DNA of 64,000 nucleotides from a bacterium HR40 (GTDB taxonomy: Bacteria; Pseudomonadota; Alphaproteobacteria; Geminicoccales; Geminicoccaceae). The position numbers and the translations under genes are program-made. The notes under the pieces were generated by a model. That model ran no database searches. It was given only the letters and a program-made list of their open reading frames with translations, and was not told the DNA's origin. The stretch lies in contig BEIQ01000004.1 of assembly GCA_002898275.1 (NCBI GenBank), forward strand, positions 62,001 through 126,000, in the 5' to 3' direction. Below are positions 1 through 64,000 of the stretch, piece by piece (the stretch's first letter is position 1; each line of letters begins with the position of its first letter).

Positions 1-844
1 CGAGGCCGAGCTCGCCCGGCTTTTGCCCGAGCCCCACGGCCGCGAGGCGTCGCTCCTCGAGGCGATGCGCTGGGCGGTGCTAGGTGGCGGCAAGCGCTTC
101 CGGGCGTTCCTCGTCTGCGCCACGGGCGAGCTCTATGGTGCCGATGAGGCGGCCTGTCGGCGCGTGGGCGCTGCTGTCGAGTTGCTCCACGCCTATTCGC
201 TCGTGCACGACGATCTGCCGGCGATGGACGACGCCGAGCTGCGCCGCGGCCGGCCGACGGTGCACCGAGCGTTCGACGAGGCGACGGCGATCCTCGCCGG
301 GGACGCCCTGCAGGCGCTCGCCTTCGAGGTGCTGGCGCGGGAGGATTGGCCGGCAAGCGCGGAGGTGCGCATCGAGCTCGTGCGCGGGCTCGCCGAGGCC
401 GCCGGTTCTCGCGGCATGTGCGCGGGCCAGGCGATCGATCTCATTGCCGAGCGCGAGTCGCTCGATCTCGCCGAGACCGCTCGCCTGCAGCAGCTCAAGA
501 CCGGCGCGCTCGTCGCGTTCTCGGTCGACGCCGGAGCGCTCCTCGGTGCCGCCCCGCAAACGGAACGCATTCCGCTTCGCCGCTTCGCCCAAGCTCTCGG
601 GCTCGCCTTCCAGATCCGGGACGATATCCTCGACGCCACGTCCGATGTCGCCACCCTCGGCAAGGACGTGGGTCGCGACGCCGACGCGGGTAAGGCGACG
701 TTCGTCTCGCTGCTCGGTCTCGATGGTGCCCGGGCCGAGCTCCTGCGCCTCAAGCAGCAGGCGGCGACGATCCTGTCCGAGCTGCCGCGCGACACCGCCC
801 TGTTGCACGCCATTTTCGATTGGGTCACGATGCGGCAGACGTGA
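1..844 (+). CDS. ispA: Farnesyl diphosphate synthase, 5' end cut by window
   Basis: Short-chain trans-prenyltransferase making farnesyl diphosphate from DMAPP/GPP and IPP in the cytoplasm. The reading frame is open from the first bases of the window, so the N-terminus is missing. Visible motifs are GGGKRFR, the first aspartate-rich motif DDLPAMD in the region around base 210, and the second, DDILD, near base 630, in the order expected of IspA. A lysine-rich GKD/DAGK segment follows the second motif as in the family. It is followed after 25 bp by dxs on the same strand, the usual alphaproteobacterial pairing (often xseB-ispA-dxs), so the two probably form one isoprenoid-precursor operon. A geranyl or geranylgeranyl specificity cannot be excluded by sequence reading alone. 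Confidence 0.93.
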
Positions 845-869
845 CCGCTCGCATGTCCGCGGACCCGGG

Positions 870-2804
870 ATGATCGACACGCCCCTCCTCGACCGGATTC
901 ACGACCCAGAGGACCTGCGGCAGTTGCCGCGGGAATTGTTGCCCCAGCTCGCCGACGAGCTGCGGCGCGAGACGATCGATGCGGTCTCGGTCACGGGTGG
1001 TCATCTCGGTGCCGGCCTCGGGGTGGTAGAGCTGACGGTGGCCCTCCACTATGTCTTCGACACCCCGCGCGACCGCCTGGTCTGGGACGTCGGGCACCAG
1101 TCCTACCCCCATAAGATCCTGACCGGCCGGCGTGATCGCATCCGCACCTTGCGCCAGGCGGGCGGGCTTTCCGGTTTTACCCGTCGCAGCGAGAGCGTGT
1201 ACGATCCCTTCGGCGCCGGCCACAGCTCGACGTCGATCTCGGCCGGGCTCGGCATGGCGGTTGCCTCCCAGCTGCAGGGGCGGCCCCGTCACGTCATCTG
1301 TGTGATCGGCGACGGGGCGATGAGCGCTGGCATGGCCTACGAGGCCATGAACAATGCCGGCGCGATGAAGGCGCGGCTCATCGTCATCCTCAACGACAAT
1401 GACATGTCGATCGCTCCTGCGGTCGGGGCGATGAGCGCCTATCTGTCGCGGATCGTGTCGTCGGGGGCCTATCGCAGCTTCCGGCACATCGCCAAGCAAC
1501 TCGCCAGCCATTTTCCCAAGCGCCTGCGGCAGGCTGCCGAAAAGGCGGAAGAATACGCTCGCGGGCTCGCCACCGGCGGCACGCTCTTCGAAGAGCTCGG
1601 TTTCTACTATGTGGGGCCGATCGACGGGCACAATTTCGATCACCTCTTGCCGGTGCTCGAGAACGTCCGCGACATGCCCGAAGAGGGGCCGGTGCTCGTG
1701 CATGTGGTGACCCAGAAGGGCAAGGGCTACCCGCCGGCGGAGGCGGCCGAGGACAAGTATCACGGGGTGGCGAGTTTCGACGTCGTCACCGGCCGTCAGC
1801 ACAAGAAGACGGCGAACGCTCCGACCTGGACCCAGGTCTTCGCGGAGGCCTTGATCGACGAGGCGCGCCGTGACGCGCGCATCGTCGCGATCACCGCCGC
1901 CATGCCCTCCGGCACCGGCCTCAATTTGTTCGCCAAGGAGTTCCCGGAACGCTGCTTCGACGTCGGCATCGCCGAACAGCACGCGGTCACCTTCGCAGCG
2001 GGGCTAGCCTGCGAGGGCATGAAGCCTTTCTGCGCCATCTACTCGACGTTCCTGCAGCGGGCCTACGATCAGGTAGTCCACGACGTGGCGCTGCAGCGGC
2101 TGCCGGTGCGCTTCGCCATCGATCGAGCCGGTCTCGTCGGGGCCGACGGCCCCACCCATGCCGGCAGCTTCGACATCACCTTTCTCGGTTGCCTACCGGG
2201 TTTCGTCCTGATGGCGCCGGCGGACGAGGCCGAGCTCGTGCGGATGGTGGCGACGGCCGTAGCCATCGACGACCGCCCGTGTGCGTTCCGCTATCCGCGC
2301 GGCGAGGGTTTGGGCGTGCCCCTGCCGGTTCGTCCCGAACCCCTCGAAATCGGCCGCGGGCGGATCGTGCGCGAGGGCGGCCGGGTGGCGTTTCTGTCCT
2401 ACGGCGCGCGCCTCGAGGCCTGCCTGGAGGCGGCAAGCGAGCTCGAGGCGCGCGGCATACCGGTTACGGTCGCCGATGCCCGGTTCGCCAAACCGCTCGA
2501 CGAGGCGCTCATCTCGCAGCTCGCTCGCCACCATGAGCTGCTGGTGACCATCGAGGAAGGGGCGATCGGCGGCTTCGGCAGCCATGTCCAGCAGCTCTTG
2601 CTGGAGCGGGGTCTGCTGGACAGCGGACGGCTGCGGCTGCGCAGCATGGTGTTGCCGGACTGCTTCATCGAGCACGGCACGCCCTCGGGCCAATATGCCG
2701 AGGCCGGGCTGGATGCGGATGGCATCGTGCGCAAGGTGCTCGCTCTCCTCGAGCCGGAACGGCGCAGCATCGCGCTCGCACCTCCTCGCACGACCTCTCG
2801 TTGA
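870..2804 (+). CDS. dxs: 1-deoxy-D-xylulose-5-phosphate synthase
   Basis: Thiamine-diphosphate enzyme condensing pyruvate and glyceraldehyde-3-phosphate, the first step of the MEP isoprenoid pathway. The 644-aa product has the family's usual length. It shows the HQSYPHK and GHSS segments near the N-terminus, the TPP-binding GDGAMSAG motif near residue 147 with a downstream NDN, and the catalytic glutamate in GIAEQHA (about E369). The transketolase C-terminal domain follows. The ATG at 870 is chosen because the protein then begins just before the conserved PEDLR(Q/K)L segment. The open frame upstream of it is only the shadow of ispA. It ends 86 bp from the end of ftsZ, which points toward it, with a hairpin between them. 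Confidence 0.97.
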
Positions 2805-2830
2805 GCTGGGGAAGGAGGCCCTCGCGAGCG

Positions 2831-2860
2831 AAAGGGCGGCGGGGAAACCGCCGCCCTTTT
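2831..2860. terminator. Bidirectional intrinsic terminator between dxs and ftsZ
   Basis: A perfect 12-bp stem, AAAGGGCGGCGG (2831-2842) and CCGCCGCCCTTT (2848-2859), encloses a 5-nt loop. It is flanked by T-rich sequence after the stem on the plus strand and, because the stem begins with A residues, on the minus strand too. It lies exactly between two convergent gene ends, so it can stop both dxs and the long dcw transcript. Confidence 0.85.
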
Positions 2861-2890
2861 CGGTGAGCGTCAGGCCGAGATCCAGCGATC

Positions 2891-4342
2891 TCAGCTGTCG
2901 ACCCGCTCGCGCCGCAGGAAGGCGGGGATATCGCCGATCTCGTCGCGTTCGGAAGCCGGTGCCGCCTGCGTCCTCGCCTGAGGCGCCGGCTCGCTCGCGG
3001 CGGGTTGCGCCGGCTCGGGAGTGGGTTCCGGCTGACGTCCGCGCGCCAGACCGCGGAAGCGGTCGATCAGGTTGAACGGTCGGCTCTCGCTGCGCGGGAT
3101 CGGGCGATTGCTCGCAGCCGGCGTGCGCCGGGCGCTGGGACCGCTGCCGAGGCCAGCGAACTCCGGCGTGGCTGGCTTGTTGGCCGGGGCTTCGCGGCTT
3201 TCCGGCGAGGGGCGACGCAGCAAGGCCGAGGCTGGGGTCTCGCGCGGCGGGGTGGTGGCGCCGACCGGCGGGAAGGGTTGCGGCCGGTGCAGCTGGGGCT
3301 GGAAGCGGAAGGACCTGGGCGCCGCCGACTCGGCCGGCTCGGATCGGCTTTCTTCCTGTGCGGCGCGGCGGGCGGACGGCGCCTCGATGCCGGTGGCCAC
3401 CACCGACACCCGCATGCGGCCCTGCATCGACTCGTCGAAGGTGGAGCCGAAGATGATATTGGCGTCGGGATCGACCTCCTCGCGAATGCGGTTGGCGGCG
3501 GCATCGACCTCGAACAGGGTCATGTCGTATCCGCCGGTGATGTTGATGAGCACACCGCGGGCGCCCTTCATCGACACTTCGTCGAGGAGCGGGTTGGAGA
3601 TCGCTGCCTCGGCCGCCTCGATCGCCCGCCGCTCGCCTTCGGCTTCGCCGGTGCCCATCATGGCCTTTCCCATCTCGCTCATCACCGTGCGGATGTCGGC
3701 GAAATCGAGGTTGATGAGGCCCGGCATGACGATGAGGTCGGTGACCCCGCGCACCCCCATGTGCAGGACCTCATCCGCCATCTTGAAGGCGTCGGCGAAG
3801 GTGGTGCGCTCGTTGGCGAGCCGGAACAAATTCTGGTTGGGGATGACGATGAGCGTGTCGACATACTGCTGCAGCTCCTCGATCCCCGCCTCGGCGATTC
3901 GCATGCGGTGGGCGCCCTCGAAGTGGAAGGGCTTGGTCACCACGGCCACGGTGAGGATGCCCTGCTCCCGCACCGCACGGGCGATCACCGGTGCCGCACC
4001 GGTGCCGGTGCCGCCGCCCATGCCGGCGGTAATGAAAACCATGTGGCTGCCCTGCAGGTGATCGAGGATCTCGTCCAGCGATTCCTCGGCTGCGGCGCGG
4101 CCGATCTCGGGCCTCGCGCCAGCGCCGAGACCGTGGGTGATGTTGGCACCGAGCTGGACCTTGCGCTCGCACAGGCAGGTGGCGAGGACCTGGGCGTCGG
4201 TGTTGCAGACCAGGAAGTCGACACCCTCGAGATGGGCGAGGATCATGTTGTTGACGGCATTGCCGCCGGCCCCGCCGACCCCGACCACGGTGATTTTGGG
4301 CTTCATTTCGTGCGTGAGCGGCACACCGAGACTGATCGTCAT
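2891..4342 (-). CDS. ftsZ: Cell division protein FtsZ
   Basis: Tubulin-like GTPase that forms the Z-ring at the division site. The 483-aa product has the N-terminal [11 protein letters not shown] nucleotide-binding loop, the [10 protein letters not shown] tubulin signature near residue 108, and the NTD/NQNLFR region. It then has a long proline- and arginine-rich linker (about residues 320-465) and the conserved C-terminal peptide DIPAFLRRE that binds FtsA and other partners. The linker is longer than in Escherichia coli but normal for alphaproteobacteria. The first ATG is preferred over the internal one at residue 13 because AGGAGGAG precedes it. It is the last gene of the dcw run. The 110-bp gap to ftsA carries a small hairpin and could hold a separate promoter. 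Confidence 0.98.
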
Positions 4343-4362
4343 CTGCTTCTCCTCCTTCCTCG

Positions 4363-4381
4363 CGATCCGCTCTCCGGATCG
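4363..4381 (-). other. Hairpin in the ftsZ leader
   Basis: CGATCCG and CGGATCG form a perfect 7-bp stem with a 5-nt loop. On the minus strand it ends just before the AGGAAGGAGGAG ribosome-binding region of ftsZ. It could affect mRNA stability or translation of ftsZ. No T-tract follows, so it is not a terminator. No function is demonstrated. Confidence 0.4.
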
Positions 4382-4452
4382 TCCTCCGCTCCAACCGGCC
4401 TCGGGCAGAAGACCGGTTCGCGCTAGCTGGGGCCGCTGCCTGCGGCACCCCG

Positions 4453-5754
4453 TCAGAAGTTCTGCTCGAGCCAGCGCGCGAAACGCGCCAGCCATCCGCT
4501 TATGGCCGGCATTTCGCGCCCGTCCGACCAGCGTAGACCCTCGTCGTCGCCGGTGGCAAGCAGCAGCCCGCCACAGGCGGCAGCGCAGCATGGCTGATTC
4601 TCGATGCCGTCGCGGCCGTGCACCAGCATCGGCCGGCCGCGCCGGGCAGGAATGCCGAAGATCTCCTCGACCAGCTCCTCGATGCCATCGACCTGCGAGG
4701 CGCCGCCGGTGAGCACCACCGAGCGTGGCGGCCGACGGTCGAACATCTCCCAATTGGCGCGGATCTTGGCTTCGACCATCTCGAGGATCTCCTCGACCCG
4801 GGCGCGCACGATGCGGGTGAGTTTGGCCCGCGGCACTTCTCCTGTCGCCTGGTCGGCGTCCTCGCCGACGAGCGGCACTTCGAGGCGAGCATTGTCATCG
4901 CTGGCGCGCGGTTGCACACTGCCATAGAGGGTTTTGAGCCGCTCGGCGAACCGGCGGGTAGTGGAGAGACCATAGACCACGTCCGCGGTCACGTGCTCGC
5001 CGCCATAGGGGACGCGATCGAGATAGACGAGTCGGCCGTCGGCGAAATGAGCGATTCCTGTCTGGCCGCCACCCATGTCCAGCACCAGTACGCCGCGTTC
5101 CAGTTCGTCTTCGCTCGCACAGGCGAGACCCGAAGCATAGGGTGCGGCGACGATCTCCGCGACTCGCACGTGGCACCGTTCGAGGCAGCCGACGAGCGTG
5201 GCGAGCGCCTGGCTCTGCGTGGTGACCACAGTGGCGAGCAAGTCGAGCTCGCGGCCCTGCGAGCCGCGCGGATCGCGCAAGGGTCGGCTGTCGTCGACCC
5301 GCGCCTCGAGCGCGATGCAGTGCAGCGCTTCCCGTCCTGGCTCGAGCCCGATCGCCCGGGCCTCTCGCAGAGCCGCCTCGATCACCGTGTCGCGCACGAT
5401 CCCACCCTCGATGGGGCGGCGCACGCGCACGAAGCGCGCCACCGGTCCACCGGCTGAAGTCACGAGAAGCACGTCGCGGATCTGTTCCCCAGCCTGTTCC
5501 TCCGCCTCCTGGAGAGCCGCGGCGATCGAGGTCTCGGCCGCTGCGACATCGATCACTTCCCCGGCACGGAAGCCTTCCGCCGACTGATAGCCGCGACCGA
5601 GCAGCGTGAATCCGCGCGACGGCCGCGGTCGGGCAAAGAAGCAGGAGATCTTGGTCGTGCCGACATCGACGACCGCGACCGGCGTCGTCCGCACGCCGGC
5701 CAGCGGGACAGCGCGCCCGCGTCGCGCCGGGCGCTGCGCCAGCAGTGCCGTCAT
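4453..5754 (-). CDS. ftsA: Cell division protein FtsA
   Basis: Actin-like ATPase that tethers FtsZ filaments to the membrane. The 433-aa product has the SHS2/actin-fold landmarks: DVGTTKI phosphate-1 motif near residue 30, the [10 protein letters not shown] phosphate-2 motif, and the LTGGASQ adenosine motif. It ends in an amphipathic helix ([13 protein letters not shown]) expected to be the membrane-targeting sequence. The start chosen is the ATG that overlaps the ftsQ stop by 4 nt (ATGA). An upstream in-frame extension exists but lies inside ftsQ. It sits between ftsQ and ftsZ as in the canonical dcw order. Confidence 0.96.
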
Positions 5755-6590
5755 GCCGCTTTCCCTCCGGAGCTCCCGTTCTCGGGTTGGCGCTTCATCG
5801 GCCGCACCACGATCCAATCCTCGGTCCGAAGATCGATCGCCTCGATCGCACGCTCGAGAATGCGATGGCTTTCCTGCTCGCGGGCGAGCCGGCGGAGCGC
5901 AGCCTCGGGTTGGTGGTCGGGTAAACGAATCTCGAGGCGGCTGTCGAGGAGCAAGTTCCAGCGACGACCGGCAACCAACGCGGCACCGGTCACGCGCGAG
6001 GCGATCGTCGGCTCGCGCGCGAGCAGGGCCGAGAGTTCCGAAAACCGCGCCGGAGCGCCGGAACCCGCGATCACGGGAAGATGCCGGAAAGCGCCAAGCT
6101 CGCCGACCGGGACGATCTCGCCGCTCGCGTCGATCAATCGGGGCCCCCGGTCGCTAAGCCAGATGGCAGCCGGCTCGTACTCTTCGAGCTCGACCAGGAT
6201 GGTCCCCGGCAGCAAACGACGGACGGACGCACGGCGAACCCAGGGCAGGTCGTGAAGCCGCTGGCGCACGGCATTCAGATCAACCGTGAGTATATATTCC
6301 GTTTCGAGCGATGCAAGCATACGGACAAGATCCGCGCGCTCCGTGCGCCTGCGTCCGACCGTCTCGACGCTGCGCACCCGCAGATCCAGGCTCCGCTCGA
6401 CCCATACCGCCAAGTCCTGGCGGAGACGGGCGAGCTCGGCGAACAGGCCGGCGCGCACGGTCAGCGCGAGGCCTGCGGCGAGGACTGTCGCGGCAGCGAG
6501 CGTGCCGGCTGCGATCAACAGGGGAGCGAGCCAGCGCGGCGGTGGCGGCCGGCGAACGATGCTCGCACGCAGGCGATTCAGCTGTCGCAT
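5751..6590 (-). CDS. ftsQ: Cell division protein FtsQ
   Basis: Bitopic divisome protein (FtsQ/DivIB) that recruits FtsL/FtsB. The 279-aa product has a short basic cytoplasmic tail, one membrane helix at about residues 20-45, and a POTRA-type domain starting near VRSVETVGRRRT. A beta domain follows with the conserved (D/E)LPWVRRASVRR and VELEEYEPAAIW segments. The ATG at 6590 is chosen because AGGAGG precedes it. It overlaps the ddl stop by 13 nt. A longer in-frame start inside ddl is unlikely. It is followed by ftsA with an ATGA overlap. Confidence 0.93.
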   Translation of the reverse strand: MRQLNRLRASIVRRPPPPRWLAPLLIAAGTLAAATVLAAGLALTVRAGLFAELARLRQDLAVWVERSLDLRVRSVETVGRRRTERADLVRMLASLETEYILTVDLNAVRQRLHDLPWVRRASVRRLLPGTILVELEEYEPAAIWLSDRGPRLIDASGEIVPVGELGAFRHLPVIAGSGAPARFSELSALLAREPTIASRVTGAALVAGRRWNLLLDSRLEIRLPDHQPEAALRRLAREQESHRILERAIEAIDLRTEDWIVVRPMKRQPENGSSGGKAA

Positions 6591-7486
6591 CGAGCCTCCT
6601 CGACGAGCCGCACCACGAGATCCTCGAACGCAATGCCGCAATAGGCAGCTTGCTCCGGCAACAGCGACATCGGCGTCATGCCCGGCTGGGTGTTGAGCTC
6701 GAGGATGAACAGCCCTTCTTCGCCGAGCCGGTCGTCCCAGCGGAAATCGGCCCGGCTCACACCGCGACAGCCGAGAGCACGATGCGCGGTTTCCGACCAG
6801 GCGAGGACGAGCCGTTCGATGGCCGAGGGAAGGGGTGCCGGTAGGATGTGTTCGGCGACCCCCGGGGTGTATTTCGCCCGATAGTCGTAGAAGCCTTCGC
6901 GCGGCGCGATCTCGGTCACCGCCAGGGCACGATCGCCGAGGACCGCACAGGTGAGTTCGCGGCCGGCGATATAGCGTTCGACCAGGATCTCGGCGGCTGG
7001 ATCGAGATCGTTGCGCGCGCGCAGCTCCTCGAGGTGGGGATCGCGGACGATCACCACCCCCACGCTCGAGCCCTCGGCGGGCGGTTTCACCACGAAGGGG
7101 ACCGGAAAGGGCGGCTCTTCGAGCAGCTGAACGAGTCGCATCACCCTTCCTTCCGGCACCCGGAGTCCCGCCCGCTCGAAGAGCGCGCGGGCCGTCGGCT
7201 TGTGCATGGCTATGGCCGAGGCGAGCACGCCCGAGTGGGTGTACGGCAGACCCATGAGGTCGAGCAGTCCCTGGACCCGGCCATCCTCGCCATAGCGTCC
7301 GTGCAGGGCGTTGAACACGACGTCGGGGCGCACCTCGGCGAGTCGCACGGCGAGGTCGCGGCCGGCATCGATGCGGGTGACCCGAAAGCCGCGGCGTTCG
7401 AGAGCACGGGCACAGGCCTCGCCGCTGATGAGCGAGACTTCGCGCTCGGCGGACATGCCGCCCATGAGAACCGCCACATGGGTCAC
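6578..7486 (-). CDS. ddl: D-alanine--D-alanine ligase
   Basis: ATP-grasp ligase joining two D-alanines for the peptidoglycan stem peptide. The 302-aa product opens with VAVLMGGMSAEREVSLISG, typical of Ddl. It has the AMHK...ERAGLRVPEG region, the VKPPAEGSSVGV nucleotide-binding strand, and the LELNTQPGMTPMSL metal-binding and omega-loop region at the end. The start is a GTG overlapping the murB stop as GTGA, giving the expected N-terminus. Part of the dcw run. Confidence 0.96.
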   Translation of the reverse strand: MTHVAVLMGGMSAEREVSLISGEACARALERRGFRVTRIDAGRDLAVRLAEVRPDVVFNALHGRYGEDGRVQGLLDLMGLPYTHSGVLASAIAMHKPTARALFERAGLRVPEGRVMRLVQLLEEPPFPVPFVVKPPAEGSSVGVVIVRDPHLEELRARNDLDPAAEILVERYIAGRELTCAVLGDRALAVTEIAPREGFYDYRAKYTPGVAEHILPAPLPSAIERLVLAWSETAHRALGCRGVSRADFRWDDRLGEEGLFILELNTQPGMTPMSLLPEQAAYCGIAFEDLVVRLVEEARCDS

Positions 7487-8396
7487 GGCATCACCTCTGC
7501 CGCCGCGGCTCGGCCGACGCGGTGGATTTCCCATTCGAGCAGGATCCCTGTACGGGCCAAGACCCGCCGGCGCACCTCTTCGCCCAGCTCCTCGATCTCG
7601 GCTGCCGTGGCGCCTCCGGTGTTGACCAGGAAGTTGCAGTGCTTCTCCGAGACCATGGCGCGTCCGTGGCGGAGCCCGCGGCAGCCCGCCGCGTCGATGA
7701 GTTGCCAGGCTCGCTGTCCCGGGGGATTCTTGAAGGTGCTGCCACCGGTCGCTACCCGCAGCGGCTGCGACGCCTCGCGCTCGGCGCGGATCGTTTCCAT
7801 TCGCGCGCGAATGCGGTGGGGATCGCCGGGGGCGAGGGCGAAGGCCGCCCGCAGCACGATGGCGTCGGCAGGCAGCGCGCTCCCGCGATAGGTCAATCCG
7901 AGCTCGTCGCGGGAGAGGTGGGCGAACGAGCCGTCCCGCCAGAGGACCTCCGCCCACAGCAAGCGATCGCCGGTCTCGCCGCCGAAGGCACCGGCATTCA
8001 TGCGTACCGCCCCGCCGATGGTGCCGGGAATGCCGATCATGAACTCGAGTCCCGAGAGACCGGCCCGCAGCGCGGCACGGGCGACGTTCTGGTCGAGAGC
8101 GCCGGCACCCGCCACCACCGTCGTCCCCTCGACGGCGATCGCGGCGAGCGCTCCAGCCAGTCGCACCACGAGGCCATCGATGCCGCCGTCGCGCACGAGC
8201 AGGTTGGAGGCCACGCCCACAGGCAGGACGGGGATCGCGGGATCGAGGCGGGAAAGCAGGGTTTGCAGGTCCTCGCGATCGGCCGGCTGGAAGAACAGGC
8301 GGGCCGGCCCACCCGCCCGCAACCAGGTGAGCGGTGCCAGCACGACATCCTCGCGCAGCGAACCGCGCACCGGCGGCAGGCCGAGAGGCCGCGCAC

Positions 8397-8400
<4 letters not shown>
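7483..8400 (-). CDS. murB: UDP-N-acetylenolpyruvoylglucosamine reductase
   Basis: FAD-dependent reductase converting UDP-GlcNAc-enolpyruvate to UDP-MurNAc. The 305-aa product shows the [19 protein letters not shown]-binding segment, [16 protein letters not shown](R)MNAGA, the catalytic-region YRGS (type I MurB tyrosine), and the C-terminal GSTFKNP and [10 protein letters not shown] motifs. The GTG start overlaps the murC stop (GTGA). The much longer open frame upstream is a shadow of murC. Confidence 0.96.
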
Positions 8401-9820
<1,420 letters not shown>

Positions 9821-9824
<4 letters not shown>

Positions 9825-10909
9825 GGCGAAGCCTCCGCCGGCAAGAGGGAGACGAGGATTCGCGCAATGTGCAGCGCCGCATCCGGCCGGGCGAGGGCGA
9901 GGGCTTTCTGCCGCATCGCCTCGCGGCGTTCGGGATGGCCGAGAAGGGCGGCCATTTCGGACGCGAGTCGCTGGGAGGTGAGCTCGGCTTCCGAGAGGCA
10001 GATGGCGGCACCGGCGCGGGCGAGGCGCAGGGCGTTGGCGGTCTGGTGATCGTCAGCGGCAAAGGGGTAGGGGATGAGGATCGAGGGCCGGCCGGTCGCC
10101 AGCAGCTCGGCCAGGGTCGAGGCTCCTGCCCGCGCCACCACGAGATCGGCGCAGGCGAGGCGTCGCGCGAGGTCGTCGAAGAACGGCCGCACCTCCAACT
10201 CCGCGAGCCCACAATGCGCGAGCCCCGCTGCCACCGTCGCGCACTGCTCGGCCCGCACCTGCATCCAGAGGACGAGCTGGCGGCGCATTCCTTCCGGCAA
10301 ATCCGCGACCGCGGCTGGCACCAGCTCGCCCAAGCGTCGCGCCCCTTGACTTCCGCCGATCACCAGCAGCCGTAGCCGTCCGTGGGCCGGTGGTGGGCTG
10401 AACTCGCCGAGAAAGTCCGGCCGTACCGGATTGCCGGTCACCATCGACCGCGCCCGCAGGCTCGGCGGTACCCCCTCGGTGTCCGCGAACGTGAGCAGCA
10501 GCCATCGGGCGAAGCGGGCGGCGATCCGGTTCGCCCGCCCCAGCACCGCGTTCTGCTCGTGCACCACGAGGGGAATGCCACGCATGCGGGCCGCGAGCGC
10601 CGCCGGAAAAGAAGCGTAGCCGCCAAAGGCGGCAGCTGCGGCCGGCTGCAGCTCGCCATAGAGCCGGTACGCCCGCAAGGCGCCGCGCACCAGGGCAGCC
10701 AGAGCAAAAAGGCGCCGGCGCAAGGGCCCTGACGGGCTGGCCGACGGCAACTCGAAGACCGCGTTTTCACCTGCGAGCCAGTGCAACCCTCGTGCATCGG
10801 AGGTGAGCACGACCGCGTGACCGAGGGCGCGGAGGGTGCGGGCGACCGCGAGGGCAGGGAAGACATGGCCTCCGGTGCCGCCGGTGGCGATGGCAATCGG
10901 TCCGCTCAT
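9821..10909 (-). CDS. murG: UDP-GlcNAc:lipid I N-acetylglucosaminyltransferase
   Basis: Peripheral membrane GT28 enzyme converting lipid I to lipid II. The 362-aa product has the N-terminal [14 protein letters not shown] loop and the [13 protein letters not shown] segment. It also has the [12 protein letters not shown] motif, the second G-loop [10 protein letters not shown], and the [10 protein letters not shown]...[10 protein letters not shown] donor-binding region. It starts at an ATG overlapping the ftsW stop (ATGA). Confidence 0.97.
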
Positions 10910-12018
10910 GTCGCCATCTCCAGACGTGCGCCGCGACGGGTGAGCGCGAGCAGCATGCCGGCGCCGAGGGCGAGGGCGAGGAGCGAGGAGCCGCCGTAGC
11001 TGAGAAAGGGCAGCGTCATACCCTTGGTCGGGAGCACCGCCAGATTGACCCCCATGTTGACGAGAGCCTGCAAGGCGAACTGGGCGACGAGCCCGGTGCC
11101 GGCGAGCAGCACGAACCGGTCCTCGGAGGCGTGCAGGCGCGAAAGACCCCGCAGGACGAGCAGCGCGAACAGCAGCAGCACGAGCAGGCAGGCGAGAATG
11201 CCGAACTCTTCGGCCATGGTGGCGAAGACGAAATCGGCATGGGCTTCGGGCAGGTGATATTTGACGACCCCCTGTCCGGGCCCGACACCGAGAAGGCCGC
11301 CGTTCGCGATCGCGCGCAGCGCGGCTTCCACCTGATAGGGGGTGAGGTCGGGGTCGAGGAAAGCGTCGACCCGCTGCCGCACATGGTCGAAGAGGTGATA
11401 CGCTCCCCAGCCTCCGGCCACGCCGATCGCTCCGCCAGCGAAGAGCACGAGCCACGGCAGACCGGCGACGAACAACTGGGTCGAGAGCACCGCCGCGACG
11501 AGAAAGGTCATGCCGAGATCCGGCTGGATCACGAGCAGGCCGATGACCGGCGCGACCAAGCCGAGCGCCTGCGGCAGGCCGGACAGACCGGGCCGACGGG
11601 CGAGCATGTACCCGACGACCACTGCGAGCGCCGGCTTCACGAATTCGCTCGGCTGGACGAGGACGCCCCCGATCGGCAGCCAGCGCGTGGCCCCCTTGAT
11701 TTCCGGTCCGGCCAGCGGGGTGACGACGAGGAGCGCTCCGAAGACTCCCAGCATCGCTGTGGCAAGCCGCAACACCCCGCGCGGGGCGAGCAGCGAGGTG
11801 CCGAGGAGCAGAAGGAGCGCCGGCAGCAGAAACAGCCCGTGTTTGACCACGAACTGCGTCTCCGGCAGAGCGAGCCGGCGCGCCACCGGCGGGCTCGAGG
11901 CGAGGACCAGCACGAAGCCGAAGACGGCCAGTCCGACGAAACCCGCGAGCAGGAAGCGATCCAAGGTCCACCACCAGGTGGACAGCACGCCGCGATCGGA
12001 GCGCGAGAACAGGCTCAT
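10906..12018 (-). CDS. ftsW: Lipid II polymerase FtsW (SEDS family)
   Basis: SEDS-family peptidoglycan glycosyltransferase of the divisome, working with FtsI. The 370-aa product has about ten hydrophobic segments. It shows the SEDS landmarks GATRWLPIGG...QPSEFVKPA, a conserved aspartate-containing extracellular loop (DPDLTPYQ), GGLLGVGPGQG, HADFVFA..AEEFG and the C-terminal LPFLSYGGSSLLA. The start is the ATG overlapping the murD stop. Position between murD and murG supports FtsW rather than RodA. Confidence 0.96.
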   Translation of the reverse strand: MSLFSRSDRGVLSTWWWTLDRFLLAGFVGLAVFGFVLVLASSPPVARRLALPETQFVVKHGLFLLPALLLLLGTSLLAPRGVLRLATAMLGVFGALLVVTPLAGPEIKGATRWLPIGGVLVQPSEFVKPALAVVVGYMLARRPGLSGLPQALGLVAPVIGLLVIQPDLGMTFLVAAVLSTQLFVAGLPWLVLFAGGAIGVAGGWGAYHLFDHVRQRVDAFLDPDLTPYQVEAALRAIANGGLLGVGPGQGVVKYHLPEAHADFVFATMAEEFGILACLLVLLLFALLVLRGLSRLHASEDRFVLLAGTGLVAQFALQALVNMGVNLAVLPTKGMTLPFLSYGGSSLLALALGAGMLLALTRRGARLEMAT

Positions 12019-13400
12019 GGCGCGCGTCCCTCGGCTCGCGGCCGCAGGAGTTGTCCCACGAGCGTCCGGAAACACTCGCCCCGGTGCTCGAAATTGCGGA
12101 ACTGATCGAAGGACGCGCAGGCCGGAGCCAGCAGCACCACGGGCTCCGGTTCGCCCCCCGCACGCGCGGCGCAAAAGGCGCGGTCCACCGCCTCGGCGAG
12201 CGAATCGCAGCAGCTCACGGGAAAGTCGGACGCAAAGGTACGGGCGAGCTCCATCGCCGCTTCGCCGATGAAGAACCCATGCCTGACGCCGCCCACCACC
12301 GGCTTCAGGCTCTCAAACCCCCCTGGCTTGGGTCGTCCGCCGGCGATCCAGTAGATGGAGCGGAAGGCAGAAAGGCTTCTCGCCGCTGCATCGGGATTGG
12401 TGGCCTTGCTGTCGTTGACGAACATCACACCGGCGATGCGTCCCACCTCCTCCATGCGGTGCGGCAGGCCGGTGAAGGTGGCGAGACCGGCGAGCAGGGA
12501 CTCCGGCGTGGCGCCGAGAAGGCGGGCGGCGGCGAAAGCGGCGGCGATGTTCTGCCGGTTGTGCGCACCCCTGAGGCGGATGCGGCCCTCGAGGGGATAC
12601 TGCCGCTCGCTCGCCCCGAGACGGTCGACGAGGCGGCCCTCGACCATGCCGACCGCTACGTCTTGGGCGTGCATCCCGCTCACCCGCACCACCGATCGCC
12701 CACGAGCCGCGAGCTCTCGGGCGAGGGCCGCGCTCGGCCCGTCGTCCGTCGCCACCACCGCCACCCCTCGCCCATCTTGCTGCTCGAACAAGCGGCGTTT
12801 GGCGGCGATATAGCGGGCAAGCGACCCGTGACGGTCGAGGTGATCGGGCGACAGGTTGAGCCAGATCCCGATCGCGGTCCGCAGATGGTCGCAGAGGTCG
12901 AGTTGGAAGGAGGAGAGCTCGAGCACGGCGATCGCTCCGGTCGGGGGATCGAGGTCGAAGACCGGGGTGCCGATGTTGCCGCCGGCGACCGCAGGGAGGC
13001 CAGCCTGTACCAGGAGATGATGGAGCAGGGCGGTGGTGGTGGACTTGCCGTTCGAGCCGGTCACCCCGACGAGCTGGAGGTCTGGTCGGCTATCGGCAAA
13101 CAGCTGCACGTCACCGCAGATCGGAATGCCCGTCGCTCGTGCCTCGGCCACGAGCGGGTGCGGGATCGGGAAATCCAGGGGCACCCCGGGGCTCACCACC
13201 AGCAGGGCGACATCCCGCAGGTCCGCTTGGCTGCCGATCGCGAGACCGAGGGCCCGGGCGCGCTCGCACGCTTCCGGCCGATCGTCCCATACGACGGGCT
13301 CCGCACCCGCCTGGCGCAGCGCCCGGCCGACGGCTTCGCCGCTCTTGGCGAAGCCGAGGATGCCGACGCGCCGTCCGCGGAGCTCCTCGAGGGCGGGCAT
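12015..13400 (-). CDS. murD: UDP-N-acetylmuramoylalanine--D-glutamate ligase
   Basis: Adds D-glutamate to UDP-MurNAc-L-Ala. The 461-aa product has the N-terminal GILGFAKSGEAV fold, SPGVPLDFP, the P-loop GVTGSNGKSTTT at about 112-123, GNIGTPV, ELSSFQLD, LNLSPDHLDRH, GLPHRMEEV and FVNDSKATN. These are all characteristic of MurD. ATG at 13400 is preceded by a GAGGTAGG ribosome-binding region. Only 5 bp separate it from mraY. Confidence 0.97.
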   Translation of the reverse strand: MPALEELRGRRVGILGFAKSGEAVGRALRQAGAEPVVWDDRPEACERARALGLAIGSQADLRDVALLVVSPGVPLDFPIPHPLVAEARATGIPICGDVQLFADSRPDLQLVGVTGSNGKSTTTALLHHLLVQAGLPAVAGGNIGTPVFDLDPPTGAIAVLELSSFQLDLCDHLRTAIGIWLNLSPDHLDRHGSLARYIAAKRRLFEQQDGRGVAVVATDDGPSAALARELAARGRSVVRVSGMHAQDVAVGMVEGRLVDRLGASERQYPLEGRIRLRGAHNRQNIAAAFAAARLLGATPESLLAGLATFTGLPHRMEEVGRIAGVMFVNDSKATNPDAAARSLSAFRSIYWIAGGRPKPGGFESLKPVVGGVRHGFFIGEAAMELARTFASDFPVSCCDSLAEAVDRAFCAARAGGEPEPVVLLAPACASFDQFRNFEHRGECFRTLVGQLLRPRAEGRAP

Positions 13401-13405
13401 GGGAC

Positions 13406-14551
13406 CTACCTCAACTTGAGGGTGGAAAGACCGATCAGGGCCAAGATCGCCGCGACGATCCAGAAGCGGATGACGATAGTCGGCTCCTGCCACCCCTTTC
13501 TCTCGAAGTGGTGGTGGAGCGGCGCCATGCGGAAGACCCGCCGACCGGTGAGCTTGAAAGAGAGTACCTGGACGATCACCGAGACCGCCTCGAGCACGAA
13601 CAGCCCCCCGACGATCGCCAGCACGAGCTCGTGCTTGGCTGCCACCGCCACGGCGCCGAGCGCACCTCCGGTCGACAGCGATCCGGTGTCGCCCATGAAC
13701 ACCATCGCCGGCGGCGCGTTGAACCACAGAAAACCCATGGAGGCGCCGACCATCGCCCCGCAAAAAACGGCGAGTTCGCCAGTGCCGGGGACATAGGGAA
13801 TGCCGAGATAATTGGCGAAGATGGCATTGCCCGCGAGATAGGCGATGAGGGCGAAACAGCTCGCTGCGATCATCACCGGACCGATGGCGAGTCCGTCGAG
13901 ACCGTCGGTCAGGTTGACCGCATTGGAAGAGCCGACCACCACGAAGGCCCCCATGAGGGGGAAGAAGGGCCCGAGCGGGATCAGCAGGTCCTTGAAGAAC
14001 GGCACGGCGAGCGAGGTGCCGAGCGGCACCGGCAGGAGGTTGCCGAGGATCCAGGCCGCGATCACCGCCACCACCGTCTGGGCGGCGAACTTCACTCGTG
14101 CCGGCAGCCCCTTGTAGCGGTAGGCGTAGTCGTCCGCCTGGCGGTAGCGCAGCTTGAGCCAGTCGTCGGCAAAGCCGATAGCGCCGTAGGTGAGGGTCAC
14201 CGCCAGTACCGTCCACACGAAGGGGTTCCGCCAGTCGACCCAGAGCAGAGTGGAGAGCGTGAGGGTGAGGAGGATCAGGAGGCCGCCCATGGTCGGGGTC
14301 GACTGCTTGAGGAGCACTCGAGGATCGGTCCGCGCGTCGTCGACCGCGACCGCGCTCGCGGCCGAGACGGGATGGCGATTGTGCGGCATGCCATTTTGCG
14401 TAGCCCGCAGCCAGCGGATGAGGGGCGGGCCGAGGAGGAAGCTCAAGAAGAGGGCGGTCATCACCGCGCCGCCAGTGCGGAAGGTGAGGTAGCGGAAGAC
14501 GTTGAAGGCGCCGATCTGGTCGGCGAGCGGATAGAGCAAATGGTAGAGCAT
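13406..14551 (-). CDS. mraY: Phospho-MurNAc-pentapeptide transferase (lipid I synthase)
   Basis: Polytopic membrane enzyme transferring phospho-MurNAc-pentapeptide to undecaprenyl phosphate. The 381-aa product has about ten membrane helices, STPTMGG, the catalytic-region GFADDWLK aspartates, [13 protein letters not shown], and the MAPLHHHFE(R)KGW histidine motif near the end. The loop between the first helices (around [17 protein letters not shown]) looks longer than in common homologues. A GGGAGGA ribosome-binding site precedes the ATG. murF ends 2 bp upstream. Confidence 0.97.
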
Positions 14552-14552
14552 C

Positions 14553-15947
14553 TCAAACGTCCTCCCGCGCGACCGCCTGTTCGCCGAGGGCGTCGACGAT
14601 CCGCCCCATGCCGCTCGCGTTCGACCCCTTGACGAGGATCACGTCGCCGGCCGCGAGCTCGGCCCGAACCGGTTCCAAAAGATCCTCCGCCGAAGCCGTC
14701 CAGGCACCGCGCAACTCCACCGGCAGGGCCTGCCACAAGTGTCGCATCGCCTCGCCGCAGACGAAGACCCGCGCCACACCCGCCGCCACCAGCTCGGTGG
14801 CGAGCGCCGCATGCAGCTCGCCGGTTCGCTCGCCGAGTTCGGCCATCTCGCCGAGCACCGCGATCCGCCGCCCGGGATAGAGGGCGAGCGTGGCGATCGC
14901 AGCCCGCATCGAGGCCGGATTGGCATTGTAGGAATCGTCGACGACGGTTGCCACCCCGCCGCCCGCCAGTCGGATCGACCGGCGAGTGCCTCGGCCGCGA
15001 GGTAGGGCGAAATCCCCGAGCGCTGCCGCCGCCCGTTCGGGATCGACGCCGAGCGCGGCACAAGCCGCGAGCACCGCGAGACTGTTCATCACCCAGTGGC
15101 GACCCGGCACCGACAGTCCGTAGCGGATCGGTACTCCGAGAATCCGCGCCTCGACCGAGCTTCCCGCAGGGCCGATGTCGGCCGCGAGCAGGCTGGCGTC
15201 GGCCTCGGCGGTCGTGCCAAAGACCAGGATCCTGGGCACGCCGACCTCTTCGGCGATTCGCCGCAAGAGCGGGAAATGGGGGTTGTCGGCCGGCAGGACC
15301 GCGACCTGGGGCGGCGGGGTGCAGGCGAAAATCTCCGCCTTGGCGCGGGCGATCGCTGTCTCGTCCGGGAAGAAGCCGATATGCGCTGGCGCGATCCAAG
15401 TGACGATGGCCACTTGGGGGCGCACTTGGGCGACCAGGGCCCGGATCTCTCCAGGCCGGTTCATGCCGAGTTCGAAGACGGCAAACCGGCAATCCGCAGG
15501 CAGCCGCGCGAGACTCAAGGGCACGCCCCAATGGTTGTTGTGGCTGGCCGCACTGGCGTGGGTCCGCCCCTCGCGGGCGAGCACGTGGCGCAACGCTTCC
15601 TTCGTTCCGGTCTTGCCGACGCTGCCGGTCACGGCGACGATCCGCGCGCGGCTCCGCGCTCGTGCGAACTGTCCCAAATCGACCAACGCGCGCTGCGTAT
15701 CGGCCACCCCGATGCACGGCCCGAGCTCGGGGATCGCTGCATCGGTCGCCACGATTGCCGCCGCGGCACCGCGGGCGAAGGCATCGGCAAGGAACGCGTG
15801 GCCGTCGTGACGCGGACCGCGCAGCGCCACGAACAGGTCCCCCGGCTCGAGCGTGCGGCTGTCGATCGACACGCCCGTAGCCTGCCAACCGGAAGGGCCG
15901 CGGCCCTCCGTCGCGAGGAGCACCTCTTGCGCCGTCCACAGGCTCAT
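14553..15947 (-). CDS. murF: UDP-MurNAc-tripeptide--D-Ala-D-Ala ligase
   Basis: Adds the D-Ala-D-Ala dipeptide made by Ddl to complete the UDP-MurNAc-pentapeptide. The 464-aa product shows [14 protein letters not shown], the P-loop [11 protein letters not shown] at about 107-117, [21 protein letters not shown], and [11 protein letters not shown]. The start is the ATG overlapping the murE stop (ATGA). The VGKTGTK form of the P-loop is the usual MurF variant. Confidence 0.97.
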
Positions 15948-17404
15948 GGTGCGCTCCCGGCTCGCGCCAGCCGCTGCACCATCTCGATGTCGTCGAACGG
16001 CAGTACCTGTCTGCCGATGACCTGCCCGCGCTCGTGCCCCTTGCCGGCGACGAGCAGCGCGTCGTCGCGGCCGACGGCGGCGATCCCGGCGGCGATCGCT
16101 TCTGCCCGGTCGCCGACCTCCCGCGCCTCTGGCCCGCAGCCGGCCAGGATCTGGGCGCGAATCCGTGCCGGATCCTCGCTCCGCGGATTGTCGTCGGTGA
16201 CGATCACGAGATCCGCCGCTCTCGTCGCGATCTCCCCCATGAGCGGCCGCTTGCCGGGATCGCGGTCGCCGCCACAGCCGAAGACCACGACGATGCGACC
16301 CGCAACGTGTCGCCGCAGGGCCGCGAGCGCCTTTTCGAGCGCGTCCGGCGTGTGGGCATAGTCGACGAACAGGCGGCCGCCGGACGGTGCCCGAGCGACG
16401 AGCTGCATCCGGCCTCTCACCCCGGAAAGCCGCGGGATCGCCTGGCGCAGAACCGCGAGCGGGACGCCCGAGGCGTAGGCGATCGCCGCGGCACAGAGAA
16501 TGTTCCATGCCTGAAAGGAACCATAGAGCGGCACCTCGACGGACAGCTCTTCGCCCGCCAGAAGCAGTCGCAGTCCTAGACCGTCGGGGCGTTCCGCGCC
16601 GGCGAGCAGTCGAAAGTCGCGGCCGTTGCGGCCGTAAGTCAGAAGCCGCGCTCCCCGCTCCGCGACCATCGCCGCAAGGCGCGGAAACTCCGGCACATCG
16701 GCATCGAGCACGGCCGTGCCGCCTGGTCGCAGCAGCACCTCGAACAGGCGCGCCTTGGCGCGGAAATAGGCTTCGACACTGCCATGATAGTCGAAATGGT
16801 CGCGACTGAGATTGGTGAAGGCGGCGATGTCGACCGCAAGCCCATCGAGGCGGCGCTGGTCGAGGCCGTGGCTCGACGCCTCGAGGGCGAGGTGGGTGAC
16901 CCCGAGGCGGGCGAGCCGATCGAGGGTGCGGTGGAGGGTGAGGGCATCGGGCGTGGTCAGCCCGCCCGTTTCCCCGAGGCCCGCCGGCTCGAGACCGAGG
17001 GTGCCGAGGCTGGCGGCGTGCAGTCCGGCATGCTGCCAGAGCTGACGGGCGAAGCTCACGGTCGAGCTCTTGCCGTTGGTGCCGGTGACCGCAGCGATCA
17101 CGTTCGGCCGGCCCGGATGGAAGCGGGCGGCGAGCCGCGCGAAGGCCTGTCTGGGATCGGCGGCGATCAGCTTCGGCACGTCGCCCGGGACCCGCGCGGC
17201 GTCGGCGTCGCCGACCAGCACCGCGACAGCACCGCGGGCGAGCGCCTCGGCGAGGAAGGTCAGGCCGTGGGCGCGCGTGCCGGGGAGCGCGGCGAACACG
17301 TCGCCAGGCCGCACGCTGCGGCTGTCGGCGGCGAGACCCGAGACCTCCCGATCGGAGGCGGCATCGAGGCGGATCGCCTCATCGACCAGCATCGAGAGCC
17401 GCAA
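15944..17404 (-). CDS. murE: UDP-MurNAc-L-Ala-D-Glu--meso-diaminopimelate ligase
   Basis: Third amino-acid-adding Mur ligase. The 486-aa product has DSRSVRPGDVFAALPG, the P-loop TGTNGKSST at about 107-115, TTPDALTLH, SSHGLDQ(R)R, NLSRDHFDYHG, DYAHTPDALE and GCGGDRDPGKRP. The DNPR motif, which selects meso-diaminopimelate rather than lysine, is present. A TTG start at 17404 is chosen because GGAGG lies 7 nt upstream and the N-terminus then reads MRLSMLV as in homologues. An ATG four codons later is the alternative. The 5' end overlaps ftsI by 26 nt. Confidence 0.96.
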   Translation of the reverse strand: MRLSMLVDEAIRLDAASDREVSGLAADSRSVRPGDVFAALPGTRAHGLTFLAEALARGAVAVLVGDADAARVPGDVPKLIAADPRQAFARLAARFHPGRPNVIAAVTGTNGKSSTVSFARQLWQHAGLHAASLGTLGLEPAGLGETGGLTTPDALTLHRTLDRLARLGVTHLALEASSHGLDQRRLDGLAVDIAAFTNLSRDHFDYHGSVEAYFRAKARLFEVLLRPGGTAVLDADVPEFPRLAAMVAERGARLLTYGRNGRDFRLLAGAERPDGLGLRLLLAGEELSVEVPLYGSFQAWNILCAAAIAYASGVPLAVLRQAIPRLSGVRGRMQLVARAPSGGRLFVDYAHTPDALEKALAALRRHVAGRIVVVFGCGGDRDPGKRPLMGEIATRAADLVIVTDDNPRSEDPARIRAQILAGCGPEAREVGDRAEAIAAGIAAVGRDDALLVAGKGHERGQVIGRQVLPFDDIEMVQRLARAGSAP

Positions 17405-19100
17405 GGCGTTCCTCCGGATGCCCCGTCAGGGCGTGGGGTGTTTCGCTCACCAGGAGTCGTTCTCTCAAGGCCTGCAGGGTCTCGCCCTCGGTGGGTGGAA
17501 CCCCGAGCAGCGGTCCGCTACGGTCGACGATGCGCGCCACGACCGGTGCCGCCGTCCAGCCGCCGTAGCGGAAGCCGTAGGTCGACGCATCGCCCTTGGG
17601 CTCGTCGAGGCTCACGAGCACGAGATAGCGCGGCTGGTCGATGGGGAAGATACCGACGAACGAGGCCACCACTTCGCCCGAGCGATAACCCCGGCGCTGG
17701 CTCGCCGGCTTGTCGGCGGTCCCCGTCTTGCCGCCCAAGGCATAGCGCGACAGCCGCGCTCGCGTGCCGGTACCCTTCTCGACAGTGAGCCACAACAGCC
17801 AGCGCAGGTCGGTGACCGTCCGTTGCGAGATCAACTGCGGTCCGGGCTCGGGCGCCCCGGCCAGGCGCAGCAGGGTGGGACGCAGCAGGCGGCCGCTGCC
17901 GACGAGGGAGGCGGTGGCGTTGGCGAACTGCAAGGGACTGACAGCGATCCCATGGCCGAAAGAGACGGTGGCGGCGACGATCTCGGGCCAGCGCGAGGGC
18001 AACAGCGGCGGCGTACGATCGGGGAGCTCGACCGCCAGAGGCCGGTCGAAGCCGAGCTTGCGGAGGAAGGCCTGCTCGGCCTCCCCGCCGCCAGCGGCAA
18101 AGGCCATGCGAGCGGTGCCGATGTTGGAGGAATAGGCGATGATTTCGGGTACCGACAACGGTCGCCTTTTGGCGTGATCGTCGCGGATCCGGTGACGGCC
18201 GATGCGCAGCGGCTCGGTAGCGTCGAAGCGGTCGGACAGGCCCACCTTGCCCGAATCGAGGGCCATCGCCGCGGTGATGACTTTGAACAGCGAGCCGAGC
18301 TCGTAGATGTTGCCGGTACAGCTGTTGCGTCGTTCGCTCGGCCCCGTTCGCTGCCAACGGTTGGGATCGAACTCGGGAAGGCTCACGAGGGCCAAGAGTT
18401 CGCCGCTTTCCACGTCCTGGACGAGCCCGCAGGCGGCGCGGGCGCGGAAGCGCTTCACCGCCTCGCCCACCTCTTCGTGGACGATTTGCTGGACCCGCAG
18501 ATCGAGGGAAAGCACGAGGGGCTCGGGGTCCTCGCGCAGGCGGCGGTCGAGGGCGAGCTCGATGCCGGAGAGCCCCTGCTGGTCGACGCCGGTGAACCCG
18601 ACGACGTGGCCGGCGAGCTCGCCCTGCGGCCAGATGCGCTTGCGGCGAGGCAAGAAGTGGAGCCCCTTGAGACCGAGCTCCATCACCCCGCGAAGTTGCT
18701 CGGCCGACAGCTCCCGGTCGACCCAGGCGAACCGCCGACCGGCTAGGAACCGCCGCTCGAGCTCGGCGGCATCGACTTCGCCGAGTACCCGGGCGAGCGC
18801 TTGGGCGGCGAGTGCCGGATCGCCGACGTTGGCCGGATCGGCGGCGAGGGCGTAAGTGGTGACGTCGGTGGCGAGCAGACGACCGCGGCGGTCGACGATA
18901 TCGGCTCTCGCCGGCTGCTCCTCGCCGTCCACCGTCGCGGCCGGGCGGGGCTGGTCGCGCTCGCTCGCGCGCTCGCCGAGATCGATCAACCGCACGCCCA
19001 TGCTGGTGAAGGCGACGGCCAGCGCCACCGCCACCACGCGCAGACGCAGCCGGGCTGCGGCGAGCCCCGTCGACCCGGGACCGCCGGCGGACGCGCTCAC
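17379..19100 (-). CDS. ftsI: Peptidoglycan D,D-transpeptidase FtsI (PBP3)
   Basis: Division-specific class B penicillin-binding protein that crosslinks septal peptidoglycan with FtsW. The 573-aa product has one N-terminal membrane helix (about residues 17-40) and a PBP dimerisation domain beginning at DIVDRRGRLLA. The transpeptidase domain carries the SLFK active-site tetrad (Ser270-Lys273), SSN (about 324-326) and KTGTA. The start is a GTG overlapping the ftsL stop as GTGA. Both the FtsL-FtsI-MurE order and the bitopic topology support FtsI. Confidence 0.97.
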   Translation of the reverse strand: MSASAGGPGSTGLAAARLRLRVVAVALAVAFTSMGVRLIDLGERASERDQPRPAATVDGEEQPARADIVDRRGRLLATDVTTYALAADPANVGDPALAAQALARVLGEVDAAELERRFLAGRRFAWVDRELSAEQLRGVMELGLKGLHFLPRRKRIWPQGELAGHVVGFTGVDQQGLSGIELALDRRLREDPEPLVLSLDLRVQQIVHEEVGEAVKRFRARAACGLVQDVESGELLALVSLPEFDPNRWQRTGPSERRNSCTGNIYELGSLFKVITAAMALDSGKVGLSDRFDATEPLRIGRHRIRDDHAKRRPLSVPEIIAYSSNIGTARMAFAAGGGEAEQAFLRKLGFDRPLAVELPDRTPPLLPSRWPEIVAATVSFGHGIAVSPLQFANATASLVGSGRLLRPTLLRLAGAPEPGPQLISQRTVTDLRWLLWLTVEKGTGTRARLSRYALGGKTGTADKPASQRRGYRSGEVVASFVGIFPIDQPRYLVLVSLDEPKGDASTYGFRYGGWTAAPVVARIVDRSGPLLGVPPTEGETLQALRERLLVSETPHALTGHPEERLAALDAGR

Positions 19101-19477
19101 GGCAGCCTCTCCGCACCGGTCGGAAGGGGCGGGCGCAACCGCAGCTCCAGCGTGCCGCCGGAGGGGAGGAGCACGGTAACCGGCGAGGCGGCGAGGACGA
19201 GTTCGCGGGCGGTGCCGATCTGGGCAACGGCGACGACCTGCTGCGAGGACACCGGTACCATGCCCAATCCTGCCGCCAAGGTGGCGAGCCGCTGCGGGCG
19301 TGTCAGATAGGCGAAAGACGCCCTGAGGCTCGCCAGATCGGCCGCGGCGAGAGCCATCCGTTCGCGGGTGGCGGCGAGCTGGGCGGCCAGCGCGTCGACC
19401 CGGTAACTCAAATGGTAAACGGCAGCGGCGGCGACCACCACCGCGACAGCCAACACCAGCACCGGGCGAGAGATCAT
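19097..19477 (-). CDS. ftsL: FtsL-like cell division protein
   Basis: Small bitopic protein of 126 aa. It has a hydrophobic helix at about residues 5-22, then a short heptad-like segment ([15 protein letters not shown]) and the motif [15 protein letters not shown], typical of the FtsL C-terminal part in alphaproteobacteria. It lies between rsmH and ftsI, the canonical ftsL position, and overlaps both by 4 nt. Sequence conservation of FtsL is low, so context carries much of the call. Confidence 0.88.
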
Positions 19478-20439
19478 GCGACCCGCCTCCCTCTCCCGTG
19501 ATCGAGGGCCGGCTCTGCAGCCAATCGCTCGGCGATCCGCAGTCGGGCCGATCGCGCACGCGGGTTGCGGGCGATTTCCTCTGGCTGCGGCTTCACCACC
19601 TTGCGTCGGAGCCAGCGAAAGCTGGTGGCCAGAGGGCGATCGGGCGGCGGCACATGACGCGACGTCGGGGCCGGCCGCCCGCTGCGCGCGTCGACGAACT
19701 GCTTGACCATCCGGTCCTCGAGGGAGTGGAAGGCCACGACGACCAACCGCCCGCCCGGTCGCAGCACGCGCTCCGCGGCAGCCAAACCACGCGCGAGCTC
19801 GCCGAGCTCGTCATTGACCGCGATCCTCAGGGCTTGGAAGGTGCGCGTCGCCGGATGATGTCCGTCCGGTCGCCGACCCACCACACGCTCGACCAAGGCG
19901 GCAAGCTCGCGGGTGGTGCGAAGGGGCCGCTCGCGACGGGCGGCGACGATGGCTCGGGCGATACGGCGGGCGTGCGGCTCCTCGCCGAATGCGTGCAGGA
20001 TGGACGCGAGCTCGTCTTCCGTCGCTTCCGCCAGGATCTCCGCCGCGGTGCGCCCGCCACCGCCCATGCGCATGTCGAGCGGGCCGTCGTAGCGAAAGGA
20101 GAAGCCGCGAGCGGGATCGTCGAGCTGCAGCGAACTCACGCCGAGATCGAAGACGACGCCGTCGACGTCAGCGATCCCGGCCTGGGCGAGCAGACGGTCG
20201 AGGGCACCGAAGGTTCCCTCCAGCATCGTGAAGCGCGGCTCGTCCTGCGCCAGCGCACGCCCGCGCGCCACCGCCGCCCGATCGCGGTCAATGGCCACGA
20301 CTCGGCAACGAGCAGCGGCGAGGATCGCCCGGCTGTAACCACCTCCGCCGAATGTGGCATCGACATAGATGCCGCCGTCTCGCGGGGCGAGCGCCTGCAG
20401 CATCTCGTCGAGTAGAACTGGAAGATGTCCGCTCTCCAT
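19474..20439 (-). CDS. rsmH: 16S rRNA (cytosine1402-N4)-methyltransferase RsmH (MraW)
   Basis: SAM-dependent enzyme methylating N4 of C1402 in 16S rRNA. The 321-aa product has the [10 protein letters not shown] start, [17 protein letters not shown] loop, [42 protein letters not shown] and [13 protein letters not shown], all diagnostic. It is the first gene of the dcw run here. mraZ, which usually precedes it, is absent. Confidence 0.97.
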
Positions 20440-20888
20440 GGTCGACTATCCAGAGGTATCCGCGCTCGCCAATGCTCGTGGCACGAGAACGCATGAACCG
20501 TCACCCTGCCCACGGAGGCCGGAACTCGATGACGACCACTTTGCCGGACGGTACACCCGCTGGTCGTGCAATATCGAGAGCCAGAAAATCCACAGAGCAA
20601 CGACGACCGACATACGGTTAGCGCACCGTAATGGCACTTCGCGTCATCGACTGTTCTTTGCCTGTCCGCATACGCGCGACCGGCAGCTGCAGCCGGACGG
20701 GCATTGCGCGTTGCGTGCGTGTTACACTTTATCTGCGGGGCGAGTGGCGGTCAAGTGTCTCCGCCCGAGACGCGACCTCAGCACGAGCTCGCAACTCCAT
20801 GAACGGCAAGCAGATTTGCCATGCGAAAACAAACCTGTGGACAAACCCGGGAAAGGGCTGGGATCGATCCGCGTTCGGCTGGGGCGGA
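20440..20888. other. Intergenic region between rsmH and rnpB
   Basis: About 450 bp without a convincing gene. It separates the 3' end of RNase P RNA from the rsmH start, both on the minus strand. It contains a good minus-strand promoter candidate (see next feature) and no MraZ coding sequence or remnant. No array of TGGG MraZ boxes is visible. Two TCCACA-containing motifs near 20585 and 20834 are too isolated to mark a replication origin. No clear rnpB terminator hairpin with T-tract was recognised. Confidence 0.6.
20726..20754 (-). promoter_or_regulatory. Candidate sigma-70 promoter for the dcw cluster
   Basis: On the minus strand, TTGACC (20749-20754) and TAAAGT (20726-20731) are separated by exactly 17 bp. 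They match the consensus -35 at 5/6 and -10 at 4/6. Transcription would begin near 20719 and give a roughly 280-nt leader before rsmH. No other minus-strand start lies between. Predicted by eye only. Confidence 0.45.
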
Positions 20889-21236
<348 letters not shown>

Positions 21237-21265
<29 letters not shown>

Positions 21266-21986
21266 TCCCCACCGGAAAGATGGGCAATCCGCCTTCCTGC
21301 GACAAGCCGGCCGCTCCCTCGAGCAGCGCCATGGTGCGGCCGTCGAGCACGCCGTCGACGCGTTCCGGCCGGAACCGCCGTTGGAATGCCCGGATGCAAT
21401 CGGCGAAGCCGGTGTCGGGCAAATCGCGGCGATAGCCGACGCAGCGCAGGAGATGCGCCGCGCGCAAGGGATCGACGGGGCGCACCGCCGCGGCATCGGT
21501 GGGCCATATGGCGAGGCCGCGGGCGGCGAGCCGGACCCAGGGGAACAACTCCCCCGGATCGCGCTTGCGTGCCGGGGCGATGTCGCTGTGGCCGACGATA
21601 TCCCGCGGCGCGATCGGGTGGCGGGCGCGGATCCTCTCGAGCAGTGCGCACAGCGCGTCGATCTGGGCTGCGGGAAAGGGCCGGTAGCCGAAATCGTGGC
21701 CCGGATTGACGAGCTCGATGCCGATCGACACGCTGTTGGGGTCGTTCCACTCGCGCCATGCCGAGACCCCCGCGTGCCAGGCCCGCAGAGGCTCGGGCAC
21801 GAGGGAGTAGATCGTCCCATCCTCGTCGATGAGATAGTGGGCGCTCACGCGGCTCGCCGGATCGCACAGACGCCGCAGCGCCGAAGCGGCATCCGGCATG
21901 CCCGTATAGTGCAGCACCACGAGCCGGATGTTGGCCGGATCCTGGCGTCGATCGAAGTTCGGGGAAACGACGACTCGGACGCGCAC
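21237..21986 (-). CDS. N-acetylmuramoyl-L-alanine amidase, AmiD-like
   Basis: Amidase_2/PGRP-fold zinc amidase cleaving the MurNAc-L-Ala bond. The 249-aa product has LVVLHYTGM with the first zinc histidine near residue 26, the AHYLIDEDG strand, SIGIELVN, and GHSDIAPARKRDPGELFPW with the second histidine and the aspartate ligand. The C-terminal part (DTGFADCIRAFQRRFRPERVDG) resembles a peptidoglycan-binding PG_binding_1 repeat. The GTG start leaves a 3-bp gap after the TIGR02302 gene. No signal peptide is obvious, so a cytoplasmic AmpD-like role in recycling is possible. Its last nine codons lie inside the rnpB 5' region. Confidence 0.9.
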
Positions 21987-21989
21987 GGC

Positions 21990-24500
21990 TCAGAAACGGT
22001 CGAGCAGGCGCCGATAATAGTCGAGCTCGTAGGCGGGTCGGCGGCGATCGCCGGAGCGGCGGTAGAGCTCCTCGAGCACTCCGCGCGCCCGTCCGAGGTC
22101 GTACTGCTCCGGGATCTTCACCCCTTCGGTCTCGAAACCGCCCTCGTTGCGGGTGGCACGGCCCAAGGGATCGCGTCCGGGCCGCTCGAAGCTTCCCGGT
22201 ACCCGTCCCGGTCCCGGCTGCTGTGCCATCTGCTCGCGCAATTGCTCGAGCATCGCCTGTCCGGCTTGCCGCATTTGGTCGAGGGCGCGGGTCTGCGGAT
22301 CGGTCGCCGTCCCGGGTTCGCCCCGCTCGAGGGCATCGCGGGCCGCGCGCATCTGCATCTCGGCACTGCCGAGCGCCCGCGGCAATTCCATCCCGCTCTC
22401 CCCGAGCCGGCGCATGAGTTCCCCGAGCGCGCGCCGCAGGGCCTCCTGCTCGGCGGCCGCTCGCTTGGGATCCGCGGCCTCGCCGCGGGCGTCGTCCTGC
22501 CTCGGCTCGACGCCCTCTTCCCCTTCCTCTCGCGGCGGCCGCATGCCCTGACGGAGCGCCCGCTCCATGGCGAAGCTGCGCTCGAGGAGTCGCTGTTGCA
22601 GTTCGATCATCCGCTGCAGGTCGGAGAGGGCCTGCTCGCCAGGATGTTGCTCGGCCTGCTGTGGCACACCCGCCTGCAGGTTCTCCAGCATCTGTTGCAG
22701 CTGGGCGAGCATCTCGCGGGCGGCGTCGCGCATGCCGGCGCGCGCCAGTTCGCGCGCCCGCTCCAGCATTTGGCGCAGCTGGTCGCGGTTCACCGAACGC
22801 GCCGGATCGAGCGGCAGCGTCCGCGGCTGTTCGCCCCGGCGCAGCTGTTCCGCCAGCTGTTCCATGGCCCGCCGGCCGAGCTCGTCCAGATAGCGCTCGA
22901 GCGCCTCGGAGAGCTCGCGCATGAGCTGCTCGAGTCGTGCGTCCGCGGTGTCGTCGACGAGCGCCTGCTGCAGCTTTTCCTGCAGCTCGCGCAGCTGGCG
23001 TTCGGCGAGGGACAGGCTTCCATCCTCGATCAGAAGCGCGACGTCCCAGAGAAGGTCGACCACCGAACGGCGCGCCTCGGGAGTTCGCTGGCGGACCAGC
23101 CGGCTCGAGGCGACGAAAAGGGCGAGCGGCACGCTCACATCCACTCGCTGTGCCTCCGAACCTTCGGCCAGGGTCTGCAGCCGGATGGCGACGAGCGCCC
23201 AGCGGTCGGGATGTTCCACAAGGGCTTTGCGCTGGGCGATCACCGCCCGGGCGAGGGGGTGGCTGAACGGACGCTCGGGCAGGATCACTTCGATGGGTTC
23301 GCTGCGGCCGCTCTGGGCCCGGCCGTCGATGGCCTCGAGCTCGAGCCGCACCGGCAGCCCGGCGCGCGGGTGGGCGGTCAAATCGAGGAAGGAACGCCCG
23401 TCGAGCTTGCGGGGTTCGCGGCTGCCGCGCAGCAACGAGCGCCGTTCGGTGGTGCCACCCGGCTCGTCGCTCGCCTCGGGCGGCGATATGAAGAGCGCCA
23501 CCTCGCCGACGGCATAGTCGTCCTCGGCGGCGAAGCGGATATCGAGGGTGCGTCGCTGGGTCTCGACCGGTGGTCCGGCGAAGCGCACGGTGGGTGGCCG
23601 GTCGGGACGAACCGAAAGCTCGAGGCGGACCAGGGTTTCTTCGCCGCGGCGCACGCTCACCGCGCCATCGCGGTTCACGACCAAGCGTGCCTCGGCGCTC
23701 CCCGGCCCGAGGCGGGCAAAGGGAGCGGCGCCTGCGGGCCCGTCCAGAACGAAGGCCGCGGCATCGGGTGGCAGATGGTGGACCTGGGCGACGAGCTCGC
23801 TCCCCTCGGGCACTTCGCTGTGCATCGCGGTTTCTCCGTCCGCCGAGGGATCGAGGCGGAAGGGCGCGAGTCGTGTGTAGGCGGGGGGTGTCACCCAGAA
23901 TTCGAAGGCGAGTGCCGGGGCGCGGAGCGTCTCGCTCGGCGTCGGCAGGAAGGCACGGAGGAGCCGCCGTCCTGCATCCGGTCCGGCATCGACGAGGGCG
24001 ACGACGAGGAGGAGGAGAAGGGCAGCGCGCAGGGCCCAGCGGTCGACCCAGGGCAGGAAGGAACGCGGGGGGGAGACCCGAGTGCGGCGCAGCAGGGCGG
24101 CGAGCCGCTGCCGGTGAACTTGCCACAGGGTGCGGGCGACGGGATCCTCGGCGCCGGCGGCGAGTTGCTCGGCAAGCGCCCGCAGGGGACGGTGGGCCAG
24201 TCCGGAATCGCGCTCGATGCGCGCGAGCGCTTCCTCGCGCGACGGCCAGCGGACGGCGCGCGCCGCATGGGCGGCGGCGAACAGGCCGGCGCAGGCAAAG
24301 AGAGCGAGGCCGGCAGCGTGGACGAAGCCGGGCACATGCTCCCAAACGGCGAACAGCGCGAGGACGACGAACAGGCCGCCGATGCCAACGAGGGGCCAAA
24401 GCGCAGGCCACAGTCGCTCGCCGAGGATCGCCGCGCGTGCCGCCCACACCTGTCGTTCGAGGCGTGGGCTGCCGGAAGTGGCCTTCTGTTCCCGCATCAT
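21990..24500 (-). CDS. TIGR02302/DUF4175 family membrane protein
   Basis: Large 836-aa protein of unknown function conserved in alphaproteobacteria. It has two close membrane helices at about residues 30-80 and another near 145-170, then a long periplasmic part with beta-rich segments (FWVTPPAYTRLAPF; DDYAVGEVALFI). The C-terminal third is rich in Q, E and R and looks helical or coiled (ALERYLDELGRRAMEQ; LQQMLENLQAGV), ending in ELDYYRRLLDRF. The gene follows lysA with an ATGA overlap, the usual order for this family. The coupling to lysA and an amidase suggests an envelope role, but this is inference only. Confidence 0.88.
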   Translation of the reverse strand: MMREQKATSGSPRLERQVWAARAAILGERLWPALWPLVGIGGLFVVLALFAVWEHVPGFVHAAGLALFACAGLFAAAHAARAVRWPSREEALARIERDSGLAHRPLRALAEQLAAGAEDPVARTLWQVHRQRLAALLRRTRVSPPRSFLPWVDRWALRAALLLLLVVALVDAGPDAGRRLLRAFLPTPSETLRAPALAFEFWVTPPAYTRLAPFRLDPSADGETAMHSEVPEGSELVAQVHHLPPDAAAFVLDGPAGAAPFARLGPGSAEARLVVNRDGAVSVRRGEETLVRLELSVRPDRPPTVRFAGPPVETQRRTLDIRFAAEDDYAVGEVALFISPPEASDEPGGTTERRSLLRGSREPRKLDGRSFLDLTAHPRAGLPVRLELEAIDGRAQSGRSEPIEVILPERPFSHPLARAVIAQRKALVEHPDRWALVAIRLQTLAEGSEAQRVDVSVPLALFVASSRLVRQRTPEARRSVVDLLWDVALLIEDGSLSLAERQLRELQEKLQQALVDDTADARLEQLMRELSEALERYLDELGRRAMEQLAEQLRRGEQPRTLPLDPARSVNRDQLRQMLERARELARAGMRDAAREMLAQLQQMLENLQAGVPQQAEQHPGEQALSDLQRMIELQQRLLERSFAMERALRQGMRPPREEGEEGVEPRQDDARGEAADPKRAAAEQEALRRALGELMRRLGESGMELPRALGSAEMQMRAARDALERGEPGTATDPQTRALDQMRQAGQAMLEQLREQMAQQPGPGRVPGSFERPGRDPLGRATRNEGGFETEGVKIPEQYDLGRARGVLEELYRRSGDRRRPAYELDYYRRLLDRF

Positions 24501-25789
24501 GGCACGTCCCCTCCTGCCCCGCCGGGACCGGACAGCCAGTCCGGGACCAGCTCGTCGGCAAAGAGCTCGCGCGGTTCCCGCCGCTTGCGGATGACCGCGA
24601 CGCGGCTGCCGTCGACCAAAAGCTCGGCCGGCCGTGGTCGCGAATTGTAGTCGGTTGCCATGGTCGCACCATAGGCGCCGACCGTCAGAATGGCGACGAG
24701 GGCCCCGGCGTCGAGCGGCGGCAACAGACGGTTGCGGCCGAGTACATCGCTGCTCTCGCAGATCGGTCCGACGACGTCGAAAACAAGCCGTTCGTCGGCC
24801 GCAGCCGGTTCCTTTACCGGCACGATGGCGTGGAAGGCGTCGTAGAGAGCCGGGCGCAACAGCGTGTGCATGCCGGCATCGACGATCAGAAAACGCAGTC
24901 CGGCACTTTCTTTGCGTTCGATCACCCGGGCGAGCAGCACCCCGGCATCGGCGACGAACGCCCGGCCGGGCTCGAAGATCAGTTCCACCTCGAGCCCGTC
25001 GAACAGCCGTCGCACCTCGCGGGCAAGGGCTTCCGGCATCGGCGGTTCCTCGTCGCGGTAGCGCACCCCGAAACCCCCGCCGAGATCGAGCCTTTGCACG
25101 GGCAGACCGGAGCGGCGCAAGTCGAGGAGAAGATCCCGCGCCCGCTCCCAGGCCGAGACGAGCGGCGCGAGGGCGGTGATCTGGGAGCCGATGTGGAAGT
25201 GCAGGCCCACGAGGTCGACGGTGGAAAGGGCGCGGGCGCGGGCGAACAGCGCCGGCACCTCGCCGAGCGGAATGCCGAACTTGTCGCCGCGGCGGCCGGT
25301 TGCGATCTTGCCGTGGGTCGGAGCGGCGATGTCCGGATTGACGCGCAGCGCCACCGGCGCCACCCGGCCGAGAGCGGCCGCCAGCGCGGCGATGCGCTCG
25401 AGCTCGCCCGGGGATTCGACGTTGAACTGGAGGATACCGGCCTCGATGCCGAGGCGGATTTCCTCGTCGGTCTTGGCCACGCCGGCAAAGACGATGCGTT
25501 CGGCGGCGATGCCAGCGGCAAGCGCGCGCTCGATCTCGCCGCCCGAGACGGTGTCGGCACCCACTCCCTCCTGCGCCACGATCCGCAGCACGGCCAGATG
25601 CGGATTGGCCTTGACCGCGTAGCAGAAGCGCACCGGCAGGTCGGCGAACGCCCTCTTGAAGGCGCGGATGCGGTCGCGGATGCGGTTGGCGGAATAGACG
25701 TAGAGCGGGGTGCCGAAGCGTTCGGCGAGGGTCGCGAGTGGCACCTCTTCGACGCAAAGCTCGCCCCCGCGATAGGCAAAGGGGGTCAT
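24497..25789 (-). CDS. lysA: Diaminopimelate decarboxylase
   Basis: PLP enzyme converting meso-diaminopimelate to lysine, competing with MurE for the same substrate. The 430-aa product has the PLP lysine in CYAVKANP (K60), HFHIGSQ, GGGFGVRY, the EPGRAFV phosphate-binding motif and the dimer-interface GPICESSDVLG cysteine, then GAYG. The start is the ATG overlapping the lptM stop (ATGA). An in-frame upstream extension is inside other genes. lptM-lysA-TIGR02302 is a recurrent alphaproteobacterial order. Confidence 0.97.
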   Translation of the reverse strand: MTPFAYRGGELCVEEVPLATLAERFGTPLYVYSANRIRDRIRAFKRAFADLPVRFCYAVKANPHLAVLRIVAQEGVGADTVSGGEIERALAAGIAAERIVFAGVAKTDEEIRLGIEAGILQFNVESPGELERIAALAAALGRVAPVALRVNPDIAAPTHGKIATGRRGDKFGIPLGEVPALFARARALSTVDLVGLHFHIGSQITALAPLVSAWERARDLLLDLRRSGLPVQRLDLGGGFGVRYRDEEPPMPEALAREVRRLFDGLEVELIFEPGRAFVADAGVLLARVIERKESAGLRFLIVDAGMHTLLRPALYDAFHAIVPVKEPAAADERLVFDVVGPICESSDVLGRNRLLPPLDAGALVAILTVGAYGATMATDYNSRPRPAELLVDGSRVAVIRKRREPRELFADELVPDWLSGPGGAGGDVP

Positions 25790-25935
25790 GGCGCCTTCTC
25801 TTCGGCGGTGGGAGAGGAAGGAGTCGGCTCGGGCAGACGCAGCGGTCCGCGACGGCCGCAAGCCGAGAGCAGCACGACCAGGATCGCTCCCGCCGCGCGC
25901 AGCAGATGGCGGCGGATCGCCGCTCGCCGCATCAT
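25786..25935 (-). CDS. lptM: Small lipoprotein LptM (YifL-type)
   Basis: A 49-aa lipoprotein. It has a basic start MMRRAAIRRH, a hydrophobic segment AAGAILVVLL, and the lipobox LSAC immediately followed by GRRGPLRLPEP, the conserved CG.(R/K)GPL.LP signature of LptM. In Escherichia coli, LptM assists maturation of the LptD-LptE lipopolysaccharide translocon. It sits directly before lysA, its typical place. The first ATG overlaps the hydrolase stop (ATGA); the second Met codon is an alternative. Missed easily because of size. Confidence 0.9.
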   Translation of the reverse strand: MMRRAAIRRHLLRAAGAILVVLLSACGRRGPLRLPEPTPSSPTAEEKAP

Positions 25936-26753
25936 TCGGCCGCTGCCCGCAGGCTCGTCGCCTGCTCGAGGGCGGCGAGGGCATGGCGCAGCAGCTCGTC
26001 GATCTCCGGGGTATCGTAGATCCCGCTGTGGCTCGCCCCGGGGATAGTGCGCACCAACACCGGACGGACCAACACCCGCAGGAGAGCCTCGGTGTGCCGG
26101 CGCGGGACCACGCGATCCTCGCCGGCGGCGATCACCGCGACCGGAATGTCGCGGTCGGCGAGGTAGCGGTCGCTGCGGAAGGGATGCTTGAGCAGCCAGC
26201 GCACCGGCGCGAAGGGATAGCGGGCGCGGGCGATCGCCTCGAGGGAATCGAATGGCGTCACGAGGACGAGGCCGGCGAGGGGTCGCCGGCTCGCAAGCCA
26301 AGCCGCGACTCCCGAGCCGAGGCTGGCTCCGAAGGCGTAGGTGCGCTCGGGGGCGAGGCCGAAGGTCAGAGTGTCGAACAGGAACTCGGCGTCGGCAAAG
26401 AGGGCCTTTTCCGATGGCTCGCCTTCGCTCGGCGCATAGCCACGGTAATGGAATACGGCGATGTCGAAATCCCACAACCGTGCGGCGAGGAACGTCGTGC
26501 AGTCATCGGCGTTCCAGGCGTTGCCCGGGAAGCCGAGGACGAGGCCGCGACTCGGGCCGCGTGCCCGCACCAGATTGCCCACGAGCCGAAAACCTTCGGG
26601 GTTGACGAGTTCGATCCGCTCGCTGCGGGGAGGTAGCGGATAGAGGGGGGTGCGGGCGACGGCGCGCGGGAAGATCATCTCCTCTTGCAGCAGATAGAGG
26701 CCACCCACCACCGCACCCCAGGCCGCGACGCCGCCGATCAGATAGGGAACCAT
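25932..26753 (-). CDS. Membrane-anchored alpha/beta hydrolase (BEM46/ABHD13-like)
   Basis: A 273-aa protein with an N-terminal membrane helix (about residues 3-22) and an alpha/beta-hydrolase fold. It has the nucleophile elbow GASLGSG, an acid in GEDRVV and the histidine in GASHSG. The segment FPGNAWNADD and HYRGYAPSEG are typical of the YfhR/BEM46 group of serine hydrolases, whose substrates are mostly unknown. The ATG at 26753 is preferred. An upstream GTG-type extension would run into the 5' region of the divergent SDR gene. argH, which often precedes lptM-lysA, is absent. Confidence 0.85.
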   Translation of the reverse strand: MVPYLIGGVAAWGAVVGGLYLLQEEMIFPRAVARTPLYPLPPRSERIELVNPEGFRLVGNLVRARGPSRGLVLGFPGNAWNADDCTTFLAARLWDFDIAVFHYRGYAPSEGEPSEKALFADAEFLFDTLTFGLAPERTYAFGASLGSGVAAWLASRRPLAGLVLVTPFDSLEAIARARYPFAPVRWLLKHPFRSDRYLADRDIPVAVIAAGEDRVVPRRHTEALLRVLVRPVLVRTIPGASHSGIYDTPEIDELLRHALAALEQATSLRAAAE

Positions 26754-26857
26754 GACGCCCCTGGATCCGCGCTCGACTGGACTATCTTTAACGCGCGAGC
26801 GGGCGAGGTCCAGCTTCGGGCGGCGCAATCCGGGTCATTCGCGGAAGGAAGGCGGCG

Positions 26858-27637
26858 ATGGAGCGGATGCCAGGGGTGGCTCTCGTCACCGGCGCCGCCC
26901 GGCGGATTGGCGCCGCCATCGCCCGCGCGCTTGTCGAGGACGGCTTCGCGATCGCCGTCCACTACCATCGTTCGCGGCCGGAAGCCGAGGCGCTCGTCGA
27001 CGAGATCGTCGCGGCGGGCGGTCGCGCCATGGCCTTCGGTGCCGATCTCGCCCGCGAAGGGGAAGTGCGCGACCTCGCCGCCGCGGTGATCGCCGCGCTC
27101 GGGCCCATCGGGCTGCTCGTCAACAATGCCTCGAGCTTCCTTTCCGACACGCCGCGGGACAGCCCGCCGGAGGTCTTCGCTCGGATCCTGGCGACCGATC
27201 TGCGCGCTCCCATGGTGCTCACGGGGGCCGTGGCGGAAGCGCTCCCGAGGGGCATGGAGGCGCTCGTCGTCAACCTGGTCGATGCCCGGATCCTGAGCCC
27301 GACGCCCCATTATGCGAGCTACACCGCCGCCAAGGCCGGCCTTTGGGCCTTCACCGAGGTCGCGGCACTGGCGCTCGCTCCGCGCATTCGAGTGGTGGCG
27401 ATCGCTCCCGGCCTCGTTCTGCCTCCCGACGACTTCGACCGCGAGCGCTTTGCCCGACTGGTCCACGGCTCGCCTCTCGGCCGGCCGGTGGACATGGCGG
27501 AAATCGTCGAGGCGGTGCGCTTCTGTTTGCGCTGCCGTTCTCTTACCGGCACCATGCTGGTGCTCGATGCCGGCTGGCACATGCTGCGTAACGTGCCCCG
27601 GGGTATGCCTACGACGGACGACGGCAAGGCGTCTTAA
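26858..27637 (+). CDS. Pteridine-reductase-like short-chain dehydrogenase (FolM/PTR1 type)
   Basis: A 259-aa SDR. The cofactor loop reads TGAARRIG (residues 11-18), the RIG variant typical of pteridine reductases, followed by HYHRSR for NADPH phosphate binding. NNASSF (89-94) and the triad Asp142 (VDA), Tyr155 and Lys159 (YTAAK) match PTR1/FolM, where aspartate replaces the SDR serine. FolM reduces dihydromonapterin, and PTR1 reduces biopterin and folate. The substrate here is unknown, but a pterin is the best guess. The genome carries methanopterin-type genes 18 kb away, so a role in that pterin pathway is conceivable, not shown. Confidence 0.85.
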   Translation: MERMPGVALVTGAARRIGAAIARALVEDGFAIAVHYHRSRPEAEALVDEIVAAGGRAMAFGADLAREGEVRDLAAAVIAALGPIGLLVNNASSFLSDTPRDSPPEVFARILATDLRAPMVLTGAVAEALPRGMEALVVNLVDARILSPTPHYASYTAAKAGLWAFTEVAALALAPRIRVVAIAPGLVLPPDDFDRERFARLVHGSPLGRPVDMAEIVEAVRFCLRCRSLTGTMLVLDAGWHMLRNVPRGMPTTDDGKAS

Positions 27638-27703
27638 CCGCCCATTGACCCCACCCTCGCATGCTCGCGGGCGGTTGCGGCCGAGGAGCATGGAGGCGCG
27701 CCG

Positions 27704-28843
27704 ATGGGTGAGTGCCGGGGCCCTCACGGCAAGGCTCGAGCGATCGCGGTACAGGTCGTGAAGAGCCTGAGACGGCACGGTCTGCCGCCGACGCCCGAAT
27801 ATTACGAGCTGTTCTTCCTCTACCACGAGGGCAGTCATCCGGCGCTTGCCCGGGACATCGAGAGTCGCTTGGCGGCCGGAGAGAGCCTCGACGAGGCCAC
27901 TTGCCGAACCCTCTACGAGCGGCACGTGGCGCGCGCCGGCCTCGAGCAGGCCATCGAGCGAGCGGGCGAACAGCTGGCCGAGCTGGGCAGCCGGCTGGAC
28001 GACGAGGTGGCGGAAGCGGAGGTCGGCTTCCGCCAGAGTGCCGAGCGCATCGAACGGCTGGTGGCGCGCGCCGCGGACAGCGAGGAACCGCGCGAGCTCA
28101 AGGACCTCCTCGCGCGGGCTCTCGCCGAGACACGGGCGGTGGTGGAGGCGGCGCTGCAACTCGAGCACCGGCTGCACGTCACCCGAGCCGAGCTCTCTGC
28201 CGTCACCGAGGCTTTCATCTCCGCTCGCCGCGAGGCAGAGACGGATCCCCTGACCGGTCTGCCGAACCGTAGGCGTTTCGAGCGGGCGGTGGCGCATGCC
28301 GTCGAGCGGGTGCGGCGGGGCGGCCCGGCGCCGATCCTGTTGCTCGCCGACATCGACCATTTCAAGGACTTCAATGACCGTCACGGTCACGTCACCGGGG
28401 ACCTGGTGCTGAAAGCCGTGGCCCAGCTCCTGCGCCGCAATGTCGACGAGCGCGATCTCGTCTCCCGCTGGGGCGGGGAGGAGTTCGCGATCCTGCTGCA
28501 GCCGCGCGGCCTCGCCCAGGGCGAGGCGGTGGCCGAACGGTTGCGTCGCACCGTGGGCTCGCGCCGCATCCGGCAACGCACGACGGGCCGCGATCTGGGT
28601 ACGGTGACCCTGTCGATCGGCGTCGGTGAGGCGTCGCCGTACGACACGCCGGAGGAGTGGATCGAGCGGGTCGACCGCGCCCTCTATCGGGCAAAACGAC
28701 GCGGCCGCGACCGCGTCGAAGTGGCGGAACCGCCGGCGCGCTCGGTCTCGCCAGCCGAGATCGCCTTCACTCCGGGCGACGACGATGCGCCCGCAGCAGC
28801 CACTGTCGCGCCTCGGCTTCCGGCAGCGGAGGAGCGACCGTGA
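27704..28843 (+). CDS. Diguanylate cyclase (GGDEF domain)
   Basis: A 379-aa soluble protein. Its N-terminal half has the PTPEYYELFFLYHEG and helical segments that resemble the sensory part of other alphaproteobacterial GGDEF proteins. From about residue 180 there is an intact GGDEF domain: DPLTGLPNRRRF, ADIDHFKDFND.(H)GH, and the active-site RWGGEEFAI. The inhibitory site (normally RxxD five residues before GGEEF) reads DERD, so classical product inhibition is probably absent. Expected to make cyclic di-GMP. The C-terminal 25 codons overlap, on the opposite strand, the end of the degenerate EAL gene. Confidence 0.92.
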   Translation: MGECRGPHGKARAIAVQVVKSLRRHGLPPTPEYYELFFLYHEGSHPALARDIESRLAAGESLDEATCRTLYERHVARAGLEQAIERAGEQLAELGSRLDDEVAEAEVGFRQSAERIERLVARAADSEEPRELKDLLARALAETRAVVEAALQLEHRLHVTRAELSAVTEAFISARREAETDPLTGLPNRRRFERAVAHAVERVRRGGPAPILLLADIDHFKDFNDRHGHVTGDLVLKAVAQLLRRNVDERDLVSRWGGEEFAILLQPRGLAQGEAVAERLRRTVGSRRIRQRTTGRDLGTVTLSIGVGEASPYDTPEEWIERVDRALYRAKRRGRDRVEVAEPPARSVSPAEIAFTPGDDDAPAAATVAPRLPAAEERP

Positions 28844-30518
28844 CCGCCTGTAGCGCATCGCAGCCGATCTCGCGGGCGAGCCCGACGAGCTCGGGGGTAG
28901 CCGCATCCTCGGCCACCACCCGAAGGTCGAGGCCGTGGGCGAGACGCACCAAGTTCTCGAGCAGGAGCTTCTGCCGATGATCGTCGACGGCCGCGGCGAG
29001 CAGTTCGGCGGCGAGCCGCACGGTCCCGAGCGGCAAGCGCGCGAGCAGCGGCAGCGGTGGCCCTTGGCGATCGAGGCGAAGTGCCAGCCGGACACCACTG
29101 CTGGCGAGCGCCGCGGTGGCTTCGCCGATCTCCGCTCCGTCGTGGCCGAGCTGGTTCGGCTGCAGTTCGAGTTCGAGCGCGGCGCTCGGTACGCCGCTCT
29201 CGCGCAACGACGCCGACAGCCGTTCGACCAGATCGCTGCGCGCCAGCTGCCGGCGCGACAGGATCGGTACGGTCAGGCGCGCCAGTCGCAGACCCTCGGC
29301 ATGCCAGCGGGCGAGCTGGCGGATGGCGAGATGGGCGAGCGCCAGGGTCAGGCGATCCAGCTCGCCGACCAAGGCGGCGACCTCGCGCAGTTCGCTGCCG
29401 CAGAGGGCGACGTCGGCGGTGGGGCGCCAGCAGGGCACGGCGCCGAGACCGATGGGGCCCGGGCGCAATGTGGTCTGGGGCTGCAAGCCGAGCTCGATGG
29501 TCCCCTCGTCGAGGGCACGCGCGAAAGCGGGAGCGAGACGGCGAGCGCGCTGGTAGACGGCATCGAGCGCGGAGCAGGCAAAACGTTGCGGGCTCGCGCC
29601 AGCGCTGTGGCCCGGGAAGAGGAGGGTTTCGGCGATGCCGAGCAGCCGATCGGGATCGGTGCCATCGACCGGATAGACCGCCCAAGCCAGCGCCGGCGCG
29701 GGCGGATCTCGGCCGTTCGCGAATGGCAGCGGGGCGAGGAGCGCCCGTTCGAGCTTGCAGGCGACGGTGATGGCATCGCGCGGGTTCGGCAGATCCTCGA
29801 TCAGCACGGCCAGGCGGCTGGGTTCTGGCTCGAGCACCACATCCGACCGGCGCAGCCGCGAGCGCAGGCGCTGCACGAGAATCGTGCGCATGCGCTGCCA
29901 ACTCTCGGTTTCCTCCGCGACCCCGGGGGCGCCGAGGTCGACGAGCACGAGGGCGAACCCATGCCCTCGGCGACCATGGGCGGCAACTGCCCGGGCGAGC
30001 AGGACGCGCAGCTCGGTCCAAGGGTCGTCGCCGCGCGCCACCGCCGGTTGCGGCATTGCCGAGCGGGCGCGTGCCACGGCGAACAGGATGGCGCGGTCGA
30101 TGCGCTCGCTGTCGAGCTCCTCCTTCTCGAGCAGGTCGGCGATTCCGGCCCGCAACAACGCCGTCTCGCGGCCCGGCCGCCAGTCGTCGACGAGGAGCAA
30201 AACCGGCACCCCGAAGGCGGAGGCGAAGCTGCCGGCGCCCAATGCCGGGGGGATGTCCCCCGCGCCGCCGTCGACCAGGATGGCGTCGATCTCGCCGCGC
30301 AGGATGCCGCTCGTGGTGTCGTCCGGGCGTTCCAGTCGCAGCGTGCGATAGCGGCTGCCGCGGGCTCGCCGCAACAGCCGCTCGATCAGCTCGGCGTCGG
30401 AGGCTGCGAGCCCGACAAGAGCGACGGTCAATCCCGAGGGGGGAGCGGGTGCCGGCTCGCGCCCCTGAGCGCGGAGCGCCGCACGCGCGATCGAGGTCAC
30501 CCGGATCCTCTGGCCCAT
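28767..30518 (-). CDS. Degenerate GGDEF/EAL-domain regulatory protein
   Basis: A 583-aa protein with three recognisable but decayed modules. Residues ~30-150 look like a receiver fold (VALVGLAASDAELIERLL). Residues ~175-330 are a GGDEF-like region without a GGDEF signature. Residues ~345-575 are EAL-like: ELGLQPQTTL for the EAL N-strand and GAVPCWRP where EALLRW should be. LELELQPNQL stands for the ELTES motif, RLPLGTVRLA for the lysine loop, and VVAEDAATPELVGLAREIGCDALQ for VVAEGVET...GCD. Catalytic glutamates and the metal ligands are missing, so it is probably a c-di-GMP receptor or purely a protein-interaction module. It converges on, and overlaps, an intact cyclase. Confidence 0.8.
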   Translation of the reverse strand: MGQRIRVTSIARAALRAQGREPAPAPPSGLTVALVGLAASDAELIERLLRRARGSRYRTLRLERPDDTTSGILRGEIDAILVDGGAGDIPPALGAGSFASAFGVPVLLLVDDWRPGRETALLRAGIADLLEKEELDSERIDRAILFAVARARSAMPQPAVARGDDPWTELRVLLARAVAAHGRRGHGFALVLVDLGAPGVAEETESWQRMRTILVQRLRSRLRRSDVVLEPEPSRLAVLIEDLPNPRDAITVACKLERALLAPLPFANGRDPPAPALAWAVYPVDGTDPDRLLGIAETLLFPGHSAGASPQRFACSALDAVYQRARRLAPAFARALDEGTIELGLQPQTTLRPGPIGLGAVPCWRPTADVALCGSELREVAALVGELDRLTLALAHLAIRQLARWHAEGLRLARLTVPILSRRQLARSDLVERLSASLRESGVPSAALELELQPNQLGHDGAEIGEATAALASSGVRLALRLDRQGPPLPLLARLPLGTVRLAAELLAAAVDDHRQKLLLENLVRLAHGLDLRVVAEDAATPELVGLAREIGCDALQAVTVAPPLPEAEARQWLLRAHRRRPE

Positions 30519-30723
30519 TCCGCTTCCGTGCTACCGCCCATGGCGGATCGTCGGTCACGCCGGCCGCTGGGGCCGGTGCCGCCGGTCCGCCGGAATCAAC
30601 CTACGCGTTCGCTGCTCCGCGTCAAACGAAATTTCGGGATGTATACCGTGCCGATCGACACCCCGGGCACTCGGCGTCGGGGGCGTGCGACGGCCGGTTA
30701 CGAGCGCAGTCGGGAGGAACCGC
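30519..30723. promoter_or_regulatory. Divergent upstream region with an AT-rich palindrome
   Basis: The 205-bp gap between the divergently transcribed EAL-like gene and the response regulator must hold both promoters. It contains a small A/T-rich patch that stands out from the GC-rich surroundings, with the perfect 10-bp palindrome CGAAATTTCG at 30627-30636, followed by TATACC. This may be an operator or promoter core. No consensus -35/-10 pair is convincing. Confidence 0.3.
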
Positions 30724-31161
30724 ATGCCATCGGTCTCGCGCCACTCGCGTGACACCATCCTGTTGGTGGAGGACAATGCAGCCGATGCCGTGCTGGCCGT
30801 AGAGACCTTCCGGGAGTGTTGGCCTGGCGGGCGGATTCGGCATGTGCGCGACGGCACCGCCGCACTCGCCCACTTGCGCGGTTGTCTCGCCGGGGGTGCC
30901 GAGCTGCCGCGGCTCGTGCTGCTCGATCTCAACCTCCCGGGCAAGCACGGGCGCGAGGTGTTGGCGGAGATCAAGCACGATCCGGCGCTCGCCCACCTGC
31001 CGGTGGTGGTCCTGAGCACCTCCAACGCCGAGCAGGACATCCGCCACTGCTACGCCCTGCATGCCAACGCCTATGTCGCGAAGCCGGTGGAGCTCGCCGA
31101 TTTTCAGCGGGTCGCGGAGGCGATCGCGCGGTTCTGGCTGGAGGTGGTGGAGCCGGCTTGA
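30724..31161 (+). CDS. Single-domain response regulator (Rcp1-like CheY family)
   Basis: A 145-aa stand-alone receiver. It has the acidic pair VEDN (about residues 15-18), the phosphoacceptor aspartate in LLDLNLPG (D68), the LSTSN switch segment and the conserved lysine in AYVAKPV. The HDPALAHLPVVVLSTS pattern is typical of the phytochrome-linked Rcp1 group. There is no output domain, so it acts by binding a partner. The ATG at 30724 is preceded by GGGAGGA; the longer in-frame start at 30685 has no such site. Its last 19 codons overlap the end of the convergent LppC gene. No cognate kinase lies next to it. Confidence 0.9.
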   Translation: MPSVSRHSRDTILLVEDNAADAVLAVETFRECWPGGRIRHVRDGTAALAHLRGCLAGGAELPRLVLLDLNLPGKHGREVLAEIKHDPALAHLPVVVLSTSNAEQDIRHCYALHANAYVAKPVELADFQRVAEAIARFWLEVVEPA

Positions 31162-32492
31162 ACCGGTGCGAGGGTGGCGAACCCGGCCGGGAAGCGTCGC
31201 GGCGCGGGTTCCACCACGGCCAGACGATCGGCTGTGACCTCGACGATGGCGAGTCCGTGTTCGGCGAGCCCGTCCGGGCGCAGCCGGACGATACCGCCGT
31301 AACCGATGAAGCCTTCGGGAGCGGTCAACGCGGAGCGCGCGAATCGGCCTTCGTCCCGTGCCAGCACGAGCGCCAGGGCGGTGGCGTCGAAGGCGAGCAC
31401 GGCGAGCGGGCTGGGCTGTCTGCCGAACGCCTTGGCGAACTCGGACCGGAACTGTTCCATCGTCTCCGGGTCGCGCGTGGCGAACCGGGCACCTCTCAAG
31501 CTCGCCAGCTCGAACAGTCGGGGGTCCTCCTCGATCCAGCGGGCGGTGCCGAGAAACCGCACCTCCGGCGGACCGACATCGTAATAGTCGGCGAGCGCCA
31601 CGACGCTGCGTAGCCGCAGTCCGCCCTCGGCGATCAGCAGGGCGTCGAAGGGGGGAGGTCCGAAGGTCTCGCGCGTCCCGAGCTGAGCCAGCGCTGCCTG
31701 CGCCACCTCGTCGCCGCGCGCCTTCAGGGCGGCCTTTTGCTGTTCGAGCGCGGCCCGGCGCGCTTCGTAGGCGGAAATCCGGCGCATCGCCACATCGAGC
31801 TCGGGCTCGGTCTGGCCGAGCACTTCCGCGGGCGAGGACGGGTCGAGGCCGAAACGTTCGAGCGCCCTTTGCCAGGCCGCCCGCGCCCTCCGGCCGTAGG
31901 CGTCGTCCGAGGCCACCAGGGCGACGCGCCGCAGTCCCTCGCGGGCGGCGTGCTCCATCACCCGTTCGATCTGCTCTTCCGGCCGCAAGCCAAAGACGAA
32001 GGCGCCGGTCTCGGCCACCGTCGAGTCGTTGGAAAAGGTGATGAGCGGGATGCCCGCGTCGCGGGCGAGGGGAGCGACGGCCCGAGCCGAGACGGCGAAC
32101 AGCGGGCCCAGCACGATCCCAGCCTTTTCCTGGACCGCCGCCCGGAACGCCGCGACGGCCCCTTCGGGCGTCCCCCGAGTGTCCCGCGGCAGCAGCACGG
32201 TGCGCTTGTCGCCTACCGCAAAGAGCGCCATCTGCGCGGCATCGAGCATGTCCCGTCCGATCGCCGCATGCTCGCCGCTGAGCGGCAACAGCAGGGCTAC
32301 CACGGGCGGACCAGCTGGCTGAGGTGGCGGCTCCTCCCGCACCCGCGGCTGGGGCGGAGGCGCGGGAGCAGGTTGGGGTGCTGGGCGAGGCGGTTGCGTT
32401 CCCGGCTGACATCCGGCGAGGAGCATGAACGAAAGGCAGAGACCGGCAACCAGCCGCGACCGGATGACAGAACCGGCAGTCGAGGGCGACAC
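31104..32492 (-). CDS. LppC/LpoA-type penicillin-binding protein activator lipoprotein
   Basis: A 462-aa predicted outer-membrane lipoprotein. It has a signal segment RLVAGLCLSFMLLAGC with the lipobox cysteine at about residue 28, then a proline-rich spacer (residues 30-55) and a periplasmic-binding-protein-like domain. That domain shows VALLLPLSGEHAAIGRDML, AFRAAVQEKAGIVLGPLF and LITFSNDSTVA. This matches the LppC/LpoA family; in gammaproteobacteria LpoA activates PBP1a. It is divergent from rsmI, as lpoA is from rsmI elsewhere. The GTG start at 32492 is needed to include the basic n-region, and it overlaps the rsmI 5' end by 29 bp. The C-terminal tail beyond PAGFATL is unconserved. Confidence 0.87.
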   Translation of the reverse strand: MSPSTAGSVIRSRLVAGLCLSFMLLAGCQPGTQPPRPAPQPAPAPPPQPRVREEPPPQPAGPPVVALLLPLSGEHAAIGRDMLDAAQMALFAVGDKRTVLLPRDTRGTPEGAVAAFRAAVQEKAGIVLGPLFAVSARAVAPLARDAGIPLITFSNDSTVAETGAFVFGLRPEEQIERVMEHAAREGLRRVALVASDDAYGRRARAAWQRALERFGLDPSSPAEVLGQTEPELDVAMRRISAYEARRAALEQQKAALKARGDEVAQAALAQLGTRETFGPPPFDALLIAEGGLRLRSVVALADYYDVGPPEVRFLGTARWIEEDPRLFELASLRGARFATRDPETMEQFRSEFAKAFGRQPSPLAVLAFDATALALVLARDEGRFARSALTAPEGFIGYGGIVRLRPDGLAEHGLAIVEVTADRLAVVEPAPRRFPAGFATLAPVQAGSTTSSQNRAIASATR

Positions 32493-33396
32493 GGAGCGTT
32501 CTCCGACCGAGGCCGGAGAGGAGGCTAGCGGAAGCGCGAAGGAGCGACAACTCGCTCCCGGCCTGTGGGTCGTCGCTACCCCGATCGGCAATCTCGGTGA
32601 CATGAGCTGTCGGGCGCGCGAGGTGTTGGCGCGTGCCGATCTCGTGGTGTGCGAGGACACTCGGGTGACCGGCCGGCTGTTGCGCCACCTCGGGCTCGCG
32701 AAGCGACTCTTCGCCTATCACGATCACAACGCCGATCGGGTGCGGCCGTTTCTGCTCGGGAGGCTCGCCGCCGGCGAGCGCCTGGCTCTCGTCAGCGATG
32801 CCGGGACCCCCTGTATTGCCGACCCGGGCTACCGGCTCGTCCGGGAAGCCTCGCAACGGGGCATCCCGGTGCGGACGGTCCCGGGTCCGTCGGCGGTGAT
32901 CGCCGCCCTTTCGGTGGCCGGCTTGCCCACCGACCGTTTCCTGTTCGAAGGCTTCCTGCCGTCCAAGGGAGCGGCGCGTCGCCGACGCTTCGCTGCGCTC
33001 GCCGATCTCGACGTCACGCTCGTCCTCTTGGAGGCCCCGCACCGGATGGCCGAGACCCTCGACGATCTCCTGGCCGTGCTCGGCGATCGCGAGGCGGCGG
33101 TCGCCCGCGAACTCACCAAGCTGCACGAACAGGTGGTGCGGGCGAAGCTGTCGGAGCTGCGGGCGCGCCTCGGCAGCGACATCCCCGCGCGGGGCGAGTT
33201 CGTGCTGGTGGTGGCTCCACCCGACATCGCGCCGGTCGTCGATGTCGGCGATGCGACCGAGCTCTTGCGGCAGCTCCTGGCCTCGCACGGGCTGCGCGAG
33301 GCGGTCGAGCGGGCGGCGATACGCACCGGGCTGCCCAGGCGCCGGCTCTACGAGCTCGCTCTTGCGCTCCGTCGGGGCGAGAGGGAGGAAGAGTGA
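32464..33396 (+). CDS. rsmI: 16S rRNA (cytidine1402-2'-O)-methyltransferase RsmI
   Basis: Tetrapyrrole-methylase-fold enzyme that 2'-O-methylates C1402, the same nucleotide modified by RsmH encoded 12 kb away. The 310-aa product shows LWVVATPIGNLGDMS, DLVVCEDTRVTGRLL, the YHDHNA motif, SDAGTPCIADPGYRLVR, VPGPSAVIAALSVAGLPTDRFLFEGFLP and LLEAPHRMAETL. The only plausible start before the core is the ATG at 32464, giving an N-terminal tail of about 38 residues and a 5' overlap with the divergent lipoprotein gene. The stop overlaps the start of yraN by 1 nt. Confidence 0.96.
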   Translation: MTEPAVEGDTERSPTEAGEEASGSAKERQLAPGLWVVATPIGNLGDMSCRAREVLARADLVVCEDTRVTGRLLRHLGLAKRLFAYHDHNADRVRPFLLGRLAAGERLALVSDAGTPCIADPGYRLVREASQRGIPVRTVPGPSAVIAALSVAGLPTDRFLFEGFLPSKGAARRRRFAALADLDVTLVLLEAPHRMAETLDDLLAVLGDREAAVARELTKLHEQVVRAKLSELRARLGSDIPARGEFVLVVAPPDIAPVVDVGDATELLRQLLASHGLREAVERAAIRTGLPRRRLYELALALRRGEREEE

Positions 33397-33761
33397 TGGA
33401 TCGCTACCGCGCGGGCCTGCTCGCCGAAGCCCTGGCCGCCCTCGTCCTGCGTCTCAAGGGTTTTCGCATCCTCGCCCGCCGCTACGCCACCCGCCTGGGC
33501 GAGATCGACATCGTGGCCGAGCGGCGCGGGCTCGTCGTCTTCGTCGAGGTCAAGCGGCGCGCTCGCCACGCGGAGGCGCTCCTCGCGCTGCGGCCGCAGC
33601 AGCGGCGCAGGATCGAGCGGGCGGCGCGGCAATTTCTCGTCGAGCGGCCGCAGCTCGCCACCTCCGCCGTTCGCTTCGACGTCGTGAGCTTCGATCGCTT
33701 CGGCCTGCCTCGTCATCTTCCCGACGCTTGGCGGCCTGGGGACGGCGGCAGCCGGTCGTAG
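33396..33761 (+). CDS. YraN family (UPF0102) nuclease-fold protein
   Basis: A 121-aa protein with the UPF0102 pattern: GLLAEALAALVLRLKGFRIL, then RLGEIDIVAERRGLVVFVEVKRR, the D...EVK restriction-endonuclease-like signature. The role is unsettled in the family; a Holliday-junction or DNA-processing function has been suggested. It follows rsmI directly (TGATG overlap), as in many proteobacteria (rsmI-yraN). Its last 49 bp overlap the 3' end of mutY on the other strand. Confidence 0.92.
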   Translation: MDRYRAGLLAEALAALVLRLKGFRILARRYATRLGEIDIVAERRGLVVFVEVKRRARHAEALLALRPQQRRRIERAARQFLVERPQLATSAVRFDVVSFDRFGLPRHLPDAWRPGDGGSRS

Positions 33762-34828
33762 CCGCCGTGGCGCAAAAGCCGCCGGGTCAGCGAGGAAAGC
33801 GGCAGATCGGCAAGCTGCGAGGCCTCGTACCAATGCCCCTCGCTCGTCGGCGGGCACTCTTCGGCGAGATCGGCGCGCAGGAGCTGCACCCGCAGCTCGA
33901 TGTGCGTGAACAGATGGCGGACTTCACCCGCCACCGGCCGCCAGCAGCCGGGACAGGGCGGGGCGATCGGAGCTTCGTCGCTCTCGGCCTTCCGCCAGGG
34001 CTCGCCGGGCAGCTCGAAGAGCCCGCCGAGCAGCCCGTCCTCCGGTCGCCGTCGCAGCAGCACGCGGCCAGCCGCATCGACGGCGAGATAGGCGAGAGTG
34101 GACAGCTGCTCGCGGTTTTTCGCCGCCGGCCGCACCGGCAGCCTCGCCGCGATCCCGAGCCTGTGGGCCCGGCAGCTGCGAGCGAGCGGGCAGGCCCGAC
34201 AGTCGGGCCGTCGGGGCCGGCAGATCAGGGCGCCGAGTTCCATGAGGCCCTGGGCGAGATCGCCAGCGCGCTCGGGCGAGGCGAAGGCGGCTGCCGCCTG
34301 GCGCAGCTCGCGGCGGGCGCGTGCGAGCGGCCGGTCGATCGCGAAGAAGCGGGCGAGGACGCGCATGACATTGGCGTCGAGCGGCACCTCCGGCCGGCCA
34401 AAAGCGATCGCCGCTACCGCCGCCGCGGTATAGGGGCCGATCCCCGGTAAGCGGCGCAGCGCTTCGGCATCGTCGGGCACCTTTCCGCCGTGGCGCTCGC
34501 AAATGGCGCGGGCGCAGGCGTGGAGATGCCGGGCCCGGCGGTAGTAGCCGAGGCCCTGCCAGGCGTGCAGCACATCGTCGAAGGACGCGGCGGCGAGATC
34601 GGCGGCCGTGGGGAAGCGATCGAGCAGCCGCTCGAAGCGCCCGGCGACGGTGGCAGCGGTGGTTTGCTGCAGCATGAATTCGCTCACCAGCACCGCCCAG
34701 GGATCGCTCGCATACGCCGGGGAACGCCAAGGGAGCTCGCGGCGGTGGATCTCGTACCAGGCGAGCAGGCGCTCGCGTGCCTCGCTGACCTCGAGCTGGG
34801 CTTGGCACGGGCGGGCGGCGACAGACAT
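33713..34828 (-). CDS. mutY: A/G-specific adenine DNA glycosylase
   Basis: Removes adenine mispaired with 8-oxoguanine. The 371-aa product has the catalytic glutamate in SEFMLQQTT (E50), the helix-hairpin-helix LPGIGPYTAAA, the catalytic aspartate in PLDANVMRV (D151), and the [4Fe-4S] cluster cysteines C203-X6-C210-X2-C213-X5-C219. The C-terminal Nudix-like domain that reads 8-oxoguanine is present (VLLRRRPEDGLLGGLFELPG; HLFTHIEL). Start ATG at 34828. It is divergent from the DUF721 gene, with 45 bp between. Confidence 0.97.
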   Translation of the reverse strand: MSVAARPCQAQLEVSEARERLLAWYEIHRRELPWRSPAYASDPWAVLVSEFMLQQTTAATVAGRFERLLDRFPTAADLAAASFDDVLHAWQGLGYYRRARHLHACARAICERHGGKVPDDAEALRRLPGIGPYTAAAVAAIAFGRPEVPLDANVMRVLARFFAIDRPLARARRELRQAAAAFASPERAGDLAQGLMELGALICRPRRPDCRACPLARSCRAHRLGIAARLPVRPAAKNREQLSTLAYLAVDAAGRVLLRRRPEDGLLGGLFELPGEPWRKAESDEAPIAPPCPGCWRPVAGEVRHLFTHIELRVQLLRADLAEECPPTSEGHWYEASQLADLPLSSLTRRLLRHGGYDRLPPSPGRQASGR

Positions 34829-34873
34829 TAGAGGGGATCCGGACGACCCTGGCGGAAGCGGGGAGACGGTACG

Positions 34874-35407
34874 GTGCCGGACGAGAGCCTAGGCGCTACC
34901 CAGGTCCCGGCAAAGGGGGAGAGACGCGGGGGCGTGCGGGGTCTGGCCGCCCTGCTCGCCGGTGTGTTGGAACCCGCGGCCCGTCAGCGTGGCTTTGCGC
35001 GCGCCGCCCTGTTCGGCGAATGGCCGCGCATCGTCGGGCCCGCGCTGGCGGCCCGCTGTCTGCCGCTCGCCATCGAGTTCGCGCGTGGCCGCGCGCGCCA
35101 CGGCACCCTCGTGCTCGCCGCTGGCCCCGCCGCCGCGCTCGAGCTCCAACATCTGGCGCCCCAGATCATCGAGCGCATCAACACGTTCTTCGGCCAGCCC
35201 ACGGTGACCCGCCTGCGTTTCCGCCCGATGCCGCTGCCGCCGCTGGCCATGCCCGAGCCTCCCCCCTTGCGCGAGCTCGCGCCGGCGGAACGGGAGCGGG
35301 TCGCGGAGCGGGTGCAGGAGATCGCCGATCCCACCCTGCGCGAGGCCCTGCAGGCATTGGGCGAGGCCATCTTGCGCCGACAGTCCCCGCGGGAGACGTC
35401 GGCTTGA
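34874..35407 (+). CDS. DUF721 (DciA-like) protein
   Basis: A 177-aa protein with the DUF721 core GEWPRIVGPALAARCLP...(R)ARHGTLVLAAGPAAALELQHLAPQIIERIN. The family includes DciA, a loader of the replicative helicase in many bacteria. In alphaproteobacteria the mutY-neighbouring members are generally called DUF721 only. The C-terminal region (about residues 115-177) is proline- then arginine/glutamate-rich and not part of the core. A GTG start at 34874 is used. A GTG 21 codons later, just before the core, is possible. The stop overlaps the TTG start of the next gene. Confidence 0.87.
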   Translation: MPDESLGATQVPAKGERRGGVRGLAALLAGVLEPAARQRGFARAALFGEWPRIVGPALAARCLPLAIEFARGRARHGTLVLAAGPAAALELQHLAPQIIERINTFFGQPTVTRLRFRPMPLPPLAMPEPPPLRELAPAERERVAERVQEIADPTLREALQALGEAILRRQSPRETSA

Positions 35408-36720
35408 GGCTGCTGATCTTTGTCCCTGTGGTCTGCGTCTTGGGGCTGCTCGCGGGCTGTACGGGCGGCGGGCCGAGCGCGGTCCAAAGGGAGATTCTCG
35501 ACCGGGCTGCCGAGGCGGAGGCCGCCGGTCGCGTTGCCGACGCCATCGCCGCATATCGACGACTCGCCGAGGGCGGCGTGAGCGAAGCGATGTTGCGGCT
35601 TGCCGCGCTCTACGAGGAGGGACGCGGAGTCGAGGCCGATCCCGCCACCGCCTTCGCCTGGTACCGCCGCGCGGCCGAGGCCGGCCATCCCCGCGCCATG
35701 CGGCAGCTCGGCGATCGGCTGCGCGACGGCGATGGCGTGGCGGCCGACGCGAGGGAGGCGGCGATGTGGTACGAGCGGGCGGCGGCCGCCGGCGATCTCG
35801 CAGCCACCGGCCGGCTGGGACGCCTGCTGCTATCGGGCGACCCGGCGTTTCCGTCCGATCCCGCGCGCGGGTTCGCGCTGCTCGAAAAAGCGGCGACGGC
35901 GGGTGACGTCGATGCCCAGATCGCGCTCGCCGAAGCCTTGGCAGGGGAGAAGCTGGCGGGAGAAAAGGCGATGCTGCCTCGCCCGGCCGAGGCTCGGCGC
36001 TGGTATGCCATCGCCCACACTTCGCTCGAACGGCTGGTGGAGGAGGGCGACATGCGGGCAGCCGAGACCCTCGCCCGCCTCTACGCCGAGGGGCGAGGCG
36101 TCAAGCCCGATGGAGCGAGGGCAGCGGAGCTCTTCCACGTCGCCGCGAGGGGCGGACGTCTCGAGGCGCTCGTGCGCCTCGCGCGTCTCTATCGCGACGG
36201 CGGCCCCGGGCTTGCCGCCGACCCGGTACGGGCCATCGCCGCCTTCCGGGAAGCCGCCTCTCGCGGCCACCGCACTGCCGCCTACGAGCTCGGACGGCTC
36301 CTGCTCGAGCGGGCGACGAGCGATGGCGCCGCTGGCCCCGAGGCCGCAGGGTGGCTGCTCGAAGCGGCGGAAGCTGGGGAGTCGCGGGCCTGGTTCTGGC
36401 TCGGCGAGCTGTGGGGCGATCCCGGGACCCAACCCCACGATCCGGTACGGGCCGCCGAATATTGGGAAAAGGCGGGAAGAGCCGGCGAGGGCAAGGGCTT
36501 CTTCCGACTCGGCGAGGCAGCGCGCGAACGGGGCGAGCTCGAGGAGGCGGTGTTCTGGTTCGAACTCGCCGGCCAGAGCGGCTACGAGCGGGGTCGCGAG
36601 CTCGCTGCCCGTCACGCCGCTCGCCTCGATGCCGCCACCCGGGCGCGCCTCGCCGACCGCTTGAAAGCCTTCGTCGGGCAAGGGGGGAAGGTGCTTGCCG
36701 TTCCAGCACCGGGCACCTAA
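35404..36720 (+). CDS. Sel1-repeat lipoprotein
   Basis: A 438-aa predicted lipoprotein: TTG start (overlapping the previous stop as TTGA), a hydrophobic segment LLIFVPVVCVLGLLAGC with lipobox cysteine near residue 19, then about nine Sel1/TPR-like repeats through the whole chain. Typical units are AMLRLAALYEEGRGVEAD, AFAWYRRAAEAGHPRAM and AEYWEKAGRAGEGKG. Sel1 repeats are protein-protein interaction solenoids; the partner is unknown. A GGGAGA sequence upstream supports the TTG start. The location between DUF721 and dsbA is not a known conserved position for it. Confidence 0.85.
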   Translation: MRLLIFVPVVCVLGLLAGCTGGGPSAVQREILDRAAEAEAAGRVADAIAAYRRLAEGGVSEAMLRLAALYEEGRGVEADPATAFAWYRRAAEAGHPRAMRQLGDRLRDGDGVAADAREAAMWYERAAAAGDLAATGRLGRLLLSGDPAFPSDPARGFALLEKAATAGDVDAQIALAEALAGEKLAGEKAMLPRPAEARRWYAIAHTSLERLVEEGDMRAAETLARLYAEGRGVKPDGARAAELFHVAARGGRLEALVRLARLYRDGGPGLAADPVRAIAAFREAASRGHRTAAYELGRLLLERATSDGAAGPEAAGWLLEAAEAGESRAWFWLGELWGDPGTQPHDPVRAAEYWEKAGRAGEGKGFFRLGEAARERGELEEAVFWFELAGQSGYERGRELAARHAARLDAATRARLADRLKAFVGQGGKVLAVPAPGT

Positions 36721-36750
36721 GAGCAGAGCGCACAGGAAGCGGAGGCCCGG

Positions 36751-37350
36751 ATGTGGAGCCGTCGTCAGTTTCTCGTCCTTTCCGCGGCGCTCGCCGCCAC
36801 CCTGCCGGCGGGTCGAGTGGTGGCCGGCGAAGTGCGGGAGGGGGTCGTCGGCGACCCGGCGGCACCGGTGGCCATCATCGAGTATTTCTCCTTGACCTGC
36901 CCCCACTGCGCCGCCTTCCACCGCGAGACCCTGCCGGCGCTGCGCGCACGCTACCTCGATACCGGCAAGGTCAAGCTGATCTTGCGCGACTTCCCGCTCG
37001 ATCGCTACGCCCTGTTCGCCGCGCTCCTCGCCCACTGTGCCGGGCCCGAGCGCTATCCAGCCTTCGTCGATGTGTTCCTCGAAACCCAAGAGCAGTGGGC
37101 ACGCGCCACCGACCCCCTGGCTGCCCTCAAGCAGATCGCGCAACTCGGCGGACTGCCGCCGGAGCGGGCCGAAGCCTGTCTCGCGGATCAGGCGATGATC
37201 GATGCCGTCCTCAAGATGCGTCTCGAGGGCGAGAAGGTGCATGGCGTGCGTTCGACCCCGAGCTTCGTGATCGGCGGTAAACTCTACGCGGGCAACAATA
37301 CGCCAGAGCGCTTCGGGGAACTGATCGAGCCGCTCCTGCCGGCCAACTGA
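36751..37350 (+). CDS. Exported DsbA-like thiol oxidoreductase
   Basis: A 199-aa thioredoxin-fold protein with the active-site CPHC (C50-C53) in EYFSLTCPHCAAFH and the cis-proline loop in STPSFVIGG. The N-terminus [24 protein letters not shown] has a twin-arginine motif, suggesting Tat export to the periplasm. DsbA family members oxidise cysteines or, in the DsbA-like/ScsC branch, act in other thiol chemistry. This gene occupies the mutY-DUF721-dsbA-smc neighbourhood common in alphaproteobacteria. A membrane oxidase (DsbB) is not in the window. Confidence 0.92.
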   Translation: MWSRRQFLVLSAALAATLPAGRVVAGEVREGVVGDPAAPVAIIEYFSLTCPHCAAFHRETLPALRARYLDTGKVKLILRDFPLDRYALFAALLAHCAGPERYPAFVDVFLETQEQWARATDPLAALKQIAQLGGLPPERAEACLADQAMIDAVLKMRLEGEKVHGVRSTPSFVIGGKLYAGNNTPERFGELIEPLLPAN

Positions 37351-37461
37351 GCGGTATCGCCCGGCCGCGAGGACAAGGGCAAGGCGGGGCTCGTGCCTTT
37401 GCGCCCTTCAACCTGCGTGCTAACGTCACTTCCGTGACTGCAACGAGGCGTCGAGCCGCCC

Positions 37462-40400
37462 GTGAGATTGACGCGCCTTCGTCTTTCCGGCTTCAAGTCG
37501 TTCGCCGACCCGACCGAGATCGAGCTCGCCGACGGCCTCACCGGCCTCGTCGGCCCCAATGGCTGCGGCAAGTCCAACATCGTCGAGGCGCTGCGCTGGG
37601 TGATGGGCGAGAGCTCGGCACGCGGGCTGCGCGGCAGCGAGATGGAGGACGTGGTGTTCGCGGGCTCGGCGAGCCGCGCCTCTTTCGATGTCGCGGAAGT
37701 CACCCTGTGGATCGAGGGACCATGCGGCGACATCGCCGGGCCCGGCGAACAGGTCGAGCTGTCGCGGCGCATCGTGCGCGGCGTCGGCTCGGCTTTCCGT
37801 CTGCGCGGCCGCGAGGTGAGGGCGCGCGACGTCCAGAACCTTTTCTCCGATGCCTCGACCGGGGCGCGCAGTGCCGCCATCATCGGTCAGGGCGAAATCG
37901 TGCGGCTCGTGGACGTGCGTGCCGACGAGCGGCGGCGGCTGCTCGAAGAGGCGGCCGGCATCGGCGGCCTGCACGCCCGTCGGCGGGAGGCTGAATCGCG
38001 GCTGCAAGCGACGGCACGCAATCTCGAGTTGCTGGAACAGCGGCTCTCGCGGCTCGCGGAAGAGCGGACACGGCTCGCCAGTCAGGCGCGCGAGGCCGAG
38101 CGCTTTCGCCGACTCTCGGCGGAACTCAGGCGGCTCGAGATGCTGCGGCTGCTCGGGCACTACCGCGCGATCGAGCGGGTGCGGTCGGACCTGCGAGGCG
38201 AGCTCGCGCACATCGAGGCCGAGACGGCTCGACTGGCCGGACGTCGCGCGGAGATCGCGAGCACGGTCGAAGAAGGCCGCATCCGCCTATCGCGCCTTCT
38301 CGCCGAACGCCAGAGGACGGCCGAGAGCCTGGTCAGGCTCGAGGAGCGTCTGGCCCTGGCGGCCAAGCTTGCAGCGGAGCGAGCGCGCGAGCGCGAAGAC
38401 GCGCAGGCGCGGCTCGCGGCGGCGACCGAGGGCGAAGCCCGGGAGCGCGCGAGCCTCGAGGACATGCGTGCGCGGCTCGCTGCGCTCGATGGCGAGAGCG
38501 CCGAACTCACCGCCGCTTTGCCCCGACTGCTCACCGAGCGCGAGGAAATGGCCAGAGCGCTCGCCGCGGTCGAAGCCGAATGGGCGGGTGCTGAGGAACG
38601 CCGTGCCGCGCTGGCGCTCGAGGCGGCGCGCCTCGAGGCCACCCTCGCCCAGCTCCGCGAGCGGGAGGCCGAGCTCGGCCATCGGCAGCGGGAGCTTGCG
38701 GCGCAGACCGACGAGGAGGCCGAGGCCCGGCTGAGCGCGCGATGCCAGAGCCTCGCCGAGGCCGCGAGCCGTCTCGAAAGCCAGCGACGCGAGGCGGCGG
38801 CGCTCCTCGCCCGGCTCGAAGGCGAGCAGGAGGAGCTCGTGGCCGCCCGCGAGCAGGCAGAGGCGGCAGTGGCACGGGCCGAGGCCGTTCTCGCCGCAGC
38901 TTCGGAAGAGCGCCACCGGCAGGAGACATGGCTGGCTGAGCGACGAGCAGCCCATGTGGCGGCCGGGGAGAAGCTCGCCCTCGTCGACCGTCAACTGGCT
39001 CGGCTCGGGGAACGGGAACGGCGTCTCGAGGAAACGCGGGCCGAGCTTGCCGCGGATCGGCAGGCGAGGGAGCTCGAGCGGGCACGAGACGCCCTGGCCG
39101 GTCACGAGGGGGAAGTCGCCGCGGCGCGCGCGCGACTCGCGGAAGCCCTCCGGGAACGGGAAGCATGCGCGCGACGGATCGCCGAGCTCGAGGCGATCTG
39201 CCGTGTCGACGAGACCGCGGCCGTGCGCCTCGAGAGCGAGATCGCGGCCCTCGAGCGGCTGTTGCCGCCGACCCCCGGCGATGCCCTGCTGCACCGCCTG
39301 CGCCTGCCGGAGGAGCAGGCGCGGGCGGTCGCCGCCGTGCTCGGGGACGATCTCCTCCTCGGCACCGATCCCGCCGCCGACAGCTTCTGGCGCGAAGATC
39401 CGAGCGATCCGCGGCATCCCGGCGCCGAGCTCGGTCCGCCCTTCGGCCTCCAACCGCTGGCGGCGGGGTTCGAGCTGCCGGCGGCGCTGCGTCGGGCGCT
39501 CGCCCCTGTCGCGTTGGTCGATCCCGAGCGAGCCGACGGATTGCAACCGCATCTTCTGCCCGGGCAAGCCCTGGTCAGTCGCGAGGGTGGCCTGTGGCGT
39601 TGGGACGGGCTCGTGCGTCGGCCTGCGGCCACCCGAGAGACCTTCCGCCGCCTGGCAACGGAGCGGGAGATCGCGGAAAAGCGCGAGGCCCTAGCGCAGC
39701 TGCGCACCCGCATGGAAGAGCTCGCGACGCGGCTCTCGCGTCTTCGGGTAGAGAGCCGCGAGGCGGCCGAGCGAGCGGAGCGAGCGCGACGGGGACTCGA
39801 GCAGGCGGAGGCCGCCTGTGCCGCCGGTCGAAGCCAGGTCGAGCGCCTTGAGCGCGACCGCGCGGCGGCACGGGAGCGGCTGCAGGCGGTCGAAGCGGAA
39901 GTCGCCGCCATCCAGCGCGAACGGGCGGAAGCCGAGGGCATGCGCCGCGACCTTCTCGCGCGGCAGGCGGAGCTGGCGGTGGACGCCCAGGCCGAGGCCC
40001 AGCTCGAGGCTGCCCGCGCCGCCGAAGAGGCGGCGCGCGAGAAGCGCGAGGAGGCAAACCGGGAGCTCGCTGCGATCGTGCGCCGGCTGCGCGACCTCGC
40101 GGCGGCGATCGCCGCGGCGCGCAGCGACCGCGAGCGGCTCGAACGGGAGCTTGCGGTGGGGCGCGAGCGCGCGCGCGAGGCGGAAAGCGAGCGCGACCGG
40201 GTGCGGGCGATGGCGGTCCGACGGCAGGAGGAGCGCCTGCGGCTCGCCGACGAGCTCGGCCGCATCGGCGCGGAACGGTCTCGCCTGGAAGCCGAAGCCG
40301 GAAGGATCGCGGCCGAGCAGGCAGCCGCTGCCGCTGCCCGCGACCGTCTGCGGGAGCAGCAGCAGGCGCTGCGGCAGGACTGGGAGACCCTTTGCGCGCG

Positions 40401-41538
40401 CGTGCGGGAGCATTCGGCCCGGCTCGAGCAGCTGGCGATGGAGCGAGGCCATCTCGTCGCTGCCATGGCGTCGGCGCAGCGACGGCTCGAGGAGGCAGCG
40501 GCCGCTCGCGTCCTCGCTTCGAGAACTCTCGCGCGGCTCGCTGCCGAAACTCCGGCGCCGGATGGCGAGGATTCCCCCGCCCACGAACGCGCCCGGCTCG
40601 CCGCACGGGTCGACGCCCTGTCTTCCGAACTGGCGAAGGAGGAGGAGACGATAGCCGAGGCCGAACGGATGCTCGCTGCGCTCGCCAGCGAGCTCGCCTC
40701 CCTGCGGGAGCGGGGAGCCGCTCTGCGCGCGGACCTGGTCCGGCTTGCCGGGGAGAGCGAGGGTCTAGCCAGGGAGATCGCGGAGCGGAGCGGCACGACC
40801 CCAGCGGAGCTCCTCTCTCGAGGTGGCGACGAGCTCCAGCGCGAGCTCGAGGCGGTCGACCCGCCGTCGCTCGACGATTGCATCGCGCGGCTCAAGCGGG
40901 CTCGCGAGCGCATGGGTGCCGTGAATTTGCGAGCTGCCCGGGAGCTCGCCGAAGTCGAACGGCAGCTCGCCGACGGGCAGCGGGCCGAGGGAGAACTGCG
41001 GGAAGCCTGCGAGCGATTGAGGCGAGCGATCGCGCGTCTCGAGCGCGAGGGCCGGGAACGACTGCGGTCGGTGTTCGTCGAGGTCGATCGGCACTTTCGT
41101 GCGCTCTTCGCCCAGCTCTTCGGCGGTGGGCGGGCGGAGTTGCGGCTCACCGAGCCCGAGGACCCGTTTGCCGCCGGCCTCGAGCTCGTCGCCATGCCGC
41201 CGGGCAAGACGCTGCAGCACGTGAGCCTGCTTTCGGGTGGCGAGAAGAGCCTAGCCGGCCTCGCCCTGGTGTTCGCCTTTTTCCTGGCGCGCCCGAGCCC
41301 GCTGTGCGTTCTCGATGAGGTCGACGCCGCGCTCGACGATGCCAATGTCGAACGCTTCCTCGATGTCATGGAGGAGGTGGCGCGCACCACGCAAACCCGC
41401 TTTCTCGTGGTGAGCCACCATCCCCTCACCATGGCGCGCATGGACCGGCTCTACGGCGTCACCATGCTGGAGAAAGGGGTCTCGCGCCTCGTCTCGGTGT
41501 CGCTAGAACGGGCTTTGGAGCTGCGCGCCACCGCCTGA
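37462..41538 (+). CDS. smc: Chromosome segregation protein SMC
   Basis: Condensin-type ATPase that compacts and segregates DNA. The GTG start gives VRLTRLRLSGFKSF, with the Walker A GPNGCGKSN at residues 31-39 and a first coiled-coil arm (about 170-600). The hinge is around 600-722, with the alphaproteobacterial segment VSREGGLWRWDG, followed by a second arm (about 722-1190). The signature LSGGEKSL is near 1256 and Walker B VLDEVDAAL near 1281. At 1358 aa it is clearly longer than the usual ~1150 aa; the extra length is in the two arms. It follows dsbA as in many alphaproteobacteria. ScpA/ScpB are not in the window. Confidence 0.95.
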   Translation: MRLTRLRLSGFKSFADPTEIELADGLTGLVGPNGCGKSNIVEALRWVMGESSARGLRGSEMEDVVFAGSASRASFDVAEVTLWIEGPCGDIAGPGEQVELSRRIVRGVGSAFRLRGREVRARDVQNLFSDASTGARSAAIIGQGEIVRLVDVRADERRRLLEEAAGIGGLHARRREAESRLQATARNLELLEQRLSRLAEERTRLASQAREAERFRRLSAELRRLEMLRLLGHYRAIERVRSDLRGELAHIEAETARLAGRRAEIASTVEEGRIRLSRLLAERQRTAESLVRLEERLALAAKLAAERAREREDAQARLAAATEGEARERASLEDMRARLAALDGESAELTAALPRLLTEREEMARALAAVEAEWAGAEERRAALALEAARLEATLAQLREREAELGHRQRELAAQTDEEAEARLSARCQSLAEAASRLESQRREAAALLARLEGEQEELVAAREQAEAAVARAEAVLAAASEERHRQETWLAERRAAHVAAGEKLALVDRQLARLGERERRLEETRAELAADRQARELERARDALAGHEGEVAAARARLAEALREREACARRIAELEAICRVDETAAVRLESEIAALERLLPPTPGDALLHRLRLPEEQARAVAAVLGDDLLLGTDPAADSFWREDPSDPRHPGAELGPPFGLQPLAAGFELPAALRRALAPVALVDPERADGLQPHLLPGQALVSREGGLWRWDGLVRRPAATRETFRRLATEREIAEKREALAQLRTRMEELATRLSRLRVESREAAERAERARRGLEQAEAACAAGRSQVERLERDRAAARERLQAVEAEVAAIQRERAEAEGMRRDLLARQAELAVDAQAEAQLEAARAAEEAAREKREEANRELAAIVRRLRDLAAAIAAARSDRERLERELAVGRERAREAESERDRVRAMAVRRQEERLRLADELGRIGAERSRLEAEAGRIAAEQAAAAAARDRLREQQQALRQDWETLCARVREHSARLEQLAMERGHLVAAMASAQRRLEEAAAARVLASRTLARLAAETPAPDGEDSPAHERARLAARVDALSSELAKEEETIAEAERMLAALASELASLRERGAALRADLVRLAGESEGLAREIAERSGTTPAELLSRGGDELQRELEAVDPPSLDDCIARLKRARERMGAVNLRAARELAEVERQLADGQRAEGELREACERLRRAIARLEREGRERLRSVFVEVDRHFRALFAQLFGGGRAELRLTEPEDPFAAGLELVAMPPGKTLQHVSLLSGGEKSLAGLALVFAFFLARPSPLCVLDEVDAALDDANVERFLDVMEEVARTTQTRFLVVSHHPLTMARMDRLYGVTMLEKGVSRLVSVSLERALELRATA

Positions 41539-41625
41539 GGGGGCCGGGTCGGGCGCGCGCCGGCGATTGATTTTCCTCTTGTCCACGGGCACAAACGGAG
41601 CGCTCCGACGGGAGGGAGGTAGCGC

Positions 41626-41988
41626 GTGACCGCTCCGCACGGCAGCGACCCGGGCGGGCGCCCGGCGTTCGACGCCTGGATCGCCATCCACAGGCGTGCT
41701 GCCTCGATCTATCGCGCGACGAGCCTCCTCCTCGCCCTCGCAGGAGCCGGGTTCGTGCTTTCGGGATGGTCGAGTCTCGCCGGCCGCGGCTTGGCACTGG
41801 CCGCTTTCGGACTGTTCCTCGTCGCTCTCGCGACCGTCCCCCTGCGCGAGTTCCTGGAGCGCCGCGAGCGGATCCAGGGGCTCGAAGTGCTGCGCGACGA
41901 ATGGTCCGAACTCGCGAGCGGAGGCGACGGGGAAGGCGCGTCGCGGCTGCGCGCGCTCCTGTTGCGCTTGTATCGCATGGAGCCCTGA
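41626..41988 (+). CDS. Small two-helix membrane protein, unknown function
   Basis: A 120-aa hypothetical protein with two hydrophobic segments (about residues 30-48 and 54-74), followed by a charged cytoplasmic tail (PLREFLERRERIQGLEVLRDEW) ending LLLRLYRMEP. GTG start with GGAGGG upstream. It ends 15 bp before the OmpA-type coiled-coil gene and probably forms a pair with it. No family was recognised. A MotA/ExbB-like role with the OmpA protein is tempting, but the sequence has too few helices for that. Confidence 0.7.
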   Translation: MTAPHGSDPGGRPAFDAWIAIHRRAASIYRATSLLLALAGAGFVLSGWSSLAGRGLALAAFGLFLVALATVPLREFLERRERIQGLEVLRDEWSELASGGDGEGASRLRALLLRLYRMEP

Positions 41989-42003
41989 ACAGGTCGAACG
42001 GCC

Positions 42004-44691
42004 ATGGCCGATCGGATCGACGAACTGGAACGACATCTCCAAGACTGGGAAACCCGCAACCGCCGCCGGCTGTGGCTCGTGGTGCTGATCCCGCTCGCGG
42101 TGGGCGGCGCGCTTGCCGGGTACGGTTATACGCAGCTCTCCGTCTTGGAGGCCACGCTCGCGGATCTCGCCACCGCGATCGGGGCTGGCGAGAGCGAACG
42201 GGAGCGCCCCTCGCTCCTCGTCGAGCGGGCGAAGAGCGTGGCAGGGGAAGCGGCGCGAGCGGCAGCCCTCGATCAGGAGCTCGCCGCGGTTCAGGCGGCA
42301 CGCGAACAGGAAGCGGTGCGCGCTCGCGAGGAGCGGCGCCGTCTCGAACAGGAGCTGACCTCGGCCCGCGACCGCATCGCCCAGCTCGAGGTCGCGCGGG
42401 ATAAGGCACTGGTGCGGGTGGGGGAGCTCGAGCGGGCGCTCGCCGCGGCGCGCAGCGAGCTCGACGCGGCGAATGCCGAACTTGCCTCGAGCCGCGAGCG
42501 GATCGCCGCCCTCGGGGTCGAACGCGATCGAGCGAGCGAGCGGATCGCCGCCCTCGAGGCCAGCCTCGCCCAGACCCGGGAGGCCCTGACCGCAGCCGAG
42601 GCTCGGCTGGCGGAGATGGAACGATCGCTGGCAACCGCCATCGAGGAACGGGACGCGCTCGCTCGCGAGCGTCAGCGCCTCGCGGGAGAACTCGACAGCC
42701 TGCGGGCCGAGCGCGCCCGGTTGATCGAGGAGCGGGACGATGCGCGGCGGATCGCCGAAGCGGCAGCGGCCGGCCAAGAGGCTCTCATGGCGCGCTGGCG
42801 CGAGCAGGAGGCGGCCTCGGCGAGGCTTTCTCGCGAACTCGAGGCGCGGACCGCCGAGCTGCGAGAGAAGACGGCGGCTCTCGCGGCAGCGGTCGGCGAG
42901 CGCGATCGTTTGGCGCAGCGGCTCGCCGCTTCCGAGAGCGAACTGGGAGCCGCCCGCGACCGCCTCGCTCGACTCGAGGCGGCTTTGGCCGCCACGACGG
43001 CCGAGCGCGACGCGCTTTCCCGGGAACGGGCGAAGCTTGTCGAGACGTTGGCGGCGCGCGAGCGCGAGCTCGCGGCCGCTCGGGAAGTCGTCCGGACGGT
43101 GGGCACGCGGGCAGAGGATCTCGCGGGCGAGCTCGCCGCTCTCCGCGAAAAGCTTGCGCAGCTGGAGGCGGAAGCGGCCGGATTGAGGACGGAACGGCAA
43201 CGTCTGGCGCAGGAACTGAGCGCGCGCGAAACCGAACGGAGCGAACTGGAGCGTCGGCTCGGGGACGTCGTGCGACAACGCGATCGCCTCGAGGCCCAGC
43301 TGCGGGAGGCTCGCGCCCGTCTCTCGGAACTCGCGGCTGCGGGCGAGCGAGCCGAGGCGGCGCGGCGGGAGAGCGAGGCCCTGCGCGCGCGCGTGGCCGG
43401 GCTCGAGACGGAGCTCCAGGCGGCGCGCGATCGGGCCGAGCGGCTCGGGCACGAGCTCGAAATGGTCACCGCCGAACGCGATCGGTTGACCGCCAGGCTC
43501 GCCGATGCCGACCGCGACCTCGCCGAGCTCGAGAGCGAGCTCGCGGCCTTGCGCGCGCAGCTGGCGCGGCTCGACGACGAGCGCCGGCGAGCGGAAGCCG
43601 AACGACAGCGGGCGGCGGCGAGCAGCGAACAGCTGGTGGCCGAACGCGATGCTCTGAAGCGGAAGCTCGAGGAACTCGAGGCGGATCTACAGGTTCGCGG
43701 GCGCGAACAGGCGGAGCGGGTGGCTGCCCTCGAGCAGCGGCTGGAGGAGCTGCAGGGGCAGCTCGCCCAGATGCGCGCGGCCCGCGACGAGCTCGCTCGC
43801 AGGACCGAGGAGCTCGCGGCCGAACGCGAGCGGCTCGTGGGCGAGCTCGCCGCCAGCCGTCAGGACCTCGCAACGGCGCGGGCGGAGATCGAGCGTGCCC
43901 GCGCCCTCGTCCCGATGCAGGCGAGCGAGCGCGTGCCGGGCCTCGCACCGCAGACGCCGGGAAACGAAGAGCTGCAGCGCCGCCTCGACGCCCAGGCGGC
44001 ACGGCTCTTCGTGTTGCGCGACGAGCTCGCGCGCCGGGAAGCCGAGCTGCAGCAGGCGCGGGCGCAGCTCGAGAGCCTCGATGCCCAGGCGCGCACCCTG
44101 GCTGCCCAGCGGCAGGCGCTCCTGCAGCAGCTCGAACGGGCAGGCGTGCCGTTGCCCTCGGATGAGGTGGTGCGCCAGATCGAGGCGTCGCTCCAACCCC
44201 TCTCGCCGCTCTTGGATCGGGCAGCGCGCGAAGCGGTGGTCCGGGAAGGCCGCCACCGCGCGGCGATCCTCGCCAACCTTCCCGGTGTCGCCGATCTGCC
44301 GTTCGTGAAGGACGGCCATATCGTGATCGACACCGGGCTGCTGTTCGATTCGGGCAGCGCCGATCTCACCGAGGCGGGGCGGGCACGGCTTCTCGCCGAG
44401 GCGCTGCGGCTGCGACGGGCGATCGCCTCGCTGCCCGCCGAGCTGCCGTGGATGCTCCGCATCGACGGCCATACCGACGACCTGCCCGTGCGCCGCGGAC
44501 GGCTGCGCAACAACTGGGAGCTGTCGGCCGCACGCGCTGCCGCGGTTGCCGAATATCTCGTCGAACTCGGCTTCCCGCGCCAGCGCCTGATCGCTGCCGG
44601 CTTCGCCGACACGCGCCCGGTGGTGCCCAACCGCGACGAGGGCTCGCGGGCGCGCAACCGCCGCATCGAGCTCACCTTGGTGAGCGGCTGA
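42004..44691 (+). CDS. Inner-membrane coiled-coil protein with C-terminal OmpA/MotB domain
   Basis: An 895-aa protein: short cytoplasmic N-terminus, one membrane helix (about residues 21-42), then some 640 residues of continuous E/R/A/L-rich heptad sequence. It finishes with an OmpA-like peptidoglycan-binding domain (about 775-895). The OmpA domain shows LLFDSGSADLTEAGR, RIDGHTDDLPVR, NWELSAARAAAVAEYL and RRIELTLV. The domain order (TM, long coil, OmpA) resembles MotB-like or tethering proteins that span the periplasm; the coil is long enough to reach or exceed it. No partner motor gene is visible except the small membrane protein upstream. Confidence 0.85.
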   Translation: MADRIDELERHLQDWETRNRRRLWLVVLIPLAVGGALAGYGYTQLSVLEATLADLATAIGAGESERERPSLLVERAKSVAGEAARAAALDQELAAVQAAREQEAVRAREERRRLEQELTSARDRIAQLEVARDKALVRVGELERALAAARSELDAANAELASSRERIAALGVERDRASERIAALEASLAQTREALTAAEARLAEMERSLATAIEERDALARERQRLAGELDSLRAERARLIEERDDARRIAEAAAAGQEALMARWREQEAASARLSRELEARTAELREKTAALAAAVGERDRLAQRLAASESELGAARDRLARLEAALAATTAERDALSRERAKLVETLAARERELAAAREVVRTVGTRAEDLAGELAALREKLAQLEAEAAGLRTERQRLAQELSARETERSELERRLGDVVRQRDRLEAQLREARARLSELAAAGERAEAARRESEALRARVAGLETELQAARDRAERLGHELEMVTAERDRLTARLADADRDLAELESELAALRAQLARLDDERRRAEAERQRAAASSEQLVAERDALKRKLEELEADLQVRGREQAERVAALEQRLEELQGQLAQMRAARDELARRTEELAAERERLVGELAASRQDLATARAEIERARALVPMQASERVPGLAPQTPGNEELQRRLDAQAARLFVLRDELARREAELQQARAQLESLDAQARTLAAQRQALLQQLERAGVPLPSDEVVRQIEASLQPLSPLLDRAAREAVVREGRHRAAILANLPGVADLPFVKDGHIVIDTGLLFDSGSADLTEAGRARLLAEALRLRRAIASLPAELPWMLRIDGHTDDLPVRRGRLRNNWELSAARAAAVAEYLVELGFPRQRLIAAGFADTRPVVPNRDEGSRARNRRIELTLVSG

Positions 44692-44743
44692 GGCGCGCAT
44701 CGCGCCCTTGGTTGCGGGTCGCCGCCGTGCTAGCTGGGCGGCG
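44692..44743 (+). other. Two hairpins between the OmpA-type gene and fhcA
   Basis: GGCGCG/CGCGCC (44692-44706, 3-nt loop) follows the stop codon directly. CGCCGCC/GGCGGCG (44720-44743, 10-nt loop) lies 21 bp before the fhcA start. Neither has a proper T-tract. They may weakly terminate the upstream transcript or structure the fhc leader. No clear promoter was seen in the 73-bp gap. Confidence 0.35.
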
Positions 44744-44764
44744 GCAAGACCGGGACCGGCGGGG

Positions 44765-46432
44765 GTGAGAAGGAAACTCGAAGGAGGCCGGATCGTCGAT
44801 CCGCTGCGTGGCATCGACGGTGTGGTCGGCGATCTGTGGATCGAGGATGGCCGCATCGTGCCGCCACCCGCGGACGGGCGGGCCGACGAAGTGATCGATG
44901 TCCGCGGCCGCATCGTCATGGCAGGCGGTATCGATATGCACAGTCATATCGCCGGCGGCAAAGTCAACATCGCGCGATTGTTGATGCCGGAGGAACATCG
45001 GAGCTGCCGCCACGGTCCTCTGGGGAGCTTTCGCGCCGGCTCCGGCCGTGCGAGCCCGGCCACCTCGACGACCGGTTACGAATATATCCGGCTCGGCTAT
45101 ACCATGGCTTTCGAGCCGGCGATGCTCGCCGCCAACGCCCGCCACGCCCACGAGGAGATGGCCGACATTCCGCTCCTCGATCGCGGCGCCTACGTCCTGC
45201 TCGGCTCGGACGATCTGCTGCTGTCCTGGCTCGCGAAGGGGGTCGGTGCTGCGGCCATCGGCGATCTCGTCCGCTGGACCCTCGCCGCGACCGGCGCCAT
45301 CGCCGTCAAGATCGTCAATCCGGGAGGAATCGCCGCTTTCAAGTGGAACGGTCGCCAGCTCGATCTCGACGAGCCCGGCCCCTACTTCGGCATCCGCCCG
45401 CGGCAGATCCTCTACGCGCTGGCCGATGCCGTCGATGCTCTCGGCGTGCCGCATCCGATCCACGTCCACGGCTGCAATCTCGGCGCGGCCGGGAGCCGGG
45501 ATTCCACGCTGGCCACCATCCGGGCGATGGAGGGCCGGCGCATCCATCTCACTCACCTGCAGTTCCACAGCTATGGCCGCGAGGGCAAGCGCGGGTTCTC
45601 GAGCGGCGCTCCCGAAATCGCCGAACTCGTGAACGCCAACCCGAATGTCAGCATCGACGTCGGCCAGGTGATGTTCGGACAAACGGTCACCGCTTCGGGC
45701 GACACCATGCGGCAGTTCGCCAACGCTCCCTTCGCTCGACCGCGGCGCGCCGTGTTCATGGACATCGAGTGCGAAGCTGGCTGCGGGGTGCTGCCGATGC
45801 GCTACCGCGAGCGCAACTTCGTCAACGCCCTGCAATGGGCGATCGGTCTCGAACTGTTCCTGCTCGTCGAGGACCCCTGGCGGATCGTGCTCACCACCGA
45901 CCATCCCAATGGCGCGCCGTTTCTGACCTATCCGCATCTCGTGCGGCTGCTCATGGACCGGGACTTCCGCATGGCGTGTTTCGAGAAGCTGCATCCAGGG
46001 GCGCGCGAGCTCTCCATCCTCCCCGCCATCCGCCGCGAATATTCGCTCTTCGAGATCGCCATCCTGACCCGCGCCGGACCCGCGCGGCTTCTCGGCATCG
46101 ACAGGGAATACGGTCATCTCGGTGCCGGAGCGGTCGCCGATATCGCCGTCTATGCCGACGATCCCGACCGCGAGCGGATGTTCGCCCATCCACTTTGGGT
46201 GTTCCGCCGGGGCGAACCGGTGGTGCGCGATGGCCAATTCTTGCCCGCGGCTGCCGAGGTGCGGGGCGGAACCCATCTCTTGGCCCTTGGCGAGGACGTC
46301 GATGCCGGCCCGGAGATCCGCCACTTCTTCCGACGCTATCGCGACCTCGCGGTGGAGAACTTCGCCATCTCCCCGGCCGAGCTGGAACGCCACGGGCCGG
46401 TCGTCCGTCATCCGCTGAGACCCCGTGCCTGA
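44765..46432 (+). CDS. fhcA: Formyltransferase/hydrolase complex subunit A (FhcA/FmdA-like amidohydrolase)
   Basis: Zinc-dependent amidohydrolase subunit that, in methylotrophic bacteria, hydrolyses formyl-methanofuran to formate within the FhcABCD complex. The 555-aa product begins RRKLEGGRIVDPLRGIDG like its homologues. It has DMHSHIAGGKVN (metal histidines about H59 and H61), the bridging lysine in VKIVNPGG (about K182), HVHGCNLG (233-240) and HLTHLQFHSYG. The aspartate in TTDHPNGAPF (about D379) completes the binuclear site. The GTG at 44765 fits the family N-terminus; the open frame upstream does not. It overlaps the next gene by 8 nt. The usual upstream fhcB is missing. Confidence 0.94.
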   Translation: MRRKLEGGRIVDPLRGIDGVVGDLWIEDGRIVPPPADGRADEVIDVRGRIVMAGGIDMHSHIAGGKVNIARLLMPEEHRSCRHGPLGSFRAGSGRASPATSTTGYEYIRLGYTMAFEPAMLAANARHAHEEMADIPLLDRGAYVLLGSDDLLLSWLAKGVGAAAIGDLVRWTLAATGAIAVKIVNPGGIAAFKWNGRQLDLDEPGPYFGIRPRQILYALADAVDALGVPHPIHVHGCNLGAAGSRDSTLATIRAMEGRRIHLTHLQFHSYGREGKRGFSSGAPEIAELVNANPNVSIDVGQVMFGQTVTASGDTMRQFANAPFARPRRAVFMDIECEAGCGVLPMRYRERNFVNALQWAIGLELFLLVEDPWRIVLTTDHPNGAPFLTYPHLVRLLMDRDFRMACFEKLHPGARELSILPAIRREYSLFEIAILTRAGPARLLGIDREYGHLGAGAVADIAVYADDPDRERMFAHPLWVFRRGEPVVRDGQFLPAAAEVRGGTHLLALGEDVDAGPEIRHFFRRYRDLAVENFAISPAELERHGPVVRHPLRPRA

Positions 46433-47027
46433 GTCCCCGCTCGCCCCCCTCGTCGTCAAGCTCGGTGGCAGCCTGCTCGACTCGCCGCGGCTCGCCTCTT
46501 GGCTCGAGGCCCTAGCCCGCCCGGCGCCGCGGGCGCGCCTCGTGGTGGCGGGCGGCGGTCCGTTTGCCGATGCCGTGCGGACCGGGCAGAAGCGGTGGGC
46601 CTTTTCCGATCTCGCTGCCCACCGCATGGCGATCCTCGCCATGCAACAGACGGCGCTCTTGCTCCATGACCGCGAACCGCGGCTCGAACCGGTGGAGGAC
46701 ACGGCCGGGATCGAGGCGCTCTGCCGGAAGTGCGGCGCGGGCGTCTGGTTGCCGTGGCGGCTTGCCGGTTACGAGCCATCCCTGCCGGCGAGCTGGCAGG
46801 TGACGTCCGATAGCATAGCCCTCTGGCTCGCCTCCTTCCTCGAGGCTCGTGCCGCGGTGATCGTGAAGCGCGGGCAACCTCCGCGCGATCCGCGCCGAGC
46901 CGCAGCCTTGGGCGTGGTCGATGGAGCGTTCGCCGCTTTTCTGGAAGGGCTCTCCTGCCCGGTCCATATCCTTGGCGAAGAGGAGAGCGGGCGGCTCTCC
47001 GGGATCCTTCGTGGGGACGAGGGGTGA
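46425..47027 (+). CDS. Amino-acid-kinase-family protein of the C1 operon (MfnE-like?)
   Basis: A 200-aa member of the amino acid kinase (aspartokinase/UMP kinase) fold. It has VVKLGGSLLDS at the N-terminus, VVAGGGPFADAVR, a helical LAAHRMAILAMQQ segment, and SDSIALWLASFLEA. It is shorter than typical UMP or acetylglutamate kinases. Kinases of this fold sit in bacterial methanopterin/methanofuran clusters. In methanogens MfnE phosphorylates the aminomethylfuran phosphate precursor of methanofuran, and the same role is a reasonable inference here. The GTG start lies inside the fhcA end, and the stop overlaps the next GTG (GTGA). Substrate unproven. Confidence 0.82.
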   Translation: MPESPLAPLVVKLGGSLLDSPRLASWLEALARPAPRARLVVAGGGPFADAVRTGQKRWAFSDLAAHRMAILAMQQTALLLHDREPRLEPVEDTAGIEALCRKCGAGVWLPWRLAGYEPSLPASWQVTSDSIALWLASFLEARAAVIVKRGQPPRDPRRAAALGVVDGAFAAFLEGLSCPVHILGEEESGRLSGILRGDEG

Positions 47028-47632
47028 GCGGCACTCCGGAAGACGCGTTCGCCGCCGAGGAGGAGGCGGAAGCCCCGCGCCGGCCGCGCTTGGCTTGGGC
47101 TCTCACCGGCTCGGGACACGATTTCCTGCCGTGCCTCGAAATCATTCGCCGCATCGGCGAAGTGGATGTCTTCGTGTCCAAGGCTGCAAGCGAAGTGATT
47201 TGGATGTACACTCGCGACAGGCGGCCGTTTCCAGCGGAGGTGCGGGTGATCCGCGACACCACAGCCTCTGCCGCACCAGTGGGTCGCTTCTACAAGGGCT
47301 GGTATCACACTCTGGTGATCGCGCCAGCGAGTTCCAATACCGTCGCCAAATGCGTCTTCGGTATCTCCGACACGCTGCCAACCAACGTCTTCGCCCAGGC
47401 GGGCAAGTGCCGAATTCCCATCATCGTGTATGCCTGCGACACCAAACCGGTGCACATCACCGCGGCGCCCGACCGTATCGTCACCGTCTATCCGCGCGCT
47501 GTCGACCTCGAGAACACGGAGCGTCTGCGCAGCTTCGAGCGCACTACAGTGGTCGAGAGCGTGGCCGAGCTCGAACGGGCGATCGCGGCCCGTCTCGCGG
47601 AACTCGCTGGATCTGCCGGGCAGGAGGGGTGA
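47024..47632 (+). CDS. Archaeal-type flavoprotein (DmrX/AfpA-like)
   Basis: A 202-aa HFCD-family flavoprotein. The core reads WALTGSGHDFLPCLEIIRR, VDVFVSKAASEVIWMY, and LVIAPASSNTVAKCVFGISDTLPTNVFAQA, the last being the FMN-binding PASSNT region. Close relatives include the archaeal AfpA flavoprotein and DmrX, the reductase that makes tetrahydromethanopterin from dihydromethanopterin. Placement between fhcA and fhcD strongly suggests a pterin- or C1-linked redox job. There is an acidic N-terminal extension of about 25 residues. GTG start overlapping the previous stop. Confidence 0.85.
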   Translation: MSGTPEDAFAAEEEAEAPRRPRLAWALTGSGHDFLPCLEIIRRIGEVDVFVSKAASEVIWMYTRDRRPFPAEVRVIRDTTASAAPVGRFYKGWYHTLVIAPASSNTVAKCVFGISDTLPTNVFAQAGKCRIPIIVYACDTKPVHITAAPDRIVTVYPRAVDLENTERLRSFERTTVVESVAELERAIAARLAELAGSAGQEG

Positions 47633-47633
47633 A

Positions 47634-48536
47634 GTGGACATCGACGGGGTCGAGATCCGCGACAGCTTCGCCGAAGCCTTCCCGATGCGTGCGACCCGCA
47701 TCCTCGTCACCGCTCCCGACCGCGGGTGGCTCGAGGCGGCGGCGCGCACCGCCACGGGCTTTGCGACGTCCGTCATCGCCTGCGGGGTCGAGGCGGGGAT
47801 CGAACGTTGGCTCGACCCGGCCGACACACCCGACGGCCGTCCGGGCGTGGCCCTGCTCTTCTTTGCCACCTCTCGACGCACCCTCGAGAGCCAGCTCGTC
47901 GCCCGCGTCGGTCAGTGCATCCTCACCTGTCCGGGCACCGCTTGCTATGCCGGGATCGACGGGAGCGAGAGGTTGCCGCTCGGCAGGAGTCTGCGCTTTT
48001 TCGGCGATGGTCACCAGATCGCCAAACGGTTCGGCGAGCGGCGCTTTTGGCGTATCCCGGTGATGGAGGGGGAGTTCCTGTGCGAGCACGACACCGGGCT
48101 CGTGACCGGTATCGGCGGCGGCAATTTCCTCATCCTCGCCCGCGACTTCCCCGCCGCCTCGGCGGCCGCTCGGCGGGCGGTTGCCGCGATGGAGGGGCTT
48201 GCCGGCATCGTCCTGCCGTTTCCGGGCGGCGTCGTGCGCTCCGGCTCCAAGGTCGGCTCTCGCTATGCGAAACTCTCGGCTTCCACCAACGATGCCTATT
48301 GTCCGACCCTGCGCGGGCGGGTCGAACATTCGGCGCTGCCGCCCGAGGTCGGCTGCGTGCTCGAGATCGTGATCGACGGTCTGTCGGCGGACGCCATCGT
48401 GGCCGGCATGCGGGCCGGGATCGTCGCCGCCTGCGCCGGTGGGCGAGCGAACGGAGTGCGGGCCATCGATGCCGGCAATTACGGTGGCCGCCTAGGACCG
48501 CACCATTTTCGTCTGCGCGAGGTGCTTGCGGCATGA
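47634..48536 (+). CDS. fhcD: Formylmethanofuran:tetrahydromethanopterin formyltransferase (Ftr/FhcD)
   Basis: Transfers the formyl group between tetrahydromethanopterin and methanofuran. The 300-aa product has the expected length and motifs: GVEIRDSFAEAFPMRATRI at the N-terminus, ATGFATSVIACGVEAGIER, DTPDGRPGVAL, and GQCILTCPGTA. It also shows FFGDGHQIAKRF, IPVMEGEFLCE, GIGGGNFLI, LPFPGGVVRSGSKVGS, LSASTNDAYCPTL and AGNYGGRLGPHHFRL. A GTG start is preceded by AGGAGG, with a 1-bp gap from the flavoprotein stop. It overlaps fhcC by 4 nt (ATGA). Not to be confused with mch, which is absent. Confidence 0.96.
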   Translation: MDIDGVEIRDSFAEAFPMRATRILVTAPDRGWLEAAARTATGFATSVIACGVEAGIERWLDPADTPDGRPGVALLFFATSRRTLESQLVARVGQCILTCPGTACYAGIDGSERLPLGRSLRFFGDGHQIAKRFGERRFWRIPVMEGEFLCEHDTGLVTGIGGGNFLILARDFPAASAAARRAVAAMEGLAGIVLPFPGGVVRSGSKVGSRYAKLSASTNDAYCPTLRGRVEHSALPPEVGCVLEIVIDGLSADAIVAGMRAGIVAACAGGRANGVRAIDAGNYGGRLGPHHFRLREVLAA

Positions 48537-49345
48537 GCCCGGACGGCTGGATCCTGCGCTTTCGCGAACCCCCGGCAGTGACGGTGGACGCCTCGCCCCT
48601 GTTGCCGGAGCGACTGTGCGGAACGGGCGAGCGGGAAGTGGCGGCCATTCCCTTGCAGTACGGCCGTGCTCGCGTGGCGCTCGGGGATCTCTGTGTCCTC
48701 TCCGTGGGGCCACCGCAGACCCTCGTGATCGAGGGAAGTAACCACAAGGTGCGGGGCATCGGCCGGAAAGCCAGCCGGGGAACCCTGATCGTCGACGGCG
48801 ATGCCGGGGATCTCGTGGGCGAGGGACTTTGCGGCGCGCGCATCGAGGTTCGCGGGAGCGTGGGTGACCGGCTGGCGTCGGGGATGCAGGCAGGCGTGAT
48901 CGAGGTCTCGGGCGCGGCGGGCGACTTCGCCTGCGCGGCCCTGCCGGGAGGCGAGAGCACGGCCGGCGGCATCGTCCGCATCGGCGGACGCACCGGCGCC
49001 CGGGCCGGCGACCGGATGCGCCGCGGCGTTCTCGTCTGCGAGGGCGGGGCGGGTGCCCTCACCGGTGCCTTTATGCTCGGCGGCACGATCGTGGTCCGCG
49101 GCGACCTCGGTCGGGATCCCGGCTTTGCCATGCGGCGCGGCAGCCTGATCGCGCTCGATGCCCCGACCGAAGCGCCTGCCACCTTCCGGGACGATGGCGC
49201 GCACGAGTTCCTGTGGCTGGCCCTGCTCGAACGGCACCTGCGGGAAACGGCTGGCCTGGACCTCTGCCTGCCGCGCCGATTGCGCCGGTTTTCGGGTTGC
49301 GCTTCGGTCGGTGGCCGGGGCGAGTTGCTGTTCGTTTCGCATTAG
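48533..49345 (+). CDS. fhcC: Formyltransferase/hydrolase complex subunit C (FhcC)
   Basis: Structural subunit of the FhcABCD complex, homologous to FmdC/FwdC and to the C-terminal beta-helix of glutamate synthase. The 270-aa product consists largely of parallel beta-helix turns with the GxxGxxxG-type repeats: GDAGDLVGEGL, GSVGDRLASGM, GAAGDFACAAL, GRTGARAGDRM, GGAGALTGAFM, GDLGRDPGFAM. The start is the ATG overlapping the fhcD stop. The stop TAG is part of a strong AGGAGG ribosome-binding site for the next gene. Confidence 0.93.
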   Translation: MSPDGWILRFREPPAVTVDASPLLPERLCGTGEREVAAIPLQYGRARVALGDLCVLSVGPPQTLVIEGSNHKVRGIGRKASRGTLIVDGDAGDLVGEGLCGARIEVRGSVGDRLASGMQAGVIEVSGAAGDFACAALPGGESTAGGIVRIGGRTGARAGDRMRRGVLVCEGGAGALTGAFMLGGTIVVRGDLGRDPGFAMRRGSLIALDAPTEAPATFRDDGAHEFLWLALLERHLRETAGLDLCLPRRLRRFSGCASVGGRGELLFVSH

Positions 49346-49355
49346 GAGGACGGCT

Positions 49356-50405
49356 ACGGGCTTCCCGCCTCTCCTCGAACCCCTCGCCTGGCACTGGGGT
49401 GCCGAGAGTGCGAGGCTCGTCGCCTCGGGGCACGCGCTGCCGCTGCTCGGGGGCCGATTCGCTTGCAGCCTGTTCGCTGCGGTGACGGTCGAAGAGGGAG
49501 AATTCGGTTGGCGTACGCCCCTGACGGCGCGCGAGGTGGCAGCCGATCCCGCCTTCGCCTCCGCCCTCGCCCGGCTCATGGCCGCCCGCCCGGCGCCGTT
49601 CGATCGGCCGCGCATCATGGCCATCCTCAATGTGACACCGGACAGTTTCTCGGACGGCGGACGCTTCGCCCCGCTGCCGGCGGCGATCGCCGCGGCCCGC
49701 GCCTTCATCGAGGAAGGTGCCGATATCGTCGACGTCGGCGGGGAATCGACCCGGCCAGGAAGCCAGCCGGTGGCGATCGAGGAGGAGCTCGAGCGGGTGC
49801 TGCCCGTCGTCGAGGCGCTGAGCCGGGACGGCATCTTCGTCTCGGTCGACACCCGCAAAGCGGCGGTGGCCCGCGCCGCGCTCGCCGCGGGTGCGCGCAT
49901 GATCAACGACGTCAGCGGTCTGCAGTACGATCCCGCCCTCGCCGAAGTGGTGGCGGAAGCCGGGGCCTTCCTCGTCCTCGGCCACAGCCGCGGTGAGCCG
50001 GCGACGATGAACCTCGCACCCACCTACCGCGACTGCCCCCTCGAATGCTTTCTCGAGCTCGAGCGATCCCTCGCCCGGGCGCGCAGCGCCGGCATCGCCG
50101 CGCACCACCTGCTCGCCGATCCCGGTCTCGGTTTTGCCAAAAAGGAGCCGCACAATCTCGCCATTCTGCGGCATCTCGGCCTGTTCCACGGGCTCGGAGT
50201 GCCGCTCGTGCTCGGCGCTTCGCGCAAGGGCCTGACCGCCCGCCTCGAGCGCGGTTATCCTCCGACCGCGCGGCTTCCAGCCTCGCTAGCCGCTGCCCTC
50301 CTCGCCCTCGAGCGGGGCTTTGCGGTGCTGCGGGTGCACGACGTGACCGCCACCCGTCAGCTCGTCGACCTCTTCGCCGCCCTCGACAGCTGCGCTGCCA
50401 GCTGA
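49356..50405 (+). CDS. folP: Dihydropteroate synthase-type enzyme, apparent ACG start
   Basis: Couples a pterin diphosphate to an aminobenzoate-type partner. The core (from about residue 85) has ILNVTPDSFSDGG, DVGGESTRPGS, VSVDTRKA, INDVSG, GHSRGEPATMN, DPGLGF(A)KK, LGASRKG and the C-terminal RVHDV, so the active site looks intact. An N-terminal segment with SGHALPLLGGRFA resembles the extension of alphaproteobacterial FolP. No ATG, GTG or TTG is available in frame before that extension. An ACG at 49356 lies 6 nt after AGGAGG, and the next usual start is a GTG at 49482. It may serve folate synthesis or, given its operon, methanopterin synthesis. Confidence 0.86.
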   Translation, partial: TGFPPLLEPLAWHWGAESARLVASGHALPLLGGRFACSLFAAVTVEEGEFGWRTPLTAREVAADPAFASALARLMAARPAPFDRPRIMAILNVTPDSFSDGGRFAPLPAAIAAARAFIEEGADIVDVGGESTRPGSQPVAIEEELERVLPVVEALSRDGIFVSVDTRKAAVARAALAAGARMINDVSGLQYDPALAEVVAEAGAFLVLGHSRGEPATMNLAPTYRDCPLECFLELERSLARARSAGIAAHHLLADPGLGFAKKEPHNLAILRHLGLFHGLGVPLVLGASRKGLTARLERGYPPTARLPASLAAALLALERGFAVLRVHDVTATRQLVDLFAALDSCAAS

Positions 50406-50434
50406 CCCCGGCTCCCGCCAGCGGGGGAGAGCCC

Positions 50435-50462
50435 TTGACAAAAATGAAGCCTAGGCTTCAAT
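50435..50462 (+). promoter_or_regulatory. Promoter of the multicopper oxidase-ZIP-MntR operon
   Basis: A perfect -35 TTGACA (50435-50440) is followed after 16 bp by TTCAAT (50457-50462), a 4/6 match to -10. The region is noticeably A/T-richer than its surroundings. Transcription would start near 50469, 27 bp before the oxidase ATG. The 16-bp palindrome listed separately covers most of the spacer and the -10 element. Confidence 0.6.
50445..50460. promoter_or_regulatory. Perfect 16-bp palindrome: candidate MntR-type operator
   Basis: TGAAGCCTAGGCTTCA is its own exact reverse complement and sits between and over the -35 and -10 elements, where a bound repressor would block RNA polymerase. A related half-site (GCCGAAGCTT) follows at about 50468-50477. 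The most likely protein is the MntR-like regulator encoded as third gene of the operon. The sequence differs from the best-known MntR boxes, so the link is inferred from position. Confidence 0.6.
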
Positions 50463-50495
50463 CTTGAGCCGAAGCTTTATTGCGGGCGGTGCGCC

Positions 50496-51599
50496 ATGCC
50501 GATCGAGGAGCGCTCGCGGGCCGTGCGGCTGCAGGGAGGTCTGCGCCGGCGGCGGTTTCTCGGGCTTGGCGGTGCCAGCGCCGGTCTTTCGTTGTGGCTT
50601 GCGTCGACCGAGCAGGTGGGCGCGGCACCACAGCGGCACAGCGCGCATGCCCACGAGCTCGCCTTTGGCACCCGCGGAAGCGTGGATCACGCCGCCAATG
50701 GCTTCGACCCGCACGCGATGCTCACCGACTTCGACACCGGCAGCGTATCGCGGCGGGGCGATGGCCGCAGGCTACGGGAGTTCACCATCACCGCGATCGA
50801 CCGAGCGATCGAGATCGCGCCCGGCGTCGCGTTCGAAGCCTGGACCTACAACGGTCGGGTTCCGGGACCGACGCTGCGGGCGACCGAGGGCGACCTCGTC
50901 CGCATCCATTTCGCCAATGCCGGGAGCATGCCGCATACCATGCACTTCCACGGCATCCATCATGCGCGCATGGACGGCGTGCCGGGGGCCGGCGAGGTGA
51001 TGCCGGGCGAGACCTTCGTCTACGAGTTCGAGGCGAAGCCCTTTGGCTGTCATCTCTACCACTGTCATTCGCTGCCCCTCAAACGGCATCTCCACCGCGG
51101 CCTCTACGGTGTGTTCATCGTCGACCCGGACCCCGCCCGGCATCCGTCGCATGCGGCGGCCCGCTCTCGCCTCTTCGGCTCGCCCGAGAATGCCGAGTGG
51201 CAAGAGTTCGTCATGGTGATGAATGCGTTCGATACCGACTTCGACGAAGAAAACGAATTCTATGCAGTCAACACCATACCCTTCGCCTACATGGATAAAC
51301 CGATCCCTGTCGACCGTTCCAGACCTGTCCGGGTTTATCTGGTCAACGTTACGGAATTCGATCCGATCAATTCATTTCACCTCCATGGCAATTTCTTCGA
51401 CTACTACGATCATGGTACCACGCTCGAGCCCACGCTCCGCACCGTCGACACCGTCATGCAGTGTCAGGCCCAGCGCGGCATCCTCGAATTCCACTTCCGC
51501 GAGCACGAACCGGGCCTCTACATGTTCCACGCCCATCAGAGCGAGTTCGCCGAGCTCGGCTGGATGAGCGCCTTTGCCGTGGGAGACGGCACGTCATGA
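50496..51599 (+). CDS. Tat-exported two-domain multicopper oxidase
   Basis: A 367-aa periplasmic oxidase. A twin-arginine signal RRRRFLGLGGASAGLS precedes two cupredoxin domains. Domain 1 has HTMHFHGIHH (residues 147-156) and HLYHCHSLPLKRHLHRGLYG, with Cys190 flanked by His189 and His191. Domain 2 has FHLHG (His295, His297) and FHAHQ (His345, His347) without a cysteine. So the trinuclear cluster ligands are complete, and the type 1 copper lies only in domain 1, the 'type C' arrangement of two-domain oxidases. Substrate unknown; the manganese-type regulator and metal transporter in the same operon suggest a metal ion such as Mn(II), Fe(II) or Cu(I). Confidence 0.88.
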   Translation: MPIEERSRAVRLQGGLRRRRFLGLGGASAGLSLWLASTEQVGAAPQRHSAHAHELAFGTRGSVDHAANGFDPHAMLTDFDTGSVSRRGDGRRLREFTITAIDRAIEIAPGVAFEAWTYNGRVPGPTLRATEGDLVRIHFANAGSMPHTMHFHGIHHARMDGVPGAGEVMPGETFVYEFEAKPFGCHLYHCHSLPLKRHLHRGLYGVFIVDPDPARHPSHAAARSRLFGSPENAEWQEFVMVMNAFDTDFDEENEFYAVNTIPFAYMDKPIPVDRSRPVRVYLVNVTEFDPINSFHLHGNFFDYYDHGTTLEPTLRTVDTVMQCQAQRGILEFHFREHEPGLYMFHAHQSEFAELGWMSAFAVGDGTS

Positions 51600-52750
51600 T
51601 CCGCAGCCTGTGGGCGCCTGCGGCCGGCTTGCTGCTCACTCTCGCGCTCGTCGGTTTCTTCCTCGTCGTTCGGCCTCTCGACCGTTTGACCGAAGGGGTG
51701 CCGCCGCGCGAGGCGCTGGTGGTCGAGGCAAGTCGTCTCCGCCCCGACGGCATCGAGCTCGTCCTGCGCGCGGACGGTGCCGCACCCGTGCGCATCGCCC
51801 AGGTACAGGTGGATGGCGCGTACTGGCGCTTCGTGCAGGAGCCGCCGGGAGCGCTGGCACGCCTCGGTACGGTCCGCCTCTTCCTTCCCTATCCGTGGCA
51901 GCAGGGTGCTACGCATCATCTGCGTCTCGTGAGTGCCACCGGTGCGACCTTCGATCACACCATCGAGGTGGCTATCGCCACCCCGCCCCTCACCGCCGCC
52001 ACGCTTGGGCTCTATGGTCTCGTCGGGCTGGCGATCGGGGTCGTGCCGGTGGCCATCGGTCTGCTGGGCTGGCCGCTCTTGCGGCGGCTGTCGCAGGATG
52101 GCCTCGGCTTCGTCCTGTCCTTGACGCTCGGTTTGCTCGCCTTTCTTTTCCTCGACACCTTCGCCGAGGCGCTGGCGGCGGCGGCGAGGCTTCCGGCGGC
52201 CTTGCGGGGCGAGGCGGTGGTGTGGCTCGCGACCCTCCTCGTCGCTCTCGCGTTGTTCGCCTCTGGCCGGCGCGGTGGGACGGTGCCGGAGGCCGCATCG
52301 CTCGCCTTTTTCGTCGCCCTCGGCATCGGGCTGCACAATCTCGGCGAGGGACTCGCCGTCGGTGCGGCCCTCGCCACCGGCGAGGCCGCGCTCGCATCGT
52401 TTCTCGTCGCCGGCTTCACCCTCCACAATGTGAGCGAGGGGCTCGGCATCGCTGCGCCCCTCGTGCGCGAGCGGCCCTCTTTCGCATTCTTCTCCGGACT
52501 CGCCCTGCTCGCCGGGCTTCCCGCCATCGTCGGCAGCTGGGCCGGAGCGTTCGTGGCGACGCCGCTTCCCGTCACTCTGTGCTTCGTCGCCGCAGCCGGT
52601 GCCATCTTGCAGGTGATGGTCGAGCTTGCCGCCTGGCTCGTGCGCAGCGAGACCTCGACGAGCGGGGCGGGGCTGCGACTTGCCCATCTCGCGGGCTTTG
52701 CCCTCGGCCTCGCGGTGATGTACGCGACCGGTCTTTGGACTGCCGTCTGA
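51596..52750 (+). CDS. ZIP-family metal transporter with N-terminal extra domain
   Basis: A 384-aa membrane protein. The C-terminal ~250 residues form a ZIP transporter with the metal-site motifs HNLGEG (helix 4, about residue 247) and HNVSEG (helix 5, about residue 277). In front there is a separate membrane helix (about residues 7-27) and a ~110-residue, beta-rich, probably periplasmic domain (GIELVLRADGAAPVRIAQVQVDG; RLFLPYPWQQGATHHLRL). Ordinary bacterial ZIP proteins lack this. The ATG overlaps the oxidase stop (ATGA), so the two are translationally coupled. Likely substrate Mn(II), Fe(II) or Zn(II). Confidence 0.86.
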   Translation: MIRSLWAPAAGLLLTLALVGFFLVVRPLDRLTEGVPPREALVVEASRLRPDGIELVLRADGAAPVRIAQVQVDGAYWRFVQEPPGALARLGTVRLFLPYPWQQGATHHLRLVSATGATFDHTIEVAIATPPLTAATLGLYGLVGLAIGVVPVAIGLLGWPLLRRLSQDGLGFVLSLTLGLLAFLFLDTFAEALAAAARLPAALRGEAVVWLATLLVALALFASGRRGGTVPEAASLAFFVALGIGLHNLGEGLAVGAALATGEAALASFLVAGFTLHNVSEGLGIAAPLVRERPSFAFFSGLALLAGLPAIVGSWAGAFVATPLPVTLCFVAAAGAILQVMVELAAWLVRSETSTSGAGLRLAHLAGFALGLAVMYATGLWTAV

Positions 52751-52827
52751 GACCGGCTGTCGCTTCGGCTTGACCGCGCGAGCCGGCATGTCCATTGCCG
52801 GGAATCGAGGACCGCGAGCGAGCGAGG

Positions 52828-53313
52828 ATGGGACAGCGGGACGAGAGCGAGACGCGCGAACCGGCGTCCGGGCATCCGGCCGACGAACAGGCGCGCTGGC
52901 ACCGGCGGACGCGCCGGGCCCGGGAGACGGCGATCGTCGAGGACTATGTCGAGCTGATCGCCGAGCTCCAGGAGCGCCACGGTGAGGCCCGGGCGATCGA
53001 CATCGCCCGTCGCCTGGGGGTCGCCCATGCGACCGTCCGCAAAATGATCGGCCGCCTGCAGGAGATGGCGCTGGTCACCACCCGGCCGTATCGAGCGGTC
53101 TTCCTCACCGACGAGGGCTGGCGCCTGGCACGCCAGTCGCGTCGCCGTCACGAGCTCGTGTTGGCCTTCCTGCGGGCCATCGGCGTGCCCGAGGAGGTGG
53201 CGCGCGCCGATGCCGAGGGCATCGAGCATTATTGCAGTCCGGAGACCCTCGACGCCTTCCGTCGCCTTCTCGGCGATGGGAAGGAGAGCGAAGGCACGCC
53301 GAGGGACAGTTGA
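52828..53313 (+). CDS. MntR-like DtxR-family metalloregulator
   Basis: A 161-aa DtxR/MntR-family repressor. It has a helix-turn-helix DIARRLGVAHATVRKMIGRLQ, the DYVELI metal ligands at the start of the first helix, and SRRRHELVLAFLRAIGVP. The dimer/metal region ADAEGIEHYCSPETL follows, closely matching proteobacterial manganese regulator MntR. No C-terminal SH3 domain, as expected for MntR. The ATG at 52828 is preferred to an upstream TTG. It lies 77 bp after the ZIP gene and probably represses its own operon through the palindrome at 50445. Confidence 0.9.
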   Translation: MGQRDESETREPASGHPADEQARWHRRTRRARETAIVEDYVELIAELQERHGEARAIDIARRLGVAHATVRKMIGRLQEMALVTTRPYRAVFLTDEGWRLARQSRRRHELVLAFLRAIGVPEEVARADAEGIEHYCSPETLDAFRRLLGDGKESEGTPRDS

Positions 53314-53320
53314 CGGGCCG

Positions 53321-53875
53321 TCAGGGACGCGGTGCGCGCTTGCTCAGGATGCGCTGCAGGGTGCGGCGATGCATGTGGAGGCGGCGTGCGGTCTCCGAGA
53401 CATTGCGCCCGCACTGTTCGAAGACCCGCTGGATGTATTCCCAGCGAATCCGATCGGCGGACATCGGCCGGTCGTCCTGGGCAAGTGGCGTCGGCTGCTC
53501 GCCGAGCAGGGTGGCTACGAGCTGGTCCGCATCCGCCGGTTTCGCGAGATAACCCCAGGCGCCGGCCTTGATGGCGACGACGGAGGAGGCGATGCTGTCG
53601 TAACCGGTCAGCACGACCACCCGGATGCCGGGACAGGTCTCGATGAGGCCGGAGACCAGTTCCATGCCGTAGCCATCGGAGAGGTTGAGATCGACCACGG
53701 CAAAGGCCGGTGTCGCCTGTTCGAGGCGCTCGTAGGCTTCGGCCATCGAGCCTGCCGTATCCACCGTGAATCCGGCACGCTCGAGCAGGCGGGCCAAGCT
53801 GCGGCGTACCGCTGGCTCGTCGTCGACGAGCAGCAGCCGGCCGGGGCGGATCCCCTCTGTCGCTCGGCCGCTCAC
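53321..53875 (-). CDS. RegA/ActR-type redox response regulator, copy 1
   Basis: A 184-aa response regulator of the RegA/PrrA/ActR family. The receiver has VDDE and phospho-aspartate D62 in VVDLNLSDG, LTGYDSIA and YLAKPADAD, followed by a proline-containing linker and a Fis-type helix-turn-helix (GRNVSETARRLHMHRRTLQRILSK). RegA proteins control photosynthesis, respiration, carbon and nitrogen genes in response to redox state. The GTG start is used; 28 bp separate it from copy 2. It is convergent with the mntR-like gene, only 7 bp apart. Confidence 0.93.
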   Translation of the reverse strand: MSGRATEGIRPGRLLLVDDEPAVRRSLARLLERAGFTVDTAGSMAEAYERLEQATPAFAVVDLNLSDGYGMELVSGLIETCPGIRVVVLTGYDSIASSVVAIKAGAWGYLAKPADADQLVATLLGEQPTPLAQDDRPMSADRIRWEYIQRVFEQCGRNVSETARRLHMHRRTLQRILSKRAPRP

Positions 53876-53903
53876 GGCATCGTCCTCCCCGCCGCGACGC
53901 TGG

Positions 53904-54494
53904 TCACTCCCGCGGCGCGCGCTTGTTCAGGATGCGCTGCAGCGTGCGGCGGTGCATGTTGAGGCGGCGCGCCGTCTCCGAGACATTGCGTCCGCATTGT
54001 TCGAAGACCCGCTGGATATGTTCCCAACGTACGCGGTCGGCCGACATCGGATTGCAGGGTGGCGGCGGCAGGGTGCTACCGGTGGCGAGCAGTGCCTTCA
54101 CCACGTCGTCCGCATCGGCCGGTTTGGCGAGATAGTCGACCGCTCCCGACTTGATGGCGGCGACCGCTGTCGCGATATTGCCGTAGCCCGTCAAGATGAC
54201 GATGCGGATGCGGGGCTGGATCTCGCGCAGCTTGCGCACGAGTTCGAGCCCGCTGCCGTCCTCGAGCCGCAGGTCGACGACGGCGAAGTCCGGTTTCACT
54301 TGGTGGGCCATCGCGATCGCTTCCCGCAGGCCCGGCACCGCGTGTACGCGGAAGCCGCGCCGGGCGAGGGCGCGCTCCATGGTCCGGCGCAGCGGCGCGT
54401 CGTCGTCGATCAGGAGCAGATCCGGTTCGGGCTTGCCCGGTACCGCCGACCGGACAGCCGCTGCGGTATCCTTGTCAGTCATGGCCTCCGTCAT
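53904..54494 (-). CDS. RegA/ActR-type redox response regulator, copy 2
   Basis: A 196-aa RegA-family regulator with LLLIDDDAPLRRTME, phospho-aspartate D74 in VVDLRLEDGSG, LTGYGNIATAV and DYLAKPADADDV, and the Fis-type DNA-binding helix-turn-helix nearly identical to copy 1 (VFEQCGRNVSETARRL.MHRRTLQRIL.KRAPR). This copy is closer to canonical RegA. The ATG at 54494, 20 nt inside the end of the kinase gene, is preferred because GAGGAG precedes it; the ATG at 54482 has too short a spacing. Coupled to the RegB-type kinase. Confidence 0.93.
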   Translation of the reverse strand: MTEAMTDKDTAAAVRSAVPGKPEPDLLLIDDDAPLRRTMERALARRGFRVHAVPGLREAIAMAHQVKPDFAVVDLRLEDGSGLELVRKLREIQPRIRIVILTGYGNIATAVAAIKSGAVDYLAKPADADDVVKALLATGSTLPPPPCNPMSADRVRWEHIQRVFEQCGRNVSETARRLNMHRRTLQRILNKRAPRE

Positions 54495-55875
54495 GTTCAC
54501 GCTCCTCGACGGCCCGTTCGAGCGCGCCGGCTGGCCATTCGATGCGCACCTCGGCGCCCCGCCCGGTATTGCCAAAATGCAGCTTGCCGCCGGTGCGAGC
54601 AAGCAGGGTGTTGGCGATGAAGATGCCGAGGCCGAGACCGCCACGGTCGTGGCGAGTGGAAAGATAGGGCTCGCCGATCCAGTCGAGGATGTCGGGAGAA
54701 AAGCCGGGCCCGTCGTCGCGGATCGCGACCAGCAGACGTTCGTGGCTCGAGGAGACCAGGATGTCGACCCGGGAGGTGGCGAACTGGATGGCGTTGTCGA
54801 CGAGATTGGCGATGGCGTGGCGGATGTCGGGGGGCAAGGCGAGACACGGCTCGGGCGTACCGTCCGGGGAATCGACCCGGACCTCGGTCGAAATCCCCGC
54901 TCGGCCGAACTCGTCCGCGATATCCCGTAGCGTGGCGGAGAGCGGCGCCCGCACCAGACGGTCGACCTCGCTGCCCGCCCGGCGCGGACCCAGGGTCTTG
55001 AGGATCTCGCGACAACGGTGGACCTGGTCGAGGATCTCGTTCGCCTCCTCCCGCAACGGATGGTCGGCGGGCAGGGCGTTGACCAGCTCCTTGGCGACCA
55101 CGGCGATGGTGCCGAGGGGACTCCCCAGCATATGGGCGGCGGCTGCCGCTTGGCCGCCCAGGGCGGCGAGTTCCTGTTCCCGGGCTAGGGCCAGACGGGT
55201 CGCCGCGAGAGCCTCGGCGCGATGCCGCGCTTCCTCGGCGAACTGGTAGGTGTAGACGGCGATCAGCAGGATCGCGGTCGACAGCGCCGCCCATGCGGCG
55301 AAGCGGTAGAGCTCGGGAAACACGAGACCACCCGTGAACCACGGCAGCGGCAGCGGATCGGCAGCGAGCAGGCTCGCCACCAAAAGCCCGAGAGCGGTGA
55401 CCGTGGCGGTGAAGGTGCGGCCGAGGAGACCGGCGGCGATGCCGACCGGCACCAACAGCAGCACCACGAACGGGTTCTGGATGCCGCCCGTGAGCCCGAG
55501 CAGGAGGGCGAGCTGGGCGAGATCGAACACGAACATCCCGGCTGCCGCCCGCTCCGACAGCCGTGCCCGCCAGCCGAGCACCCACAGCAGCACGAGATTG
55601 ACGAGGGCGGAGGCGGCGATGGCGGCGAGCAGGGGGACGAGCGGCAGGGCGATGCCGATGGAGAAGTGGACGAAGAGAACGGTGAACAGCTGGCCGATGA
55701 TCGCCACCCAGCGCGTGAGGGCGAGGGTGTAGTGACCGACGCGTCCGTAGTCGACGAGCTCGCGCGCGGTGCGCTCGTCGGTGAGCCAGGCGGCGAGCCA
55801 TGCGCGCAGCTGCGCGAGCAGAGGCGGAGGGGCTGCCGGTTCCGTCGGCTCGCCGCACACCGCCGGTTCCATCAT
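54475..55875 (-). CDS. regB: RegB/PrrB-type redox sensor histidine kinase
   Basis: A 466-aa membrane kinase with six hydrophobic helices (about residues 50-215). The ubiquinone-sensing heptapeptide GGIQNPF lies between helices, and the H-box AAHMLGSPLGTI carries phospho-histidine H248. A conserved redox cysteine, C288, sits in HRCREIL exactly 40 residues later, the same spacing as H225-C265 in Rhodobacter RegB. The HATPase domain follows (NLVDNAIQFA; DDGPGFS; RGGLGLGIFIA). The H-box has M where most RegB proteins have E (HELG). It overlaps the upstream glycosyltransferase stop by 4 nt, so it is tied to the exopolysaccharide operon. Confidence 0.93.
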   Translation of the reverse strand: MMEPAVCGEPTEPAAPPPLLAQLRAWLAAWLTDERTARELVDYGRVGHYTLALTRWVAIIGQLFTVLFVHFSIGIALPLVPLLAAIAASALVNLVLLWVLGWRARLSERAAAGMFVFDLAQLALLLGLTGGIQNPFVVLLLVPVGIAAGLLGRTFTATVTALGLLVASLLAADPLPLPWFTGGLVFPELYRFAAWAALSTAILLIAVYTYQFAEEARHRAEALAATRLALAREQELAALGGQAAAAAHMLGSPLGTIAVVAKELVNALPADHPLREEANEILDQVHRCREILKTLGPRRAGSEVDRLVRAPLSATLRDIADEFGRAGISTEVRVDSPDGTPEPCLALPPDIRHAIANLVDNAIQFATSRVDILVSSSHERLLVAIRDDGPGFSPDILDWIGEPYLSTRHDRGGLGLGIFIANTLLARTGGKLHFGNTGRGAEVRIEWPAGALERAVEEREHDGGHD

Positions 55876-56957
55876 CGCCGGCCCGTCGCGAGATGCGTTC
55901 GCCACAGTCTGTCGTACGCCTCCGCCATCCGGTCGACGGTATAGAGGCGACGCTGCCGCGCCCGGTTGGCCCGGCCCAAAAGGGCGCGCAGATCGGCCCG
56001 CTCGACGAGGGCGCGCAGCGCGATCCCGAACGCCGCCTCGTCCCCCGCGGGCACGATATAGGGCCGGTTGCCGGCTGCGACCATCTGGCGCACGTCGCCC
56101 ACCGCGAACGCGACGATGGGCAGGCCCGCCGCCATGGCCTCGAGGACGGCGGCCGGCATTTGCTCGGTATCCGAGGTGAGGAGAAAGAGGTCGAGGTCGG
56201 CGAGAAAGGACGCCGGATCGTCGATGCGGCCGAGCAAACGGACCCGCTCCGGCCGCCCCAAGGAGGCCCGCAGCTGCTCGAGTGCCGGGCGTTCCGGTCC
56301 ATCGCCGCCGACCAACAGTTCGACCGGTGGCAGCGGCGGCAACCGGTCGACCAGCCGCAGCAGGCGGTCGAGGCGTTTCTCGGGTCGCAAAGGAGCGAGG
56401 GTGCCGAGGCGGAGGCGGTCGCGTGCCGGCGGATCGGTCGGCCGATCGAGGGGCCTCACGCCGTTGGGCAGGAAGGCGATCCGCGACGGCGGGATTCCCC
56501 ATTCCTGCCGGGCCAGCCGCGCCAGGGTCCGCGACGGCACAACGAGCGCATCCACCCGGCGCAGCACCAGCCTGCGGGCGAGGTTGCGCCGCCGATGGCG
56601 GCGGAACGCCTCGTCGAGGCCGAAGCCGTGTTCGGCATGGAGGTGCGGACAGAGGCGATGCAGCAGGTGGGCGAACACCCAGTCCATGCTGCCCCAGTTG
56701 TAGGTGAGCAGGAGATCGGGCGAGAGCCTCGCGAGCGTGCCGCGGCGAGCGAACAGGCCGCGGATCTTCGAGGCATCGAGGATCTCGGCGACCACCTGCG
56801 GCTGCAGGCGAGCTGCGGCATCGCATCGGCCGTCCAGGGTCAGGATGGTGTGACGATAGACGCCACCTAGGGTGTTGAGCACCCCGAGCACCACCGTCTG
56901 CATGCCGCCGGTGGCGAAGCTCGGAAACACGTGCACGAGATGGGGCGGCCCGGCCAA
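55872..56957 (-). CDS. Glycosyltransferase family 4 protein
   Basis: A 361-aa GT-B fold enzyme. It has an N-terminal acceptor domain (HVFPSFATGGMQTVVLGVLN) and a donor domain with VPSRTLARLARQEWG, FLPNGV, LGTLAPLRPEKRLDRLL, LLVGGDGPER and SDTEQMPAAVLEAMAAGLPIVAF. The last contains the E-x7-E-like motif of GT4. Likely adds a sugar during exopolysaccharide synthesis. The TTG start has GGAGG 6 nt upstream and lies 13 bp after the prsR stop. The next gene, regB, overlaps its stop. Confidence 0.88.
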   Translation of the reverse strand: MAGPPHLVHVFPSFATGGMQTVVLGVLNTLGGVYRHTILTLDGRCDAAARLQPQVVAEILDASKIRGLFARRGTLARLSPDLLLTYNWGSMDWVFAHLLHRLCPHLHAEHGFGLDEAFRRHRRRNLARRLVLRRVDALVVPSRTLARLARQEWGIPPSRIAFLPNGVRPLDRPTDPPARDRLRLGTLAPLRPEKRLDRLLRLVDRLPPLPPVELLVGGDGPERPALEQLRASLGRPERVRLLGRIDDPASFLADLDLFLLTSDTEQMPAAVLEAMAAGLPIVAFAVGDVRQMVAAGNRPYIVPAGDEAAFGIALRALVERADLRALLGRANRARQRRLYTVDRMAEAYDRLWRTHLATGRR

Positions 56958-56970
56958 GGGACGCCTCCGC

Positions 56971-58323
56971 TCAATCGCGAAGCTGATGCTGACGGAGGAG
57001 ATCGTAGAGGGTCGGTCGGCTGATGCCGAGCAGCTTCGCCGCTCGCGAGATATTGCCTTGGGCGCGGACGAGGGCGCGGCGCACCGCCTCGAGTTCCGCG
57101 CGCTCGCGCACCCGTCGCAGATTCATGGTCGCGGGTTCGTCCTCCACCGGCCCGAGACCGAGATCGGCGCGGGTGATTCGGCGTCCCTCGGCCACCACCA
57201 CCGCGCGCTTCACTCGGTTCTGCAGCTCCCGCACGTTGCCGGGCCATTCATAGGCGTCGATAGCGGCGGTGGCTTCGGGGGTGAAACCGGCGATCCGGCG
57301 GGAGAGTTCGCGCGCATAGAGGTGCAGGAAGTGTATGGCGAGGAGGATGGCATCGCCCGGCCTTTCCCGCAGCGGCGGCAGGCTCAGGCGCATCTCGGCG
57401 AGGCGGTAAAAGAGATCCTGGCGGAACAGCCCCTCGCCGACACGGGCCTCGAGGTCGCGGTGGGTGGCGGCGATCACCCGCACGTCGACCGGCACCGGCT
57501 CGCTGCCGCCGAGCCGTTCGATCTCGCGCTCCTGCAGAAAGCGCAGGAGCTTCGCCTGGAGCTCCGGGGGCATGTCGCCGATCTCGTCGAGGAACAAGGT
57601 TCCGCCGTGGGCCCGCTCGATGCGACCGAGCTGCCTGCGGGCCGCGCCGGTGAACGCTCCGCGCTCGTAACCGAAGAGCTCGGCCTCGAGCAGGTTCGCC
57701 GGGATCGCGGCGCAATTGATGGCGACGAAGGGTCCCGCGGCGCGCGGGCTCAGGGCGTGGATGGCGCGGGCCACCACCTCTTTGCCGGTCCCGCTCTCGC
57801 CTTCGATCACCACCGAGATCTCGGCCGGCGCCACCTTTTGGATCAGCCGGCAGATCCGGAGGATCGCCGGGCTGTCGCCGATGAGCCCGGGCAAGCGGGC
57901 ATGGCGGTGGATCGCCTCGAGGGCTTGGTTCTCCGCCTCCAAGCGGGCGACATGGAAGGCACGATCGATGACAAAGCGCAACCGTTCGGGATCGGCCGGC
58001 TTCGCGAGATAGTCCCAGGCGCCGAGGCCCACGGCGCGCACCGCATGCTCGCGGCCTTGGCGGCCGGTGAGCACCACCACCTTGAGGTGCGGCAACAGCC
58101 CTACCGCCTCGGCCAGGGTGGCGAGCCCTTCCTCGGCCTCGTCGGGCTTCGGCGGCAGCCCGAGGTCGAGGAGCATGACGTCGGGCTCGTGGGCCCGGAG
58201 ACGGGCGATCGCCTCCTCGCGGGTGCCGGCAAAGACCACCTCGCGGTCGTCGAAGGTCCAGCGCAGCTGGGTCCGGAGTCCGGGATCGTCCTCCACCACG
58301 AGGAGCGGATGGTCGGGTTTCAC
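56971..58323 (-). CDS. prsR: PEP-CTERM-system sigma-54 response regulator PrsR
   Basis: A 450-aa NtrC-type activator: receiver with VVEDD and phospho-aspartate D53 in MLLDLGLP, then an AAA+ domain with Walker A GESGTGKEV, the sigma-54-contacting GAFTGA, Walker B GGTLFLDEIGDM, and ATHRDLEARV. A C-terminal Fis-type helix-turn-helix follows (GNISRAAKLLGISRPTLYDLL). The long DLGLPPKPDEAEEGLATL segment in the receiver is typical of PrsR of PEP-CTERM/exosortase loci. GTG start overlapping the prsK stop (GTGA). It would activate sigma-54 promoters for exopolysaccharide or PEP-CTERM genes, none of which could be identified inside the window. Confidence 0.92.
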   Translation of the reverse strand: MKPDHPLLVVEDDPGLRTQLRWTFDDREVVFAGTREEAIARLRAHEPDVMLLDLGLPPKPDEAEEGLATLAEAVGLLPHLKVVVLTGRQGREHAVRAVGLGAWDYLAKPADPERLRFVIDRAFHVARLEAENQALEAIHRHARLPGLIGDSPAILRICRLIQKVAPAEISVVIEGESGTGKEVVARAIHALSPRAAGPFVAINCAAIPANLLEAELFGYERGAFTGAARRQLGRIERAHGGTLFLDEIGDMPPELQAKLLRFLQEREIERLGGSEPVPVDVRVIAATHRDLEARVGEGLFRQDLFYRLAEMRLSLPPLRERPGDAILLAIHFLHLYARELSRRIAGFTPEATAAIDAYEWPGNVRELQNRVKRAVVVAEGRRITRADLGLGPVEDEPATMNLRRVRERAELEAVRRALVRAQGNISRAAKLLGISRPTLYDLLRQHQLRD

Positions 58324-59570
58324 TGGTCTCGCTCCGCGAGCGGCAGCCGTAACCGCACCACTGTGCCGCGGTCCCGCTCGATCTCGATCCGCCCGCCCGC
58401 CCGCTGGACGGCGTCGCGGGCCGCGAACAGGCCGAGGCCGGTGCCGCCGGCGCGGCCGGTGAGAAAGGGCCGGAAGAGACCGGCTGCTACCAGCTCCTCC
58501 GGGATGCCGGGACCACTGTCGCGGATCTCCAGGAGGGCCTCGGAACCGCGTCGGAAGAGCCGGACCTCCACCCGGCCACCCTCGCCGGCGGCCTCGCGGG
58601 CGTTGGCGAGCAGATCGCCGATCGCCGCCTCGAGAGCGGCGCCATCGCCGCGCAGCCAGACTTCGGGCAGTGGCTCGGCGAGGGCGAGCACCGGGCCGAT
58701 CCGGGCGCAGGCGCGGCGCACGAGGCGATGCAGCGGCACTGGCTCGTCGCGGCTCGTCGCCGGCTGGACCTCGAGGCGCGCCCGCAACGTCTCGAGACGG
58801 CGTACGGCGTGGGCGAGGGTGCCCAGCAGGTCCTCGTAGAACTCCGGGTTACCCTGGAGTCGCCGGGCGTTGTCGAGGGCGAGGGACAGCTTGGCGGCGA
58901 CGTTCTTGATGTCGTGCAGGACGAAGGCGACGCGTCGGTTGAAGGCCTCGAGGGCGCGCATTTCCTCGAGGCTTCGCCGCGCCTCGGCTTCCGCCAGGGC
59001 CGAGACTGCGGCGCGCGCGAGGGTGGAGAGCAGCGCCCGGTCTTCGTCATCCAGTTCCCGCGAGGGCTGCGGCGGCGCGAGGAGCAGGAGCGCGAGCGGC
59101 TCCCGGCGGTGCGCGAGGGCTACGGCTGCCCACAACCCGAAGCCGGCTGCCAACCAACCCGGGAGGCCTCCCCCGAAGGCAGAGGCGAGATCGCGGCGAT
59201 CGAGGACGACGCATTCGCGCGGCAGGGCGCGGGCGACGTCGGGTGCGGCGACCACGAGGCGACCCGCCGGCGGCACCCCGATCCCGGCCCGCCAGACGAA
59301 GCTGCCGTCGCCTTCGACGCGCCAGAGACAGCCGGCGCGGCAGCGGGTGATCGAGAGCACCGCATGGAGCACGCGGGTGGCGACGTCGCGCTCCTCGCCC
59401 TCTTGCTCGCCGGCGAGCAGACCCAGGAAGGTAAGCCAGGCCTCTCGATAGTCGTATCGCGAGGGGAGCGGTGCCGTGGTCGACGGCGAGAGAGCGGAGC
59501 TGCCACTCATCGGATCTCCGGCGATCGGCATATCGCCATCGTCAGCGAGCGAAGGCCGCTCATCGTGCAC
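58320..59570 (-). CDS. prsK: PrsK-type histidine kinase lacking the membrane domain
   Basis: A 416-aa kinase with a GAF-like domain (about residues 45-190) and a PrsK-type transmitter. The H-box reads FVLHDIKNVAAKLSLALDNA and is followed by NPEFYEDLLGTL...AVRRLETL. The HATPase domain has DLLANAREAAGEGG, DSGPGIPEEL and GGTGLGLFAARD. PrsK proteins normally carry an N-terminal block of about eight membrane helices and are near 680 aa; here that block is absent and no hydrophobic helix remains. The GTG at 59570 overlaps the upstream gene by 11 nt. ATG codons at residues 14 and 21 are alternatives. Signal input must come from elsewhere. Confidence 0.88.
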   Translation of the reverse strand: MHDERPSLADDGDMPIAGDPMSGSSALSPSTTAPLPSRYDYREAWLTFLGLLAGEQEGEERDVATRVLHAVLSITRCRAGCLWRVEGDGSFVWRAGIGVPPAGRLVVAAPDVARALPRECVVLDRRDLASAFGGGLPGWLAAGFGLWAAVALAHRREPLALLLLAPPQPSRELDDEDRALLSTLARAAVSALAEAEARRSLEEMRALEAFNRRVAFVLHDIKNVAAKLSLALDNARRLQGNPEFYEDLLGTLAHAVRRLETLRARLEVQPATSRDEPVPLHRLVRRACARIGPVLALAEPLPEVWLRGDGAALEAAIGDLLANAREAAGEGGRVEVRLFRRGSEALLEIRDSGPGIPEELVAAGLFRPFLTGRAGGTGLGLFAARDAVQRAGGRIEIERDRGTVVRLRLPLAERDQ

Positions 59571-60924
59571 CTTCGGCGAACAACACGATACGCAAGGTGC
59601 GCATCAGGATGGCGAGATCGAGCATCAGGTTCCAGTGCTTGAGATAGTAGAGGTCGTAGGCGAGCTTCAGGCGATGTTCGCCGTCGCTAGCGGCGTAGCC
59701 CTGGTTGAGCTGCGCCCATCCGGCGAGCCCTGGCTTCACGCGCGCCCGGGCGTCGAAATAGGGGATGCGTTCGGCGAGCTCGCGGGCGAAGGCGGGCCGC
59801 TCGGGCCGCGGTCCGACGAAGCTCATCTCGCCCTTGAGGATGTTGAGGAGCTGCGGCAGTTCGTCGATACGGGTGCGGCGCAAGAAGCGGCCGACGCGAG
59901 TACAGCGGGGGTCGTCCGGGGTGGCGAAGCGGGCACCGGCCCGTTCGGCGTCGACGCGCATGCTGCGGAACTTGACGAGCTCGAAGGGCCGACCGCCGGC
60001 ACCGAGGCGCCATTGGCGATAGAACACGGGCCCCCCATCCTCGAGCTTGATAGCAAGTGCCGCGAGCACCAGGACGGGGGCGGTCACCACCAGGACGAGA
60101 ATGGCGAGCACGAGATCGAACACCCGTTTCGCGACGAGGTCGAGGGTGTCGCCTTCGAACCGGGCGCCGAAGAGGAGCTCGGCGGGGCGCACGAGGTCGA
60201 GATCGACCCGTCCGGTCTCGGCTTCGTAGAAGCTGTTGTAGTCCACCACCCGGATCCCGAGGCGGCGACAGGCGAGCAGGTGACGGTAGGGCAACCGGCC
60301 GCGCCGATCGCGCACCGCATAGACCACGAGCTCGGCACGGCCGTCGCGCAGGCGCTCGAGGAAGGCCTCGACCGACAGCTGCTGACTGCAGGCCACGGTC
60401 ACCGGCAAAAAGCCGCAGATGCGGAACGAGGCGTGGTCGGTCTCGCGCGCCACCGCCTCGAGGCGGTCGCGCATATCGGGGTCTCCGACGACGAACACCC
60501 GTCGGGCGAGCCGCTCGCTGTCCCCCACACGGGCGAAGAGCAAGTGCCAGGCGAGGATGGACGGTGCGGCGAGCAGACAGGCGAGGAAGAGGCCGCTGCG
60601 CCAGATGAGCAGCTCCCGTACGGCAAAGCCGGCGACGGCCACCAACACGAAGGCGACGAGGAAGCCGACCGCGAGCCGCACCACCAGCAACGCCGGCCGA
60701 GCACGGCAGGCCGGCTCGTAGAGGCCGACGGCGACGAACGCGATCTGGGTCAAGGCGGCGAAGAGCAGCGCGTGCGAGGCCCAGGTCTGAACGGTTTGGG
60801 CGAGCGGCTGACCGGCAGCATACCGGGCCGCATAACCCGTATAGAAGGCGGCGACGAGAATGAGGGAGTCGATCGCCCACAGGGCGAACAAACGCCGATG
60901 AACGTGGACACCGAATAGTCGCAT
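59560..60924 (-). CDS. PEP-CTERM-type polyprenyl glycosylphosphotransferase (TIGR03013-like)
   Basis: A 454-aa priming enzyme that moves a sugar-1-phosphate onto undecaprenyl phosphate to begin exopolysaccharide synthesis. Four N-terminal membrane helices (about residues 10-125) and a Rossmann-like CoA-binding-type domain ([18 protein letters not shown]) precede the catalytic sugar-transferase domain. That domain shows the membrane hairpin, [60 protein letters not shown] and the end [14 protein letters not shown]. The ATG at 60924 is used; a GTG one codon upstream is possible. First gene of the leftward run. Confidence 0.92.
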
Positions 60925-60927
60925 CAC

Positions 60928-61197
60928 GCCCGCACCATCTCCACGATAGGGCTGTCATACGCCCATATGCAAGAGCAGGGGAAAGGCGCTGTCAATGGAA
61001 ACTGATGTAAACTTTACCGACACTTGACGTCGCTCACACCATCGTAAGACAAAGCCGTTCGGCGTCCTTCGGGGACTTCCCGCATACCCGGATGTGCGAA
61101 GCCGGGTCCCGCACTGGCGTTGTCCGTGTTGCCATGGCATGGGCAGCGGGGGATGCGGTACACGTCCTAGGTCCCGCTCTCTCCGTCCGGGAGCCCG
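60928..61197. promoter_or_regulatory. Divergent promoter region of the exopolysaccharide locus
   Basis: The 270-bp gap between the leftward priming-transferase operon and the rightward flippase operon is A/T-richer than its surroundings. On the minus strand TTGACA (60990-60995) is followed after 17 bp by TTGCAT (60967-60972), a 3/6 -10. On the plus strand TTGACG lies near 61023 with a weak -10. No TGGCAC-N5-TTGC sigma-54 element was found on either strand, so PrsR may not act here. Confidence 0.35.
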
Positions 61198-62724
61198 ATG
61201 TCAGCGACCCTCGAGGACCCTGTCGTGGCGCCGCCGCCGGATCTCGGTCGGCGCATGGCAAGCGGCGCCCTCTGGATGGTGGCGCTGCGTCTCGCCCAGC
61301 GCGCGATCGGGCTCGTCAGCACCATCATCCTCGCGCGCCTGCTCGTTCCCGAGGACTTCGGTCTCGTCGCCCTGGCCACCACCTTCGCCGCCATCCTGGA
61401 AGTCGCGGGCGATCTCGGCGTCGACACCGTGCTCATTTGCGATCGCCGGGCCGGACGCCGCGAGTACGACACCGCCTTCACCCTGCAGGTCTTGCGCGGG
61501 CTGTTGATCGCGGCCGTGCTCCTGGCCGTCGCTCCCTGGATGGCGGACTGGTTCGCCGATGCCCGTCTCGAGCCCCTCTTGTGGTGGGTCGCTGCCGGCT
61601 CGCTGGTGCAGGGCTTCTGGAACATCGGCATCGTCGACTTCCGCCGCGATCTCGAGATCGCGCGCGAGTTCACCTTCCACTTCTGGGGCAAGTTCGGTTC
61701 GTTCCTGGTCGCCGTCGGTCTCGCCTTCCTCTGGCGGAGCTACCACGCGCTCATCGTCGCCATCCTCGCGCGGCGCGTGATCCTGCTCGTCCTCAGCTAT
61801 CTCATGTCGCCCTATCGGCCGCGGTTCACGCTCGCCTCCGCCGCACGGATGCTCGATGTCTCGAAATGGCTCGTCGTCCAGAACGCCCTCTACTTCCTGC
61901 GCGACCGCATCGATGCCTTGCTGATCGGCAAGCTCATGGGGGCGGAGGCGCTCGGCCTCTACGACCTCGCCCTCGAAGTGGCGAGCCTGCCGACCACGGA
62001 GGTGGCGGGACCGGTGAGTCGGGCTGTCTTTCCGGGCTATGCCCGCATCGCCCACGATCCCGAGCGGCTGCGCCGCGGCTACACCGACTCGGTGAGCGTC
62101 ATGCTGCTCGTGACCCTGCCGGCGAGCGTCGGCATCGCGCTCTTCGCCGATCCCCTCGTGCAGCTGTTCCTCGGTGCCCAATGGCAGCCCGCGGTGCCGC
62201 TCATCCAGGCCCTCGTCGTCTTCGGCGTGGTGCGCAGTCTCTACACCACGGCCGCCTCGGTCTATCTGGCCCTCGGCCGGGTCCGGATCGAACCCGCCCT
62301 CGTGCTGCTCTTCATCGCCGTGCTGGTGCCGGCCCTCGTCCTGCTAACGGGGCCCTTCGGCGTGCTCGGCGCCGCCCTCGCCCTGACCGCGGCCACCGCA
62401 GTGGGGCTCGTCGCCAACCTATTGGTGCTGCGACAGCTGGTGGGACTGCGCCTCGTCGATCTGCTGCGGCCGCTGCGCCGGGGCATCTTGGCCACGGTGG
62501 CGATGGTCGTGCTGCTCGTGGGGCTGCCGCTCGAGCATCTCGGGCCAGCGGCGGCGATCGCCTGCGGGGTACCAGCCGGTGCCGTCACCTTCCTCGCCGT
62601 TCTGACGGTAGCCTTTTTCGCGGCCGGCTGTCCGGACGGTCCCGAGCGTCGCATTCTCGCCTATCTCGCCGGCTTCGCTCCGTTGGCGCGGCCACTCGCG
62701 CGTTTCTCGCAGGAAAGCCGATGA
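61198..62724 (+). CDS. Polysaccharide flippase (Wzx/MOP superfamily)
   Basis: A 508-aa membrane protein with about 12-14 hydrophobic helices. It begins with the WzxC/TuaB-type signature GALWMVALRLAQRAIGLVSTIILARLL(V)PEDFGLVALA. The central DRIDALLIGKLMGAEALGLYDLA and VSRAVFPGYARIAHDPERL are also characteristic of lipid-linked oligosaccharide flippases of the MOP superfamily. It would move undecaprenyl-linked repeat units across the inner membrane. ATG at 61198. The next gene overlaps its stop by 4 nt. Confidence 0.9.
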   Translation: MSATLEDPVVAPPPDLGRRMASGALWMVALRLAQRAIGLVSTIILARLLVPEDFGLVALATTFAAILEVAGDLGVDTVLICDRRAGRREYDTAFTLQVLRGLLIAAVLLAVAPWMADWFADARLEPLLWWVAAGSLVQGFWNIGIVDFRRDLEIAREFTFHFWGKFGSFLVAVGLAFLWRSYHALIVAILARRVILLVLSYLMSPYRPRFTLASAARMLDVSKWLVVQNALYFLRDRIDALLIGKLMGAEALGLYDLALEVASLPTTEVAGPVSRAVFPGYARIAHDPERLRRGYTDSVSVMLLVTLPASVGIALFADPLVQLFLGAQWQPAVPLIQALVVFGVVRSLYTTAASVYLALGRVRIEPALVLLFIAVLVPALVLLTGPFGVLGAALALTAATAVGLVANLLVLRQLVGLRLVDLLRPLRRGILATVAMVVLLVGLPLEHLGPAAAIACGVPAGAVTFLAVLTVAFFAAGCPDGPERRILAYLAGFAPLARPLARFSQESR

Positions 62725-63920
62725 CGGGCCGTCGCCACGCGCCCCGCCTGCTCTTCGTCGCGAGCCTCTACCCGAATGCCGCCATGCCGACCTTCGCCCC
62801 CTTCGTCGAGCATCGAGTGCGGCGGCTGTGCGCCGAAGGAGGGATCGAGGGCGTGGTGATCGCACCGGTGCCGCGCCACCTTCTGCCGTTGCCTGCGATT
62901 CTCGATCGCTACGCCCGCTGGCGGGAGGTGCCGGAGCGAGAGGAACGGCACCAGCTGTGGGTGCTCCATCCCCGCTATCCGATGCTGCCCGGGGCAGGCA
63001 TGTATCTCCAGCCCTTCGCTCTCTACCGGGCATTGCGACGGACATTGGCCGAGCTCGGGGCGCGCAGCGGTGATTTCGATCTCGTCGACGCCCACTACGC
63101 TTATCCGGATGGGGTGGCGGCAGCCATGCTCGCGCGCGCGTTCGGCCTTCCCTTCTTCGTCACGGCCCGCGGCAGCGATCTCAATCTCGTCGCTCGCGAT
63201 CCCCTCGTGCGTCTGTGGCTCCGCCGGACCCTGCCTCGCGCTGCCGCTTGCATCGCCGTCTCCGACGATCTCGCCCGCCGGTTCTGCGAGCTCGGAGTGG
63301 ATCCGGCGCGCGTGCACACGGTACGCAATGGCGTCGACTTCGCGCTCTTCCGTCCGCGCCCGCGCGAGGCCGCACGCCGCACGCTCGGACTTGCCGGCAC
63401 CGTCCTGCTCGCTGTGGGCGAGCTTTCCGAGCGCAAGGGCGTGCATCTCCTCGTCGACATGCTCGCCCACCTTCCCGGCGCCACCCTCGTGCTCGTCGGG
63501 GACGGGCCGATGCGGTCGACTCTCGAGGCCCGCGCCCGGGCGCTGGCCGTCCTCGATCGGCTGCGCTTTGCCGGTGCCGTACCGCAAGAGCGGCTCGCCT
63601 CTTGGTACAGCGCCGCCGACCTCGTGCTGCTGGCAAGCCGCCGCGAGGGTACGCCCAACGTCCTGCTCGAGGCCATGGCCTGTGGCACCCGCGTGGTCGC
63701 TTGCGCCGTAGGGGGGGTCCCCGAGATCGTGCCGCCGGAACCCCTCGGCTTTCTCGTGCCGCGTCACGACCCGGAACTGTTCGCCGCCACGGTACGCCGG
63801 GCGCTCTCCACGCCCTTTTCCCCCGACGCGCTTTCGGCACACATCGCTCGCTTCGATTGGAGGGAAACCGTGATGCGCCTGCGACAGCTCGTCGATCGAA
63901 CCCTGGGATGGGCAGCGTGA
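62721..63920 (+). CDS. Glycosyltransferase family 4 protein
   Basis: A 399-aa GT-B enzyme: FVASLYPNAAMPTFAPFVEHRVRRL at the N-terminus, DLVDAHYAYPDGVAAAMLARAFG, and VTARGSDLNL(V). AVSDDLARRFCELGVDP, TVRNGVDFALFRP, LLAVGELSERKGVHLLVDML, LVGDGPM and SRREGTPNVLLEAMACGTRVVA follow. The architecture is that of exopolysaccharide GT4 enzymes near PEP-CTERM loci. Coupled to the flippase by ATGA and to the following gene by GTGA. Confidence 0.9.
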   Translation: MTGRRHAPRLLFVASLYPNAAMPTFAPFVEHRVRRLCAEGGIEGVVIAPVPRHLLPLPAILDRYARWREVPEREERHQLWVLHPRYPMLPGAGMYLQPFALYRALRRTLAELGARSGDFDLVDAHYAYPDGVAAAMLARAFGLPFFVTARGSDLNLVARDPLVRLWLRRTLPRAAACIAVSDDLARRFCELGVDPARVHTVRNGVDFALFRPRPREAARRTLGLAGTVLLAVGELSERKGVHLLVDMLAHLPGATLVLVGDGPMRSTLEARARALAVLDRLRFAGAVPQERLASWYSAADLVLLASRREGTPNVLLEAMACGTRVVACAVGGVPEIVPPEPLGFLVPRHDPELFAATVRRALSTPFSPDALSAHIARFDWRETVMRLRQLVDRTLGWAA

Positions 63921-64000
63921 GGATCCTCTACCACCATCGTGTCGCCTCCCGCGACGGTCAGGCGGTCCACATCGAGGAGCTGGTCGCGGCGCTGCGCCGC
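63917..64000 (+). CDS. Glycosyltransferase, 5' fragment, runs off the window
   Basis: The first 28 codons only: MRILYHHRVASRDGQAVHIE followed by ELVAALRR. This matches the start of GT4 glycosyltransferases found in exopolysaccharide clusters. The GTG at 63917 overlaps the previous stop as GTGA, the coupling used repeatedly in this genome; an in-frame ATG at 63908 is the alternative. The rest is outside the window. Confidence 0.7.
   Translation, partial: MRILYHHRVASRDGQAVHIEELVAALRR

Follow-up and report, generated by a model that had tools for sequence, protein, structure and literature searches.

The formyltransferase/hydrolase (Fhc) genes of methylotrophic Proteobacteria form an fhcB-A-D-C operon. 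In Paraburkholderia xenovorans LB400 (L069), fhcA is flanked directly by fhcB upstream and fhcD downstream, and mfnE is on the opposite strand at a distance of about 5 kb. Previous reports have described FhcB as a scaffold subunit without a Mo/W metal cofactor or redox activity (PMC10100899). MfnE/Orf21 acts in methylofuran synthesis (PMC8141765), and DmrB is responsible for the last step of tetrahydromethanopterin (H4MPT) synthesis (PMC6193120).

We analyzed a 64,000-nucleotide stretch (the window) from the genome of a Geminicoccaceae bacterium, in which six co-directional genes occupy 44765-50405 of the + strand. We confirmed the place, strand and order that the earlier note had given for them: fhcA, an amino-acid-kinase gene, a flavoprotein gene, fhcD, fhcC and folP. 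The canonical contiguous fhcB-A-D-C arrangement is absent here, as the kinase and flavoprotein genes, mfnE-like and dmrB-like, split fhcA from fhcD, and fhcB is on another contig. Immediately upstream of fhcA (44765..46432, GTG start at 44765), in the place of fhcB, there is a gene for an 895-amino-acid OmpA-domain coiled-coil protein (42004-44691). The earlier description of the arrangement as lacking fhcB thus holds for the locus and fails for the genome as a whole. The overlapping starts that had been claimed for the inserted genes can be read from the sequence: fhcA and the kinase gene (46425..47027) overlap by 8 nucleotides, and the kinase and flavoprotein (47024..47632) genes by 4, as GTGA. 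A single nucleotide separates the flavoprotein gene from fhcD (47634..48536), which has an AGGAGG ribosome-binding site ahead of it; fhcD and fhcC (48533..49345) share an ATGA overlap, and a further AGGAGG lies at the fhcC stop, ahead of folP (49356..50405, start uncertain). These tight or overlapping junctions suggest that translation of the genes is coupled. The region 3' of folP (50496-52750) holds genes for a multicopper-oxidase-like protein and a weakly ZupT-like membrane protein, followed by one for an MntR-type regulator.

We compared this arrangement with those at 111 fhcA loci from Geminicoccaceae, other Alphaproteobacteria and named relatives. In this sample, which is biased toward Burkholderiales so that further examples are possible, fhcB was directly upstream of fhcA at 97 loci, mfnE was directly downstream of fhcA in the window only, and no other genome had the exact fhcA-kinase-flavoprotein-fhcD-fhcC order. 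That the order was seen in no second genome would fit an assembly artefact fusing unrelated pieces. However, the junctions consist of the 8- and 4-nucleotide gene overlaps and the 1-nucleotide gap with its ribosome-binding site, and the contig that carries the window is 317 kb long, in an assembly of 8 contigs with a rated completeness of 100% and contamination of 0.08%. We therefore consider an artefact extremely improbable.

FhcA, FhcC, FhcD and FolP all score above curated NCBIfam cut-offs. FhcA (the hydrolase subunit; TIGR03121, 666 bits) matches the Methylorubrum extorquens-type FhcA chain of 6s6y with E=3e-138 and retains the motifs HSH, KIVN, HVHG, THLQFH and TTDHPNG. FhcD, the formyl-methanofuran:H4MPT formyltransferase, scores 417 bits against TIGR03119, and FhcC, subunit C, scores 178.7 bits against TIGR03122. 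The two inserted genes give lower scores. The kinase belongs to the Pfam AA_kinase family and reaches 57 bits (E=1.7e-15) against the NCBIfam MfnE model (NF040622), below its cut-off of 300 bits; it is 35 to 47% identical to the kinases of betaproteobacterial C1 clusters and 47 to 57% identical to Geminicoccaceae copies, and its orthologues sit in C1 clusters. The flavoprotein (Pfam Flavoprotein) scores 88.6 bits as AfpA and 87.1 bits as an MJ0208-type dihydromethanopterin reductase, both below the model cut-offs. Its residues 20 to 194 match the solved Burkholderia DmrB/AfpA structures (3wis/4mwg) with E=8.8e-52, a full-length match, and it is 69 to 80% identical to Geminicoccaceae copies. 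Judged by these assignments and by the published roles of FhcB, MfnE/Orf21 and DmrB, the operon most likely encodes three Fhc subunits, an enzyme of methylofuran synthesis and the enzyme for the final step in making tetrahydromethanopterin. Homology to MfnE and DmrB, together with the recurring linkage of these genes in relatives, thus supports the earlier proposal of a role for the inserted genes in making or reducing the cofactors, the activities themselves being predicted.

For the missing fhcB, two explanations had been offered: a complex working without FhcB, or an fhcB elsewhere. Our search of the genome that contains the window (2.89 Mb in 8 contigs, with a completeness rating of 100%) found an intact, full-length fhcB on another contig (C2:12663-13886), which encodes 407 amino acids with no internal stops. 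Its product scores 216 bits against TIGR03129, below the cut-off of 327.8, which none of seven tested genomes reaches. The alignment with archaeal FwdB runs over the whole length, and that with the FhcB chain of 6s6y starts at residue 52. Where FwdB has its metal-ligand cysteine region NTASVCHGP, the C2 protein has HGASDGLFA and lacks the Mo/W ligand cysteine, which fits an FhcB expected to be a scaffold without a metal cofactor. Downstream of this fhcB are the ABC-transporter genes of a PQQ-dependent alcohol dehydrogenase system. An enzyme functioning as FhcACD, with no FhcB subunit, would agree with the absence of fhcB from the operon and its placement on another contig. However, the genome keeps the gene intact beside PQQ-alcohol-oxidation genes, and full-length fhcB is also kept in five relatives, in four of them apart from fhcA. 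An FhcB-less complex is therefore very improbable, and we ruled it out on the finding of fhcB in the same genome; of the two earlier explanations, the second stood and the first found no support. Thus, the locus reflects a known pathway whose genes were shuffled in this lineage rather than an enzyme short of one subunit. We also considered the N-terminal CxxCxxxC of FhcB as a special feature and rejected it, since it is variable: of 101 fhcB genes surveyed with a simple pattern, 43 have it, and it is lost in Arboricoccus. The Arboricoccus pini protein (L051 7451-8788) has SPFNALGSDDL in place of the iron-sulphur motif CPFC...C, though its gene still lies in a BADC operon; the other Geminicoccaceae FhcB proteins retain the motif.

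The genes that the earlier note had named for a genome search, fhcB together with mch, mtdB/mtdA, fae and mptG, proved to be present, with mtdB as the one found of the pair mtdB/mtdA. Targeted searches placed mch, mtdB, myfB and a xoxF-type dehydrogenase gene on contig C3, fae, mfnF and mptG on C1, and myfA on C5. With fhcB and these remaining pathway genes present, the organism is predicted to oxidize methanol or formaldehyde to formate by the tetrahydromethanopterin/methylofuran route. We therefore read the locus, with a probability of about 0.9, as the Fhc operon of a predicted XoxF-type methanol/formaldehyde oxidizer in the Geminicoccaceae, in which fhcB-A-D-C has been broken up and its fragments have acquired genes for making the two cofactors of the enzyme. 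FhcA, FhcD and FhcC from the operon would presumably join FhcB from its separate locus in the usual FhcABCD complex. There, FhcD would take the formyl group off formyl-tetrahydromethanopterin and pass it onward via methylofuran, FhcA would hydrolyze it to formate, and FhcB would serve as a scaffold without redox activity. MfnE would be the source of the furan part of methylofuran, DmrB would reduce dihydromethanopterin to tetrahydromethanopterin, and FolP may join pterin to aminobenzoate in folate, in tetrahydromethanopterin or in both.

Disordered fhc genes as such are common in the Geminicoccaceae. We found fhcA in 9 of 31 genomes of the family, and fhcB was detached from fhcA in eight of these nine. 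Only Arboricoccus pini (G013) kept the BADC order; G013 was recognized as this species by an identical contig sequence, which sets the family as Geminicoccaceae. One relative (G011) has A-D-C with fhcB on a separate contig; two others (G016 and G023) have A-D, and their fhcB is on the opposite strand at a distance of about 10 kb; and in G043, A-D has no fhcB ahead of it. In genus g15 (G014, G041 and G042), folP-fhcA-dmrB adjoins a divergent mfnE. In all seven relatives in which mfnE was located (G011, G013, G014, G016, G023, G041 and G042), a folP adjoins it or is no more than a few kb away. We also considered whether the operon had been transferred in from outside the family. FhcA is 59 to 68% identical to proteins of the same family and at most about 58% identical to others, and these identities leave such a transfer unsupported. 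Outside the family, four genomes of family f9 (G031, G171, G269 and G349; L055, L056 and L183-L185) carry fhcA without a recognizable adjoining fhcB or fhcD. In one of them, G031, fhcB, fhcD and fhcC lie together on another contig and mch was not found, so the C1 pathway may be partial or divergent there. A literature search on fhc gene dispersal in Planctomycetes returned nothing decisive.

The last gene of the operon raises the question of which pathway its product serves. FolP scores as a dihydropteroate synthase (DHPS; TIGR01496, 276 bits, above the cut-off), and the genome has two DHPS genes, the second of them on contig C5. FolP has a conserved N-terminal extension that resembles that of a G011 copy (G011:C4) and begins near 49356, behind the AGGAGG. 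In this region (49346-49580), no in-frame ATG, GTG or TTG lies near the AGGAGG, and only ACG codons, at 49350 and 49356, come before the GTG at 49482. Candidates for the start, all in frame, are the ACG at 49356, this first GTG and, at 49578, the first ATG. Translation may begin at a rare start codon, the protein may be shorter, or the sequence may contain an error.

In a tree of 13 DHPS sequences, the operon FolP, the pabBAC-linked G011 copy and one betaproteobacterial copy form a group with support of 98/96. A second group (93/94) holds the mfnE-linked copies of the relatives, this genome's second copy and one from a relative that has no fhc genes. The tree places the operon copy apart from the relatives' mfnE-linked copies; thus, linkage to mfnE/fhc genes has arisen for DHPS genes of two different clades. 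From the sequences, this double linkage appears compatible with recruitment to tetrahydromethanopterin synthesis and also with a folate gene that is there by chance. The tree separates the DHPS copies, and specificity for p-aminobenzoate or RFAP is not readable from sequence. That the operon FolP is an ordinary folate-type enzyme there by chance, leaving only MfnE and DmrB functionally tied to Fhc, is a serious contender to which we give slightly less than even odds. It agrees with the standard DHPS score of FolP and its grouping with the pabBAC-linked copy. However, a DHPS gene of the other clade is linked to mfnE in 7 of 7 relatives in which mfnE was located, and DHPS linkage to these genes therefore recurs. 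A more ambitious proposal is that the operon is a single unit for the enzyme complex and its two cofactors, in which folP was drawn into tetrahydromethanopterin synthesis separately from the mfnE-linked DHPS of sister genera. We regard this as rather unlikely; if true, it would make the bacterial RFAP-joining step testable on a defined paralogue pair. A literature search for the bacterial RFAP-joining enzyme yielded nothing decisive. Independently of these questions, no dihydropteroate synthase was found in two Geminicoccaceae genomes without fhcA that are rated 99 to 100% complete (G001 and G005), where loss of the C1 pathway was possibly accompanied by that of folate synthesis. G016 and G023, which share a genus with G005, each have a DHPS gene linked to mfnE.

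These results remove the false lead of an Fhc complex without FhcB. They show that mfnE, dmrB and a DHPS gene are tied to the C1 pathway in the Geminicoccaceae, a linkage that supports the proposed cofactor roles, and they provide a pair of DHPS paralogues with which to ask which enzyme acts in tetrahydromethanopterin synthesis. The earlier note had held that the locus would be an ordinary lineage variant if an intact fhcB lay next to C1 genes elsewhere and if the order were common in relatives. The first part was borne out, with fhcB beside C1/alcohol-oxidation genes, but the second was not, the order being unique among the 111 loci. Thus, the system is a known one and the locus a variant of it in this lineage, with a new gene order that we saw nowhere else in our sample.

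Compared with the fhcB-A-D-C operon of P. xenovorans LB400, the locus encodes the same subunit families, with FhcA about 56% and FhcD about 58% identical. Arboricoccus pini provides the canonical operon within the same family, with FhcA and FhcD 62% identical to those of the window, which suggests that the canonical order was ancestral. It differs from the window in that fhcB is in place and that mfnE adjoins folP on another contig, apart from fhcA. The cluster of genus g15 is alike in grouping fhcA with mfnE, dmrB and a folP and in having no fhcB in front, but its gene order is different and its folP belongs to another DHPS clade. In one g15 genome (G014), fhcD and fhcC have mch nearby, and the gene immediately before fhcB is of the xoxF type. 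A single bacterial family thus spans the range from the canonical BADC operon to Fhc subunit genes in three separate places.
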